64,000 bases of DNA, taken from assembly GCA_022768325.1 (NCBI GenBank), contig JALEMI010000020.1, positions 1-64,000 on the forward strand, read 5' to 3'. The notes below the pieces were generated by a model that saw nothing but the letters and a program-made list of their open reading frames with translations, had not been told where the DNA came from and did no database searches. Position 1 is the first letter of the stretch; the number at the start of each line of letters is the position of its first letter. Shown piece by piece: positions 1 to 64,000 of this stretch. The position numbers and the translations under genes were made by a program. Source of the DNA: Bacteroidales bacterium (GTDB taxonomy: Bacteria > Bacteroidota > Bacteroidia > Bacteroidales > Marinilabiliaceae).

Positions 1-633
1 GACACCGAGCTTCTGATAGAGGCGCGTGCAAGAGATGGCTGCGGCACCGGCACCGTTGACGACGACGCGGACATCTTCAATCTTCTTGCCGACGATTTGG
101 AGCGCGTTGATGAGGCCTGCGGCGGAGATGATTGCCGTTCCGTGCTGGTCGTCGTGCATGACGGGGATGTCGAGCACGGCCTTGAGGCGCGTCTCGATCT
201 CGAAACACTCGGGGGCCTTGATGTCCTCGAGATTTATGCCACCGAACGTTGGGGAGATGGCCTTGACGGCCTGAATGAACTTCTCGGGATCCTTCTCGTC
301 GACCTCGATGTCGAAGACATCGATACCGGCGAAAATCTTGAAGAGCAGTCCTTTGCCCTCCATGACGGGCTTACCGCTTACGGCACCGATGTTGCCGAGA
401 CCGAGGACGGCAGTGCCGTTGGAGATTACGGCAACGAGATTGCCCTTGTCGGTGTATTCGTAGGCGAGTTCGGGGTCTTTCTGTATTTCGAGGCATGGCT
501 CGGCCACGCCGGGGGAATAGGCGAGAGAGAGGTCGCGTTGCGAGCTGTAGGGTTTTGTGGGGATGACTTCAATCTTTCCCGGGCGTCCTTCGGCATGATA
601 GCGGAGGGCGTCTTCCTTATTTATCTTTGGCAT
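1..633 (-). CDS. maeB: NADP-dependent malic enzyme, N-terminal part (3' end of gene lies outside the window)
   Basis: Minus-strand translation from ATG at 633: [51 protein letters not shown]...[36 protein letters not shown]...; malic enzyme signature. Confidence 0.93.
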
Positions 634-724
634 TGCTGTTATGGTTTTGGCAGTGTGTGTTTAGAGGCAAAGATAGAATAAAGCGTGACAAGGGGAGCGG
701 CGACGACGTTTTTACGTGTTGCGC

Positions 725-1525
725 TTAAAGGGCCGGGGCGTGGGTGGAGTCTACCCCACCCTCGACGATGCCGATGGAGAAGAGCGCGAAATCGTAGCGC
801 ACGGGGTCGGATGGGGAGAAAAGGCGGAGGGCATCGGTGAGCAACGCGGCGGCCTTCCAATCGTCTTGCGAGCGGTCGAGAAGACCGAGGGCACGGGCGG
901 TGCGTCCGCTATGGACATCGAGGGGAATGACGAGTTGAGCGGGCGAGATGTTTTTCCAAAGACCGAAATCGACACCACGCGTGGCGGGGCGCACCATCCA
1001 GCGGAGAAACATACAGATACGCTTGGCCGCCGCGCCACGGGCGGGGTCGGCAATATGCTTTAGGGAGCGGGACGCCATGGAGGGAACCATGGCGGAGCGG
1101 AAACGGGCTACGGAATCGCGCAGCGTCTCGCCCGGCGCGGGGATGAAGAGATCTTCGAGCGTCTGATTTTGGGAAGAGCGGAACACACTGCGGAGGCCTC
1201 GAACCATGGAGGGGAGATCCTCGCGTTGGAAAGTGCGGTAGACGAACGACGCGAGAGAATCGATCTGCTCCTCGGAGGCTGACATGACGAAATCGTAGGG
1301 GTCGGCACCGAGGCGGTCGAGCATCTGGCGGCCTTTGGCCACGATGGCCTTACGGTTTCCCCAGGCAATGGTAGCAGCGAGGAAGCCCGCCACCTCAATA
1401 TCTTGGCGGCGGGAATAGAGGTGGGGAATGGAGATGGGATCCGGGGCTATGAACTCGGGGCGTTCGTAGAGGTCTACCTTGCTGTCTAACAGCTCTTTGA
1501 GATGCTCAATCGGCATAGACGGCAC
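725..1525 (-). CDS. TIGR02757/DUF2400 family protein
   Basis: ORF 266 aa; '[25 protein letters not shown]...[18 protein letters not shown]' family pattern. Confidence 0.85.
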
Positions 1526-2192
1526 CGTCTTTTATGACGACCATACGATCGCACCTCTCGGCAAGTCGGGCATCGTGGGTCACGATGACGAAAGTCTGCC
1601 CGAAGCGTTCGCGGAGCGAGGAAAAGAGGGACTGAAGCTCATCGGCATTGTGGCTGTCGAGATTTCCTGACGGCTCGTCGGCAAAGACGACGGCGGGATT
1701 ATTGACCAGCGCACGGGCTATGGCTGCGCGTTGCTTCTCGCCGCCGCTCAGCTCGGAGGGCTTATGGTCGGTGCGGTTGGAGAGGTTGAGGAAATCGAGA
1801 AGCTCGGCGGCTCGTTGCTCGGCCTGATGGCGCGGGACGCCGCCAATGAGCGCGGGAAGCATGACGTTCTCCAGAGCCGTGAACTCGGGCAGCAGCTGAT
1901 GGAACTGGAAGACGAAGCCAATCTTTGAATTGCGGAACTGCGCCAGCTGCATATTTTTGAGCGCGAGGGTATCGACACCGTCGATGAAGACGGAGCCCGA
2001 CGTAGGGCGGTCGAGCGTCCCGAGAATCTGGAGCAGAGTGGTCTTTCCGGCGCCACTCGCCCCCATGATGGAGACGACCTCCGCCTTCATGATTTGCAAG
2101 TCGATGCCACGCAGGACTTGTAGCGAGCCGAAGCTCTTGGTGAGGCCTGTGGCGACGACCATAGGTTGCTGAATATCGGCCATGAGTGTCAT
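1506..2192 (-). CDS. ABC transporter ATP-binding protein, LolD-like
   Basis: Walker [10 protein letters not shown], signature LSGGEKQR, Walker [13 protein letters not shown]; start taken at [10 protein letters not shown] (longer ORF start unlikely). Confidence 0.88.
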
Positions 2193-3676
2193 TCGATGGG
2201 TCTTGCCTCGTTGGCGATGTCGTAAATTGTTCGTGGAATCTCGGGACGCCCTCGGCGGGTTGAGATGATGAACTGCCGGATGGCCTCGGCAATGGCAGGG
2301 CCTACGTTCTCCGCGGGGCCTGGGGCTTGGGGAATTGCAACACAACCATCGGGGGCAATGAGGAAATAGGTTGGGAGGGCGGCCACCTGATAGTCGAGCA
2401 TTATGCGTTGGTTGGAGATGTAGGAGACTGGTTTCCAATAATATCCGTTGCGGGACACGAGCTTGAAGAGTTCGGCCGGCTGGTCGTCGGTGAAGACGCA
2501 AAGCACGTCGAGATTCTCACGGTGGACCTGGGCGAGATTGTCGAGGGCTGGCATTGCCTTTATGCACTCGTAATTCTTGGAGTGCATGAAACAGAGATAG
2601 AGGAAACGACCACGGAAATCGCTGAGCTTCACCTCGTTGCCCTTATTGTCGGTGAGGGAGAAATCGGGAGCTGGGAGACCCGCGCGGAGGCGATTCTTCT
2701 TGGCGTAGACATTGGCGGCCATGAGGCGGACGGACTTAGTCTTCAGGGTGCGGGCGGCACTGATGAGGAGCGAATCGGCTCGTCCCTCGGAGATGTCGTT
2801 GGAAAAGAAAGCGTCGGTTATGGCCTTGACGATGAGAGCCTCGCGGAGGGGTTGTGAGCGTTGGAAAAGGGTATCGTGCGAGAGGATTTGTGAAATCTCG
2901 GCCACGCTTGGCGACGATTGCTCAAGAATCTTGCCGATGCTCTTGCGGATGTCGGGATATGGGGAATTCTTCAGGACATCGGGCGCGAGCATATCGATTG
3001 TCTGCCAATAGGCGGGGACATTGAGGGCGAGGGGCGAGCCGGAATAGAAACGCGCGAGGACTTGGCGCGAGGCATTGAGGCGTGGAGTGGCGAAGATACG
3101 CGCCCTGAGGAAATTGGCCTGTTGGCGGAAGAAGGGGAGACTGCAATTGATGGCCCGCACGGCGGAATCGAGTCGCGCGATTAGCTTATCGGCGAGAGCC
3201 TTGTCATGGCGACGTACGAGGCGGACAGCCGACGGGTAATAGATGTCGGCGAAAGCCTTGTTTAGGGAGGCGAGGGCCGTATTGAGCGGCGACGTGGCGG
3301 AATGGATGATTAGGCTGACCTGCCGCGGCTCGTAATAGGGATTGAAACGCTCGGCATCGGGGCGGAGGCGGAAGGGAGGGAGGGAGACATCGTAGCGGGC
3401 GCCAGGCTCAAGATAGATGTGGGCGAGGTAGAAACTGAGGTCGACTGAGACGCGCGTCACCTGGTTGATGTCCGCCGTAAGCGTGAAAGAGCCGTCGCCG
3501 TCCACCGTCACGGAGGCCAAATCGACTGGCAGACGGCTGACGGGGTCGGCGTAGGTCTGGAAGACGAGAGTCCGGCCCTCGTATCCCTTGGCGTGACCAT
3601 TGACGACGGTCAGCGCGGCCGAGGCGAGGGGCGCGAAAGCGAGGAATAAAGCTATGAGCGTCAGGACTCTGCGCAT
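2189..3676 (-). CDS. secreted TlpA/thioredoxin-like domain protein
   Basis: Signal peptide [21 protein letters not shown]-terminal '[29 protein letters not shown]' AhpC/TSA-like fold pattern. Confidence 0.75.
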
Positions 3677-4143
3677 TTTACCAACTCTCTAATACGTTCG
3701 GGAATGAAAAGGGAGGCATCGCCCCCGTGGCGGAGGATGTCTCGGACGATGGTGCTATTGACGGGCGTATGCTCGGGCGTCGTGAGGAGAAAGACGGTGT
3801 CGATACCCGTCATTTGCCTATTGACCTGGGCAATGGCCCTCTCGAACTCGAAATCGGCGGAGGTGCGAAGCCCGCGGATGATGTGGCCACAGCCGAGCTG
3901 ACGGGCGAAATCGACAGTCAGGCCGTCGTAGGTCTTGACGGAGACGCGCGGCTCGTCGGCAAAGACGGCCTTGATGAAATCGACACGCTGCTGGGCAGTG
4001 AAGAGGCACCGCTTATCGGAATTGACACCGACAGCGACCACAATCTCGTCGAACACTTCAAGACCGCGCGTGACGATGCTCTCGTGACCGACAGTGAAGG
4101 GGTCGAAGGAACCGGGGAATATGGCCTTTCTGGGATTTGGCAT
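3661..4143 (-). CDS. coaD: phosphopantetheine adenylyltransferase
   Basis: MPNPRKAIFPGSFDPFTVGHESIV...IRGLRTSADFEFERAIAQVNRQM...TPVNSTIVRDIL; start chosen at MPNPRK. Confidence 0.95.
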   Translation of the reverse strand: MPNPRKAIFPGSFDPFTVGHESIVTRGLEVFDEIVVAVGVNSDKRCLFTAQQRVDFIKAVFADEPRVSVKTYDGLTVDFARQLGCGHIIRGLRTSADFEFERAIAQVNRQMTGIDTVFLLTTPEHTPVNSTIVRDILRHGGDASLFIPERIRELVKCAES

Positions 4144-4174
4144 CTTGGAGGGAATCTGGGGAGCGTGTGTTTTT

Positions 4175-5599
4175 TTATCGGAAACGAATCTTGAGCGCAG
4201 CGAAGACACTCATCTGCAAGAGGAGGAGGCCGTGGCGGAAGCGGGAGATATTCGTAGTCCCGTACTTGCGCTCGCGATAGCGGATGGGCAAATCGACGAT
4301 GCGGAGATTGAGCTTATAGGCACCGAAAAGGAGGTCGAAATCGCCAAAGGGGTCGAAATCGCCGAAGAAATCGCGATTTCGTGCGAGGCGGACATAATCG
4401 TCGCGGAACATGACCTTGGTCCCGCAGAGCGTATCCTTGACGGGCGTCTCCAGAATCCACGAGAAGAGGGAGCTAAAGAAGTGGTTGCCAATGGTATTGA
4501 GCAGCCTCATGGAGCCCTTCTCCATTGGGTAGACGAGGCGGACGCCATTGATGAACTCGCCTCGCGACGTGGCGATGGCCTTATAGAACTTGGGGAGGTC
4601 TTCGGGCGGGACGGTGAGGTCGGCATCGAGAATCATGAGGATGTCGCCATTTGCGGCATCGTAGCCTTTCCTTACGGCGTCACCTTTTCCGCGTCCGTCT
4701 TGCTTCATCACCTTGATGTCGCGTTTCCCCTGGTAGACATCTCGGACGCGGCAAATCTCGTCCCACGTATCGTCGGTGGAATTGCCCTCGACGAAGATAA
4801 TCTCGGTATGGCAGCCCATGTCGGGGATTCGCTGGACGGCTTGGCGGATATTGCCACTCTCATTGCGCGCCGGGATGACAACGGAGACGGAGTAACGCTT
4901 GCGCCAATCGTCGGAGGCCGTCTCGTCTTCGGGCATTGGGCGGGCGAAGATATAGTCGTTGAGGGAGAGAGCCCCCATGAGCGGGAGGTGTGAGACGAAT
5001 CGGTTGAAGAGCGGCGCGACGATGGGGATATTGAAGGGGAGCAGCATATTGCTGTTCGTGCGGTATGTCTCGAAGCCCGTGAGATAGAGGAGATTGCGCA
5101 TATCGGCCATGGAGAGCCAGTTTTGCTCGGGGCTCTTGCGCTTGATTCCGAGCCACTCGGCCACGTTGATGAGCGGCTCCCAGAGGCGGTTGTATGTGTT
5201 GATGATGACACGCGTCCGCTGGTGGCAGAGCTTCCTCACCTGATTGAGCACCAGCTCGATATCGTCGAGATAGCCCGTGAGATTGGACATGATGACGACA
5301 TCGAACTTCTCGTTGAGGGTGATGTCCTCGGCGGGCATGGTGTGGAACTCAATTGAGGGATGCGCCTCGCGGGCCTGCTGGATAAGCTCGTCGCAGAAAT
5401 CGATGCCGACACGGCGGCGTGCGGGGACCTGGGCGAGCGTCTCGCCCGTGGCACAGCCAATCTCGATGACACTTTGGGTGTCGGTCATGTAGAACGAGAT
5501 GAACCGCGTTATTTGGTTCCAATAGTAGGAGCGGCTTTGGCGATAGCGTCTCCAGTTCTTGGCGGCGTTCTTGAAGTATTGAATCTTCTCTTCGTACAT
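4175..5599 (-). CDS. fused class I SAM methyltransferase - family 2 glycosyltransferase
   Basis: N-term SAM motif VIEIGCATGETL; C-term GT2 pattern SVVIPARNESGNI...DILMILDADLTVPPEDL. Confidence 0.85.
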   Translation of the reverse strand: MYEEKIQYFKNAAKNWRRYRQSRSYYWNQITRFISFYMTDTQSVIEIGCATGETLAQVPARRRVGIDFCDELIQQAREAHPSIEFHTMPAEDITLNEKFDVVIMSNLTGYLDDIELVLNQVRKLCHQRTRVIINTYNRLWEPLINVAEWLGIKRKSPEQNWLSMADMRNLLYLTGFETYRTNSNMLLPFNIPIVAPLFNRFVSHLPLMGALSLNDYIFARPMPEDETASDDWRKRYSVSVVIPARNESGNIRQAVQRIPDMGCHTEIIFVEGNSTDDTWDEICRVRDVYQGKRDIKVMKQDGRGKGDAVRKGYDAANGDILMILDADLTVPPEDLPKFYKAIATSRGEFINGVRLVYPMEKGSMRLLNTIGNHFFSSLFSWILETPVKDTLCGTKVMFRDDYVRLARNRDFFGDFDPFGDFDLLFGAYKLNLRIVDLPIRYRERKYGTTNISRFRHGLLLLQMSVFAALKIRFR

Positions 5600-5617
5600 A
5601 GCGAGTAAAGGGTTGAG

Positions 5618-7276
5618 CTACTGTGGCTTTGCGTACTCGTAGTGGAGGACGAAAAGGGCTGCAGGCTCGGTATCTGTTGTGCCCTCGATAGCTACCTGCT
5701 CAATGAAGCGGGGGTATTTTTGGAGGATGAAATTGATGTAGCGATGGATAGTATTGATGACACCGAGGCCAGCCTTGGCGGGGTCGCGTCGGAGGCTGCC
5801 TACGATGATGTGTGTGACGCCGTGCTCTTTGAGATTGGCAACCAGCTCATCGGGGTCGGACGAGGGAATGGTGTAGATGCCGTAGAACTTGCGGCCGCCG
5901 GCGTAGATGCGGGCCATATTGGGCTTGCGGCAGGCGACGTAGGCATCTTGGGGGAGATTGGCGACGGACTTGCACATGGAGAGGTAGTGATACCAGTCGG
6001 GCGTATAGCCGGCGAGAGGGTCGGAGGTGAGATTCTTACGGAGCGACAGCAGATCCATCTGCGACGCGGAGCGTGAGAAGAGGATTGCGGAGGGGAGCAG
6101 CACGACGACGGCCATGAGCTTGACCTTGTGGCGGCGCGATATGCGTCGGACGATGTCTGCAATGGCGTAGAGAACGACAATGTGCATCAGGGCGACGTAG
6201 GGTAGAATGAGGCGGTATTGGTCCCAGAGCGTCTGGAGGGAGAAGAACGTGAGGCTGAGCATTGTCGCGGCGAGAATGGCCACGAAGAGGATTGCCCTAT
6301 TGCGCTTAAAGGCCACGTAGGCACCCCAGAAGAAGAGGGCGTAGAGGACGACAGTCTGCGCAGAGGACGTCTCGCGGCTATCGGGGTCCTTAAATCCGAG
6401 CATCTTGACGTAGTGCTTGGAGAGGTAGAGCTTGGAATTGCCGACGAAACGCTTGACGAAGCCTTGCGGAGTTTCGAGACCATCGGCGGGGTCGTAGGGG
6501 TCGACTTGAAGGAGTGAATTGAGCTGCGCGTCATTATTCTTCACCTCGCCCCACACTGCAGTACGGACACCGAGCCACAAGCCGAAGAGAACCACGACAG
6601 AGGCGACAACGGAGACCACGCCCGCCCAATGGCGGCGGAGAAGCAAAAAGAGGACAGCAGCCACGCCGAAACCGAAGCCTGCAGTGCGGACAAGCATGGC
6701 AAGCACAACAGCCGCGCCGACGGCAAGACCCCAAAGGGCAGCGAAACGCCAATTGGAGGCGGAGACGGAATCGAGGCGCAAAAGCGAATAGACGAGAATC
6801 CACTGGAAAATGATGAACAGCGGCTCACTATACGTGAGGCTCCCGAACTGGACAAACCAGAGATTGACAGCCATGAGGAGCATGACGGAAAGCAGCAAGC
6901 GGGGCGAAGCGAAGCGCCGGAGGGCGAAATACATGGCGAGTTGCCCGAGGACGATTAGCACGTAGGACGTGAACTTTAGCCCAATGACATCGACACCGCC
7001 CGAGAAGACGATGAACGGCGCGAGGAAAAGGGGATAGAGAGGGCCCTGATAATTGGGGTAGCGGCCTTGGTCGATGAAATCGAGAGCTCGGCAAATATAG
7101 CTGCTGTCGTCACCCCCCTCGCTCATTCGCGCGTTGAAGAGGAGGAGCGCCATGAGGGCAGTCAGGGCGACGAGGACGTAGGCGATGAGATTGGCGTTGC
7201 GGTCGATGATGTTGCCGAGCCAAGTCTCGCCCTCGGGAGTAGGGGCAGTGGCTGATTTTTTTACTTTCGTGGTCAT
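5618..7276 (-). CDS. multi-pass membrane glycosyltransferase (GT39/ArnT-like)
   Basis: 552 aa, about 10 hydrophobic segments; early loop 'GGDDSSYICRALDFIDQGRYPNYQGPLYPLFLAPF' typical of GT-C enzymes. Confidence 0.7.
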   Translation of the reverse strand: MTTKVKKSATAPTPEGETWLGNIIDRNANLIAYVLVALTALMALLLFNARMSEGGDDSSYICRALDFIDQGRYPNYQGPLYPLFLAPFIVFSGGVDVIGLKFTSYVLIVLGQLAMYFALRRFASPRLLLSVMLLMAVNLWFVQFGSLTYSEPLFIIFQWILVYSLLRLDSVSASNWRFAALWGLAVGAAVVLAMLVRTAGFGFGVAAVLFLLLRRHWAGVVSVVASVVVLFGLWLGVRTAVWGEVKNNDAQLNSLLQVDPYDPADGLETPQGFVKRFVGNSKLYLSKHYVKMLGFKDPDSRETSSAQTVVLYALFFWGAYVAFKRNRAILFVAILAATMLSLTFFSLQTLWDQYRLILPYVALMHIVVLYAIADIVRRISRRHKVKLMAVVVLLPSAILFSRSASQMDLLSLRKNLTSDPLAGYTPDWYHYLSMCKSVANLPQDAYVACRKPNMARIYAGGRKFYGIYTIPSSDPDELVANLKEHGVTHIIVGSLRRDPAKAGLGVINTIHRYINFILQKYPRFIEQVAIEGTTDTEPAALFVLHYEYAKPQ

Positions 7277-7482
7277 TTTTGCATATCCATGATGGAGCTC
7301 TTGTCTCGTTGCTCAATTTTGTCTTGCGCGCGATAGCAGTGGATTCCCCGTTGCTGCATGGCCTTATTGGCCCCGACATCTTCGGAGCGGAAAGTGCCGT
7401 TTTTCCGAAGGATGATATTGATGGCCAGGAGGGCAAGAGCTACCGCGAGGAGAGCGGCTACGATGAGGAACAGTTTAGCCAT
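7273..7482 (-). CDS. small conserved membrane-anchored protein
   Basis: 69 aa; N-terminal TM followed by 'LRKNGTFRSEDVGANKAMQQRGIHCYRAQDK'; overlaps next gene start. Confidence 0.6.
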   Translation of the reverse strand: MAKLFLIVAALLAVALALLAINIILRKNGTFRSEDVGANKAMQQRGIHCYRAQDKIEQRDKSSIMDMQK

Positions 7483-7485
7483 GAG

Positions 7486-7524
7486 AAAAGCCTAACAATG
7501 CTTGGTTGGCAAAGTTAGGCTTTT
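7486..7524 (-). terminator. intrinsic terminator of the his-birA unit
   Basis: AAAAGCCTAAC ... GTTAGGCTTTT inverted repeat directly downstream of birA. Confidence 0.8.
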
Positions 7525-7551
7525 GGGGGAAGAAAATGCGGGGAAAGGGTA

Positions 7552-8343
7552 CTAAATGTTGGGCGTCAGGTCTCCGTTGGAGGTGGGGATGACCGTCTCG
7601 ACCTCCTTGAAAAGGAAAGTGCGGCGTTCGGCGTGGGCTGTCTCAAGGGTGAGCCGGCCATCGGGGGCCACACTGACGATGCGCGCGGAGAAACGGGAAT
7701 CGGGCGTGGCGAAGAGATGGAAACAGCCATCGGCGCGGTAGAGAGCCGCCCAATAGTCGCTCATAACCTGGCTATCGAGCCCTTGCGAGACGGCATAGAG
7801 ACGAAGGCGCAGCGCGAGGATGAGGCTATCGGCAAGCGGGGCGACAGGCGTGTCGGCACCCGTCAGGAGCTTCACGGAGACGGGATTTGGCGCATGGCGG
7901 AAGAGCGTCTGATTGACATTTAGCCCTACGCCGACAATGGAACTCGCGATGAGACGCCCGCTGAGCTGATTCTCGACAAGGATGCCGCAAATCTTGGAAT
8001 CGCCCACGTAGATGTCGTTGGGCCACTTGACCTTCAGGACTTTGCGCGCGGAGTGGGGCAAGAGCGGGGCGAGAACGTCGCAGACAGCGAGCGCGACGGC
8101 CATGGAAATCATGAACTGGCGCGACACGTCGCATTGGCACGGGTGGAAGATTGTGGAGAAGAGCAAATTGGCACCCGCCTCACTCTCCCAATGATTGCCC
8201 ACCTGCCCGCGGCCCGAAGTTTGGAAATCGGCTACGACGGACGTGAAATCGGCCTCGGCCTGCCCATTGAGGGCCATCTGCCTGAGGACATCGGACGTTG
8301 ACGACGTCTCAGCCAGATGGACAATATTGGGGCGGAAGGTCAT
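7552..8343 (-). CDS. birA: biotin--[acetyl-CoA-carboxylase] ligase
   Basis: '[27 protein letters not shown]', '[23 protein letters not shown]'. Confidence 0.9.
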
Positions 8344-9485
8344 AGGGCGCCTTTGGTGGAGGGGAGTTGGAAATTCTCGATGTCTCGCGCCTTAGCCATC
8401 TTGATGGAGCGGGCGAGGGCCTTGAAAATTCCCTCAATCTTATGATGCTCGTTTTGGCCTTCGGCCTTGATGTTGAGATTCATCATTGCGGCATCGGAGA
8501 GGCTCTTGAAGAAATGGAGGAACATCTCGGTGGGCATATCGCCAATCTTCTCGCGGTTGAACTGCGCATCGAAGACGAGCCACGGGCGGCCACCGAAATC
8601 GATGGCCACTTGGCAGAGGCAATCGTCCATTGGGAGGCAATAGCCGTAGCGGGTTATTCCGCGCTTGTCGCCGAGGGCCTTTCGGAGAGCCTCTCCGAGG
8701 GCGAGAGCCGTATCCTCGATTGTGTGATGCTCGTCGACATTGAGGTCGCCGTGAACCGTTATGGAGAGGTCGGAGGCGGAGTGTTTGCCGATTTGCTCAA
8801 GCATGTGGTCGAAGAATCCGAGGCCAGTGTTGATTTGGCACTTGCCCGTGCCGTCGAGGTCGATTTTGACATCGATATCGGTCTCCTTGGTTGTGCGTCG
8901 CACTTGGGCGCAGCGTCGGCCGGCGTAGAGAATCTCGGCCACCTGGTCCCACGACTGGACGTATGAGACGCGATCGTCTGGGACATCGGGGACGCGTGCG
9001 GAGAAACTGTTATTGGGGTCGCGGCTCGTGACGGCGGGATTGGCGAGGATTATGGCTCGGCATCCGAGATTGCGGGCCAATTGGGCGTCGGTCTCACGGT
9101 CGCCGATGACGTAGGACTCGTCCATATTGACCGAGCCGTCGGTGTAGGCGGTGAGCATACCTGTTCCTGGCTTGCGGCAGGGGTGGTTGTCCTCGGGAGT
9201 GTGGCAATCGATGAACTGGGTATCGAACGTCACGCCCTGACCGGCGTAGGTATCCATGATGAACTTATGGAGACGGTCGAAGATGTCTTGGGGATAGGCA
9301 GGCGTCCCGAGGCCATCTTGATTGGACACGAGCGCGAACTCGAAATCGGTATGCGAGCGGATGAAAGCGAGATTTCGGATTGCTCCTGGGACGAACTCGA
9401 TGTCGTCGTAGGAGCGGATCTCCTCGGATGGGGGCTCCTTGATGAGCGTCCCGTCACGGTCTATAAAAAGAACTCGTCTTGGCAT
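8340..9485 (-). CDS. hisB: bifunctional histidinol-phosphatase / imidazoleglycerol-phosphate dehydratase
   Basis: HAD motif [14 protein letters not shown] motif '[16 protein letters not shown]...[17 protein letters not shown]'. Confidence 0.96.
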
Positions 9486-9500
9486 TTTTTTCTGAATTGA

Positions 9501-11840
9501 CTAAAGAGCCTGGAGAGCGTTGAAGACCTCGTCGTTCTCGGCGGGAGTGCCAATGGTGATGCGGATGCAATTGGCACAGAGCGTTACCCGATGACGGTTT
9601 CGGGTGACGATTCCCATTGCGAGAAGGTTCTTGTAGATACGCGTGGAATCGTTGAAATGGACGAGAATGAAATTGGCATCGGAGGGATAGATCCCTTGAA
9701 CCGTGGGGAGGGAGGTGTAGGCTTGGGCCATACGCGCCCTCTCGGCAATGATTGTCCGGACGTGATCCTCCTTCTCGGCCACATTGTCAAGCGCCTCGAC
9801 GACACGCGCCTGGGTGAGGCAATTGACGTTGTAGGGGTACTTGACATTTTGGAAAAGCTCGATGATTTGCTCGGACGCGAAAGCGAGACCGCATCGGACG
9901 CCAGCGAGGCCCCATGCCTTGGAGAAAGTCTGAAGGACAATCAGGTTGGGATAATTGGCGAGTTGCGTGAGCCAGGACGGCTCGGAGGCGAAATCGATGT
10001 AAGCCTCGTCGATTACGACAATGCCACGGAAAGACTCGATGACGCGTCGGACTTGCGCCCTGTTGAGGAGATTTCCCGTCGGGTTGTTTGGGGAACAGAG
10101 CCAGATGACCTTTGTCTGCGCATCGGCAACGGAGAGCAGCCTATCGGCGTTGAGCGCATAGCCGGGGTCGAGATTTACCGTACGGTACTCGACATCGTTG
10201 ATGTCGGCCTGGACGCGGTACATACCGTAGGTAGGCTCGATGGCGACGACATTGTCGACACGCGGGCGGCAGAAGATGCGGTAGATGAGGTCGATAGGCT
10301 CGTCGGAGCCATTTCCGAGGACAATTTGGCTCTCGGAGACGCCCTTCATTACGGCGATCCGCTTCTTGATCTCGAGCTGAAGGGGATCGGGATAGCGGTT
10401 TACGCCGTTGTTGTAGGGACTCTCATTGGCATCGACAAACACCTTGGCTTTGCCCTTGAACTCGGAGCGAGCGCAGGAATATGGTTTGAGCGCGGCGATG
10501 TTGGGACGGACCAGGCGACGGGGATCGAAATCGGGCTTGACCTCCGTGGGGATGCGCTTCTCGACCTCTTGGCGGCGGAAACGCATGGCGGCCTCGTGCG
10601 CAGTGAGTTGCTCATTGCGGGCCATGACCTCGACCGTCTTGGCGAGATTGCGGACACCCTCGGGCGTAATCTCCTGGTAGGTCATCTTCTTGCGGAAGCT
10701 GTCGAGATTGACACCGTTGTAGGCGTGGGCATAGCCGCTGGTGGGGAGGGTGTGGTTGGTACCGCTGGCGTAGTCGCCGGCACTCTCGGGAGTGTAGTGG
10801 CCGAGGAAGAGAGAGCCGGCGTTACGGATTTGGTCGGCAATGGTGCGCGGGTCGGCAGTCTGGATGATGAGATGCTCAGGGGCGTACTCATTGGTGATGT
10901 CGATTACCTCGTTGAGGTCGCGCACGACGATGATTTTGGAGTGTTCGAGGCTCTTGGTTGTCAGCTCGCGGCGGCTCAGCTCATCGAGTTGACGCTCAAC
11001 CTCGCTGTTGACATCTTGTGCGAGGTCGGGCGAGGAGGTGATGAGGAGCGCCTGGCTATCGGCACCGTGTTCGGCTTGGCTCAGCAAATCGGCGGCCACG
11101 AAGCGGGGATTTGCCGTCTCGTCGGCTATGACCTCGACCTCGGAGGGACCGGCGGGCATATCGATGGCCACCTGGCTGAGGCTGACAATCTGCTTGGCGG
11201 CCGTGACGTATTGATTGCCTGGGCCGAAAATCTTGTAGACGCGGGGCACGGACTCCGTTCCGTAGGCCATGGCGGCGATGGCTTGGACGCCGCCAATCTT
11301 ATATAGTTTTGAGACGCCGGCCACCTTGGCAGCATAGGCCACGATGGGATTTACCGTGCCATCGGGGCGCGGGGGCGTACACATGACGACCTCGGGGCAC
11401 CCTGCGAGCTTGGCGGGGAGGGCGAGCATCAGAACCGTGGAGAAGAGGGGGGCTGTTCCGCCCGGGATGTAGAGACCCACCTTGTCGATGGGGACAGCCC
11501 TTTGCCAACAGCGGACGCCTGGCGTTGTCTCGATGCTTGGGAGGGGGGTGTCTTGCGCCGAGTGGAAAGCGGCGATATTGTGTGCGGCTGTTACAATGGC
11601 ACTGCGCAGCTCATCGTCGACCTGGGCATCGGCGGCGGCGAACTCGGCATCGGAGACGAGGAGGGAATCGAGATTGGCGTGGTCGAACTTGGCCTCATAT
11701 TCGCGGACAGCGACATCGCCGCGTGCGCGGACATCGTCGATGACGGCGGAGACGGTGGACGTGAGAGAGGAATTGTCGAAGTGCGGTCGGGTGAGGATTT
11801 GCGCCCATCGCTCTTTATCGGGGAACTGGATTATTTCCAT
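9501..11840 (-). CDS. hisDC: fused histidinol dehydrogenase - histidinol-phosphate aminotransferase
   Basis: Single 779-aa ORF: HisD ('YIPGGTAPLFSTVLMLALPAKLAGC', 'GPGNQYVTAAKQIV', 'DMPAGPSEVEVIADE') then HisC ('RPNIAALKPYSCARSEF...VFVDANESPYNN', 'FSKAWGLAGVRCGLAFAS'). Confidence 0.93.
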   Translation of the reverse strand: MEIIQFPDKERWAQILTRPHFDNSSLTSTVSAVIDDVRARGDVAVREYEAKFDHANLDSLLVSDAEFAAADAQVDDELRSAIVTAAHNIAAFHSAQDTPLPSIETTPGVRCWQRAVPIDKVGLYIPGGTAPLFSTVLMLALPAKLAGCPEVVMCTPPRPDGTVNPIVAYAAKVAGVSKLYKIGGVQAIAAMAYGTESVPRVYKIFGPGNQYVTAAKQIVSLSQVAIDMPAGPSEVEVIADETANPRFVAADLLSQAEHGADSQALLITSSPDLAQDVNSEVERQLDELSRRELTTKSLEHSKIIVVRDLNEVIDITNEYAPEHLIIQTADPRTIADQIRNAGSLFLGHYTPESAGDYASGTNHTLPTSGYAHAYNGVNLDSFRKKMTYQEITPEGVRNLAKTVEVMARNEQLTAHEAAMRFRRQEVEKRIPTEVKPDFDPRRLVRPNIAALKPYSCARSEFKGKAKVFVDANESPYNNGVNRYPDPLQLEIKKRIAVMKGVSESQIVLGNGSDEPIDLIYRIFCRPRVDNVVAIEPTYGMYRVQADINDVEYRTVNLDPGYALNADRLLSVADAQTKVIWLCSPNNPTGNLLNRAQVRRVIESFRGIVVIDEAYIDFASEPSWLTQLANYPNLIVLQTFSKAWGLAGVRCGLAFASEQIIELFQNVKYPYNVNCLTQARVVEALDNVAEKEDHVRTIIAERARMAQAYTSLPTVQGIYPSDANFILVHFNDSTRIYKNLLAMGIVTRNRHRVTLCANCIRITIGTPAENDEVFNALQAL

Positions 11841-11860
11841 GAGGCGAGGGAATTAGGGTG

Positions 11861-12730
11861 TTAGAGAATCATCTTCTCGATAGGCATGACGAGGATGCCC
11901 TCGGCACCGAGCTGCTTAAGCTTGCCGATAATCTCCCAGAAGTGCTTCTCCTCGATAACAGAGGCTACGGAGCTCCAGCCGGACGTCTCCAGGGCCGTGA
12001 CCGTGGGGGCTTTGAGACCGGGGAGGAGCTTGGCGACCTCGGGGAGCTTGTCGGTCATGATGTTGAGGACGATGTACTTCTTGCCCTCGGCGTTTTTGTA
12101 GGAATCGAAGCGGAAGATAATCTCGTCGAGAATATCCTTCTTCTCGGCGGAGAGGGCCTTATTGCCGATGAGGATGGCCTCGGAGCGCATGACGACCTCG
12201 ACCTCGATGAGGTTATTGCTGACGAGCGTAGAGCCCGAGCTGACGATGTCGAAAATGGAATCGGCGAGGCCGATGCCTGGGGCGATTTCGACGGAACCCG
12301 TGATGACGTGGACATCGGCGGAGATGTTGTTGGCCTTGAGGAAGCGCTTGAGGATGCCCGGGTAGGAGGTTGCGATTCTCTTGCCGTCGAACCACTTGAG
12401 GCCTTGGGCTTGATAGTCGGCCTCGAAAGCCTTGGGGATGGCGAGGGAGAGGCGGCACTTGCTGAAATCGAGCCTCTTGACGATTACGGCATCCTCTTGC
12501 CTCTCCTCGAACTCATTCTCGCCGACAATGCCGACATCGGCGATGCCGCTTGCGACAGCCTGTGGAATATCGTCGTCGCGGAGATAGAGAATCTCGACGG
12601 GGAAGTTCTTGGCGGGGACGAGGAGTGTCCGTTTGCTTTGCTCGACCTTGATGGAGCTCTCGGCGAGCATGGTCATTGTTTCTTCGAAAAGTCGTCCTTT
12701 GGTTTGGACCGCGATGCGGAGTGTAGTCAT
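11861..12730 (-). CDS. hisG: ATP phosphoribosyltransferase
   Basis: MTTLRIAVQTKGRLFEETMTML...; start after the leader terminator. Confidence 0.95.
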   Translation of the reverse strand: MTTLRIAVQTKGRLFEETMTMLAESSIKVEQSKRTLLVPAKNFPVEILYLRDDDIPQAVASGIADVGIVGENEFEERQEDAVIVKRLDFSKCRLSLAIPKAFEADYQAQGLKWFDGKRIATSYPGILKRFLKANNISADVHVITGSVEIAPGIGLADSIFDIVSSGSTLVSNNLIEVEVVMRSEAILIGNKALSAEKKDILDEIIFRFDSYKNAEGKKYIVLNIMTDKLPEVAKLLPGLKAPTVTALETSGWSSVASVIEEKHFWEIIGKLKQLGAEGILVMPIEKMIL

Positions 12731-12772
12731 TGTATGGATATGAGATTTTGTTTTATCGGAGAATAAGAAAAA

Positions 12773-12806
12773 GAGGCTCACCCAGCGCCTTAGCGGGGTG
12801 AGCCTC
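12773..12806 (-). terminator. intrinsic terminator (attenuator) upstream of hisG
   Basis: Perfect 11-bp stem GAGGCTCACCC/GGGTGAGCCTC followed on the minus strand by TTTTTCTTATT, between the promoter and hisG ATG. Confidence 0.9.
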
Positions 12807-12866
12807 GTGAAGTTCTTGCTATTTGAAGTTTTTTGTCCTCGTTGCTTAAATCTTCCCGGTTTGGCA

Positions 12867-12947
12867 TTAGAGCCGCTCCCCCGCCGTCATCTGGTGATGA
12901 TGGAGGTAATGATGTGCGACGTGATGTACGGAAAGAGAGAGTTTCAT
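12867..12947 (-). CDS. hisL: his operon leader peptide, 26 aa with 7 His
   Basis: Minus-strand ORF ATG...TAA = MKLSLSVHHVAHHYLHHHQMTAGERL, located between promoter and attenuator terminator. Confidence 0.88.
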   Translation of the reverse strand: MKLSLSVHHVAHHYLHHHQMTAGERL

Positions 12948-12972
12948 TATGCCAATTTTACTGCTTGACGTT

Positions 12973-13003
12973 CAAAGGTAAACGGAATAATTTACTTATG
13001 CAA
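12973..13003 (-). promoter_or_regulatory. Bacteroidetes-type sigma-ABfr promoter of the his operon
   Basis: TTG - 20 nt - TACCTTTG on the minus strand, matching the TTTG/TAnnTTTG consensus spacing. Confidence 0.75.
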
Positions 13004-13110
13004 GAATTTTTGAAGTGGGGGGGATAGGGGGACGAACTGGCGATCTACGGACGAGGAGAGCCGCCGCGTGTGTGTGTGGTCGGGGGGGGAGATGAGGGGC
13101 GTGCGATCTA

Positions 13111-13201
13111 CGGCCTGGCACACCCGCTGCTGCTCTTTCGGCCTGGCACAGCCGCTGCGCGTGTGTACCAGGTTACTGAAGGTATGGCCCTACGGGCCAG
13201 G
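13111..13201 (+). repeat. interspersed hairpin repeat, copy A
   Basis: CGGCCTGGCACACCCGCTGC... units plus terminal GCGTGTGTACCAGGTTACTGAAGGTATGGCCCTACGGGCCAG module; same module at 45.6, 45.8 and 54.1 kb. Confidence 0.85.
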
Positions 13202-13275
13202 CATGGGTTGGGACGGGGGGCTTGACGAAAGGTGCGTGTGTGTGTCGGGGGAGTGCTGGCGGGGGCATGAAAAAA

Positions 13276-13323
13276 ATCACTTGGGCTTTGAACGGATCTT
13301 TGTCGGTTCAAAGCCCAAGTGAT
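13276..13323 (-). terminator. intrinsic terminator of the arg operon
   Basis: 17-bp stem TCACTTGGGCTTTGAAC/GTTCAAAGCCCAAGTGA followed by T-tract on the minus strand. Confidence 0.85.
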
Positions 13324-13372
13324 GGGTGGCTAAACATGGCGTTTAGCCTAAATGAGTGTCGCTATTGGCGAG

Positions 13373-14503
13373 TTACTTTCCGCTAAAGACCTCGTCGAGA
13401 GCCTGGAGGAAGATGTCGGCCTCGGTCTTGGTGAGGCAGAGGGGCGGGAGGATGCGGACCATGTTCTGCCCCGAGACACCCGTGAAGATGTGCTTCTCGA
13501 AGAGGAGTTTTTGGCGGATTGGCGAAACTGGCTCATTGAACTCGATGCCAATCATGAGGCCACGGCCGCGGGCGGTCTTAATCTTGTCGCTCTTGGGGAG
13601 ATTCTCGAGGATGTATTGGCCGACAGAGGCGGCGTTTTGCTCAAGATTCTCATTGGCATAGACATCGGCGACGGCACTTGCGGCGGCCATGCCGAGGTAA
13701 TTGCCTCCGAAAGTGGTGCCGAGCATACCCTTGACGGCCTGGAACTCAGGGCTGATGAGGACTGCACCGACGGGGAAGCCATTGGCGATGCCCTTGGCCA
13801 TGGAGATGAGGTCGGGCTTGATGCCGGCGTACTGGTGGGCGAAGAAGCGGCCTGTACGGCCGTAGCCGCTCTGAATCTCGTCGAGGATGAGGACGGTGCC
13901 GTGGGCGTGGCAGAGAGCGAGGAGGTCTTGGAGGAACTTATCGTCGGGGATGTTGATGCCTCCGCAGCCTTGGATGCCCTCGATGATGACGGCGGCGATG
14001 TCGTTCTTTTCGACGTATTGAGCTACGGACTGGAGATTATTCAGCTCGGCCCAGCAGACTTGGTGCTGGAGGTTGAAGGGGGAGTTGATCTTAGGATTGT
14101 CGGTTACGGCGACAGCACCGCTTGTGCGGCCGTGGAAGCTCTTCTTGAAGGCGACAACCTTGGAGCGACCCGTGTGGAACGATGCGAGTTTGAGGCAATT
14201 CTCGTTGGCCTCGGCACCGCTGTTGCAGAAAAACGAGGAGTATTCGGGGAGGCCGCTGAGCTGCCCAATCTTCTGAGCGACAGTAGCCTGGAGAGGGTTG
14301 ATGACGCTGTTGGAGTAGAAGGCGATATTGTTGAGCTGGTCGGTGATGGACTTGATGTAGTGTGGATGGCTGTGGCCAATGGAAATCACCGCGTGCCCGC
14401 CGTAGAGGTCGAGGTACTCAGTACCCTTATCGTCCCACACCTTGCAGCCTTTGGCCTTGGCGGGGATGACATCGAACAGGGAATATACGTCGAAAAGATT
14501 CAT
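13373..14503 (-). CDS. argD: acetylornithine/succinylornithine aminotransferase-like class III aminotransferase
   Basis: 'GTEYLDLYGGHAVISIGHSHP', 'ILDEIQSGYGRTGRFFAHQ'; arg operon context. Confidence 0.9.
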   Translation of the reverse strand: MNLFDVYSLFDVIPAKAKGCKVWDDKGTEYLDLYGGHAVISIGHSHPHYIKSITDQLNNIAFYSNSVINPLQATVAQKIGQLSGLPEYSSFFCNSGAEANENCLKLASFHTGRSKVVAFKKSFHGRTSGAVAVTDNPKINSPFNLQHQVCWAELNNLQSVAQYVEKNDIAAVIIEGIQGCGGINIPDDKFLQDLLALCHAHGTVLILDEIQSGYGRTGRFFAHQYAGIKPDLISMAKGIANGFPVGAVLISPEFQAVKGMLGTTFGGNYLGMAAASAVADVYANENLEQNAASVGQYILENLPKSDKIKTARGRGLMIGIEFNEPVSPIRQKLLFEKHIFTGVSGQNMVRILPPLCLTKTEADIFLQALDEVFSGK

Positions 14504-14535
14504 TGTGAAATCGGGATTGGTGGCCTTCTGAGGGA

Positions 14536-15501
14536 TTAGAAGCCAGAGGGTTTAAGGTTTAGCCCCGTATTTTCGGGGAGACCGAAGAGGAGGTTCATAT
14601 TTTCTACGGCCTGACCGGCGGCACCCTTGACGAGATTGTCGATGAAGGAGAGGACGTGGAGTTTGGAACCGTACTTCTTGACGTAGAGGACGCACTTGTT
14701 GGTGTTGACAACCATCTTGAGGTCGGGGTTGAAATCGACGACGTTGACAAAAGGCTCGTCCTTGTAGTACTTCTTGTAGATGTCGACAGCGTCGGCCTCG
14801 TCGAGGTCGCAATCGAAATATACGGAGGCCATGATGCCGCGGGTGTGGCATCCGCGCACGGGTACGAAGTTCATCTGTCCCTTGTAGTGTGGCGCGAGGC
14901 GCGAGAGCGTCTCGTTGACCTCGCCGAGGTGCTGGTGCGTGAAGGCCTTGTAGGCGGAGATGTTGCCGTCGCGCCAGCTGAAGTGCGTTGTCTCGGAAGG
15001 CTTTTGGCCTGCGCCAGTGGAGCCGGTGATTCCCGTGACGTGAATCTCGGAAATCTTGTCGAGCTTGGCCATGGGGAGCAGCGCGAGCTGGATAGACGTG
15101 GCGAAGCAGCCAGGGTTGGCTATTCTGTCGGCGCCCTTGATCTCTCGGCGGAAAGCCTCGGGGAGACCGTAGACGAAGCCGTCGGCGGAATCTTGGAGGC
15201 GGAAATCGTTGGAGAGGTCGATAATCTTGCCGTTGAAGTCTTTTGGGAGGTTATCGACGAAGCCTCGGCTCTTGCCGTGTCCCATGCAGAGGAAGATGAC
15301 GTCGGCCGTATTGACTGGGGCTTCGGCGGAGAAGGTGAGGGTAGTCTCGCCGATGAGGTCATGATGGGCAGACCATACGGGTTCTCCGGCGTGGCTCTCG
15401 CTCTGTGCGAAAAGGATATTGGCCCAAGGGTGGTTGATGAGAATCCTCATGAGTTCGCCGCCTGTGTATCCGGCGGCGCCTATGATACCTACTTGAATCA
15501 T
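14536..15501 (-). CDS. argC: N-acetyl-gamma-glutamyl-phosphate reductase
   Basis: MIQVGIIGAAGYTGGELMRILINHP...; 'NPGCFATSIQLALLP' active-site pattern. Confidence 0.95.
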   Translation of the reverse strand: MIQVGIIGAAGYTGGELMRILINHPWANILFAQSESHAGEPVWSAHHDLIGETTLTFSAEAPVNTADVIFLCMGHGKSRGFVDNLPKDFNGKIIDLSNDFRLQDSADGFVYGLPEAFRREIKGADRIANPGCFATSIQLALLPMAKLDKISEIHVTGITGSTGAGQKPSETTHFSWRDGNISAYKAFTHQHLGEVNETLSRLAPHYKGQMNFVPVRGCHTRGIMASVYFDCDLDEADAVDIYKKYYKDEPFVNVVDFNPDLKMVVNTNKCVLYVKKYGSKLHVLSFIDNLVKGAAGQAVENMNLLFGLPENTGLNLKPSGF

Positions 15502-15526
15502 TTCTTACTTGTTGGTTCTGAGCAGG

Positions 15527-16750
15527 TTAGAGTTCTTTTTCAATTTGTTCGGCCTCGTCCTTGTGGTTGGAGTAGTAGGCTCGGAGAGGAGTGGAGAGTA
15601 CCTTGATGAAGCCCTTGGCGTCCTCGCTTGTCCAGCCTTTTTGCATCTCTCCGTACTCGCCGAACTTATTCTTAACGAGGTCGTTGACGGAATCGACACC
15701 GACGGTCTCGAAGCAGTGGGGGCGGAGCTTCATGATGGCGGTACCCGTGACGTTGCGTTGGCTGGTCTCGAGCATGGCCTCGATGTCGCGCATGACGGGC
15801 TCCAGGTATTGGCTCTCGTGGAGGAACATACCGTACCAGTTGGCGACTTGGTCCTTCCAGTATTGCTGCCACTTGGAGAGGGTGTACTTCTCGAGGAAAC
15901 GGTGTGCGGCGATGATGAGCATTGGGGCAGCGGCCTCGAAGCCGACACGGCCCTTGATGCCGATGATGGTGTCGCCGACGTGCATATCGCGGCCTATGCC
16001 GTAGGGAGCGGCGATGGACTCGATTTTTTGGATGGCTTTAATCTTGTCGGTGAAGACCTCGCCGTTGACGGACTCGATCTCTCCGTTCTTGAAGCCGATT
16101 TTGATCTGCTCCTCGCCGTCCTTCTCAACCTGCTTGAGGTAGGCGGAATCGGGGAGACCCTGGGCACTGTCGAGAATCTCGCCGCCGCAGATGGAGGTGC
16201 CCCAGATGCCGACATTGTAGGAGTACTTGAGCTTGGCGAAATCGGCCTTGAAGCCGTGGTTGTTGAGGTAGTCGACCTCGAACTGGCGGGTGAGAGCCAT
16301 GTCGCGGGTGAGGGTGATGATCTCAATCTCGGGCGCCATGACGAGGAACGTCATATCGAAGCGGACTTGGTCGTTGCCGGCGCCTGTTGAACCGTGGGCG
16401 ATGGCTTGCGCTCCGATTTGCTTGGCGTAGCGGGCGATGGCCATGCCCTGGAAGATACGCTCGGAGCTGACGGAGATGGGGTAAGTATTGTTTCGGAGGA
16501 CGTTGCCGAAAATCATGTATCGGATGCTCTTGTCGTAGTACTCGTGCGTGACATCGAGCGTGACGTACTCTTTCGCGCCGAGCTTGTAGGCGTTCTCCTC
16601 GTTTTGACGGAGTTGCTCGGGGCTGAAACCGCCGGTGTTGGCGCAGGCGGCGTAGACTTCGTAACCTTTTTCTTTGGCGAGGTACATTACGGTGAACGAT
16701 GTGTCGAGGCCGCCGCTGAAGGCCACAACTACTTTCTTCTTAGCATCCAT
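15527..16750 (-). CDS. argG: argininosuccinate synthase
   Basis: MDAKKKVVVAFSGGLDTSFTVMYL...; PP-loop SGGLDTS. Confidence 0.95.
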   Translation of the reverse strand: MDAKKKVVVAFSGGLDTSFTVMYLAKEKGYEVYAACANTGGFSPEQLRQNEENAYKLGAKEYVTLDVTHEYYDKSIRYMIFGNVLRNNTYPISVSSERIFQGMAIARYAKQIGAQAIAHGSTGAGNDQVRFDMTFLVMAPEIEIITLTRDMALTRQFEVDYLNNHGFKADFAKLKYSYNVGIWGTSICGGEILDSAQGLPDSAYLKQVEKDGEEQIKIGFKNGEIESVNGEVFTDKIKAIQKIESIAAPYGIGRDMHVGDTIIGIKGRVGFEAAAPMLIIAAHRFLEKYTLSKWQQYWKDQVANWYGMFLHESQYLEPVMRDIEAMLETSQRNVTGTAIMKLRPHCFETVGVDSVNDLVKNKFGEYGEMQKGWTSEDAKGFIKVLSTPLRAYYSNHKDEAEQIEKEL

Positions 16751-16807
16751 GATATGTAGGGTTGTGTTTTATCTTGTTTATTTACAAAAATAGCGAAATT
16801 GTTGCTG

Positions 16808-17464
16808 TTAGTCCTCTTTTGGGAAACCATTTGGGAAGGCCTCCATGATGCGGTCGACAACGCCGGGGTCCTTGGCCAGTTCCTCGTCGGCATCGCGGAC
16901 GCTGCGCGCGCGGTCGGGATCGTAGAGCATACCCGTGCAGACGCAGTAACGTCGGCCTGTGCGGACGAGGATGTCGTGGTTGATGCAGCCTTCGCACCCG
17001 CGCCAGAAAGTCTCGTCGTCGGTGAGCTGCGCGAAGGTGACAGGCACGTAGCCGTGGTCGGTATTGAGCTTCATGACAGCCGCGCCCGAGGTGAGGCTGA
17101 AGATCTTGGCGTTGGGCCAACGGAGACGCGCGAGGGTGAACGTCATGTGTTTGATACGTCGCGAGAGGCCGCAGCCACGGTAATCGTCGCCGACGATGAG
17201 GCCGGACGTCGTGACATAATGCTTGCCGCCCCACGTCTCGATATAGCTGAAGCCGGCGAATTGCTCGCCGTCGAGAGCAATTACGGCCTTGCCCTCTCGC
17301 ATTTTTTGCTTGACGTATCCCGGGTTTCTCTTGGCGATACCTGTGCCGCGGACTTTAGCGGCGGCGGTGATGGTCTGAAGAATCTCGTCGACGTATTTGA
17401 GGTGCTCCTCTGTCGCCACGACAACCTTAAGGTCGGGGTATTTATCTTCGTCAGACTTGCTCAT
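16808..17464 (-). CDS. GNAT family N-acetyltransferase, candidate N-acyl-glutamate synthase
   Basis: 'VTTSGLIVGDDYRGCGLSRRIKHMTFTLARLRWP' acetyl-CoA binding pattern; lies between argR and argG. Confidence 0.75.
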   Translation of the reverse strand: MSKSDEDKYPDLKVVVATEEHLKYVDEILQTITAAAKVRGTGIAKRNPGYVKQKMREGKAVIALDGEQFAGFSYIETWGGKHYVTTSGLIVGDDYRGCGLSRRIKHMTFTLARLRWPNAKIFSLTSGAAVMKLNTDHGYVPVTFAQLTDDETFWRGCEGCINHDILVRTGRRYCVCTGMLYDPDRARSVRDADEELAKDPGVVDRIMEAFPNGFPKED

Positions 17465-17506
17465 TTTTTCTTTTGGTTAATGTATAAATATGCCCTAAGT
17501 GTATTT

Positions 17507-17980
17507 TTATATCTGCCTTTGCTTGACATCTGGCATGATTGTGGTCAGCTCGTTGATGAAAGCCTGCTTATCGGCATCCTCGCGGAGGATTACGAGAACC
17601 GTATCGTCGCCAGCCACCGTGCCCATGACATTTGCGAGGCGCGCGTCGTCGATATTGGCGGCGAGCACATTGGCGTAGCCCGGCCTTGTACGGATTACGG
17701 CCATCTGGCCAGAGACCTCGATGCTGACGAGTCCTGAGGAGGACTGGCGTCCCGTGTGGTCGTCGGGGTGCGGGACATAGCGGTAGCCGCCTTGGCTATC
17801 GGGGACTTTGACAATCTTGAGTTCGGCGAAATCGCGTGAGAGCGTAGCCTGCGTTACGGCGTAGCCTCTGTCGGAGAGGAGGCGCAGCATGGTCTCCTGG
17901 TTATCGACCTTGACGAAACGCACAATATTTAGAATGGTCTCGAGCCTTCTGCCCTTGGCCGTATTCCTTGCCTGTTGCAT
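17507..17980 (-). CDS. argR: arginine repressor
   Basis: N-term HTH 'QETMLRLLSDRGYAVTQATLSRDFAELKIVK'; C-term 'RTRPGYANVLAANIDDARLANVMGTVAGDDTVLVILR'. Confidence 0.95.
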   Translation of the reverse strand: MQQARNTAKGRRLETILNIVRFVKVDNQETMLRLLSDRGYAVTQATLSRDFAELKIVKVPDSQGGYRYVPHPDDHTGRQSSSGLVSIEVSGQMAVIRTRPGYANVLAANIDDARLANVMGTVAGDDTVLVILREDADKQAFINELTTIMPDVKQRQI

Positions 17981-17995
17981 TTTTATTCAGTGAAT

Positions 17996-18011
17996 ATGCA
18001 AAATTATGCAT
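17996..18011. promoter_or_regulatory. candidate ARG box upstream of argR
   Basis: Near-palindrome ATGCAAAATTATGCAT about 15 nt upstream of argR ATG; not otherwise tested. Confidence 0.35.
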
Positions 18012-18086
18012 TATGCACGATATGAGCCGCGATTGGTGAATAAAAATGTTGTGAAAATTTGATGATGGAGAGAAAACGGAGTGCGG

Positions 18087-18809
18087 CTATGGGCGGAGAC
18101 GACCGTCGGGCGACAAATGGGGGACGAGATTGAAATCGGCATCGGGGTTGGCGCAGAAGAGTACATCGTCTTTATAGCCTTTGTCGACAAGCGTCTGATA
18201 ATGGCGCGAGAGGGGGAAGAGGCGATAGGGGAAACCGTCGAGCTGAGCAAGGAGGCTGACGGAGGTGGCGTAGTCGGAAACGATATTGGGGGAAGAGACG
18301 CGCTGGAGGGTGGCGCAGAGCATTGCGGCGCAGAGGGAATCTTCGAGCGCTGGCACACCGTCGGTGCCGGAGCAGACGATGACGACATCGGCGACGGCAT
18401 CAGTGACCAGAAGGGCGGCGACGTGTCGGTAATTGAGCATTGACGCGACGAGGACCTTGTCGGCGGAGCGGGCGGCATCGATGGCGAGAGTGCCGTTGGT
18501 GGTGGTGAGGATGATAGTCTTACGGGCCACGCGCTCGGGGAGATAGAGCTGAGGGGAGTTGCCCATATCGAAACCCGGGATGGGGTCGGCGTTGCGCTCG
18601 CCGCAGAGGAGGACCTCGGACCTGCCAAGGGAGTCGGCTCGGCTGAAAGCCTCATCGACCGTGGCGACGGGGATTACGGCACTGGCACCGGCATTGAGGG
18701 CAGTAGTGATGACGGACGTCGCACGGAAGACATCAATGACGACGGCAGTCTTGCCTTGGAAATCGTAGTTGCGGGCGGCTTGCGCCGTTGGGAGGATTTC
18801 GATATTCAT
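18087..18809 (-). CDS. comB: 2-phosphosulfolactate phosphatase family protein
   Basis: 'GKTAVVIDVFRATSVITTALNAGA', 'SPQLYLPERVARKTIILTTTNGTLAI'. Confidence 0.88.
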   Translation of the reverse strand: MNIEILPTAQAARNYDFQGKTAVVIDVFRATSVITTALNAGASAVIPVATVDEAFSRADSLGRSEVLLCGERNADPIPGFDMGNSPQLYLPERVARKTIILTTTNGTLAIDAARSADKVLVASMLNYRHVAALLVTDAVADVVIVCSGTDGVPALEDSLCAAMLCATLQRVSSPNIVSDYATSVSLLAQLDGFPYRLFPLSRHYQTLVDKGYKDDVLFCANPDADFNLVPHLSPDGRLRP

Positions 18810-18819
18810 TGGCTAAGAA

Positions 18820-19545
18820 TCAGAAACGGAGTGCGAGGCGTGCGCCGACATGTCGGTTTTGGGGATTTAGCTCGGGTTGCCAACGGAAGGCGAGGTCGTC
18901 GGAGACATCGAAATTGAAGAAATGGGCATCGACACAGGCATCGACAATCTGCACGGCGTAGAGGCCTACCATTCCGAAGATTGAGAGGTCGCGATAGCGT
19001 CGGTAGTAATCCTTCTTGTTGCGGAGGGAGGTTTGGAACCATTGCTTGTAGGCGCCTTGGACCATATCCTCGGTAAGGTGCGCCTTCTCGGCGAACTCCA
19101 TGTAGGTCTCCTTGTTGTTGGGGTCGCCGATGATGAAGTCGCGGTATGCGGCGCTGTATTTCTTGTAGTACTTGTTGTTGAAGTGTATGGCGTAGATGAG
19201 AGCCGCCGCGCCGCCGTAGAGGAGGGGTAGCTTCCAGTACTTGCGGTTGTAGATTTGTCCGAGGCCGGGGAGAATGGCGGCGTACATGGTGGCGGTGTGT
19301 GGCGAGTGACCGAGATGCCCGACGGGGACGGACTGGATGAATCGGACCGTCTCGCCGTCGACCATGATGAGCGTGTCGGAGATGACGGCCACGTAGGGTT
19401 CGACGGGCTTGATGAGGGAGTCGACCTGATGGCCAGTGTCGATGATATTGGGGTCGGTCTGAGCAGAGGCGACCCCGCCACTGGCCAAGAGTGTCAGAAG
19501 CGGGATCAGGAGAGAAGTTATGAGATTGGCGATGGTTTTAGGCAT
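18820..19545 (-). CDS. DUF5683 domain-containing protein
   Basis: 'SPHTATMYAAILPGLGQIYNRKYWKLPLLYGGAAALIYAIHFNNKYYKKYSAAYRDF'. Confidence 0.85.
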   Translation of the reverse strand: MPKTIANLITSLLIPLLTLLASGGVASAQTDPNIIDTGHQVDSLIKPVEPYVAVISDTLIMVDGETVRFIQSVPVGHLGHSPHTATMYAAILPGLGQIYNRKYWKLPLLYGGAAALIYAIHFNNKYYKKYSAAYRDFIIGDPNNKETYMEFAEKAHLTEDMVQGAYKQWFQTSLRNKKDYYRRYRDLSIFGMVGLYAVQIVDACVDAHFFNFDVSDDLAFRWQPELNPQNRHVGARLALRF

Positions 19546-19607
19546 CGGCTTTGCGCTGTCGTGCGGAGTCGAGGATATCCATGATACGCTCGAGTTCCTC
19601 GTTGGTG
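19531..19607. repeat. 77-bp direct repeat, copy 1 (duplicated 3' end of parB plus first codons of DUF5683)
   Basis: Identical to 21733-21809; flanks the RM cassette. Confidence 0.97.
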
Positions 19608-19645
19608 TTATTTACTATTATTTTGATAGTCCTGGCGAAGCATGA

Positions 19646-20905
19646 TTACTCATTTCTCTCAGAACTATCGGGCTGTCTGCGCTCGATGTTGTTGAGGAGG
19701 CGTATTAATGCGCGCCCTATTGCATAGGCGAGATTTACGGGGACGGCGTTGCCGATCTGCTTATACTGCGAGGCCATGTTTCCAGTGAACTGCCACTCAT
19801 CGGGGAACGTCTGAATACGGGCGTACTCTCTCACTGTCAGTGGGCGCGTCTCAGTAGGATGGCACCTCTCGGTTTGCTTTTGAGCAGGGGCGCAGGTCAA
19901 GGTCAGACTGGGTTCAAAGAGAGAGAGCCTCCGCGCCATTCCCGTCTTACCGCCTTCGAGATGGAAGCTGTTACCCATATATTCTTTCTGCACATCGAGG
20001 GGCAAATCTTTCCAATAGCCACCCATTGGCACTTGCTCCATTACACGACGCTTCTTTTCGGGATACTGCTGACCTGCCCCCGGAACCACGTCAGTTGGGA
20101 ACAACTCGCCAGCAAAAAGAGCGTCTTTGAGAGTCATGACCCGATGATAGGGGGAAGGCCATTGGAAATCGTTTTGGCAGAACAAGTCATTTCTGATGGC
20201 GACAAGAATGAGGCGTTCCCTCTTTTGAGGAACCTGATACTTGATGGCTTGCAGCACACGCGGGGGGATGAGCGTGTAACCGAGCTCGGCAATGGCATTG
20301 CGTATGACCTCTAAAGTACGCCCTCCATCGTGGGACGCAAGGCCTTTAACATTCTCGCCGAGAAATACTTTTGGACGAACCTCCTTTACAGCCCTTGCGA
20401 GTTCGAAGAAGAGCGTTCCGCGAGTATCCTCAAAACCACCCTTATTCCCAGCATAGCTGAAAGCTTGGCATGGGAAACCGCCCGTTATGAGATCTACTTT
20501 TCCTTTGTAAGCTCCGAAATTGAGCTTACGGACATCTCCCTCCGCGACGTGCCAATCGGGTCTGTTCTTCATCAATGTTTGGCAAGCGTCGTGGTCAACC
20601 TCATTGAGCATTACATGATGGAAACCAGCCTTGCTCATTCCGAGAGCCAAACCTCCCGCACCAGCGAACAATTCGATGCTCGTATAGGGGCGCAAGGGGG
20701 TAGTCTTCATTTCTTCATCCCAACAGGATTCTATCATTTCTTTGACCTCGGGAACGGCGAGGAGTTCCTTAGTATAAAAGAACTCAATACCGCACTCATC
20801 AACATGGGCAGTGAACTTACCGCTGCTCTTCCATTGCTGGAGAGTGCGTTTGGACACGCCCATTATGTCGGCGAAATTTGAGGTAGAGATGGTTGCTGGA
20901 ATCAT
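19646..20905 (-). CDS. DNA (cytosine-5-)-methyltransferase with N-terminal HTH-like domain
   Basis: 'SIELFAGAGGLALGMSKAGF', catalytic 'TGGFPCQAFSYAGNKGGFEDTRGTLFFE', 'GENVKGL', 'QVPQKRERLILV', 'QIGNAVPVNLAYAIG'. Confidence 0.95.
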   Translation of the reverse strand: MIPATISTSNFADIMGVSKRTLQQWKSSGKFTAHVDECGIEFFYTKELLAVPEVKEMIESCWDEEMKTTPLRPYTSIELFAGAGGLALGMSKAGFHHVMLNEVDHDACQTLMKNRPDWHVAEGDVRKLNFGAYKGKVDLITGGFPCQAFSYAGNKGGFEDTRGTLFFELARAVKEVRPKVFLGENVKGLASHDGGRTLEVIRNAIAELGYTLIPPRVLQAIKYQVPQKRERLILVAIRNDLFCQNDFQWPSPYHRVMTLKDALFAGELFPTDVVPGAGQQYPEKKRRVMEQVPMGGYWKDLPLDVQKEYMGNSFHLEGGKTGMARRLSLFEPSLTLTCAPAQKQTERCHPTETRPLTVREYARIQTFPDEWQFTGNMASQYKQIGNAVPVNLAYAIGRALIRLLNNIERRQPDSSERNE

Positions 20906-20908
20906 AGG

Positions 20909-21664
20909 TTAGAAATTGTCGAATCCCTCGTAAGAGTTGAAGGCCAAGAGGTAAAGGCTTTTGTAGAAATCGGTCTTGTCAAGCTCTTCGTACACCGTAT
21001 TTTCCAGACGGGCCGACGCATCGTTAGAAGTCACATCGTCAAGAATATCAGGCAAAGCTCGGCAGAGTTTACAGAATGCTGTTGAATCTTTGAAAACGAT
21101 CTCGTAGAATTTGTCGATTGACACCCTTCGAATCCGCTCATGCGAATAGTGTTGTTTTCTACCGTTCTCATTTACAGAGAGTGCCCAAGTGACATTCTGC
21201 GATTGTTTTGCGATTGTCTCAACGAGCATACAGGTGGCCTTATCGTCATGCAAGATTTTGTTTTGCATTTTCACGTATGTGTCCGAGCTACTGGCTGCAT
21301 TCATCGTGTTGTGTTTATTCTTCATTTCCACGAAAATGTGCAGCTTCTCGTTCACGACATCGAAACCACCTTTGTCTCCATTCTCAGGCACTTCCCAACC
21401 ACCGCCCGCATATTTGAAAACGTTTTGGTGAAAGTAGCCAATACGGTTGTTGTTTGTCTTGTCAATCTGGCGCAGGCACTCAGTCTCAATAGTTTGCGGG
21501 ACAGTCTGACCGTATATTTTGGCATCGAAAGTCAGTTTTATCGGGTCGATAATGTTCTTGTTGAAGCTATCGAGATCGATGTGCCTCCGATATTGTAGCA
21601 CAGTTGTTCTGACATGCTCATATATGTCTTCGTCGGAGATGAAGCCGAGATTGTAGTTGCGCAT
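20909..21664 (-). CDS. type II restriction endonuclease, Eco47II family (predicted GGNCC)
   Basis: 'LGFISDEDIYEHVRTTVLQYR...NIIDPIKLTFDAKIYGQ...IETECLRQIDKTNNNRIGYFHQNVFKYAGGGWEVPENGDKGGFDVVNEKLHIFVEMKNKHNTMN' recognised as RE_Eco47II-type; adjacent C5 MTase. Confidence 0.85.
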   Translation of the reverse strand: MRNYNLGFISDEDIYEHVRTTVLQYRRHIDLDSFNKNIIDPIKLTFDAKIYGQTVPQTIETECLRQIDKTNNNRIGYFHQNVFKYAGGGWEVPENGDKGGFDVVNEKLHIFVEMKNKHNTMNAASSSDTYVKMQNKILHDDKATCMLVETIAKQSQNVTWALSVNENGRKQHYSHERIRRVSIDKFYEIVFKDSTAFCKLCRALPDILDDVTSNDASARLENTVYEELDKTDFYKSLYLLAFNSYEGFDNF

Positions 21665-21732
21665 ATTAGAGGGTTACGGGTGCTACTGGTTCTCTAAATT
21701 AGGAAGAACCCCGATGAGGAAAGCGAAAGATT

Positions 21733-21809
21733 GATGGTTTTAGGCATCGGCTTTGCGCTGTCGTGCGGAGTCGAGGATATCCATGATACGCTCGAGTTCC
21801 TCGTTGGTG
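21733..21809. repeat. 77-bp direct repeat, copy 2 (native 3' end of parB)
   Basis: Identical to 19531-19607. Confidence 0.97.
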
Positions 21810-22663
21810 GCGAATGGGATGGTAATCTTGCCTTTTCCGGCGGCGGTGCAGGCGAGTTTGACGGTAGTGCCGAAGTAGGAAGAGAGCTGGTTGCCGAGGG
21901 CTTTGTATTCTTCGGGGGTCTGGCTCTTCTTGGGCTTAGGCCTTTGGTCGTCGGGGGCGTCGGGGTTGGAGGGTTCGGCAGGTTGGTTGTCGTTGTACTC
22001 GCGGACCATCTCCTCGATGCGTCGGACGGAATAGCCTTGCTCGACTGTCTCGTTGAAGAGCATGAGCTGGGTCTCGCTGTCCTCGACGCCCATGATGGCG
22101 CGGGCGTGGCCCATGGAGATGAGCTTATCGCGGAGACCGTTGCGGATCTCCTCAGGGAGTTTGAGGAGGCGGAGGTAGTTTGTTACCGTGGAGCGTTTCT
22201 TGCCGACTTGGTCGGCGAGGGTCTCTTGGGTGAGGTTGCACTCGTCGATTAGCCGTTGGTAGCTTGTGGCCTCCTCGATGGGATTGAGGTCGGCGCGTTG
22301 GATGTTCTCGATGAGGGCGACGGCAAGCATCTTGTCGTCGGAGACCTCGCGGACGTAGGCCGGGACGGAGCTCAGCCCGATGCTCTTGGCGGCACGGAAG
22401 CGACGTTCGCCGGCGATGATTTGGTAACGACCTGTGGACTCGACCTTACGGAGCGTGAGCGGCTGAATGATGCCGAAAGAGCGGATTGACGCGGCCAGCT
22501 CGTCGAGGTCTTCTTGCTTAAAGTCGGAACGCGGTTGCCAGGGGTTGGCGTCGATGAGATCTATGCTTATTTCGGAGGATTGCGCATTTGCCGAGGAATC
22601 GTCGGAGGCTTCGGGGCCGAGGAGGGCCTCGATACCCCTTCCGAGGGCTAAACCTTTTGCCAT
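21740..22663 (-). CDS. parB: chromosome partitioning protein ParB/Spo0J
   Basis: 'NPWQPRSDFKQEDLDELAASIRSFGIIQPLTLRK...YQIIAGERRFRAAKSIGLSSVPAYVR'. Confidence 0.95.
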   Translation of the reverse strand: MAKGLALGRGIEALLGPEASDDSSANAQSSEISIDLIDANPWQPRSDFKQEDLDELAASIRSFGIIQPLTLRKVESTGRYQIIAGERRFRAAKSIGLSSVPAYVREVSDDKMLAVALIENIQRADLNPIEEATSYQRLIDECNLTQETLADQVGKKRSTVTNYLRLLKLPEEIRNGLRDKLISMGHARAIMGVEDSETQLMLFNETVEQGYSVRRIEEMVREYNDNQPAEPSNPDAPDDQRPKPKKSQTPEEYKALGNQLSSYFGTTVKLACTAAGKGKITIPFATNEELERIMDILDSARQRKADA

Positions 22664-22688
22664 GTTAGGGATGGAGTGAGAGGGTTAG

Positions 22689-23462
22689 TTATTGCTTGGC
22701 ACCGTTACGCTCCAGGAGCTCGCGAGCGAGGTTGAGGTAGTTTTGCGCTCCTTTGCTTGTGGCGTCGTAGCTGATGGCGGCCTGACCGTGGCTTGGAGCT
22801 TCGGAGAGGCGGACGTTACGGGCGATGAGTGTATTGAAGACGAGGGACTGGAAGTGGCGCTTGACCTCGTCGAGGACCTGATTGGAGAGGCTTGTACGGG
22901 AGTCGTACATGGTGAGGAGGAAGCCTTCGATGGCGAGCTCGGTGTTGAGCCTCTTTTGGATGATCTTGATGGTGTTGAGGAGCTTTCCGAGGCCTTCGAG
23001 AGCGAAATACTCACACTGGACGGGGATGATTACGGAGTCGGAGGCTGTGAGGGCGTTGACCGTGATGAGACCGAGAGAGGGGCTGCAATCGATGAGGATG
23101 TAGTCGAACTGGTCGCGGAGCTTATCGATCATGCGCTTCATGGTCTTCTCGCGGTCGGACATATTGAGCATCTCGATTTCCGCACCGACGAGGTCGATGT
23201 GGGAAGGGAGGATGTAGAGGTTATCAATCTCGCATTTGAGTACGGCAGTGTTTGGGTCGACATCGTTGACCATGCACTCGTAGATGGTGTTCTTCATCTC
23301 TCGGACGTCGAAACCGAGGCCAGAGGTGGAATTGGCCTGTGCGTCGGCATCGACGATGAGGACCTTTTTCTCAAGAACAGCGAGGCTTGCGCCAAGGTTG
23401 ATGGAAGTTGTCGTCTTTCCGACACCTCCTTTTTGGTTGGCTATCGATATGACTTTTGCCAT
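22689..23462 (-). CDS. parA: chromosome partitioning ATPase ParA/Soj
   Basis: MAKVISIANQKGGVGKTTTSINLGASLA... Confidence 0.95.
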   Translation of the reverse strand: MAKVISIANQKGGVGKTTTSINLGASLAVLEKKVLIVDADAQANSTSGLGFDVREMKNTIYECMVNDVDPNTAVLKCEIDNLYILPSHIDLVGAEIEMLNMSDREKTMKRMIDKLRDQFDYILIDCSPSLGLITVNALTASDSVIIPVQCEYFALEGLGKLLNTIKIIQKRLNTELAIEGFLLTMYDSRTSLSNQVLDEVKRHFQSLVFNTLIARNVRLSEAPSHGQAAISYDATSKGAQNYLNLARELLERNGAKQ

Positions 23463-23770
23463 ATTTTATTCGTTATGTTGTTTTTTCTTGATGGACAAAG
23501 ATAGTCTTTTTTATTTGATGGCTACGATGTTCCACGGCGGGGCGGAGAGAGAATTGTCTTTGTAACGACTTATTTATCAACGTGTTATATAGACAAAAGG
23601 CGAAAAACGGGGATGTTCCACGAATTATTGACAATTTACTACTAACAGATGTTGATAAGTAGGGAAGGGTGGGTGAACGTGTGTAAATCAGCGCGTTATG
23701 AGGAGTGAATGGCGTTGGCGGAGGGAGTATTTGACATGAGAAACTGACAGGGGTGTCAGTAAAAAAATAA

Positions 23771-23801
23771 GGCTCGCCAGGGCAGAAAAGCCCGACGAGC
23801 C
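23771..23801 (-). terminator. intrinsic terminator downstream of lysA
   Basis: GGCTCG(TC)GGGC..GCCC..CGAGCC hairpin followed on the minus strand by TTATTTTTTTA. Confidence 0.8.
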
Positions 23802-23827
23802 GATAGGGTGTGCGTTAGAAAACGGGG

Positions 23828-24976
23828 TTATTCGGAGAAATAGCTCCCCGGGAAATTGCGGAGATTGTAGCGCGAGGCCATAATCTCGCCATAGGCGCCA
23901 GCGGAACGGATGGCGATAAGGTCGCCACGCGACGTCTCGGGCAGGACGACCTCCTTGCCGAAGCAGTCGGACGACTCGCAGACGGGACCTACGACATCGT
24001 ACTTTTGGGTGGGCTTATCGCTGGAGATGTTCTCAATCTTGTGGTACGCGTGATAGAGGGCGGGGCGGATGAGGTCGTTCATGCCCGCATCGACGATTGC
24101 GAACTGCTTCTTCTGCCCTTTCTTGACATAGAGGACGCGGGTGATGAGCGAGCCACATTGGGCAACGAGGCTGCGGCCCAGCTCGAAGTGAACCTTTTGC
24201 CCCTCGCGGAGCTCAAGATGCTTTGCGAAGGTCTCGAAATAGGCCTCGAAATCGGGGATTGAGAGTTGGTCGGGATGCTCGTAGTCGATACCAAGACCGC
24301 CGCCGAGATTGATGACAGAGAGGTGAATCTTGTTGGCCTCGAACCACTTCTGCAGCTCGTTGATGCGCGTGGAGAGCGCAAGGAAAGCGCCCATGTCGGT
24401 TATTTGCGAACCGATGTGGAAGTGGATGCCTACGAGATTTATGTTGCTGAGGGACTGCGCTTTGAAGGCTGCGGCCTCGACCTCCCAGAGGCCAATACCG
24501 AACTTATTCTCTTCGAGACCCGTCGTGATGTACTGGTGGGTGTGGGCATCGACATTGGGATTGATGCGCAACGCGATGTCGGCCACTTTGCCCTTCTTGC
24601 AAGCCAGCTCATTGATGACCTCCATCTCGGGGATGGACTCGACATTGAAACACTCGATGTCGGCATCGAGAGCGAGGTTGATCTCCCAATCGGCCTTACC
24701 GACGCCGGCGTAGACAATCTTCTTGGCATCGAAACCATGCTCGAGCGCGGCACGAACCTCGTTACCGCTTACGCAGTCGACACCAAGACCAGCGGCACGG
24801 ACCTCGTCGAGGATTCGGGGGTTAGCATTGGCCTTGACAGCGAAGTGGACTTGGTAATCGTGTTTCTTGGCGAGAGTTGTTACGGTGTTGAGAGTTTGTC
24901 GGAGCAGCTCGGTATCGTAGAAGTAGAAAGGCGTTTCCATCTTCTCGAAAGAGGCATTAGGGAACACGGTTGGCAT
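23828..24976 (-). CDS. lysA: diaminopimelate decarboxylase
   Basis: 'PFYFYDTELL...VHFAVKANANPRIL', 'CESSDCFGKEVVLPE'. Confidence 0.94.
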   Translation of the reverse strand: MPTVFPNASFEKMETPFYFYDTELLRQTLNTVTTLAKKHDYQVHFAVKANANPRILDEVRAAGLGVDCVSGNEVRAALEHGFDAKKIVYAGVGKADWEINLALDADIECFNVESIPEMEVINELACKKGKVADIALRINPNVDAHTHQYITTGLEENKFGIGLWEVEAAAFKAQSLSNINLVGIHFHIGSQITDMGAFLALSTRINELQKWFEANKIHLSVINLGGGLGIDYEHPDQLSIPDFEAYFETFAKHLELREGQKVHFELGRSLVAQCGSLITRVLYVKKGQKKQFAIVDAGMNDLIRPALYHAYHKIENISSDKPTQKYDVVGPVCESSDCFGKEVVLPETSRGDLIAIRSAGAYGEIMASRYNLRNFPGSYFSE

Positions 24977-25006
24977 GACGGATTGGGATTACTGGATTAG
25001 TTGGGC

Positions 25007-26323
25007 TTACTTGAAGAGACCTGCGGAGAGGCAGCGGAGTGCAGCCACCTTGTCTTGCGCATCGACGAGGATGGAGACATTGTGGGACGAGCCGCCGTAG
25101 GAAATCATGCGGATGGGCACCTCGGCGAGGGAGTCGAAGATGGCGGAAGCGTAGCCCTTCTTGTTGGCCGCGAAGTCGCCTGCGATGCAGATAATGCATT
25201 GGTTCTTATCGACTTCGACGGTGCCGAACTTCTTGAGGTCGTCGATGATGTCGTAGAGATGTCGATCGGTATCGATGGTGACCGACACGCCGACCTCGGA
25301 CGTCGTGATCATGTCGATGGGCGTCTTGTAGCTCTCGAAGACCTCGAAGACCTTGCGCATGAATCCGTAGGCGAGGAACATACGGCTGCTCTTGATACGG
25401 AGCGCGATGATGTTGTCCTTAGCGGCGATTGCTGCGACGCGGTCGGGGCATTGGTGTCCGCTGATGAGAGTTCCGTGGGCCTTGGGGTCCATGGTGTTGA
25501 GGAGACGGACGGGGATGTTGTTGACTTTGGCAGGGAGGACGCAGGTAGGGTGGAGAATCTTGGCACCGAAATAGGCCAGCTCGGCGGCCTCGTCGAAAGA
25601 TAGCTCACTTACGGGCTTGGTGTTATCGACGAAGCGGGGGTCGTTGTTGTGCATACCGTCGATGTCGGTCCAGATCTGAATCTCGTCGGCGAGAAGAGCT
25701 GCGCCGATGAGGGAGGCCGTGTAGTCGGAGCCGCCTCGTTGGAGGTTATCGACCTCGCCGAAAGAGTTGCGGCAGATGTAGCCCTGGGTGATATAGATGT
25801 CGAAGCCCTGGTTCTTGGCCAGGATGGCGTTGAGATTCTCGCGGATGTATGCGGTATCTGGCTCGTTGTTCTTGTCGATACGCATATAGTCGAGCGCGGG
25901 GAGGAGGCAAGACTTGACGCCACGCTCAAGGAGGTAGAGGTGGAACATACCCGTGGAGATGAGCTCACCCTGGGAGAGAATCTCCTTCTCCTCGAAAACA
26001 GTGAAAACCTTGTTGGTGAAGGACTTAATATAATTGAAACGCTCGCGGATAAGCTCCATGCCTTTCTCTTGGTACTCGGGCGTAGAGTAGAGTTCGGCGA
26101 TGTGCTCGGCGTACTTCTTTTCGAGCTTGCTGATGACCTCGTTAGCTCCATCGGCGTTCTTCTTATATAGGTAGTTGGAAATCTCTACAAGGCTGTTGGT
26201 GGTTCCAGACATTGCGGAGAGGACGACAATCTTGACCTGACCATCTTCGAGGACGAGGTTGGCGACCTCCTTCATGCGAGGCGCTGAGCCTACGGACGTA
26301 CCACCGAACTTAAGGATTTTCAT
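25007..26323 (-). CDS. lysC: aspartate kinase (monofunctional, ACT domains)
   Basis: MKILKFGGTSVGSAPRMKEVANLV...; 'RGGSDYTASLIGAALLADEIQIWTDIDGMH'. Confidence 0.93.
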   Translation of the reverse strand: MKILKFGGTSVGSAPRMKEVANLVLEDGQVKIVVLSAMSGTTNSLVEISNYLYKKNADGANEVISKLEKKYAEHIAELYSTPEYQEKGMELIRERFNYIKSFTNKVFTVFEEKEILSQGELISTGMFHLYLLERGVKSCLLPALDYMRIDKNNEPDTAYIRENLNAILAKNQGFDIYITQGYICRNSFGEVDNLQRGGSDYTASLIGAALLADEIQIWTDIDGMHNNDPRFVDNTKPVSELSFDEAAELAYFGAKILHPTCVLPAKVNNIPVRLLNTMDPKAHGTLISGHQCPDRVAAIAAKDNIIALRIKSSRMFLAYGFMRKVFEVFESYKTPIDMITTSEVGVSVTIDTDRHLYDIIDDLKKFGTVEVDKNQCIICIAGDFAANKKGYASAIFDSLAEVPIRMISYGGSSHNVSILVDAQDKVAALRCLSAGLFK

Positions 26324-26426
26324 CTGGTTTTTCTGTTTAAAATTTTACACTTTTCGTGATTTACAAACGCGAAGTTATTATATATAATCCGAACTAACAA
26401 CTAAAACACTCTTAAGTGGCTTAGAA

Positions 26427-27746
26427 TCAGATTCTGGAGGCGGAGAGAGCGAGAGCGTCGGAAGTTAGCTCACCGAGACGTACCGTTGCTATGGTATTGA
26501 CCTCATGGGGCGAGGCGGGAAGCTCGACGCGGATGTAGTTCTCGGTGAAACCGACGTGGAGGCCGTCGCGGAGACTGCTCTCGATGAGGACCTTGGCCTC
26601 TTGGCCTTGGTGTGCCTGATAGAAAGCGATGCGCTTGCGCTCGGAAATCTCGTGGAGAATGGCGTTGCGATGGTGACGCTCGGGGACGGGGACGACGGGC
26701 TTAATCGCAAGAGCCTTGGTGTTGGGGCGTTCGGAATAGGTGAATACGTGGAGCTGCGAGACATCGATGGACTCGATGAAAGAGCGTGTCTGCTCGAAAA
26801 GCTCGGGCGTTTCGCCATTTACGCCGACAATGACATCGACACCAATGAAAGCGTTGGGGATGAGGGACTTAATGGTCTGGACCTTTTGGGCGTAGAGGGC
26901 GGTATCGTAGCGACGGCGCATGAGCTTGAGCATGGCGTCGGAGCCAGACTGGAGGGGGACGTGAAAGTGGGGCATGAACTTGCGCGACGCGGCGCAATGG
27001 CGGATGATGTCGTCTGTGAGGAGGTTTGGCTCGATGGAAGAGATGCGGAAACGCTCTACTCCGTCGACACCTTCGAGCTCTTGGATGAGGCCGAGGAGCG
27101 TCTCGCCTTGGTGGCGACCGAAATCGCCGATATTTACACCCGTGAGGACAATCTCGCGTGCGCCGTCGGCGGCGGCCTGACGTGCCATCTGGACCGTGCT
27201 GGCTATTGAGGCACTGCGGCTGAGGCCTCGGGCCATAGGTATGGTGCAATAGGAGCAGAAATAATCGCAACCGTCTTGAACCTTGAGGAAAGAGCGGGTA
27301 CGGTCTCCAGCGGAATAGCTTGGGAAGAAATCTTTATCGTGGAGAATGTCGGTGGAGAGAATGATCTTGGACTCGTGGGAGGCGAGGCATTGCTCGATGA
27401 TGGAGAGGATTTGGGTCTTCTTATTGCCGCCGAGGACGAGATTGACCCCCTCAATTTGCGAAATCTTTTGGGCTTGGAGTTGGGCGTAGCAGCCTGTGAC
27501 GACGACGAACGCGTTGGGATTGAGGCGTTTGCAACGGCTGATTATCTGACGACACTTCTTATTGGCCTCCTCGGTTACAGTGCAGGTGTTGATGACATAA
27601 ATGTCGGCGGACTCTGTGAAATCGACCTTGACGTAACCGGCGTTGGTCATACGTCGGCACATATCGCTCGTCTCGCTGAAATTGAGCTTACAGCCGAGCG
27701 TATGGAAAGCGACGGTTTTATGAGAGGAAGTGTCGGGAGATGTCAT
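26427..27746 (-). CDS. mtaB: tRNA (t6A37) methylthiotransferase MtaB
   Basis: Radical SAM 'CDYFCSYCTIP', MiaB-family 'HTLGCKLNFSETS'. Confidence 0.92.
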   Translation of the reverse strand: MTSPDTSSHKTVAFHTLGCKLNFSETSDMCRRMTNAGYVKVDFTESADIYVINTCTVTEEANKKCRQIISRCKRLNPNAFVVVTGCYAQLQAQKISQIEGVNLVLGGNKKTQILSIIEQCLASHESKIILSTDILHDKDFFPSYSAGDRTRSFLKVQDGCDYFCSYCTIPMARGLSRSASIASTVQMARQAAADGAREIVLTGVNIGDFGRHQGETLLGLIQELEGVDGVERFRISSIEPNLLTDDIIRHCAASRKFMPHFHVPLQSGSDAMLKLMRRRYDTALYAQKVQTIKSLIPNAFIGVDVIVGVNGETPELFEQTRSFIESIDVSQLHVFTYSERPNTKALAIKPVVPVPERHHRNAILHEISERKRIAFYQAHQGQEAKVLIESSLRDGLHVGFTENYIRVELPASPHEVNTIATVRLGELTSDALALSASRI

Positions 27747-27797
27747 TGCGTGGAAGTGGTTGGGGAGGATTGATTTGTTGAGGACCTAATGAAACGA

Positions 27798-27836
27798 GGT
27801 GACCCGCCCTGCGAAACGGCAGCGCGGGTCACCTCG
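27798..27836 (-). terminator. hairpin, probable terminator of rpmE2
   Basis: 12-bp perfect stem GAGGTGACCCGC/GCGGGTCACCTC; weak T-tract (GTTTCATT) on minus strand. Confidence 0.55.
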
Positions 27837-27956
27837 AAGCTTTAATGCGCTATGTCGTGCGGACTCGCCTTGTGCATGGGGCGTGCATCCGCCGTTTCTT
27901 TAAGCGCCCGAACGTACACAGAGTGTACTCACTACGAGAAGTCAGGGCGAGAAGGA

Positions 27957-28220
27957 TTACTTCTTCCTGTTCTCGAAGTGCTTTGAGTAGCGGTTCATGA
28001 ACTTGTCTACACGGCCGGCGGTGTCGACGAGCTTCATCTTGCCAGTGTAGAAAGGGTGAGAGCTGCTTGAGATTTCGAGCTTAACCTGAGGGTAGGTAAC
28101 GCCGTCGATTTCAACGGAATCCTTCGTGTTTGCGCAAGAGCGGACGATGAAGGTCTCGTTGTTGGACATATCCGTGAAAGCTACGAGCCTGTAGTTCTCA
28201 GGATGGAAGTTCTTTTTCAT
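27957..28220 (-). CDS. rpmE2: 50S ribosomal protein L31 type B
   Basis: MKKNFHPENYRLVAFTDMSNNETFIVRSCANTKDSVEIDGVTYPQVKLEISSSSHPFYTGKMKLVDTAGRVDKFMNRY. Confidence 0.96.
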   Translation of the reverse strand: MKKNFHPENYRLVAFTDMSNNETFIVRSCANTKDSVEIDGVTYPQVKLEISSSSHPFYTGKMKLVDTAGRVDKFMNRYSKHFENRKK

Positions 28221-28340
28221 TTGTAGGGAAAATTATTGAAGTTTCGAAACTTTGCCAACGTCGTTTCAGACTTTGACGGCGCGAATTTATGAAATAACTC
28301 ATTAATATGCAATTACGTCCGTCGGAATGAGGCAAAAAGA

Positions 28341-28369
28341 AGCCCTGCCAAGATGGACGAGGCAGGGCT
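28341..28369 (-). terminator. intrinsic terminator downstream of gldJ-like gene
   Basis: AGCCCTGCC...GGCAGGGCT followed by TCTTTTTG on minus strand. Confidence 0.8.
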
Positions 28370-28395
28370 GTATGTGGGGAAATACGTTTCCGAAT

Positions 28396-30030
28396 TTATC
28401 GGATGTTTTGTCTCTTACCGTTTTGCTCAGGGTTGCCTACGTGAACCATGGCGCAGCGGAAACCGATGTCGTCGCGGCTCTCACGTTGGTCGAGTGCACG
28501 GCGTGTGCCGGGGCTGAGCCAGTAGGCGCGGTCGCGCCAGCCGCCACCCTTGTATACACGCATCTTGTCGGAGATGAGGTTGCCGAGGTCTTTACCTACC
28601 TCTTGGTATTTGTTTTGCTCACCTGTTACGGCACCGTACATGGACTCAGTATTGTAAGCACCTGTGGGCCACTCTTCGGAGCTTTCGGAGATGTTGGAGT
28701 TATTGTCGCCGTCGAGGTAGTTGATTACGTCAGCTGCGCGGTAGTTCCAGCGGTCGCCGATTTGCTCGGCAGTCTCGGGATCGTGATAGAGGCGGCCGAG
28801 GGAGTCCTTCTCGGCGATGTTGCCGGACTCGTCGACGCGGAGCTGGGTGAAGACGTTACCGCGGAAGGGGTTGAGCTCGTCCTCGTCCTCGAAAGAGAGG
28901 GGGCGGTAGACATCGCGGACCCACTCATTGACATTGCCAGCCATGCAATAGAGGCCGTAGCTGTTGGGCCAGTAGGAGCGGACATTGACGGTGACGTCAC
29001 CTTTATCGTTGAGGTTGCCTGCGGTACCCATGTAGTCGCCATTGCCACGGACGAAGTTGGCCATCATCTTGCCACGGTCGGCGTCGTCGGGATTACGTAC
29101 GACGTGGGAGTTCCAAGGGTAGATGCGCCTGTCGCTCATACGCTCGTCGAGAGTGTTGCCGATGAGGCCGAGGGCAGCGAACTCCCATTGTGCCTCGGTA
29201 GGAAGCTCGTAGTTGGGGAGGAGGATACCGTCGTCTTGGCGTACGCGGCGTGTCTGCCCCTCGTTGGCGAGGTCCTCGACTGGCTTGGGACCGTCGGTTG
29301 TGGCGAACTGGCCGTAGAGGTAGGCCTCGGTGTTGAAGTTATTCTCGTCGGCTTGGTCGGCGATGTTAAGCTCGATGATGCCCTTTTGGTAGAGGATGTT
29401 CTCATTGACGCGGTCGGTACGCCATTGGCAATACTTTTGCGCCTGCTCCCAGTTGACACCTACGACGGGGTAGTCAGCGTAGGCCGGGTGGCGGAGATAA
29501 TTCTCGACGTAAGGCTCATTGTAGGCGAGAGGCCTACGCCAAACGAGCGTATCGGGGAGGGCGTCACGATAGACAGCCTTGTTCTCCTTGAAGACGAGAT
29601 TAATCCAATAGAGCCACTCACGGTAGTTAGCGTTGCTGACCTCGCACTCGTCCATATAGAACGACGTTACGGTGGCGCGTCGTGGTGTGGCGTTGTTACG
29701 TCCCATTACGTCTTGGTCGACACGTCCCATGATGAAAGTGCCGCCCTCGATGAAAACGAGGCCTGGCCCTGTCTCTTGCTCGAAGCCAGAGGTGTACTCG
29801 AAGCCGCCGTAGGTTGGGTCGTTGTATGCCCAGCCAGTGGCACTTGAGACCTCGCCGGAATGTTGGCTGCTTTTTCCGAAGAGGCTACATGAGGCGAGAA
29901 GAGCCATTGACGTCAGCGATATGACTGCGGAGACAGCCATTCCTTTGACATTGTGTATCATAGTTAACTTCCTATTTATCAAAATGGTAGGTGGAGGGAT
30001 GGGCAGAAGGAGTATATACTGCCGAAGCAC
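28396..30030 (-). CDS. GldJ/GldK(PorK)-like T9SS-associated lipoprotein (FGE-sulfatase fold)
   Basis: Lipobox 'MALLASCSLFG'; 'GLVFIEGGTFIMGRV...VTSFYMDECEVSNANYREWLYW', 'PVVGVNWEQAQKYCQWRTDRVNE'; next to porV/porU. Actual start probably MIHNVKGMAVSAVI. Confidence 0.82.
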   Translation of the reverse strand: MLRQYILLLPIPPPTILINRKLTMIHNVKGMAVSAVISLTSMALLASCSLFGKSSQHSGEVSSATGWAYNDPTYGGFEYTSGFEQETGPGLVFIEGGTFIMGRVDQDVMGRNNATPRRATVTSFYMDECEVSNANYREWLYWINLVFKENKAVYRDALPDTLVWRRPLAYNEPYVENYLRHPAYADYPVVGVNWEQAQKYCQWRTDRVNENILYQKGIIELNIADQADENNFNTEAYLYGQFATTDGPKPVEDLANEGQTRRVRQDDGILLPNYELPTEAQWEFAALGLIGNTLDERMSDRRIYPWNSHVVRNPDDADRGKMMANFVRGNGDYMGTAGNLNDKGDVTVNVRSYWPNSYGLYCMAGNVNEWVRDVYRPLSFEDEDELNPFRGNVFTQLRVDESGNIAEKDSLGRLYHDPETAEQIGDRWNYRAADVINYLDGDNNSNISESSEEWPTGAYNTESMYGAVTGEQNKYQEVGKDLGNLISDKMRVYKGGGWRDRAYWLSPGTRRALDQRESRDDIGFRCAMVHVGNPEQNGKRQNIR

Positions 30031-30090
30031 AAAGATATTAATTCACTCTCAGATTATTACGGAAAAAATGCTTTTACTGTTTCCTCTGGA

Positions 30091-30573
30091 CTAATCTTTT
30101 TCAATTAGAGCCACCGCGTAGGCGGAGGCACCCTCCTCGCGTCCCTCAAAACCGAGCTTTTCGGTGGTTGTGGCCTTGACGGAGACGCAGTCGGAATCGA
30201 CGCCCATGACTTGGGCCATGGTTTGCGCCATGAGAGGAATTAGAGGCATGAGCTTTGGGCGTTGGAGCGCGATTGTGCAATCGACATTGGAGACGCGATA
30301 GCCCTTTGTGGCGATGATGTCAATCACCTGGGCTAAGAGCCTCTTGCTGTCGATGCCCTCGTACTCGCTTGAGGTATCGGGGAAGTGGAAGCCGATGTCG
30401 CGCATATTGGCAGCGCCGAGGATGGCGTCGCAGACGGCATGGATGAGGACATCGCCGTCGGAATGGGCCACCCAGCCTCTGTCGTAGGGGACACTGACTC
30501 CGCCGATGGTCATTGGGAGACCGTCTTGGAGCTTGTGGACATCGTATCCGAAACCGATTCTGATATTTGCCAT
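30091..30573 (-). CDS. ispF: 2-C-methyl-D-erythritol 2,4-cyclodiphosphate synthase
   Basis: 'IRIGFGYDVHKLQDGLPMTIGGVSVPYDRGWVAHSDGDVLIHAVCDAILGAA'. Confidence 0.97.
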   Translation of the reverse strand: MANIRIGFGYDVHKLQDGLPMTIGGVSVPYDRGWVAHSDGDVLIHAVCDAILGAANMRDIGFHFPDTSSEYEGIDSKRLLAQVIDIIATKGYRVSNVDCTIALQRPKLMPLIPLMAQTMAQVMGVDSDCVSVKATTTEKLGFEGREEGASAYAVALIEKD

Positions 30574-31802
30574 TACTTTAGGATTTTGCCGAGGTCGAAG
30601 CCGAGAGAGATTCGGACAGTATTGGCGAGCGCGGAATTGGACGCCGCATTGCCGACCGCGAAGACGTAGCTGGCTGAGACATCGATCATCTGGTACTTGA
30701 CACCGAGGCCAGCCGTTCCGTACTTGAGATTGCCCTTGTTCTCGGGGTTATTGTGGTAGCCGAGGCGGGCGGAGAACATATTATTATAGGTATACTCGAT
30801 GCCGGCGCAGACATCGATCTCCTCTAACTCCTCCTTTGCACCGCGGGGAGCGTCTGAGAAGCTGGAGAAGATGGCGGAGACAGTGGACTTGCTGTAATAC
30901 TGCTGCCTCTTCTCGTACATTGTCTCCTCGTCGTTGGACGTGGCGCGGTAATCGGGCGTTGGGACGAGGAGCTTATTGGCATCGACTGTTGCGCCGATTC
31001 GGTTGTACTGGTCAATATCGTACCAGAAGCCGACTCCGAGTTTGAGATTTGCGGGGAGGTACTCGTTCGTCACGCCATTGTCGTAGGTAATCTTGGAGCC
31101 GATATTGGAGATATTGATTCCCGCCATGATGTCGGCCTTAGAGCCTTGGATGTCGATGGGCTTCTTGAAATAGAACGCGATGTCGGCGGCGAAAGCGTTG
31201 CCTTTGGAATAGCCGTCATCGTCGATTTGGAAACCGAGGTCGGAATGTATGTATCGGATGGCGATTGCGCCCGACATGACCTGGGAGAGAGCGAGGGAGT
31301 AGGCGGCATCGATGCAGAACTCGTTGGGCTTATAGTCGCCCTGTTGGTTTCCTTGCGCATCGAAGAACTCGAGTTTTCCGAGAGAGAAATAGCGGACGCC
31401 AGCACTGACTGCGTTACGGTCATTAATCTTATAGTAGCCCATGAGGGTGAAGAGATTAATGTCGGAAATAATATTGCGGAGCCATGGGGTGATGGAGATT
31501 GCGGCACCGGCCTTGCTCTCCATCCTTATATACTTGGCGGGATTCCAGAATTGGGAATTGATGTCGGGCGTTGAAGCTACGCCGGCATCGCCCATGGACG
31601 TACCTCGCGCCTCGGGTGCAATGTTGAGCATCTGGACGCTTGAGGGGATGGGGTTGTAGTCCGCTGAGATAGTAGAGCTTTCGTCTTCGTCGCCGTCGGC
31701 CAGAATATGATTCGGGACGAGAAGAGCGGCCACGAGCAGCAGGAGAGCTTTTTTCATTTTTGTGGTAGATGTAAAACGAGCCGTTTTCAGTGATATACGC
31801 AT
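30573..31802 (-). CDS. porV: type IX secretion system outer membrane protein PorV (LptO)
   Basis: 'MLNIAPEARGTSMGDAGVASTPDINSQFWNPAKYI...AGAAISITPWLRNIISDINLF'; real start likely MKKALLLLVAALLVPN. Confidence 0.9.
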   Translation of the reverse strand: MRISLKTARFTSTTKMKKALLLLVAALLVPNHILADGDEDESSTISADYNPIPSSVQMLNIAPEARGTSMGDAGVASTPDINSQFWNPAKYIRMESKAGAAISITPWLRNIISDINLFTLMGYYKINDRNAVSAGVRYFSLGKLEFFDAQGNQQGDYKPNEFCIDAAYSLALSQVMSGAIAIRYIHSDLGFQIDDDGYSKGNAFAADIAFYFKKPIDIQGSKADIMAGINISNIGSKITYDNGVTNEYLPANLKLGVGFWYDIDQYNRIGATVDANKLLVPTPDYRATSNDEETMYEKRQQYYSKSTVSAIFSSFSDAPRGAKEELEEIDVCAGIEYTYNNMFSARLGYHNNPENKGNLKYGTAGLGVKYQMIDVSASYVFAVGNAASNSALANTVRISLGFDLGKILK

Positions 31803-31813
31803 TCAGTACTAAA

Positions 31814-34800
31814 TTATTGCCTGCCGAGAATTATTTTTTTGGAGATCTCCGCTTTACGCCCGTTGCCCTTGACCTCGACATGGAGGACGTAGACGCCTGG
31901 GGCTGGGAGACGCGGTGCGACGGGGATGGTGGTTTGGAACTCGCCGTTCAGCTGGGAGAGAGACCTCGATTGGCGGGCGACGAGAGTGCCGCTTAGGGAA
32001 TAGAGGCGGGAATCGACACTAAGCGACTGGCCAAAGGCATCGGACTGAACCGTGAGTCGCAAATCGTCGGATATGGAGAGCAGCTCCTTCTCAACATGAA
32101 TTTTTGAGGAAGAGGGGTCGAGATTTATGATGAAAGTGGCTGAGGACGAATTATTTAGATTATCCCAAGCCTTGACTGTGAACGAATGGGACGACAGACT
32201 GACGGAAGAGAGGGGATAGGCGACGGTGCCCGTGGTGAAATCGTCGGGGGAATAGGAGAAATAGTCATTGAGCGACACAGCCGCCGCGCGGTCGGAATCG
32301 ATGACGAGGCTGATGTCGTGGCCTACGCCTTGCGTGGAGAGATTGACGCCCTGTGGGTCGGAGATGGTGAGATAAAGGTATGGGACTGAGGAGATTGCAT
32401 TGCCGTTGGCATCGCGGTTGTAGTCTACATAGGCATTGATTACGGGGCCTATGGTATCGGTTAGATTAGCGTCGGACATACCGCCTACGAGAATGGCATC
32501 GGAAGAGCCCATGACATCGCGGCCGTCGTCGGCAGAGGCGTACATCTTGGCGTGACCGTAGCCGACATTGAGGTCGAACTCCTTGGACAAGATGAAAGTG
32601 GAGACGAAACGGCCGTTGACGACATTGACCTTACCCGAGAAGAGTTTTGCGCCGAGCTCTGTCCATGACATGGCGGTGCCGCTGATGACACCCGACGTCT
32701 TGCGCTCGACAGACTTATCGTAGAGCGTCAGGCGGACGAGACCGTTGAAAGACTCATCGACATCGCCGTTGTTGGTGCGGACGGAGCCCTTAAGGACGGA
32801 CGCGGCGAGAGCCTTAAGAGGGATGGACTGTTCGTCGGCAGGTTCTGCGTTTACGGAATCGATTACAACATATCCGTCGACGGGAGTGGAAATCACCGCG
32901 GCGGGGTCGGCCTGCAAAATGAACTTGAGAGAGCCAGCGCCCTTTGTCGCCTTGCGCTTGGTTTGCTTCATGGCCTCGCCCATGGTGAGACGCTTGCCGT
33001 CGGCATCGGTGGCATAGAGATGCTTGACGAACTGGCGGGTGACATTGTAATTGCCGTTACCGTAGACCTCGCGCGTCGCTGCGAAAGTGGCGATGAAGCC
33101 TCCATTGGGATTGAAAAGGCCTGAGGACGTGAGAGTTATGTGATTATGGTCGAATGGGGAGGTGTTGCACGAAGCGGCGACAAACACGAAGGGCGTGGAG
33201 AAATTTTGGAGATTGGAGACGAAATCGTAGCTAAGGTAATTGCTGCCTGTGGTTGTTACGGAACTATGGCCAGTATAGTGGAAAAGCGAACACCCTGACG
33301 ACGCGAGATTTTGAGCATCGGTGACGGACTGTGGGAACGACGTACCCGTAGACTTCTTGACGGCGGGATAGGCCTCGGCGAAATTGCGGATTGTCTCCAT
33401 ATCGGGATTCTCCTCCTCGAAGAAAGTGGCTTGCGAATTGGCGTAGGTCTGGTGCTCATTAGAATCGCCTTGAAGACCGACGAAAACCGCCTTGGCTCGC
33501 CAATCGCCTTGTGTGGGAGACTCCATATATGCTTGAACCTTAGCGAAATAGGCTTCGGCCTCGGTAAGAGAGACGACAGGGAGACGGCCAATGCCGACAT
33601 CGACGGTGGACTGCGACTCGCTGCGTCCCTCGCCGTCTTCGAGCCATCCGTAGAAATCTTCTATCGGGTAACTGTAAATCTCGCTGCTGGAATTGGAAGT
33701 CTGGTAGGTGGGAACCACATAGGCCTCGGCATCGACATCGAAATTATCGTAGGAACCGGAGCCGAGGAGGAAGACCGCTTGCAATTCGGACGACGTGCCT
33801 AAGCCCCTGTCGTAGAGCATCTTGATGTAATTGCGGATGGCAGAAGCATCGGCTCGGCCTGCGGCGAACTCGTTGAAGATGTCCGTCGTCAGGACGACGC
33901 GCGTCGACATACCCTGCACACGCTCGTGGAGGGCGCAGAACTTGGCGGCGACATCGGCGAAGCGAGAAGAGGTGACAACTAAATAATTGACAGACTGGTG
34001 GGTGTGGAGATTCTGATTGGCGACATCGCCCTCGTCGGACGGCGAAGGCAGTGAAGCCGACGGGGAGAAAAGGGCAAACTCGCGGAGTGAGCCGCCTGGA
34101 GTGGCAAAAGTGGCGGAAGAGCCACTGACCTGAGTCGCTACGCGGGAAGGGGAAGAGGGGTTGGTGACATCCCAGATGACGGCATCGGAGGGGAAATTGG
34201 CCACTGAGAAAACGACATCGGAAGCAGAGCGGGCCTGGGAAGCAGAGCGGAAAAGGAGACAGCCCGACGACGCATCGAGCGGCGACTGCGCGGAGAGAGT
34301 GAGATAGGAAATCCACACGCCATTGTCGTCATAAGTCATTGGAGCGGAGAACGTTGCCGAAGATAGAGTTGTGGAAGTCGGGGCGTATTTATCCTTCTTG
34401 GTGGTATAGGACCAGAGGGTGTAGCTCTGCGTGGTTGGGGAGAGGGAATTGGTGGCTACGACATCGCCATTGAGAGAGAACGAGAGAGTGAGAGCGGCAT
34501 CGACATTGTGGCAGACGCGATAATTGACATCCACCTCGGAGCCTGGTGAGAGGGTGAGATTGGGGGAGAGAGTGAGAGAACTCTTTGAATACGTGAGCTT
34601 TGCGCCTACCCATTCGCACCCTGTGGAGCTGATGTTTGTGGACTGGGGGGCGTAGACATAGACATTGTCGTAGGTCGTTATCGGGGTGGAATTGGCGGGA
34701 GGTGAGGCGGGGTCGCTATCGGGAAAAGAGTCGTCGGCGGAGGAAGAGGTGATGAAATAGAACGCCTTGCGGGAATAGACATTCAGCTCGGGGAGGTAGG

Positions 34801-35143
34801 AATTATTGGACTGGAGCGCATGGACATCGGGGCCTTCGGCGTAGAAAACGACGCCGTTGGCATCGTGGTGCGCGGGGATGAGCGTCACGTCATCGCGGGA
34901 GTCGTTGCCGACGATGAAAGAGAGCTGTCGGCCGCCCGCGCCGTAGATACGGACAGACGCGGGATCGGAGAAACCCATCTTCTGGAGATCGGACGTCGTG
35001 AGGCGATAGACACCACTCGACGAGACCGACACCTTACGCCACTTGCCCGACGCCAAGACGGAAGACTCCGCAAAAGATTGCGCCCTCAGGAGGACGTGCG
35101 TGAGAGACAGCGCGAGAAGAGCGAAGGCGAGGCGAAGTGACAT
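31814..35143 (-). CDS. porU: type IX secretion system sortase PorU
   Basis: Gingipain-fold catalytic pattern 'SLFHYTGHSSVTTTG' and 'VFVAASCNTSPFDH'; C-terminal T9SS-like domain; directly upstream of porV. Start chosen at MSLRLAFALLALSLTHVLLRAQS. Confidence 0.92.
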   Translation of the reverse strand: MSLRLAFALLALSLTHVLLRAQSFAESSVLASGKWRKVSVSSSGVYRLTTSDLQKMGFSDPASVRIYGAGGRQLSFIVGNDSRDDVTLIPAHHDANGVVFYAEGPDVHALQSNNSYLPELNVYSRKAFYFITSSSADDSFPDSDPASPPANSTPITTYDNVYVYAPQSTNISSTGCEWVGAKLTYSKSSLTLSPNLTLSPGSEVDVNYRVCHNVDAALTLSFSLNGDVVATNSLSPTTQSYTLWSYTTKKDKYAPTSTTLSSATFSAPMTYDDNGVWISYLTLSAQSPLDASSGCLLFRSASQARSASDVVFSVANFPSDAVIWDVTNPSSPSRVATQVSGSSATFATPGGSLREFALFSPSASLPSPSDEGDVANQNLHTHQSVNYLVVTSSRFADVAAKFCALHERVQGMSTRVVLTTDIFNEFAAGRADASAIRNYIKMLYDRGLGTSSELQAVFLLGSGSYDNFDVDAEAYVVPTYQTSNSSSEIYSYPIEDFYGWLEDGEGRSESQSTVDVGIGRLPVVSLTEAEAYFAKVQAYMESPTQGDWRAKAVFVGLQGDSNEHQTYANSQATFFEEENPDMETIRNFAEAYPAVKKSTGTSFPQSVTDAQNLASSGCSLFHYTGHSSVTTTGSNYLSYDFVSNLQNFSTPFVFVAASCNTSPFDHNHITLTSSGLFNPNGGFIATFAATREVYGNGNYNVTRQFVKHLYATDADGKRLTMGEAMKQTKRKATKGAGSLKFILQADPAAVISTPVDGYVVIDSVNAEPADEQSIPLKALAASVLKGSVRTNNGDVDESFNGLVRLTLYDKSVERKTSGVISGTAMSWTELGAKLFSGKVNVVNGRFVSTFILSKEFDLNVGYGHAKMYASADDGRDVMGSSDAILVGGMSDANLTDTIGPVINAYVDYNRDANGNAISSVPYLYLTISDPQGVNLSTQGVGHDISLVIDSDRAAAVSLNDYFSYSPDDFTTGTVAYPLSSVSLSSHSFTVKAWDNLNNSSSATFIINLDPSSSKIHVEKELLSISDDLRLTVQSDAFGQSLSVDSRLYSLSGTLVARQSRSLSQLNGEFQTTIPVAPRLPAPGVYVLHVEVKGNGRKAEISKKIILGRQ

Positions 35144-35165
35144 TAGCTCCCGTAGAACACTAAGA

Positions 35166-35888
35166 CTAACGAACCTGGTGAGCGATTTCGAGATAGCGCC
35201 GGACAGTCTCATTGAGACCGAGGTAAAGGGCATCGCAGATGAGCTGATGACCTATGGAGACCTCCTTCACGAAAGGAATCTTGTCGAGGAAGAACTTCAG
35301 ATTGTCGAGACTAAGGTCGTGGCCGGCATTGACATCGAGACCGAGCTTTTGCGCCTCCAGGGCTGCGGCTACGAAGGGTTTAACGGCGGCCTCGGGGTCG
35401 GAGGGATAGGCGGAAGCGTATGGCTCGGTGTAAAGCTCGACGCGGTCGGCACCTGTCTTGGCGGCGTACTGGACCATCTCGGGATTGGGATCGACGAAGA
35501 TGGAGGCTCGGATGCCGGCGGCATGGAGAGCCTTGACGATGTCGGTCAGCTCGTCCTGGTGGGTCTTGGTATCCCATCCGGCGCTGCTTGTGAGAGCGTC
35601 GGGGGCATCGGGGACGAGCGTCACTTGCGTTGGGCGCGTCTCGATGACGAGATCGAGGAAACGGGAATTGGGGTTGCCCTCGATATTGAACTCGGTCTTG
35701 AGCACCTTCTTGAGGTCGGCTACATCGGCGTAGCGGATATGACGCTCGTCGGGCCTTGGGTGAACGGTGATGCCGTCTGCGCCGAAAGACTCGATGTCGA
35801 CAGCGGCTTTTGTGACATCTGGCATATTGCCACCGCGGGCGTTGCGTATGGTGGCAATTTTATTGATATTGACGCTTAGTTTGGTCAT
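35166..35888 (-). CDS. pdxJ: pyridoxine 5'-phosphate synthase
   Basis: [51 protein letters not shown]. Confidence 0.95.
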
Positions 35889-36068
35889 CTGTCGTTGATT
35901 GCTAAAAAGTTGATTAACTTCGCTTAGGGTAAGTTGTTTGGAGGAGCGCATTCAAAGCGCGACCCAAGACACGCAAATATACATTTTAAAATCGTGACAT
36001 CGGTCATCTTGAAGCGGTATGCTCCGCAGAACGTGGCACGAGTCGCACAAAGAACGGGCAAAACAAAG

Positions 36069-36461
36069 ATGCTTAAGAAAATAGGATGCGTCGCAGCTAT
36101 CGTATTGATAGTCGTGGCGGGCTTGACTATCGGATTCAGGTACTTTTGGGTTTTTGGCGAAGGCGTTAAAGCTGGCGAATTAAACTTCATCACGTACAAG
36201 GGCTACATCTTCAAGACGTACGAGGGGAGACTAATCCAATCGGGCTTTCGGGCTGGTCAAGGGTCATTGGTATCGAATGAATTTGACTTCTCGGTTGAGC
36301 GCAAGGACGTTGCCGACTCGCTGATGCGCTGCTCTGGTAAGCTTGTGGAGCTGCACTATCGGGAATATAAAGGCGCGTTGATGTGGCGAGGCATGAGCGA
36401 ATATGTGGTGGACAGCATCGTCTCGGTAAAGACGCCAAACCACACGACACCCCTTGAATAG
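36069..36461 (+). CDS. hypothetical small protein with N-terminal TM segment
   Basis: MLKKIGCVAAIVLIVVAGLTIGFRYFWVFGEGVKAGELNFITYKGYIFKTYEGRLIQSGF...; start of longer ORF (TTG 35934) unlikely. Confidence 0.75.
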   Translation: MLKKIGCVAAIVLIVVAGLTIGFRYFWVFGEGVKAGELNFITYKGYIFKTYEGRLIQSGFRAGQGSLVSNEFDFSVERKDVADSLMRCSGKLVELHYREYKGALMWRGMSEYVVDSIVSVKTPNHTTPLE

Positions 36462-36602
36462 GGACGACGCATTGGGCGATAAAGGTCATTAATCATATAA
36501 AGATTTCGTATTTTTGTGACTTTGCGGCGGAGAACCTGGGAAAAAATCAGCCCGGGCTTGAAAGGTTGAAACAGAATACCGCGGCAAAGAAGACGTCAAG
36601 AG

Positions 36603-38129
36603 ATGTACCTCAACCTGAAAGACATATTTGGCATCCTGTATTCCGGCGAGCCGATAGAGCTACCGGAGGCGGACATGGCCTCTGTGGCATTGTGCCACAC
36701 ATTCCTCGAGACATTCAAGCAAGACAAGATTATTTACGGCATCAACACGGGATTTGGGCCAATGGCCCAGTATCGAGTGGGGGATGCTGACCTTATCGCA
36801 CTACAATATAACATTGTCCGGAGCCACTCGTGCGGAGCTGGCGAGGCGATGCCTCTCGTGGCGGTGCGGGGCGCAATGATCTCGCGCCTCATGACCTTCA
36901 TGCAATGCCGGTCGGGCATCAGCCCCGAGGTGGTGTTGCTGTTGGCGAAATTCATCAACCTTGGCATTTACCCCTACATTCCTCAGCATGGGAGCGTTGG
37001 CGCGAGCGGTGACCTTGTGCAATTGGCCCACCTGGCCCTCTGCCTTATTGGCGAGGGGAGAGTGAACTATGGCGGGGAGTGGCGCGAGACGGGCGACGTG
37101 ATGGCGGAGCGTGGGCTTAAGCCATTGACCCTCAGGGGACGCGACGGCCTCTCTGTCGTGAACGGCACAAGCATGATGACGGGCGTATCGTTGACAAACG
37201 TGCATGACGCTCGGCGGCTTGTGGACTGGGCGATAGCCGGGTCGGTGATGCTCAACGAGATTGTGGAGAGCTATGACGACCTGATGGACGAGCGGCTGAA
37301 CGCCGTGCGTCGACAGGACGGTCAGCAAATTGTCGCGGAGCGTATGCGCAGCTTGGCGCAAGGCAGCGGTCTCTTGCGGAAACGCGACAAAGAGCTGTAT
37401 CACGACACGGGGCGTCACGAGGGGGACTTCGGTCACAAGGTACAGCCGTTTTACAGCCTCAGGTGCATACCTCAGATTGTTGGGCCAGTGTGGGAGACCG
37501 TTGAAAACATGGCCCGCATTGTGGAGCTGGAGGTCAACTCGGCTGACGACAACCCAATTGTTGACCCTGAGGTTGGCAACGTATTCCACGGTGGAAACTT
37601 CCACGGGGACTACATATCGCTTGAAAACGACAAGTTGAAAATCGTCATGACGCGCATAGCCCAGCTTGCGGAACGTCAGACAAACTATATGCTCCACGAC
37701 AAGGTGAACGGCCTCATGCCACCCTTTGTGAACCTGGGGAGGCTTGGGCTCGACTACGGGATGCAGGCTTGCCAATTTACGGCCACGAGCACTACGGCTG
37801 AGTGTCAGACGCTTAGCAACCCCATGTACGTCCACACCATACCGTGTAACAACGACAATCAGGACATAGTCTCGATGGGGACGAACTCGGCACTAATCTG
37901 CCGGAAAGTGATTGACAACGCGGCGACGGTCATGGCAATCAACCTGATGACGATGTGTCAGGCGGTGGACTGTCGCAAAGTGTACGACAGGTTGGGCGAA
38001 TCGAGCAGGAGAGTGTATGACACGATAAGAAGCGTCTTCGCGACATTCAGCGCCGACCGAGAGCATTACACAGAGATAGCCGCCGTTGAACGCCTTATCA
38101 TGGGTCAAGACGCGGACGGCAAGAAATAA
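36603..38129 (+). CDS. aromatic amino acid ammonia-lyase (HAL/TAL family)
   Basis: MIO triad ASG in 'HGSVGASGDLVQLAHLAL' (codons 37002-37010); 'GFGPMAQYRV...NIVRSHSCGAGEAM'. Confidence 0.92.
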   Translation: MYLNLKDIFGILYSGEPIELPEADMASVALCHTFLETFKQDKIIYGINTGFGPMAQYRVGDADLIALQYNIVRSHSCGAGEAMPLVAVRGAMISRLMTFMQCRSGISPEVVLLLAKFINLGIYPYIPQHGSVGASGDLVQLAHLALCLIGEGRVNYGGEWRETGDVMAERGLKPLTLRGRDGLSVVNGTSMMTGVSLTNVHDARRLVDWAIAGSVMLNEIVESYDDLMDERLNAVRRQDGQQIVAERMRSLAQGSGLLRKRDKELYHDTGRHEGDFGHKVQPFYSLRCIPQIVGPVWETVENMARIVELEVNSADDNPIVDPEVGNVFHGGNFHGDYISLENDKLKIVMTRIAQLAERQTNYMLHDKVNGLMPPFVNLGRLGLDYGMQACQFTATSTTAECQTLSNPMYVHTIPCNNDNQDIVSMGTNSALICRKVIDNAATVMAINLMTMCQAVDCRKVYDRLGESSRRVYDTIRSVFATFSADREHYTEIAAVERLIMGQDADGKK

Positions 38130-38168
38130 GAACAAACAAACCGAAACATAAGTAACAGGAAACGAGAT

Positions 38169-38894
38169 ATGTACGCATTAGTCACAGGAGGAAGCCGCGG
38201 ACTTGGCCGCGCAGTGAGTGTGGCCTTGGCAAAAGAGGGCTACACGATAATCATCAACTACCGCAAGGGTCAGGCAGAGGCCGAAGAGACCCTTGCGATG
38301 GTACGCGCAGCGGGTTCGGACGGCGAGCTGTTGCCCTTTGACGTAGCCAATCGTGAAGAGGCCACGGCAGCCATTGAGGGATGGCAGAAATCTCACGCCG
38401 GTGAATACATTGCCGTCGTGGTGAACAACGCCGGCATCCGCCGCGACAACCTGATGGTCTTCATGCCATACGAGGACTGGAGCCAAGTATTGCGCATCAC
38501 CCTTGACGGCTTCTACAACGTAACGCAGCCCCTACTCCAGCCGATGCTGATTAAGAAATGGGGCCGCATTGTCAACATGGTATCGCTGAGCGGACTTAAG
38601 GGCCTGCCGGGTCAGACCAACTACTCGGCATCGAAGGGTGGCCTCATTGCCGCCACGAAGGCATTGGCACAAGAGGTGGCACGAAAGGGCGTGACCGTCA
38701 ACGCCGTAGCCCCCGGCTTCATACACTCGGACATGACGAAAGACCTTGACGAGGCGAGCCTGAAGAAGACCATCCCCGCCAACCGCTTTGGCGAGCCTGA
38801 GGAAGTGGCCGACCTCGTGGCATTCCTTGCCTCGGAGAAAGCTGGCTACATTACGGGCGAAGTCATCTCGATAAACGGCGGTTTATACACCTAA
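38169..38894 (+). CDS. 3-oxoacyl-ACP reductase (FabG-like SDR)
   Basis: 'VTGGSRGLGRAVSVALA', 'NNAGIRRDNLM', 'NYSASKGGLIAATKALAQEVA'. Confidence 0.92.
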   Translation: MYALVTGGSRGLGRAVSVALAKEGYTIIINYRKGQAEAEETLAMVRAAGSDGELLPFDVANREEATAAIEGWQKSHAGEYIAVVVNNAGIRRDNLMVFMPYEDWSQVLRITLDGFYNVTQPLLQPMLIKKWGRIVNMVSLSGLKGLPGQTNYSASKGGLIAATKALAQEVARKGVTVNAVAPGFIHSDMTKDLDEASLKKTIPANRFGEPEEVADLVAFLASEKAGYITGEVISINGGLYT

Positions 38895-38897
38895 GCC

Positions 38898-39146
38898 GTG
38901 GCTGACACAACGGACGTAGACGCCAGGCTTCGGAAGGCATTGGGATCGGAATTTGAAATTGCCGAGAGCCTGATGAGTGACGACGCCGACCTGGTCGGGA
39001 CGCTTGGCATAGACAGCCTCGACATGGTCGACCTGGCCATAGTCGTGCAGAGCGAGTTTGGCGTCAAGCTGAGTCGCGAAGAGATGGTCAAAGCGAAGAC
39101 ACTTGGCGACCTCAAGACATTAATAGCGAGCAAACTTAATGGCTGA
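38898..39146 (+). CDS. acyl carrier protein
   Basis: 'LVGTLGIDSLDMVDLAIVVQSEFGVKL' phosphopantetheine DSL site. Confidence 0.9.
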   Translation: MADTTDVDARLRKALGSEFEIAESLMSDDADLVGTLGIDSLDMVDLAIVVQSEFGVKLSREEMVKAKTLGDLKTLIASKLNG

Positions 39147-40053
39147 GACGGCGAAACAGAAATGGAACGGACAGTCGCGCGGCGGCACGTTCGGCACATG
39201 GTGTTTCGTCATGTTGGTACGGCACGCGGGGTTGGGGGCGGCGTATGCCCTCCTGGCTCTTGTCGTGCCGTATTTTGTTGTCTTTGCACCCAGAGCAACA
39301 CGGGCCACGTGGCGTTTTTGCCGAAGGATTCGCGGGCTGGGCGTGTGGCGTTCGGTTGTTGAAATCTTCGGGACTTATTACGCCTTTGGGCAGTGCATAA
39401 TTGACAAAATAGCCATTGGTCAGGGCCTCTCGGCTCAATATCATTATGAGATTGAGGGTGAGGAGGAGATAGACGGGCTATTTGTGGACGGCGACAAAGG
39501 GGAATGTGTTGCCGCCATCTTTGTGGGCGGGCACATTGGGTCGTGGGAGTGCGGCGCGCCATTCTTTGCCCGATTTGGCAAGCGGATGAACGTGACGATC
39601 TTCAACAACGAGCATGAAGAGATAGAGAGCGTCATTGAGCGCGAGAGCCAAGGGCGGAGCTTCAACCTAATCCCCTTGAAACGCGACTGGCTTGAGAGCA
39701 TCATGGAAATCAAGGGAGCGTTGGACAGAGGAGAATTTGTCTGTTTCATGGGCGACCGATACATGACGGGATCTCCGACGCGGGTATTGGACTTCATGGG
39801 TCATAAGGCCCGATTTACCAATGGGCCTTTTGACGTATGCTCGGCCTTGCGAGTGCCGATGGCCTTCTTCTTCGTGATGCGCGAGAGCGGGCGTCGATAC
39901 CGGATATTTTTCAAGGTATTGAAAAACGAGAGCGGGCGGCGTGCCGACGCGAAGGCCTTGCAGAGCGCATTTGTAGAACAATTGGAGCGGATGGTGCTAC
40001 GGTATCCTCGCCAATGGTTCAACTTCTACGACTATTTTGACATTGAAAATTAA
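39139..40053 (+). CDS. LpxL/HtrB-type lysophospholipid acyltransferase family protein
   Basis: 'IFVGGHIGSWECGAPFFARFGKRMNVTIFNNEHEE', 'GEFVCFMGDRYMTGSPTRVLDFMGHKARFTNGPF'. Confidence 0.85.
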   Translation: MAETAKQKWNGQSRGGTFGTWCFVMLVRHAGLGAAYALLALVVPYFVVFAPRATRATWRFCRRIRGLGVWRSVVEIFGTYYAFGQCIIDKIAIGQGLSAQYHYEIEGEEEIDGLFVDGDKGECVAAIFVGGHIGSWECGAPFFARFGKRMNVTIFNNEHEEIESVIERESQGRSFNLIPLKRDWLESIMEIKGALDRGEFVCFMGDRYMTGSPTRVLDFMGHKARFTNGPFDVCSALRVPMAFFFVMRESGRRYRIFFKVLKNESGRRADAKALQSAFVEQLERMVLRYPRQWFNFYDYFDIEN

Positions 40054-40065
40054 AACATTAGAGAG

Positions 40066-40488
40066 ATGATATTGGACGGCAAAGAGCAGATTTGCGGATA
40101 CATACCCCAGCGCGAGCCCATCGTAATGGTGGACAAGCTGTACAGCTTTGAATCGGACCGGAGCGAGACGGGCCTGACCGTGGACGGGGCAAGCATCTTC
40201 GTGGAAGACGGTCGGCTGATGGACGGCGCCCTGATTGAGCACACGGCTCAGAGCGGCGCGTTGCACATTGGTTACGACTGCGTCATGCGCGGGCTGAACG
40301 TGCCCATTGGCCTGATTGGCGCGATAAACAAATACACCATCTCGCGATTGCCTCGCGTGGGCGAGAGCATCAGGACGAGCATTGCCATTGAGGCCAAGGT
40401 GGGCGACGTGAGCCTGATAGGGATAACGGTACGCGTGGGCGACGAAGTGATTGCCCAAGGGAAAATGAAAGTAGCGACTCCGCAATAA
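40066..40488 (+). CDS. hot-dog fold 3-hydroxyacyl-ACP dehydratase-like (ApeP/FabZ-like)
   Basis: 'ICGYIPQREPIVMVDKLYSFES...GALIEHTAQSGALHIGY'. Confidence 0.8.
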   Translation: MILDGKEQICGYIPQREPIVMVDKLYSFESDRSETGLTVDGASIFVEDGRLMDGALIEHTAQSGALHIGYDCVMRGLNVPIGLIGAINKYTISRLPRVGESIRTSIAIEAKVGDVSLIGITVRVGDEVIAQGKMKVATPQ

Positions 40489-40492
40489 GGCG

Positions 40493-40942
40493 ATGATAAC
40501 CAAGCGATTGAAGCTCCACGAGGCGGCCTTGACGGACAGGATAGAACTGACCGTGCGGTTTAGCGAAGTGGACATGATGAAGGTGGCGTGGCACGGCAGC
40601 TACGTCGCCTTTTTGGAAGACGGGCGCGAACACTTTGGTATCACGTACCCTGGCGTTGGCTACGCGGACTACTTCCGGACGGGATATGTGGCCCCGGTGG
40701 TGAACCTGAACATTGACTACCGACAGAGCCTCCGTTGCGGCGACAGGGCGATTGTAGAGACGCGATACATATACTCAGAAGGCGCAAAACTGATATTTGA
40801 ATACGTCGTATACCGTAAATCGGACATGGCCATAATGGCCGTAGCGCAGACAACGCAGCTATTCATGACGGCCGAGGGCGAGATTCAGTACGCCGACCCG
40901 GACTTCTTCGTTGAATGGAAAAAGCGTTGGCTGAACAAATAG
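40493..40942 (+). CDS. acyl-CoA/acyl-ACP thioesterase (4HBT family)
   Basis: 'ELTVRFSEVDMMKVAWHGSYVAFLEDGREHFG' 4HBT pattern. Confidence 0.82.
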   Translation: MITKRLKLHEAALTDRIELTVRFSEVDMMKVAWHGSYVAFLEDGREHFGITYPGVGYADYFRTGYVAPVVNLNIDYRQSLRCGDRAIVETRYIYSEGAKLIFEYVVYRKSDMAIMAVAQTTQLFMTAEGEIQYADPDFFVEWKKRWLNK

Positions 40943-40943
40943 G

Positions 40944-42641
40944 ATGAAAACGTACGTCGGCCTGCACAAGAGCCTCATAAGCGGATATGGCGAAAACATG
41001 AGCGACACCCTTGCCAAGATGGGCGAAGGGCGCACGGCATTGCGTCGTCAAGAGTGGGACGACGGGACGACATATTTTGCCCAACAGGCCACCAACAGAC
41101 AAGCGACAGAGAGCCTCTCGCGGCTTGAAGCCATGGGTGTTGACGCACTGAAGAACTGCATGGAGGGCAACGGATGGACGGCAACGGATGGCCGCCGGAC
41201 GGGCATAATAATCTCAACGACAAAGGGCAACATTGCCGAAGCACGGACATCGGCACCTGAAGAGGCGTCGCGCATATTCATATACGAAATGGCGAAGCGG
41301 ATCTGCCGCGCAGCGGGGATTGGGGCTGAGCCAATCGTGATATGCAACGCATGCATCTCGGGCGTCGCGGCAACCATTGTGGCGTCGCGGCTTATCAGGT
41401 GCGGGGAGTATGACGACATCTTTGTTGTTGGGTTGGACGAATCGAGCCGCTTTGTCACGAGCGGCTTCTTGGGCTTCCGTTCGGTGAGCGCGAGGCCTTG
41501 CGTACCCTACGACGCGCGGCGTGACGGGCTTAGCCTGGGCGAAGCGGCGGGGAGCATCTTATTCACCAACAGAGCCACGGGCGGAGCAGAGACCGTGATT
41601 GAGGGTGGAGCGTTGAGCAACGACGCCAACCACATATCCGGGCCATCGCGTACGGGCGAGCCATTGGCGGAAGCAATCCGCAGGGCCGTAGGTCAGAGCC
41701 ATAGGCGGGCGGAAGAGGTAGCCTTTGTAAACGCCCACGGGACTGGCACAGCGTATAACGACGAGATGGAGGCCAAAGCCATTGACCTTGCGGGAATGGC
41801 GGGAAGCCCTGTTAACAGCTTGAAACCGTATCTGGGCCACACACTGGGCGCATCGGGTCTGATAGAGCTGATGGTATGCGACGACGAACTGCATCGCGGG
41901 GAGATATTGCCCACACTGGGCTTTGAGACCCTCGGGGTGAGCAAAAGCCTGAAAGTGAGTGGCGAGCCTCAGAAAATCGAAGGCACATATTGCGTCAAGA
42001 CGGCCTCTGGATTTGGGGGATGTAACGCCGCCGTCGTCATGAGCAAAGGATGTGACGGTCGGGACGTTGACGCGTGTCGGGACGTTGAGCTGAGCACAGT
42101 CCGAAGCGTGGACATCCGCGGCGGGAGAATACTCGTGGACGGGCTGGACGCATTGGGCGACGGGCGTGAACGGGACTTTGACAGCCTTGTGCGCGACGCG
42201 TATCACAACCTTGACGCCCCGAACCTCAAGTTTTTCAAGATGGACGACCTTTGTAAAATGGGGTATCTTGGGGCTGAGTACCTGTTGCGGGATGTTGAGC
42301 TCGGCGAGGACGAGCGGCGTGACATGGCGATAATGATGGCCAATCGTTCCGGCTCATTGGACACCGACATCGCGTATATCCGCCAAATGGAGGACGGGAC
42401 GGCAAGCCCCGCGAAATTTGTATACACACTTCCGAACATCGTAATTGGCGAGATAAGCATCCGCCATAAGATACACGGCGAGAGCCTCTTCGTGATCATG
42501 CCACAGCGCGACGACGAGAAATTGCGCCGCATTGGCACGAAGATGCTCGACATGAGCCGCACAAAAAAGGCCATATTCGGATGGTGCGAGAAATTGGCCG
42601 ACAGATATGAACTACACATCGAACTAATAGAAACCAACTAA
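40944..42641 (+). CDS. beta-ketoacyl synthase with C-terminal extension
   Basis: Cys-His-His triad: 'CNACISGVAAT', 'VNAHGTGTAYND', 'LKPYLGHTLGASG'; about 200 aa beyond the KS domain. Confidence 0.88.
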   Translation: MKTYVGLHKSLISGYGENMSDTLAKMGEGRTALRRQEWDDGTTYFAQQATNRQATESLSRLEAMGVDALKNCMEGNGWTATDGRRTGIIISTTKGNIAEARTSAPEEASRIFIYEMAKRICRAAGIGAEPIVICNACISGVAATIVASRLIRCGEYDDIFVVGLDESSRFVTSGFLGFRSVSARPCVPYDARRDGLSLGEAAGSILFTNRATGGAETVIEGGALSNDANHISGPSRTGEPLAEAIRRAVGQSHRRAEEVAFVNAHGTGTAYNDEMEAKAIDLAGMAGSPVNSLKPYLGHTLGASGLIELMVCDDELHRGEILPTLGFETLGVSKSLKVSGEPQKIEGTYCVKTASGFGGCNAAVVMSKGCDGRDVDACRDVELSTVRSVDIRGGRILVDGLDALGDGRERDFDSLVRDAYHNLDAPNLKFFKMDDLCKMGYLGAEYLLRDVELGEDERRDMAIMMANRSGSLDTDIAYIRQMEDGTASPAKFVYTLPNIVIGEISIRHKIHGESLFVIMPQRDDEKLRRIGTKMLDMSRTKKAIFGWCEKLADRYELHIELIETN

Positions 42642-42651
42642 CTATCGGAAA

Positions 42652-42912
42652 ATGGAAAACTTCACGAAAGAGAAACTGAAAGAGCAAATAATACAAACCC
42701 TTAATCTTGAAGACATTACGGCAGAGGACATTGAGGACGACGCCCCGCTCTTTGGCGAGGGACTTGGGTTGGACTCAATCGACGCGCTGGAGCTGATATT
42801 GCTCTTGGAGCGGGAGTATGGCATCAAACTCGCCACGGCCGCTGAGGCTCGGCCAATCTTCAAGTCGGTGAGCGCGATGGCTGAATATATTGGTCAACAC
42901 TCGAAGAAATAG
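42652..42912 (+). CDS. acyl carrier protein
   Basis: 'LFGEGLGLDSIDALELILLLEREYGIKL' DSI phosphopantetheine site. Confidence 0.92.
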   Translation: MENFTKEKLKEQIIQTLNLEDITAEDIEDDAPLFGEGLGLDSIDALELILLLEREYGIKLATAAEARPIFKSVSAMAEYIGQHSKK

Positions 42913-44107
42913 ACCACCACTGGGCAAGATGGCGCACGGGAGAGTGAGGATAATAGGCATGGGCGCAGTGAGCGCCATTGGCGCGGGGCTTGACGCGACG
43001 CTTGAATCATTGCGCGCGGGGCGTAGCGGCATTGGCGACATGAGGCACTGCGTGAGCCACCTTGGCGTACCCGTGGGCGAAGTGGACCTGACGGACATGG
43101 AGATGGCTCGGGAATTGGGCATGGAGGCGGGAGCGCATGGGCGCACCACACTATTGGCCACCATGGCCGCCCGGGAAGCCATTGAGAACGCGGGATTGGA
43201 CACAGCCTCCCTCGGGAAGACGGCACTCATCTCGGCCACGACGACGGGCGGAATGCGCGAGACACCACTATTCTACGCGCCATTTGCCGACGACAATGGG
43301 CGGGGGCGGCTACGTCACGCATGGCGACATCCGACATCGAACCATACCGACGAAATGGCGGAAGCCTTGGGAATTGGCGGATGGCGGACAACCATCAGCA
43401 CCGCCTGCTCAAGTGGGGCTAACGCCATAATGACCGGCGCGATGATGATTGAAACAGGGATGGCGGAGACCGTCATTGCCGGCGGAGCGGACTCGCTCTG
43501 CGCCTTCACCCTTGGGGGCTTCAACTCGTTGAAGATATTGAGCGGCGACGCTTGTCACCCCCTGAGCGAGGGGCGCGACGGTCTTAACCTTGGCGAGGGT
43601 GCGGCGTACATCGTGATGACAGCCGACGACAGCCGGAAGGCCACGGGATGGCTATCGGGATGGAGCAACGCCAACGACGCACACCATCAGACGGCGATGA
43701 GCGACGAAGGGAGAGGATGTCAGAAGGCGATGCGCGAGGCGATGAAGAGGGCCAAGGTGACACCGGCGGAAATTGGATACATAAACCTCCACGGGACAGC
43801 CACGCCGAACAACGACGCGACGGAAATGGCGGCCATAGAGAGCGTATGGGGTGGCGAAATGCCGCTATTCGGGTCGACAAAAGGGCTTACGGGGCATACG
43901 CTTGCCGCAGCTGGGGCGTTGGAGGCCGTGTTTTGCCTATTGGGACTGCGCGAAGGCGTGGCGTGGGCGAGCGCGGGCCTCACGACACCCATGGCGGGAC
44001 ACACATCGGCATTGAGAGAGAACAAGGCCACGGAGAGCGAGTACGCATTGAGTAACTCGTTGGGCTTTGGAGGCAACTGCACGGTATTAATACTTAGGAA
44101 AGCATGA
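42890..44107 (+). CDS. beta-ketoacyl-ACP synthase (KASII-like)
   Basis: 'TISTACSSGANAIMTGAMMIE', 'NLHGTATPNNDATEMAAI', 'STKGLTGHTLAAAGALEAVF'; functional start likely MAHGRVRIIGMGAV. Confidence 0.92.
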   Translation: MVNTRRNRPPLGKMAHGRVRIIGMGAVSAIGAGLDATLESLRAGRSGIGDMRHCVSHLGVPVGEVDLTDMEMARELGMEAGAHGRTTLLATMAAREAIENAGLDTASLGKTALISATTTGGMRETPLFYAPFADDNGRGRLRHAWRHPTSNHTDEMAEALGIGGWRTTISTACSSGANAIMTGAMMIETGMAETVIAGGADSLCAFTLGGFNSLKILSGDACHPLSEGRDGLNLGEGAAYIVMTADDSRKATGWLSGWSNANDAHHQTAMSDEGRGCQKAMREAMKRAKVTPAEIGYINLHGTATPNNDATEMAAIESVWGGEMPLFGSTKGLTGHTLAAAGALEAVFCLLGLREGVAWASAGLTTPMAGHTSALRENKATESEYALSNSLGFGGNCTVLILRKA

Positions 44108-44820
44108 GCAGTGGCGGGATGAGCATATTGTCGGCTACGCGATACACGGAAGCGACGGACATAAAGGGGTTGATTGCGGACGCTGGGACACGGCGGCGCA
44201 TGAGCCGCTTGATAAAGATGGGCGTCGCGACGGGAATGGATTGCCTCGTGAAGGGGGGCATTGGTTGTCCTGACGCGATTGTGTGCGCCACGGGGTATGG
44301 ATTCCTGGCCGACTCGGAGAAGCTGTTGGGTCAGATGGTATCGGCGGGAGAAGAGATGATGTCCCCCACCCCATTCATGCAATCGACCTTTAACTCCATT
44401 GGGAGCAGCATAGCCATCATGACCGGAAGTCAGGGCGCGAACATGACGTTTGCCGATGGATGGAGGTCGGTTGGCGCGGCATTGGTGTTCTGCCAAATGC
44501 TTATTACGAGCGGCGAGGCGGAGACCGTGCTTCTCGTGGCTGGGGACGAGCTGACCCCTACCCTACGCACAATTGTGGACCGGATGGGCTGCGCGAGACA
44601 TGGGATTGCGGCTGGCGAAGGCGTGGCGGCAGTCCTGATGGGGCGTGAAGGGGGCATAGGTACGATTGAGGAAATCTGTCCGACAACGGAGAGATGGCCA
44701 ATTGAGAAAAGCGACTGGGCATTTCCGACGGCAAGCGCGATGCGCCTTCTTGACGCGATAGAACGAAAAGAGACTACAACATACGAAACGACAGGAGCAA
44801 AATGCAGAATTGGATTTTAA
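44104..44820 (+). CDS. beta-ketoacyl synthase chain-length-factor-like protein
   Basis: 'STFNSIGSSIAIMTGSQGANMTFADGWRSVGAALVFCQMLITSGEAETVLLVAGDE': KS N-terminal fold with catalytic Cys absent. Confidence 0.78.
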   Translation: MSSGGMSILSATRYTEATDIKGLIADAGTRRRMSRLIKMGVATGMDCLVKGGIGCPDAIVCATGYGFLADSEKLLGQMVSAGEEMMSPTPFMQSTFNSIGSSIAIMTGSQGANMTFADGWRSVGAALVFCQMLITSGEAETVLLVAGDELTPTLRTIVDRMGCARHGIAAGEGVAAVLMGREGGIGTIEEICPTTERWPIEKSDWAFPTASAMRLLDAIERKETTTYETTGAKCRIGF

Positions 44821-45458
44821 CGGCGGCCATAGTATTGGCTGTTGGAGTCTTGGGATTTTGGGTGTATGCCTCGGCCTCGATTAGCAGCGGTGTATTCATT
44901 GACGCGCAATGCGAGATTGAGCCGAGCGAGGGAATCTTGCTGACCTTTGACGACGGGCCGGACCCGGAGATGACGCCCAAAGTGTTGGACGTGCTCGACA
45001 GACATGGGCAGAAGGCGATATTCTTCGTCATTGGGGAGAAAGTGGACGCGCATCCTGAGATTGTGAGGGAGATTGTGCGTCGTGGGCATCAGGTGGGGAA
45101 TCATACATATAGCCACTCGCCATACGCCAACTTCTTGGGACGTGAACACTTGGAGGAGGAGATCCGAAAATGTGGCGATGCTGTGGAGCGGGCATGCGGA
45201 GTCAGGCCGACATTGTTTCGTCCGCCGCTGGGCATCTGTACGCACTTTATGGCATCGGCATTGCGGAATACGGGGTATAGGGCCGTAGGTTGGAGCGTCC
45301 GCTCATTTGACACTTGCGACGACCCTCGTGAGGAGGTTTTGGAGCGTGTGGTGGAGGAGATGGGGCCAGGGGCTATTGTCTTGCTGCACGACAGGTTGGA
45401 GAGAGCTGACTGGTTGGCGGAGAGCGTGTTGAGGGAGTGGGAGAAGAGAGTAAAATAG
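44802..45458 (+). CDS. polysaccharide deacetylase family protein, membrane-anchored
   Basis: 'ILLTFDDGPDPEMTPKVLDVLDRHGQKAIFFVIG', 'RRGHQVGNHTYSHSPY', 'FRPPLG'. Confidence 0.9.
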   Translation: MQNWILTAAIVLAVGVLGFWVYASASISSGVFIDAQCEIEPSEGILLTFDDGPDPEMTPKVLDVLDRHGQKAIFFVIGEKVDAHPEIVREIVRRGHQVGNHTYSHSPYANFLGREHLEEEIRKCGDAVERACGVRPTLFRPPLGICTHFMASALRNTGYRAVGWSVRSFDTCDDPREEVLERVVEEMGPGAIVLLHDRLERADWLAESVLREWEKRVK

Positions 45459-45470
45459 CGAAATAACACA

Positions 45471-45640
45471 TTCCGCTGCGCTTTCGGCCTGGCACACCCG
45501 CTACGCTCTATGGGTGGGTGTATCCGCTTCGCTTTCGACCTGGCACAGCAGCTTCACTCTACGGCCTGGCACACCCGCTTCGCGTGTGTACCAGGTTACT
45601 GAGGTATGGCCCTTCGGGCCAGTCCAGGGTTGGGGACTGG
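45471..45640 (+). repeat. interspersed hairpin repeat, copy B1
   Basis: GGCCTGGCACACCCGCTTCGCGTGTGTACCAGGTTACTGAGGTATGGCCCTTCGGGCCAG plus upstream 25-bp-like units. Confidence 0.9.
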
Positions 45641-45660
45641 GGAGAGGCTGATGGCTCTCT

Positions 45661-45840
45661 GGTCGGGCGGACCCGCTGCGCTTTCGGTCTGGGCATATCC
45701 GCTGCGCTTTAGGGTGGGGTCTCCTGCTGCGCTCTATGGGTGAGTGTATCCGCTGCGCTTTCGGTCTGGTCCACCCGCTGCGCGTGTGTACCAGGTTACG
45801 GATGGTATGGCTTTTCGGGCCGGTAGTGGGTGGGACTGGG
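45661..45840 (+). repeat. interspersed hairpin repeat, copy B2 (diverged)
   Basis: Multiple CCGCTGCGCTTTCGGTCTGG units then GCGTGTGTACCAGGTTACGGATGGTATGGCTTTTCGGGCC. Confidence 0.85.
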
Positions 45841-45883
45841 GGAGGCGTGAGGAAGGTGATGATGACGTGGTTTATTGTCGGAG

Positions 45884-46387
45884 TTAAATTGCCTCGGAGC
45901 AAATGGCGATTACGTCGACAAGCCAATGTTGCGACTGGCAGGCCAGCGGTTTCTGAAGAGTACGAGCGACGGAAGAACAGCTGGCGAAAGCAACAATTAG
46001 CCATTTCAGATAAGCAGACACGTCGGGGATAACGTCGGAGGAGACATCGGACAAGAGGCTAAAGGCTGGGGACAAGAACGAAGCCACCAATAGCAACACG
46101 GTAACGACTTCACTAAGGCGCAGAGTGGCAAGGCACTTACGCAGACGATATTTGACGGAGGTGAGAGAGTTTTCCATTTCGCTTCGTTCTTCTGAGGTAA
46201 ACACTGTTGCGAGTTTATGGGCCACATCTTTGGGGTTTTGCGTCCCCCTTGTGAGAATGAGTTTGTGATGTGGTGGTTCGCTATGAGTATATACCATTTG
46301 GAGGCGATAGGTAAACGGGAATTGCAGAAAAAATGAGATGCGGAATCGTTGGGGGATTCCGCATCTCGTGGGATGATTGGCGGGCAA
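45884..46387 (-). CDS. hypothetical membrane protein (real start uncertain, possibly MENSLTSVKYRLRK)
   Basis: ORF with two hydrophobic segments 'VVTVLLLVASFLSPAFSLL' and 'YLKWLIVAFASCSSVA'; N-terminal part of ORF overlaps a terminator so is unlikely coding. Confidence 0.3.
   Translation of the reverse strand: MPANHPTRCGIPQRFRISFFLQFPFTYRLQMVYTHSEPPHHKLILTRGTQNPKDVAHKLATVFTSEERSEMENSLTSVKYRLRKCLATLRLSEVVTVLLLVASFLSPAFSLLSDVSSDVIPDVSAYLKWLIVAFASCSSVARTLQKPLACQSQHWLVDVIAICSEAI
46335..46367 (-). terminator. intrinsic terminator downstream of parC
   Basis: GAGATGCGGAATC/GATTCCGCATCTC followed by ATTTTTTCTG on minus strand. Confidence 0.85.
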
Positions 46388-46393
46388 GACGCT

Positions 46394-49039
46394 TTAGAAT
46401 AGGGTCTGCTCGGGTGCGGGATCGGGTTCGGGGGAATCGTCGGGAGACGAAGCGTCGTCGTCGGGCTGAGTGTTGCGGACGGTGGGGATGAGGGGTTCGA
46501 GCTCCTTGATCTTGCCAACCTCGTAGAGGGCGAGGCGTTTGCCTTTGGCCTTGATGCCCTTCTCGGCGATGAACTCGAAGGCATCGATTTGCTCAGCGGG
46601 ACGCCACTTGTCGGCACCGCCGTAGGTGAGGGAGAAGAGTGGATGATCTTCGTCGGAGAGGGCAATGAGCCGGCTCTTGGGATTCTCGCCGATGAAATTG
46701 GCAGGGCGGACGGAGAGGACCACCTTGAAACGCTTGATGTAGTGGAGGTTGGTCTCGCCATCGATGTATATGGCGGTCCAGACCTTGTGTGGGTCGAACT
46801 TTTCGATTTTGAGAATGTTATCCTCAAAGTGTTGCTCGAAGCCAGTGCCCGAGGTAATGGCTTCGCCAGAGGTGGTGATGATAAGAATCTTATCGTCGGG
46901 TCCGAACTCGCCGAGGAGGTCTCCACGGCCATCGGGATTGAGGCGGAGCGTCTCCCTCTCAAACCATATTTGCCTTCCGCCGAGAGTACTCTCACCGCGT
47001 CGTTTGAGGACGACCTTATGCACCTCGTTCTTTGTCACGACATTTCCACGCGAGGCACGACCTTTGACGGCGAGCGTAGCGAAATCGAAATCGAGAACGA
47101 CATTGCGGAGCTTGGCTCGGGGACGGAGGAGAACCTTGACCACCTCGGCCTCGCCGTTGGAATTGGCACTGAAATAGCGGAGCTTGGTTCCCTTGGTGGC
47201 AGTTGTGGTCTCGTACTCGCGGTCGCGGGTGATACCCGTGACCGTGAAACGCTTGGCGTAGGTTATGCCCGTCTCGCCATCGGAATAGACGGCGTTGTAG
47301 ACCGTGCGGGTATCGTTCTTCTTGAAGATGGCGAGATACATGACACCCGTTCCGACGTCGACCTTATCCTCGACCTTCTTGACGACATATCGGCCGTCGG
47401 TGTAGAAGATGATGACATCGTCGAGGTCTGAGCAATCGGCCACGTAGTCGCCCTTTTTAAGGCCGTAGCCGACGAAACCGTCCTCCTTATTGACATAGAG
47501 CTTCTTGTTTCGCTCGACGACTTTTGTGGCCTCGATATTATCGAAGGAGCGGATTTCGGTGAGGCGGGGGTGGGACGCGCCGTACTGTTTTTTCAGTCGG
47601 CGGAAATAGTTGATGGTGAAATCGACGATATGCTCGAGATGGTCCTTGGTCTGCGCCATCTCCTTGGCGAGGGCCTCAAGTTTGAGGTCGGCGGCTTGGG
47701 AGTTGAACTTCAGGATTCTGGCCATCTTGATTTCGAGGAGATGGAGAATGTCGTCGTGCGTGACATCGCGGAGCAGCTGGACATTGTTGGCCTTGAAATA
47801 GGCCTGCAGGCGAGAGTCGATGTGGAGGCAAGCCTCGTCGGTTGAGGCGGCTTGCTCGAACTCCTTATCCTTATATATGCGCTCCTCGATGAAAATCTTG
47901 TCGAGCGAGAGGAGGTGCCACTGTTGCGCCAGCTCGTCGAGATGAATCTGCAGCTCTTGCCTCAGGAGATCGACTGTGCGGTCGGTGCTGTGGCGGAGAA
48001 TGTCTGACACGCCGAGGAAACGGGGCTTACGGTCGACAATGACACAGGCATTGGGCGAGATGGAGAGTTCGCAATCGGTGAAGGCGTAGAGGGCATCGAT
48101 GGTCTTGTCGGGGGAGGCACCCGTCGGGAGATGGATAAGAATCTCGGCATTGGCGGCAGTATTGTCGTCAATTTTCTTGATCTTGATTTTCTTATCGTTG
48201 ACCTTAAGGATGGACTCGATGACCGAGGAGGTTGTCTTGGAGAAAGGAATCTCTGTTATGGCGAGAGTCTTGGCGTCGCGTTTCTCGATCTTGGCACGGA
48301 TTCGGACAGAGCCGCCTCGGAGACCGTCGTTGTACTTGGAGACATCGATGCTGCCGCCCGTAGGGAAATCGGGGTAGAGAGTGAAGGGCTTGCCTTCGAG
48401 ATAGGCGATGGAGGCATCGATGAGCTCGTTGAAATTGTGTGGGAGAATCTTTGAAGCGAGGCCTACGGCGATGCCCTCGACACCTTGCGCGAGGAGGAGC
48501 GGGAAACGGACAGGGAGCGTGACGGGCTCCTCATTGCGGCCGTCGTAGCTCTCCTTCCAGACGGTAGTCTTAGGGTTGAAGACGACATCGAGAGCGAACT
48601 TGGTGAGGCGGGCCTCGATGTAACGAGGGGCAGCCGCTCCGTCGCCCGTGATGATGTTACCCCAGTTGCCCTGCGTATCGACGAGGAGATCCTTCTGTCC
48701 GAGCTGTACCAGGGCGTCGCCGATGGAGGCATCGCCGTGGGGGTGGAAAGCCATTGTCGCGCCGACGATATTGGCCACCTTGTTGTAGCGGCCATCCTCC
48801 ATGCGGCTCATGGTGTGGAGGATTCGGCGTTGGACGGGTTTGAGACCGTCGTCGATATGCGGGACGGCTCGTTCGAGGATGACGTAGCTGGCGTAGTCGA
48901 GGAACCAGAGCCTATACATTCCGTGGAGATGGCTCTTCCGGACAGCGTCAGAATCCCAAGCTGGGGCGTTGCCAGCATCTTCGACGGGGAGAGCCTCTTC
49001 GGCGTTATCGTCTTGGTATGTTGTGTCGTCGGTAGTCAT
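46394..49039 (-). CDS. parC: DNA topoisomerase IV subunit A
   Basis: 'YASYVILERAVPHIDDGLKPVQRRILHTM', 'DGAAAPRYIEARLTKFA'. Confidence 0.9.
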   Translation of the reverse strand: MTTDDTTYQDDNAEEALPVEDAGNAPAWDSDAVRKSHLHGMYRLWFLDYASYVILERAVPHIDDGLKPVQRRILHTMSRMEDGRYNKVANIVGATMAFHPHGDASIGDALVQLGQKDLLVDTQGNWGNIITGDGAAAPRYIEARLTKFALDVVFNPKTTVWKESYDGRNEEPVTLPVRFPLLLAQGVEGIAVGLASKILPHNFNELIDASIAYLEGKPFTLYPDFPTGGSIDVSKYNDGLRGGSVRIRAKIEKRDAKTLAITEIPFSKTTSSVIESILKVNDKKIKIKKIDDNTAANAEILIHLPTGASPDKTIDALYAFTDCELSISPNACVIVDRKPRFLGVSDILRHSTDRTVDLLRQELQIHLDELAQQWHLLSLDKIFIEERIYKDKEFEQAASTDEACLHIDSRLQAYFKANNVQLLRDVTHDDILHLLEIKMARILKFNSQAADLKLEALAKEMAQTKDHLEHIVDFTINYFRRLKKQYGASHPRLTEIRSFDNIEATKVVERNKKLYVNKEDGFVGYGLKKGDYVADCSDLDDVIIFYTDGRYVVKKVEDKVDVGTGVMYLAIFKKNDTRTVYNAVYSDGETGITYAKRFTVTGITRDREYETTTATKGTKLRYFSANSNGEAEVVKVLLRPRAKLRNVVLDFDFATLAVKGRASRGNVVTKNEVHKVVLKRRGESTLGGRQIWFERETLRLNPDGRGDLLGEFGPDDKILIITTSGEAITSGTGFEQHFEDNILKIEKFDPHKVWTAIYIDGETNLHYIKRFKVVLSVRPANFIGENPKSRLIALSDEDHPLFSLTYGGADKWRPAEQIDAFEFIAEKGIKAKGKRLALYEVGKIKELEPLIPTVRNTQPDDDASSPDDSPEPDPAPEQTLF

Positions 49040-49055
49040 GATGCGCGTTTGGTGA

Positions 49056-50966
49056 TTATTCTTCGTTTCCTTGGAGGACGAGAAGATCCTTGTCTATGAG
49101 GTCTTCCTCGATGACAAGATTGTCGATGATGAAATTTTGTCGGGAAGATGTGTTCTTACCCATATAGAACTCGAGGAGCTCGTGGACGGAGTCGGAGCTC
49201 TTGAGAGTTACGGTATCGAGGCGGATGCCTGGGCCGATAAACTCCTTGAACTCTTGCCAGTTGATCTCGCCGAGACCTTTGAAACGCGTAATCTCGCGTT
49301 GTGCGCCGAGTTGCTTAGCAGCCTTGTCACGTTCCTCCTCGGAATAGCAATAGAGCGTCTTCTTCTTATTGCGGACGCGGAAAAGGGGCGTCTGGAGAAT
49401 GAAGAGGTGTCCGTTCTTGATGACCTCGGGGAAGAACTGGAGGAAGAAGGTAATCATCAGGAGGCGGATGTGCATACCGTCGACATCGGCATCGGTTGCG
49501 ATGATAATCTTATTATAGCGCAGGCCGTCGATACCGTCCTCGATGTTGAGGGCACTCTGGAGTAGGAAGAACTCCTCATTCTTGTAGATGGTATCGCGTC
49601 GGAGGCCGAACGTGTTGAGAGGCTTACCTCGGAGGCTGAAGACGGCTTGCGTCTTGGCATCGCGGCTCTTGGTGATGGAGCCTGAAGCGGAGTCGCCCTC
49701 GGTGATGAAGATGGCCGTCTCCTCTCGTCGGTCGTTGTTGGCGTCGGTGAGATGGATGGTGCAATCGCGGAGCTTCTTGTTGTGGAGATTGGCTTTCTTG
49801 GCCTTTTCGCGCGCCTCCTTTTGAATGCCCGAGATGGCTTTGCGCTCCTTCTCGCTGTCGACAATCTTACGGTTTATGACATCGGCAGTATCGAGATTGC
49901 GTCGGAGATAGTTATCGAGATTCTCGGCGAGGAAATCGCCGACGAAGGCACGGATTGAGACACCACCCTCGGGGCTCATGTCCTTGCTTCCGAGCTTGGT
50001 CTTGGTCTGGCTCTCGAAGACGGGCTCTTGGATACGGATGGAGACGACGGCTGTGAGGCCTGAGCGGATGTCGGCGACATCGTAGTTCTTGCCGTAGTAG
50101 TCGCGGAGGGTCTTGACGACGGCCTCCTTGAAAGCCTGGAGGTGGGTGCCGCCCTGGGTGGTGTGCTGACCGTTTACGAAAGTGTAGTACTCCTCGCCGT
50201 AGTGGTCGCAGTGCGTCATGGCGATCTCGAGGTCGGCTGTCTCAAGATGGATGATTGGGTAGAGGGGATCCTCGGTCATGTTGTCGGTCATGAGATCGAC
50301 GACGCCGTTTTGGCTTTGGAACTTCTCGCCGTTGAACGTGAGCGTCAGCCCCCTATTGAGATAGGAGTAGTTCTTGAGCATCTGGATGATGAACTCGTCG
50401 CGGAAGGCGTAGTTCTCGAAGATCTCGGCATCGGGAGTGAACTGCACGAGGGTGCCGTTTTTCTCGGATGTTTCCTCAAGGGGATGCTCGGACGAGACCT
50501 TGCCTCGCGAGAACTCGACACACTTCATCTGCCCGTCGCGGAAAGCCGTGACCGTAAAGGAAGTGGAGAGGGCGTTGACGGCCTTGATGCCGACGCCATT
50601 GAGGCCAATGGACTTTTGGAAGACGGCATTATCGTACTTGCCGCCCGTATTCATCTTAGAAGCAACATCGACAACGGAGCCGAGGGGAATGCCACGACCG
50701 AAGTCGCGGACGGAGACATGGCCATCGGGCGAGAGCGTGACATCGATACGCTTACCGAACCCCATCATGAACTCATCGATAGAGTTGTCGATGACCTCTT
50801 TGATAAGGACATAGATGCCATCGTCGGCCTGAGTGCCGTCGCCGAGCTTTCCGATATACATACCGGGCCGTCGTCGGATGTGCTCTTGCCATTCGAGGGT
50901 TTTAATGCTGTCTTCGCCGTAGGAGGCCACAGAAGGTTGGGTGGTAAGATCTTCGCTGTCGCTCAT
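49056..50966 (-). CDS. parE: DNA topoisomerase IV subunit B
   Basis: '[16 protein letters not shown]', '[30 protein letters not shown]', '[16 protein letters not shown]'; start at [10 protein letters not shown]. Confidence 0.93.
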
Positions 50967-51051
50967 GAGAAGGAGTGTTGTGAGTCTGGTGGAAATGGGA
51001 GAGTCCCCAATTTTTGAGACAAAGGTAGGGATTTTTTTGGGGAGGCGAAAA

Positions 51052-51080
51052 GCCCCGCACCATGCGGGACAGTGCGGGGC
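51052..51080 (-). terminator. intrinsic terminator downstream of DUF5675 gene
   Basis: GCCCCGCAC...GTGCGGGGC followed by TTTT on minus strand. Confidence 0.75.
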
Positions 51081-51144
51081 GGAGGGAGAGAGACGAGCGG
51101 AAGAGGGGGACCCGAGGGGAGACAAGCCCCTCAGAAAGAGAGGA

Positions 51145-51663
51145 TTAGGCGGCGAGACGCTTCAGCAGAGCGGACGGGAAGAAGCGGAGCAGCGGGACGG
51201 TGGTCGCAAACGGGCGAAGGGGTTCATTGTCAACGACTTCGGGCGCGAGGAAATCGTCGGAGATGGAGATGATGGCCTCGGGGTCTTGTCGCAAGATATT
51301 GACAATCTCAATCTCGGAGATGGTGCTGAGAGTGAGCCGGCCATTGGCGACGTACTTACCAGGGAGGATGCAGCCTGCGGTATCGGCGGGGACATTGCCG
51401 CGATGGATTCGGACGCCCGACATACCCGGGACATTGACAAGGATGGGGAGCTGGCGGCCGAACTTGGGGCTGTGGGTGAGGTCGAGACTGTAGATGCCCG
51501 CAGGGACGGCGGTCTTGCCCTTGACGGAGGGGCTGAAGGGGCGTGATGGAGGCTCGAGGGTGTCGCAGATGAAACGGGGCTGCTCATTGGCAGCTGCGAC
51601 AAAGAGGCGACCCATGCAATAGGAGTCGGTGTTCTCCTGGCGTGAGAGAGTGAATGTTAACAT
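51145..51663 (-). CDS. DUF5675 family protein
   Basis: '[22 protein letters not shown]...[11 protein letters not shown]...[25 protein letters not shown]'; start at MLTFTLSRQ. Confidence 0.82.
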
Positions 51664-51710
51664 GATGTGAATGAGAATAGATGTGTTTGAATTGGTGCAT
51701 TGGGTAAAAG

Positions 51711-51744
51711 AACGGGGCGGGAGAAGGGCCTCCCCCACCCCGTT
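51711..51744 (-). terminator. hairpin between DUF6266 and DUF5675 genes, probable terminator
   Basis: AACGGGG...CCCCGTT with G/C-rich inner stem, CTTTTA after on minus strand. Confidence 0.6.
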
Positions 51745-51750
51745 GGGAGG

Positions 51751-52365
51751 TTAGCTCAGAGCCTGATGGACAGAGGGCGAAGCGAGGTCGGACGTTGCCG
51801 CGAAGTAGTAGAGATGGAGGACATCGGTATCGGACGCCTCTTGGATGGAGGCGACGGAGAGCGTAGTCTCACCTGCGGAGATGTCGGCCGAGTAGTTGAG
51901 GGCCTTGCCTGAGGTCTCGTTGAGCACGGCGACGTAGACATTGGCACCGTAGAGTTCATCGTAGGGGGTTGGAGCATCCCACTGGACGGTGAGGTTGGAG
52001 CCGGAGAGGGAGGCAGAGGCCTCGAAGAGAGCGGTGCCCTCGGCGATGATGATGTCTTGTGGCAAGAGTTGGAACTCGTTGCCTACGGTCTTGGTGGCCT
52101 TTTGTCGGTTGACCTTGACGGCCTGCGGCCATCCGGAAGCTACGCCCGCATTGATGAAGCCGTGTCGGATGGACTCGAGGAAGGGTCGGATGGCCCTTGT
52201 GACGGCGCTGAGTCGGTTACGGACTTCGAGTTGCGCGGCTGTTTTGGCGTCAGCCACTTTTGAAGCAACGGAGCGAATATACGGAACACCACGCCAAGAA
52301 GCGCCAACAACTGTTCCGACTTTGCCAGAGAAGGGTCCGAGAATGCCTTGTTTGTAAACTGCCAT
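51751..52365 (-). CDS. DUF6266 family protein
   Basis: MAVYKQGILGPFSGKVGTVVGASWRGVPYIRS... Confidence 0.88.
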   Translation of the reverse strand: MAVYKQGILGPFSGKVGTVVGASWRGVPYIRSVASKVADAKTAAQLEVRNRLSAVTRAIRPFLESIRHGFINAGVASGWPQAVKVNRQKATKTVGNEFQLLPQDIIIAEGTALFEASASLSGSNLTVQWDAPTPYDELYGANVYVAVLNETSGKALNYSADISAGETTLSVASIQEASDTDVLHLYYFAATSDLASPSVHQALS

Positions 52366-52597
52366 TTCATAGATGTGTTTGATTGCCAAGTACAAATTTG
52401 TATATATAGGGGTATGTATTTGGCGTAAGTTAATAAATTAGTTTGCTTGTCAACATTGAATTGGTGTGTTGTTTGCCGCTGTCGCTTTTGGTGTGAGTGG
52501 CATCTATCGTGGCATTGGGCTGGGATTTTGAGCCGTTGTCGGGGATGTGCCGTGTTCATCATTACTTGGCGGGCGGTTTGTTGTTTTGTTGACAATG

Positions 52598-52627
52598 CAA
52601 AGGTAGGAATGATTTTTGGATTTGCAA
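52598..52627 (-). promoter_or_regulatory. Bacteroidetes-type promoter of DUF6266 gene
   Basis: TTG-19 nt-TACCTTTG on minus strand. Confidence 0.6.
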
Positions 52628-52885
52628 TAATTATGGGTGGAATTTTGCGAAAAATTTTTTGAAGTGGTTTTTTATGGTGGATGGGTATGATGTGGATGGT
52701 CGGGGGAGAGGGGGGCACAGCGTGGGTTCTGTTCATTCAGCGGTGTAGTATGATGGACGGTCGGGAGACCGTCCTTCCCAGTGGGCGTTTCGTGTGTGTG
52801 GGGGGGGGACATGAAAATGAGAAAGCCCCGCTTTGGGCGGGGCTGGTTGTTGTGTGGGGAGAGGTGGTGTGTGTGTGTGCGGGGT

Positions 52886-53278
52886 CTATAGTTTGGAGGC
52901 TATGGACTCGGCGATTTGTTTGAATTCTTGTTCGGAGAGGTGGACGCGCTCGTTTTTGAAGTTGAGGGTGGCTTCGGAGTCCATGGGGACGAGGTGGATG
53001 TGGGCGTGTGGGACATCGAAGCCGAGGACTGCGACGCCGACGCGTTTGCAGTCGAGTGCTTCTTTTTGAGCCTTGGCGACGCGTTGCGCGAACTTGGTGA
53101 GGCTGGCGAGCCTATCGGGGTCGAGGTCGAAGAGGTAGTCAGTCTCGATTTTTGGGACGCAGAGGGTGTGACCCTTGGCGAGAGGGTTGATGTCGAGAAA
53201 GGCGTAGTTTTGTTCGTCCTCTGCGATTTTGTAGGAAGGGATTTCGCCGTTGATGATTTTGGAGAATATGGTTGCCAT
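52886..53278 (-). CDS. HIT family protein
   Basis: 'TIFSKIINGEIPSYKIAEDE...FDVPHAHIHLVPM'. Confidence 0.95.
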   Translation of the reverse strand: MATIFSKIINGEIPSYKIAEDEQNYAFLDINPLAKGHTLCVPKIETDYLFDLDPDRLASLTKFAQRVAKAQKEALDCKRVGVAVLGFDVPHAHIHLVPMDSEATLNFKNERVHLSEQEFKQIAESIASKL

Positions 53279-53292
53279 ATTAACAATATGAA

Positions 53293-53778
53293 TTATTCAA
53301 CAGCGACAGCTATTTCGAGGACCTCGAAGGTCATGAGACCAGCGGGAACTTTGATTTCGACCTTATCGCCGACTTTCTTGCCGATGAGACCTTTGGCGAT
53401 GGGCGTGGTGAGGGAGATCTTACCCGCCTTGAGGTCGGAGCCTTCTGTCTCTGGGACGATGGTGTAGGTCATTTTGGCCTTGGTCTTGGCGTTGAGAATC
53501 GTGACGCGGCTAAGGAGCTGCACAGACGAATTGTCGAGCTTGGAGGTGTCGATTACTCGGCTGTTTGCTATGGTGGTTTTGAGCTTCATGATTTTGGCCT
53601 CCAGGTGGGCTTGCGCCTCCTTGGCGGCGTCGTATTCGGCGTTTTCGGAGAGATCGCCCTTGTCTCGTGCCTCAGAGATAGCGGCGATGACCTTAGGCCT
53701 CTCGACGCTTTCGAGTTGGGCCAGCTCTTCTTTCATTTTCTTGAGTCCGGCTTCTGTGACGTAGTTCATAGATGACAT
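53293..53778 (-). CDS. greA: transcription elongation factor GreA
   Basis: 'YVTEAGLKKMKEELAQLESVERPKVIAAISEARDKGDLSENAEYDAAKEAQ'. Confidence 0.96.
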   Translation of the reverse strand: MSSMNYVTEAGLKKMKEELAQLESVERPKVIAAISEARDKGDLSENAEYDAAKEAQAHLEAKIMKLKTTIANSRVIDTSKLDNSSVQLLSRVTILNAKTKAKMTYTIVPETEGSDLKAGKISLTTPIAKGLIGKKVGDKVEIKVPAGLMTFEVLEIAVAVE

Positions 53779-53822
53779 AGTGTCTCCTCTTTTTAAATTG
53801 GTTGATAAGAATATAAAAAGAA

Positions 53823-53854
53823 GAGAATCCTGAAAACAGAATCTCAGGATCCTC
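53823..53854 (-). terminator. terminator-like hairpin in the greA 5' leader
   Basis: Minus strand GAGGATCCTGA-gattctgttt-TCAGGATTCTC (11 bp, one G-U) then TTCTTTTTATATTC, between promoter and greA ATG. Confidence 0.7.
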
Positions 53855-53957
53855 GCCTAATATATGTCTAAGTAATTGTTCTTCTTACAGTTGTCGCTCT
53901 TGCTAAAAGTTAGGCAGTGAGCTTAGCAACAATCTTTTGGAATAGCATTTAACTATG

Positions 53958-53988
53958 CAAAGGTAGTGAAAGTGTCGGTATTTGCAAA
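53958..53988 (-). promoter_or_regulatory. Bacteroidetes-type promoter of greA
   Basis: TTTG-19 nt-TACCTTTG on minus strand. Confidence 0.75.
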
Positions 53989-54050
53989 AAAATGTTTTTA
54001 GGGCTTGGGTGTGATGCGATCTGTGTGTGAGGAGTAGGCGGGCGTTATTT

Positions 54051-54182
54051 CGGCCTGGCACACCCGCTGCGCTTTCGGCCTGGCACATCTTCTGCGCTTT
54101 CGGCCTGGCACACCCGCTTCGCGTGTGTACCAGGTTACTGAAGGTATGGCCCTTCGGGCCAGTACGGGGTTGGGGACTGGGG
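54051..54182 (+). repeat. interspersed hairpin repeat, copy C (three 25-bp units plus terminal module)
   Basis: CGGCCTGGCAC units starting at 54051, 54076 and 54101, then GCGTGTGTACCAGGTTACTGAAGGTATGGCCCTTCGGGCCAG. Confidence 0.92.
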
Positions 54183-54196
54183 GGATAATGGGGGAA

Positions 54197-54682
54197 TTAG
54201 AGAGGCTTGCCGTTAGCGAGGCGTTGGACGATGTTTCGGGCGGCATCCTCGATAAGTTCGAGGGCGAACTCGAAATCGGCGTCTTCGCCATAGTATGGGT
54301 CGGGGATTGAGTTTTGGGCGGGATGGTCGGTGAGGAAATTGGCCATGAGCCTGATTTTCTCCTGATGCTTTTGGGAGGGGGCGACGCGGCGGAGGTCAGC
54401 AAGGTTCTGTTGGTCCATGCCGAAGATGAGATCGAATCTGTCGAAGTCGAGGGGGGAGACTTGGCGGGCGCGGTGGGAGAAATCGTAGCCGTGGCGGCGG
54501 CCGCAAGCCCTCATTCGGGAATCGGGGAGGCTGCCGATGTGCCAAGAGCCGATGGCGGCGGAGTCGATCTCGACATCGAGATTGGCATCGAGGGCGAACT
54601 TGCGGACGACACCGTCGGCGGCCGGGGAGCGGCAGATGTTTCCGAGGCAGACGAAAAGCAGGGATGTTTTGTTTTGAGACAT
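54197..54682 (-). CDS. low-molecular-weight protein-tyrosine-phosphatase
   Basis: 'LLFVCLGNICRSPAADGV', 'FDLIFGMDQQNLADL', 'IPDPYYG'. Confidence 0.94.
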   Translation of the reverse strand: MSQNKTSLLFVCLGNICRSPAADGVVRKFALDANLDVEIDSAAIGSWHIGSLPDSRMRACGRRHGYDFSHRARQVSPLDFDRFDLIFGMDQQNLADLRRVAPSQKHQEKIRLMANFLTDHPAQNSIPDPYYGEDADFEFALELIEDAARNIVQRLANGKPL

Positions 54683-54781
54683 AGGGACCGAGATTTATGG
54701 TGACGAATGACGCCCGCTCTCGTTGGGGAGAGTGGGCGTCATTGGTGTTTATGACTTCTTATAAGGCTGAGCCTTAGAGGT

Positions 54782-55842
54782 TTAGATGTGAGCAGCGACC
54801 CAATCGCCGACCTCGGAAGTGGAGTGAGCGGCAGCGCCGTTGGCGAGGTCCTCTGTTACGAAGCCTTCCTCGATGCTTGCCGTGACGGCTTGGCGGATGG
54901 CCTTTCCCTCCTCCATGAGGCCGAAGGCGTACTCGAACATCATGGCAGCGGAGAGAATTGTCGCGAGAGGGTTGGCGATGTTCTTGCCAGCGGCCTGAGG
55001 ATAGGAGCCGTGGATTGGCTCAAAGAGGCTGGTGTGGAGGCCGATGCTTGCGGAAGCGAGGAGACCCATGGAGCCAGCGATGACGCTGGCCTCGTCGGTG
55101 AGGATGTCGCCGAAGGTGTTCTCGGTGACGAGGACATCGAAGAACTTGGGCATGGTGACGATCTTCATGGCCGCATTGTCGACAAACATATAGTCAGTGG
55201 TGACATCGGGGTACTTGGGAGCCATCTCTTGAGCTACCTCGCGCCAGAGACGAGAGGACTCGAGGACATTGGCCTTATCGACCACGGTGAGGTGTTTGCG
55301 GCGACGCTGCGCGTACTCGAAAGCGAGTTTGAGGATACGCTCAACCTCCTCGCGGCTGTAGATATTGGTATCGTAGGCCGTATTGCCGTTGTCGCGGCGG
55401 CCCTTCTCGCCGAAATACATACCGCCAGTGAGCTCACGGACGCAGAGGAACTCGGCACCGTCGACGAGCTCGGGTTTGAGTGGGGACTTGTCGATGAGGC
55501 TCTTGTAGGTCTCCATGGGGCGGAGGTTGGCGTAGAGGCCGAGCTTCTTACGCATGGCGAGGAGACCGTTCTCAGGACGGACCTTAGCTGTTGGGTTGTT
55601 GTCGAAGCGAGGATCGCCTACCGCGCCGAAGAGGACGGCGTCGCTCTTGAGGCAGATTTGGAAAGTATCCTCGGGGAAGGGATCTCCCGTGGCATCGATG
55701 GCGCAAGCACCGACGAGGCCTTTGGTGAAAGTGGCCTCGTGGCCGAATTTCTTGCAAACGGCATTGACAGCCTTGACAGCTTGGTCGACGACTTCGGGGC
55801 CGATGCCGTCGCCTGGGAGGAGTGCGATGTTGAATTTCATCT
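54782..55842 (-). CDS. leuB: 3-isopropylmalate dehydrogenase
   Basis: [25 protein letters not shown]...; '[19 protein letters not shown]'. Confidence 0.95.
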
Positions 55843-55862
55843 GGTTATTGTGTTTTTTGGTA

Positions 55863-57389
55863 CTACCTATTTGCGATGATATTGAGCATTTTGACAGTCG
55901 CCTTGATGGCGGCCTCGGTCTGGTCGGCATCGAGACCACGGGTACGGATCTCCTGTCCTTCGTTGTCCCATACGATGACAGTCTCGACGAGGGCGTCGGT
56001 CTTGCCACCGGGCGGGATTGCTACCTTATAATCAACGAGGCGTGGGTGGTTTCTCCCGAGCCGGTCGTAGATTTTCCAGAGGGCCTTCATGAAAGCGTCG
56101 TACTGGCCATCGCCACGGCTGGTGTCCTCATACTCCTGGCCATCGATGGAGAGACGGACAGTGGCAACGGGTTTGAGTCCACGCGTGAGGTTGAGGCTGT
56201 AGTTGACGATTCGGATGGCATCGGGAGCCTGCGTGGCGGAGAGGAGTGAGCCCCTGAGGACATCGGCGACGATGAAAGGGAGATCTTCGGCAGAGAGGCT
56301 CTCCTTCTTATCGCCAAGCTCGATGACGCGTTGGGTGACGAGCTTGATTTGCTCAGCGGAGAGGTTGATACCGAGCTCTTGGAGGTTTTTGGCGATGTTG
56401 GCCTTGCCCGACAATTTGCCGAGAGCGTATCGCCTGACACGTCCGAAGCGTTCGGGGAGCAGAGCGTTGCAATAGAGATTGCCCTTATTGTCGCCATCGG
56501 CATGGACGCCGGCGGTCTGTGTGAAGACGGAATCGCCGACGATGGGCTTATTGTCGGGAATCCGGATACCCGAGAGGCTCTCGACCATTCGGCAGACGTG
56601 GTTCATCCTCTTCTCGTTGATGGAGTTGGGGATGCGGAGGATGTCGTTAATCACGGCGACAACGGATGCGAGGGGCGCATTGCCAGCACGTTCGCCGAGG
56701 CCGTTGACGGTGACGTGGACACCCGAGACGCCACCTTGGACAGCCGCCATGACATTGGCCACGGCCATGTCGTAGTCATTGTGGGCGTGGAAGTCGAACT
56801 TGGTGTTTGGGTATCGTGTTGTGATGTCCTTGCAGAAGTCGAGGGCGTTTTGAGGGCAGAGGATGCCGAGGGTGTCGGGGAGCATGAACCTCTCGATTGG
56901 CTCGTTGCGGAGATTGTCGATGAGGAAATAGACGTAGTCGCGTGAATCGGCCATGCCGTTGCTCCAATCTTCGAGGTAGAGATTTACCCTAAGCCCTTTC
57001 TTGACAGCGAGATCGACATTGGTCTTGATGTCGGCGAGGTGTTGCTCGGGCGACTTATGGAGCTGCTCGGTGACGTGGCGGAGCGAACCTTTGCAGAGGA
57101 GGTTGATGACCTTACCGCCCGCGCGGCAAATCCAATCTACTGATGCGCCCGAATCGACGAAGCCGAGAATCTCGACCTTTCCGAGATGACCGTTCTTGCG
57201 CGCCCAGGAGCAGATGTCGGACGCGGCTTCGAGCTCACCGGCGGAGACCCTTGCGGAAGCAATCTCGATACGGTCGACACCAGTCTCCTCGATTAGCATT
57301 TTAGCAATCGATAGTTTCTCCCCGTGATTGAAGGATACGCCAGCGGTTTGTTCGCCGTCGCGGAGTGTGGTGTCTAAGAGTTCGAGCAT
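55863..57389 (-). CDS. alpha-isopropylmalate/citramalate synthase-like protein with regulatory domain
   Basis: '[42 protein letters not shown]'; C-terminal LeuA_dimer-like region; distinct from leuA at 59491. Confidence 0.88.
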
Positions 57390-57405
57390 TGTATGAAAGA
57401 TTGCT

Positions 57406-58008
57406 TTAGAAATTTTGGGCAGAATTCTCGTAGGCCTCGGTCTTCTCCTTGTTTGTGAGGAGGTAGTCGATGTCGTCGAGACCGTTCATGAGGCAGTGCT
57501 TCTTGTAGCCGTTGATTTCGAACTTCTCGGACTTGCCTGTTGCCTCGTTGGTGATGGTCTGATTTGGGAGGTCGACCTTGACGATTGTCTTAGGGTTGGC
57601 CTTGATGGACGCGAAGAGCTCGGCGAGGAAACCTTCGGAGACTACGACGGGGAGGACGAAGTTGTTGAGCTCGTTGTTCTTGTGGATATCGGCAAAGAAG
57701 CTGGAGACGACAACGCGGAAGCCGTAGCCGGCGATGGCCCAGGCGGCATGCTCGCGGCTGGAGCCAGAGCCGAAGTTCTTGCCGGCGACGAGGATTTGGC
57801 CTGAATAGGTTGGGTCGTTGAGGACGAAGGCCTTATTGAGCGAGCCGTCGGGATTGTAACGCCAATCGCGGAAAAGGTTCTCGCCGAAGAACTTCTCCTC
57901 GCGGGTTGTGGCCTTGAGGAAACGAGCTGGGATGATTTGGTCGGTGTCGACGTTCTCGAGTGGGAGAGGGACGCAGGTGCTCTCGATTATGTTGAATTTC
58001 TGTTTCAT
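57406..58008 (-). CDS. leuD: 3-isopropylmalate dehydratase small subunit
   Basis: '[33 protein letters not shown]', '[15 protein letters not shown]'. Confidence 0.96.
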
Positions 58009-58040
58009 TGTTAGGATGCCGTTTGAGGTGTGAGTGAGGA

Positions 58041-59435
58041 TTAGAGAAGTGTGCGGGGGTCGGTGATGACGCCCGTGACAGCAGCGGCGGCGGCTACGAG
58101 AGGGCTTGCCAGGAGAGTGCGCGAGCCGGGGCCTTGGCGGCCCTCGAAGTTGCGGTTGCTGGTGGAGACGGCGTATTTGCCAGCGGGAATCTTATCGTCG
58201 TTCATGGCGAGGCAAGCGGAGCAGCCCGGTTGACGGATTGCGAAACCGGCCTCGGCGAAGATCTTGTCGAGACCCTCCTCGCGGATTTGCTGGTCGACGA
58301 GCCACGAGCCTGGGACGAGCCATGCCGTTACGCCGTCGGCCTTCTTGCGTCCCTTGACGATGGAGGCGAAGGCGCGGAAATCTTCGATGCGGCCGTTGGT
58401 GCAAGCGCCGAGGAAGACGTAATCGATCTTATGGCCGATGAGGTTTTGGCCAGGTTGGAAGCCCATATAGTTCATGGACTTGAGGAAAGACTCTTGTCCA
58501 GCCTTGTCGATGGTGTCGATGGCGGGGATATTGTCGGTGATGGCCATGCCCATGCCTGGGTTGGTGCCGTAGGTAATCATGGGTTGGATGTCCTCGGCCT
58601 TGAAAGAGAGCTCCTTATCGAAGACGGCATCGTCGCCGCTCTTGAGTGTCTTCCAATAGGCGACGGCCTTGTCCCAAGCCTCGCCCGTGGGAGCGAACTC
58701 GCGGCCCTTGATGTACTCGAAAGTTGTCTCGTCGGGAGCGATGAAGCCGCCACGAGCGCCCATCTCGATGGAGAGGTTGCAGAGAGTGAGGCGGCCCTCC
58801 ATGGTGAGATTGCGAACGGCCGAGCCGGCGTACTCGACGAAATAGCCCGTTGCGCCGGAGGTGGTGAGCTTGCTCATGAGATAGAGGGCGATATCCTTGG
58901 CGGTGACGCCCTTTTGGAGAGTGCCCTCGACGCTGATTCGCATGGACTTGGGCTTTTGCTGGAGGATGCACTGGGAGGCCATTACCATCTCGACCTCGGA
59001 CGTACCGATACCGAAAGCGACGGCACCCATGGCACCGTGGGTTGAGGTGTGGCTATCGCCGCAGACGAGGGTCATGCCAGGGAGGGAGAGGCCACGCTCT
59101 GGGCCGACAACGTGGATGATTCCGTTGTGGTCGGTATTCATGGCGAAGTGGTTGAGGCCGAACTCCTCACAGTTCTTGGCGAGGGTGTCTACCTGCGTGC
59201 GAGAGACGGGATCTTCGATGGGCTTGTCTTGGTCGTGGGTGGGGGTGTTGTGGTCCGGCATACAATAGATCTTGTCGGCGCGGAAGCACTTGATACCCCT
59301 ATTCCTGAGGCCCTCGAAAGCCTGCGGGCTTGTGACCTCGTGGCAATAGAGACGGTCGATGTAGAGCTGCGTAGGTCCGTCGGGGACAATCTGCACGACG
59401 TGGGAATCCCATATTTTGTCGAAGAGCGTATTCAT
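58041..59435 (-). CDS. leuC: 3-isopropylmalate dehydratase large subunit
   Basis: '[14 protein letters not shown]', '[32 protein letters not shown]', '[14 protein letters not shown]'. Confidence 0.97.
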
Positions 59436-59490
59436 TGTGTTGGTTTTGTAAGACCTTGTGGTCTATTATTCTAAATATGAATTGAATGGA

Positions 59491-60999
59491 TTACTTGGTA
59501 ACTGGGGCGTGGAAACGGTTGATGCAATCGACGTAGGCCTCGACTGTGGCGCAGACGATGTCTGTGTTTGCGGCGAAGCCGTAGTAGATATGGTCGTCGT
59601 GCTCAACCTGGACGTGGACTTTGCAGGTGTCGTCGCTTCCCTTGCTGATGCTCTGGATGGTGAGCTCCTTCAGGGTCATGGTGCGATGGATGATGTTCTT
59701 GAGTGCGTTGAGGGCTGCGTCGACGGGGCCGTTGCCTGTTGCGGAGGCAGTGAACTTCTCTCCGGCGATGTCGAGTCCGATTGCGGCCATTGGCTGTACG
59801 CCTACGCCACTGGTGACCTGCATGAAATCGATTTTCACGTGGTTGGCTTTTGCCACATCGGCGCCAACGAGCATGAGCAAGTCGTCGTCGTTGACCTCCT
59901 TCTTCTTGTCGGCGAGTTTGAGGAACTGCTCGTATGTCTTGTCGAGCTTGTCGCCCTCGATTTTGACACCGAGCTCGCTGAGGCGGTGGCGGAGTGCGGC
60001 GCGTCCGCTACGCGCGGTGAGGACGATGGAATTGTCGTCGATGCCGACATCGTGGGGGTCCATAATCTCGTAGGTGGAGAGATTTTTGAGGACGCCGTCT
60101 TGGTGGATGCCGCTGGAGTGGGCGAAAGCGTTACGTCCGACGATGGCCTTATTGGGCTGAACGGGCATATTCATGAGGCTGGAGACCATTCGGCTTATGG
60201 GGTAGATCTGCTTGGTATTGATGTTGGTGTCGATACCTAAGCCCTTGTGGCACTTGAGAATCATGGCGACCTCTTCGAGCGAGGTGTTACCGGCTCTCTC
60301 TCCGATGCCGTTGATGGTGACCTCGGTCTGCCTTGCGCCGTTGATTACGCCGGCCATGGTGTTGGCTGTTGCCATTCCGAGGTCGTTGTGGCAGTGAGTG
60401 GAGATGATGGCGTTCTCGATGCCGTCGACATGGTCGACGAGGTACTTGATTTTTGCGCCATACTCTTGCGGGAGGCAGTAGCCCGTGGTGTCGGGGATGT
60501 TGACGACCGTCGCGCCGGCCTTGATTACGGCCTCGACTACGCGGGCGAGGTACTCGTTGTCGGTTCGTCCCGCGTCCTCGGCGTAGAACTCGACATCGTC
60601 GACATAGCGACGGGCGTACTTGACGGCCCTTACGGCTCGCTCGATAATCTCCTCGCGGTTGGAGTTGAACTTATATTTGATGTGGCTGTCGGACGTGCCG
60701 ATGCCAGTGTGAATTCGTTTGTGCTTAGCGTAACGGAGAGCATCGGCGGCGACGTCGATATCCTTCTCGACGGCGCGGGTAAGAGCGCAGATGGTGGGCC
60801 ACGTTACGGCCTTAGAAATTTCGATTACAGAATTGAAGTCGCCCGGGCTTGAGATGGGGAATCCTGCCTCGATGACGTCAACGCCAAGGGCCTCGAGGGC
60901 TTTGGCAACCTGAATTTTCTCAACGGTGTTGAGCTGGCAACCTGGCACCTGCTCGCCGTCGCGGAGTGTGGTATCGAAGATATAGACTCTGTTGTCCAT
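59491..60999 (-). CDS. leuA: 2-isopropylmalate synthase
   Basis: '[49 protein letters not shown]', '[15 protein letters not shown]'. Confidence 0.95.
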
Positions 61000-61177
61000 G
61001 CTAAATTATTAAAAAAGACCGTGGCTTGCGGCGGCTGTGACGCACCGGCCATGGGAGTGAGAAATGTGGGAAAAATTGCCCTTTGGCGTTGGGACGTTGT
61101 CGTCTTTTTTGGGGAAAATGCGCGAGAGGTGTTGTTGCGCCGTCGCGCGGGGCGCATGATTTGTAGGGAGAAAAAGG

Positions 61178-61218
61178 GAGGCGCGGGACAATTGGAGAGA
61201 GCCTATGCCCCGCGCCTC
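61178..61218 (-). terminator. hairpin terminator between ilvC and leuA
   Basis: GAGGCGCGGG...CCCGCGCCTC followed by CCTTTTTCTCC on minus strand. Confidence 0.7.
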
Positions 61219-61243
61219 AGAATGGATTACAGGCGAACCTGTT

Positions 61244-62287
61244 TTAGTTGTTCTCAGGACGGAGCTTGCGGACGGTGACAGCGGTCTGCCACATCTCGCT
61301 CTCGCGGAGGGCTTTAAGCTCTTTCTCAAGGCCGACACGGTAGTCGGGCTTGGAGTTGGAGTCCATGGAGATTTGCGCCTCGTTGCCGAGCTTGACGCTC
61401 ATATAGAGCCACTGCATGATGGGCTTGATGGCGTCGTGGAAGCGAGGATACCAGTCGAGTGCGCCGCGCTGAGCTGTGGTGGAGCAGTTGGCGTACATCC
61501 AGTCCATACCCTTCTCAGCGAAGAGAGGCATGAGGCTCTGTGTGAGCTCCTCAACGGTCTCGTTGAAGGCCTCGGAGGGGGTGTGGCCGTTCTCGCGGAG
61601 TACCTCGTACTGAGCGAGGAGGAGGCCCTGGATGGCACCCATGAGAGAGCCGCGCTCGCCGGTGAGGTCAGAGGTAGCCTCGCGCTGGAAGGTGGTCTCG
61701 AAGAGATAGCCGGAGCCGATGCCGATGCCGAGGGCGAGAGCCTTGTCGAGGGCCTTGCCGGAAGCGTCTTGATAGACAGCGTAGGAAGAGTTGAGGCCAC
61801 GACCCTGGAGGAACATGCTGCGGAGGGAGGTGCCGGAGCCCTTAGGAGCTACCATGATGACGTCGATGTCGGCGGGGGGAACGCACTTGGTGCGGTCGTT
61901 CCAGGTGATGGCGAAGCCGTGGGAGAAGTAGAGAGTCTTGCCAGCGGTGAGAGACTCCTTGATGGTGGGCCAAACGCTGAGGACAGCGGCGTCGGAGAGG
62001 AGGCACATGATGACGGTGCCTTTCTTGACGGCCTCCTCGATGGAGAAGAGGGTCTCGCCGGGCTTCCAGCCGTCGGCAACGGCCTTCTCGTAGGTCTTGC
62101 CCTGACGCTGGCCAACGATGACGTTGAAGCCGTTGTCGCGGAGGTTGAGCGCCTGACCGGGGCCTTGGACACCATAGCCGATGACGGCGATGGTCTCGTT
62201 CTTCAGGATTTCACGTGCTTTCTCGAGGGGGAACTCTTCGCGGGTCATGACTTCCTCAGTGACGCCGCCAAAATTCATCTTTGCCAT
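61244..62287 (-). CDS. ilvC: ketol-acid reductoisomerase
   Basis: 'IAVIGYGVQGPGQALNLRDNGFNVIVGQRQG', 'FFSHGFAI'-like, 'MVAPKGSGTSLR'. Confidence 0.95.
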   Translation of the reverse strand: MAKMNFGGVTEEVMTREEFPLEKAREILKNETIAVIGYGVQGPGQALNLRDNGFNVIVGQRQGKTYEKAVADGWKPGETLFSIEEAVKKGTVIMCLLSDAAVLSVWPTIKESLTAGKTLYFSHGFAITWNDRTKCVPPADIDVIMVAPKGSGTSLRSMFLQGRGLNSSYAVYQDASGKALDKALALGIGIGSGYLFETTFQREATSDLTGERGSLMGAIQGLLLAQYEVLRENGHTPSEAFNETVEELTQSLMPLFAEKGMDWMYANCSTTAQRGALDWYPRFHDAIKPIMQWLYMSVKLGNEAQISMDSNSKPDYRVGLEKELKALRESEMWQTAVTVRKLRPENN

Positions 62288-62355
62288 TTTGTTGTGCTTA
62301 TGATTCTTTTAAGTTGTTTGCTTTGAATAAGAAATTGTCTTGACCGTGCTGACAA

Positions 62356-62943
62356 TCAGGCCATGTTGTCATCGGCTGCCGTGAGGAGCTGTGCTTTCTC
62401 GGCACGTTTTTGCTGATGCTCGATGAAGCGGGAGACGCGCTCGACGGTGCTCTTGGTGATGGCGACACGTCCTGAGCGGACGAACTGGAGGACGCCGTAG
62501 GGTGCCAGCTCATCGTAGAGGCGGCGTGTCTCGTCGCAGTGGCCGGTCTTTTGGAGGACGGTGTAGGTCCTGTTGATTTCGAGGATTTGGGCGTTATTGC
62601 GGCGCACAAGTTCCTCAAAATCGGGGCTTTCTAAGATTGTATCGGTCTGAACCTTGTAGAGAGCCACCTCTTGGTAGATGATCTCGTTGTCGGTATAGTA
62701 GAAGGCCTTGAGGACATCGATACGCTTCTCGATTTGGCGGACGACAGCCTCGATGGTCTTATGGTCGGTGCGGCAGGCGATGGTGAACTTGTGGACGCCC
62801 TCGATGGCCGACGACGACACGGAGAGACTCCAGATGTTGAGGTTTCGGCGGGTGAAGATTATGGAAATCTGGTTGAGTATGCCGACCTGGTTCTCGGTGT
62901 AGACCGTGACCGTGTATAGTGTATTTTCTTTCTGCTCTGGCAT
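62356..62943 (-). CDS. ilvN: acetolactate synthase small subunit
   Basis: 'LYTVTVYTENQVGILNQISIIFTRRNLNIWSLSVSSSAIEGVHKFTI' ACT domain. Confidence 0.93.
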   Translation of the reverse strand: MPEQKENTLYTVTVYTENQVGILNQISIIFTRRNLNIWSLSVSSSAIEGVHKFTIACRTDHKTIEAVVRQIEKRIDVLKAFYYTDNEIIYQEVALYKVQTDTILESPDFEELVRRNNAQILEINRTYTVLQKTGHCDETRRLYDELAPYGVLQFVRSGRVAITKSTVERVSRFIEHQQKRAEKAQLLTAADDNMA

Positions 62944-62974
62944 TTCGGTTTGGCTTTAAGTCTTTGACATCCAA

Positions 62975-64000
62975 TTACTTTTTGGCCAAGGGCTCGTATT
63001 CGTACCAGTTGTTGGTGTTGAGCATGATGTCTGTGATGCTCTTGCCTGGCGGAATCATGGGGAAGACGTTGTCTTGCTCCTCGACGTGGACCTCAAGGAG
63101 GAAAGGCTCGTCGGGATTTGCCAACATCTGCTTGACGGCCTCGTCCAGCTCCTCGCGTTTCTCGACACGGCGATGAGTGATGCGGTATGAGCCGGCGAGG
63201 GATTGGAAATCGGGATTGTCAAGGCGTGTGAACGAATAGCGAGAGCCGAAGAAGAGCTGTTGCCACTGGCGGACATTGCCGAGCCAGTTATTGTTGAGCA
63301 GCACAATCTTGACACCGAGCTTCTCTTGCATTATCGTGCCGAGCTCCTGAACGGTCATCTGGAGACCGCCATCGCCGCAGAAGACGCATACATTGCGGTC
63401 TGGGGCGGCGACCTTGGCTCCCACGGCTGCGGGGAGACCGAAGCCCATCGTGCCGAGACCGCCCGAAGTGAGGAGGCTGCGAGAGTGGCAGAAGGTGCTG
63501 TATCGGGCACTTATCATCTGGTTTTGACCGACATCGGTGACGACGATGGCCTCGGACTTTCCGATGCGGCTGACGGCATCGACAACCTCGCCCATGCGGA
63601 TATGGCCTGCGCCGGGTGCGACCTCGTGGCGGCTGACGAGCTCTGTCTCGTCGGCATTGCACTTGTCGAAAGAGGCCTCCCACTCATCGTGGCGGGCGGG
63701 ATTGACAATCTGCGTCAGGGCCTTGAGTGCCTCGCGGGCGTCGCCCTCGATACCGACCTCGACGGGGATAATCTTGCCGAGCTCGGCGCGGTCTATGTCG
63801 ATATGGATTATCCGGGCTTGGCGTGCGTAGGTTCCGACTACACCCGTGACGCGGTCGTCGAAGCGCATACCTACGGCGAGGAGGACATCGCACTCGTTGG
63901 TCTTGATGTTGGGGCCAATGTTGCCATGCATTCCGACCATGCCCTTGTAGTGTGGGTTCTTGCTATCGAGGGCGCTGAGACCGAGGAGGGTTGACGCGGC
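62975..64000 (-). CDS. ilvB: acetolactate synthase large subunit (5' part outside window)
   Basis: Frame stays open to window end (AASTLLGLSALDSKNPHYKGMVGMHGNIGPNIKTNECDVLLAVGMRFDDRVTG...); TPP-domain 'CVFCGDGGLQMTVQELGTIMQEKLGVKIVLLNN'. Confidence 0.96.
   Translation of the reverse strand, partial: AASTLLGLSALDSKNPHYKGMVGMHGNIGPNIKTNECDVLLAVGMRFDDRVTGVVGTYARQARIIHIDIDRAELGKIIPVEVGIEGDAREALKALTQIVNPARHDEWEASFDKCNADETELVSRHEVAPGAGHIRMGEVVDAVSRIGKSEAIVVTDVGQNQMISARYSTFCHSRSLLTSGGLGTMGFGLPAAVGAKVAAPDRNVCVFCGDGGLQMTVQELGTIMQEKLGVKIVLLNNNWLGNVRQWQQLFFGSRYSFTRLDNPDFQSLAGSYRITHRRVEKREELDEAVKQMLANPDEPFLLEVHVEEQDNVFPMIPPGKSITDIMLNTNNWYEYEPLAKK

Follow-up and report, generated by a model that had tools for sequence, protein, structure and literature searches.

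A probable leader-peptide attenuator ahead of the histidine operon in a Bacteroidales genome, with counterparts across the Bacteroidota

The question raised by this locus is whether the DNA ahead of hisG in a gut Bacteroidales bacterium holds a ribosome-mediated transcription attenuator, a principle that is well known, and indeed a matter of textbooks in the Proteobacteria, whereas its branch in the Bacteroidota, a major phylum of the gut, the soil and the sea, has hardly been described. The window, by which we mean the whole stretch of 64,000 nucleotides that was analysed, comes from a 2.72-Mb draft genome whose nearest named relatives are Bacteroidales MAGs, mainly from the herbivore gut, labelled Bacteroidales, Marinilabiliaceae, Salinivirgaceae or Paludibacteraceae. 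A sequence-only reading of this DNA had proposed an attenuator of the enterobacterial type upstream of hisG; comparison with related loci indicates that the leader is very probably a real and anatomically complete classical attenuator, one of a Bacteroidota set that is widespread but little described.

The genes at stake lie on the minus strand. The hisG gene (11861-12730, with its ATG at 12730) encodes the long form of ATP phosphoribosyltransferase with HisG_C (PF01634 and PF08029) and is followed by a hisD-hisC fusion of 779 aa (9501-11840), whose profile matches correspond to histidinol dehydrogenase (PF00815, residues 17-422) and a histidinol-phosphate aminotransferase-like domain (PF00155, residues 477-776), then by hisB (8340-9485; HAD-like phosphatase and imidazoleglycerol-phosphate dehydratase, PF13242 and PF00475) and by a gene for a birA-like biotin protein ligase (7552-8343; PF03099). 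The profiles bear out the identities that had been given to these four genes, while the accompanying claim of their common control leans on spacing: the gaps are short (20 nt, 15 nt and then a 4-nt overlap), so that a single operon and co-transcription of all four are likely, and the overlap of its start with the end of hisB makes birA a probable member. A word search of one superphylum-wide survey of his genes, in which hisIE and hisNB fusions are treated, found no hisD-hisC fusion, and a second His leader with a terminator was sought at the two hisA/hisF loci of the same genome and not found.

All the elements that had been proposed, from the promoter down to hisG, were recovered at their positions on the minus strand. 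A Bacteroidetes-type promoter (12973-13003), in which TTG (13003-13001) is separated by 20 nucleotides from TACCTTTG (12980-12973), probably sets the transcription start at about 12967; TAnnTTTG-like elements also stand ahead of the leader ORF in many relatives. The leader-peptide ORF, MKLSLSVHHVAHHYLHHHQMTAGERL (12867-12947), recognised from its sequence and its conservation, has 26 codons, seven of them for His (codons 8, 9, 12, 13, 16, 17 and 18), and ends in a TAA stop at 12869-12867. Codons 22-25 contain the putative antiterminator segment, or segment 2, GCGGGGGAGC (12884-12875), which can form 10 base pairs, with one bulged A at 12799, with segment 3, GCTCACCCCGC (12803-12793), that is, the 5' arm of the terminator and the start of its loop. 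This pairing had been drawn correctly, bulge included, and its energy of -24.3 kcal/mol stands out against dinucleotide shuffles (p = 0.005). The intrinsic terminator itself, or 3:4 helix (12768-12806; -25.5 kcal/mol), consists of a perfect 11-bp stem formed by GAGGCTCACCC (12806-12796) and GGGTGAGCCTC (12783-12773) around a 12-nt loop, followed by TTTTT (12772-12768). To these parts, folding of the whole leader free of ribosomes adds a predicted protector helix (1:2; 12861-12955) that was absent from the sequence-only reading, in which TTGGCAT (12955-12949) would pair with ATGCCAA (12867-12861), and a part of the ORF rich in CTCTCTT with GGGGGAG, thereby sequestering segment 2 when no ribosome is present; against shuffles this helix reaches p = 0.08.

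Whether such an arrangement accompanies hisG elsewhere had been set as the test by which the proposal might be refuted, and the proposal withstood it. Regions upstream of hisG were gathered from the family, order, class and phylum and condensed into a set of 231 distinct sequences; a His-clustered short ORF (at least four His in nine codons) occurs in 183 of these 231 Bacteroidota regions, and in 168 it is followed by an intrinsic terminator 5-75 nt past its stop codon. In the order sample, which is almost wholly one genome per family, 34 of 46 regions have the ORF and 33 have both ORF and terminator. For controls we used a stricter search, limited to 400-nt upstream regions and to terminators within +80 of the stop codon, which matches 153 of the 231 real regions and none of their reverse complements (0/231), of downstream DNA (0/150) or of five shuffled sets; it likewise finds nothing in 318 tiles of the window, missing the window's own leader too because that terminator ends at +94, beyond the limit of +80, and is found when the limit is widened. 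A chance origin of the ORF-terminator arrangement is excluded. The peptides themselves are diverse (for instance MNALHHHHHHHTDD, MTNCIHHHHHLNLQTR, MFNTKHHHNHHHYQR and MFINQLHHHHFHYCSQAMC), and differences as wide as these mean that what is conserved is the His run and its place, not the peptide.

Within the window's own genus, six loci (L004, L006, L007, L008, L009 and L011) have hisG upstream DNA without any clear His leader, and several of these leaderless relatives have a TAnnTTTG-like promoter near hisG. A recent loss of the attenuator probably accounts for them, and since some relatives so close do without a leader, the attenuator is dispensable. The Prevotella records that we examined yielded no leader with a terminator.

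The alternative pairing was compared across the same leaders. For each one we computed how well the 5' arm of the terminator can pair, at best, with the region past the first His codon. Segment 2 pairs with its own arm at a mean of -13.77 kcal/mol and with arms swapped in from other leaders at -10.26 kcal/mol (permuted sd 0.17), the lowest of 10,000 permutations being -10.91 kcal/mol; with one leader kept per arm sequence (n = 81) the means are -13.15 and -9.59 kcal/mol. Because every combination is equally free to find its best site, the swap tests co-evolution. Taken singly, the 5'-arm pairing is significant (p < 0.05) in 130 of 177 leaders and not in the other 47. Arm type and segment-2 type change together as well: 14 of 15 GCTTATCC arms are accompanied by GGATRRG, 74 of 89 GCTTRCC arms by GGTRRG, and all 11 CGTTTGAG arms by CTCRRRC. 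That segment 2 might as a rule pair with the 3' arm of the terminator was considered and rejected, as such pairing stays overall at chance level (median z -0.3, against -2.8 for the 5' arm).

Covariation was counted on an ungapped composite of 28 leaders anchored at the stop codon and the GCTT motif, since a MAFFT alignment of the leaders was too gappy for counting pairs. In this composite, pairing in the antiterminator helix stands at 90%, 22 cells show a double change and the covariation score is 0.359 (0.246 when shuffled, at most 0.117 when slid); these 28 members were picked by the predicted end of the site, which leans mildly towards pairing, a bias of which the swap test is free. The terminator helix scores 0.350 against 0.199 shuffled, and the leader stop codon, be it TAG, TAA or TGA, falls inside the antiterminator helix. 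Pairing of the protector type reaches p < 0.05 in 53% of leaders, with 84% overlapping segment 2, and in the relatives the His codons often pair with a GRTGnTGTG-like element that adjoins or overlaps segment 2; there is moderate support, from these sequences, for regarding this pairing as the natural protector.

How the structures would be placed relative to a translating ribosome was also as the sequence-only reading had supposed, namely masking at the stop codon and freedom at a His stall, which follow from masked folds in the window and from geometry only in the relatives. Among leaders with a significant antiterminator, the median site is fully covered by a ribosome that has the stop codon in its A site, and in every one of them the distance from the first His codon down to the site exceeds 13 nt, which keeps it clear of a ribosome standing there. 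In the window, masking His codons 8 to 18 in a transcript extended to the terminator loop gives the antiterminator, and masking the stop codon gives the terminator. Folded without a ribosome, the full transcript forms the protector helix plus the terminator, and the transcript extended only to the loop prefers the antiterminator, which makes the protector step the least certain. At full length the terminator always beats the antiterminator at equilibrium, and the switch must therefore be kinetic, as in other attenuators.

Taken together, the His-rich ORF, the intrinsic terminator and the covarying, mutually exclusive antiterminator are the features of the leader-peptide class, and we consider it highly probable that the his operon is governed by a ribosome-mediated transcription attenuator; its function, its switching dynamics and its response to histidine we infer from comparison. 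RNA polymerase would start at about 12967 and a ribosome would enter the His-rich leader ORF. With ample charged tRNA-His, the ribosome would reach the stop codon and cover segment 2 (12884-12875), leaving the terminator 5' arm free, so that the hairpin at 12806-12773 would form and transcription would end before hisG. With scarce charged tRNA-His, the ribosome would stall at an upstream His codon and leave segment 2 exposed, which would pair with the 5' arm of the terminator the moment the latter is made, and the resulting antiterminator would let polymerase continue into hisG, the hisD-hisC fusion, hisB and probably birA. Were no ribosome loaded, the 5' leader would pair with segment 2 as the protector helix, and termination would be the default. 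An attenuator of this kind predicts that ribosomes travel close behind RNA polymerase in Bacteroidota, and would explain the probable means by which many members of the phylum tune histidine synthesis; the phylum-wide covarying set opens the mechanism to direct tests in laboratory strains.

Other readings of the same DNA must be weighed against this evidence. The hairpin might simply end an arg operon lying upstream and the His-rich ORF be a chance frame, given that an argD-like class-III aminotransferase gene (ending at 13373) and an argC-like gene precede it on the same strand, and that the terminator scan lists none on that strand in the gap between, its 8-nt loop limit missing the studied hairpin as well. 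Yet the hairpin stands some 570 nt past the argD-like gene and behind a promoter of its own; the order of ORF, terminator and hisG is found again at 168 of 231 loci; in several Paludibacteraceae the ORF and terminator lie together about 600 nt away, before another gene that precedes hisG; and the negative controls rule out a chance frame. We regard this explanation as very improbable, and we think hardly better of the idea that a riboswitch, a T-box or a protein-bound RNA senses histidine or tRNA-His directly, with translation of the leader being irrelevant. Firmicutes do have His-related T-boxes (PMC2965389, PMC9413887), and the locus does have a lengthy leader that can adopt an alternative fold. 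What is conserved here, however, is an open frame that carries a run of His codons and ends in a stop codon, while the peptide around the run varies freely, and the position of the antiterminator follows that of the stop codon; no Rfam family, the T-box included, matches the window or 14 relatives at the gathering score.

It could also be argued that the leader works mainly by translational or Rho-dependent attenuation, through exposure of the hisG start or of a Rho site, instead of through an intrinsic terminator. In seven distant loci (L143, L147, L148, L149, L155, L157 and L246) a His-containing ORF lies 70-110 nt before hisG with no recognisable intrinsic terminator, and these loci possibly do use one of those two modes. 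In the window and in 168 of the 231 regions, however, an intrinsic terminator is present, with covariation between its 5' arm and segment 2, and as an account of the window's leader we give this explanation very little credence.

Against known systems the closest comparison is with enterobacterial hisL, represented in Rfam by RF00514 (His_leader), where the HisL peptide of E. coli has 16 residues with seven contiguous His codons, alongside an attenuator stem (PMC10989985). The two share an operon that starts with hisG, a run of His codons and the logic of terminator and antiterminator, with a protector that is predicted here; they differ in that the Bacteroidota antiterminator segment sits inside the last part of the ORF or spans the stop codon, in that a single antiterminator helix here takes over the role of the BC and DE stem-loops, and in that the promoter in the window is of the Bacteroidetes type. 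RF00514 (gathering cut-off 49 bits) has no match at the window's leader and, over 31 genomes of the family, none above the cut-off and no sub-threshold match at hisG; Rfam as a whole, searched at E <= 10, gives only chance-level matches at the window's leader.

The remark that no experimentally characterised his attenuator was known to its author from the Bacteroidetes stood, insofar as we found none in the open-access literature and only a few predictions, but the territory was not wholly blank. In 2021 a structured 5' element before hisG was reported in Flavobacterium psychrophilum, conserved in Flavobacteriaceae and without an Rfam match, in a transcriptome map that offers clues to leader-peptide attenuation at amino-acid operons (PMC9723704); it concerns the same phylum and the same gene, and no test of a hisG antiterminator is described in those parts of the paper on which we draw. 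Its counterpart in our set is probably the group of CCCGTTTGAG terminators with CTCAAGCG segments (L129-L146). For Bacteroides thetaiotaomicron there are general remarks on sORFs in long 5' UTRs (PMC7366714). Outside Proteobacteria and Actinobacteria, the only groups in which leader-peptide systems had to their knowledge been shown by then, Naville and Gautheret added the bacilli in 2010, with His leader peptides before hisZ/hisS* (PMC2965389); these share with the present leaders a His-codon ORF and a terminator, but belong to another phylum, serve other target genes and presumably arose independently.

The Bacteroid-trp RNA (RF01692), a predicted cis-regulatory RNA of a Bacteroidetes amino-acid operon (Weinberg 2010, PMC2864571), concerns tryptophan where the present leader concerns histidine; it has no match at the window's leader and none in the same genome at E <= 0.1. 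The best two sub-threshold matches to this model in relatives (L253 and L254, near position 1520) contain Trp-rich short ORFs with WWW, MGICFCNNNWWWQTSYLTSGR and MTNLMNNTWWWHWLFLK. These hint that the window's family makes broader use of leader-peptide attenuation, and the Rfam model seems to miss relatives there.

Beyond what had been proposed for the window, the comparison thus adds spread across the phylum, the stop codon inside the antiterminator in a subset, tandem leaders and an apparent lineage that pairs with the 3' arm. Two complete His leader/terminator units stand in series before hisG at 17 loci, 14 from the same family (L018, L019, L020, L023, L024, L026, L030, L031, L211, L212, L216, L224, L229 and L234) and three from other families (L182, L190 and L204), and such copies offer a natural test of what serial attenuators do to dynamic range. 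The tandem attenuators of Salmonella mgtCBR answer different signals. Our literature search on tandem attenuators, which brought up that Salmonella case (PMC3641672), found no case of two units serving one amino acid. Where the terminator is of the GGTTTGCA type (within L180-L191), leaders depart from the usual pairing: segment 2 gives a combined p of 0.61 with the 5' arm and, over eight leaders, of 1.6e-5 with the loop and 3' arm. In L180, L181, L182 and L191 it resembles the terminator 5' arm, and in L181 TTTTGCAGTGC pairs with GCACTGCAAA at z -6.1. A variant geometry, with antitermination through the loop and 3' arm, is possible for these sequences, and L040-L051 exhibit the same trend without reaching significance.

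It is conceivable, though we would put it at somewhat less than an even chance, that the Bacteroidota have a his-attenuator class of their own, unrelated in sequence to that of the Proteobacteria, widespread in the order, with the stop codon inside the antiterminator in a subset, with tandems that arose repeatedly as two-step switches and with a lineage that captures the loop and 3' arm in place of the 5' arm. If this were true, it would point to tight coupling of transcription and translation in a phylum whose translation initiation is mostly of the non-Shine-Dalgarno kind.

Two smaller observations concern the surroundings of the leaders. Between the argD-like gene and the his promoter, positions 13020-13330 of the window are oddly C-rich, low-complexity intergenic DNA with repeated GTGCCAGGCCG pieces. 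In eight relatives (L060, L061, L063, L072, L074, L075, L078 and L081) the his leader and its terminator lie about 600 nt upstream of hisG with another gene in between, possibly for a thioesterase, which may have been drawn into histidine control.
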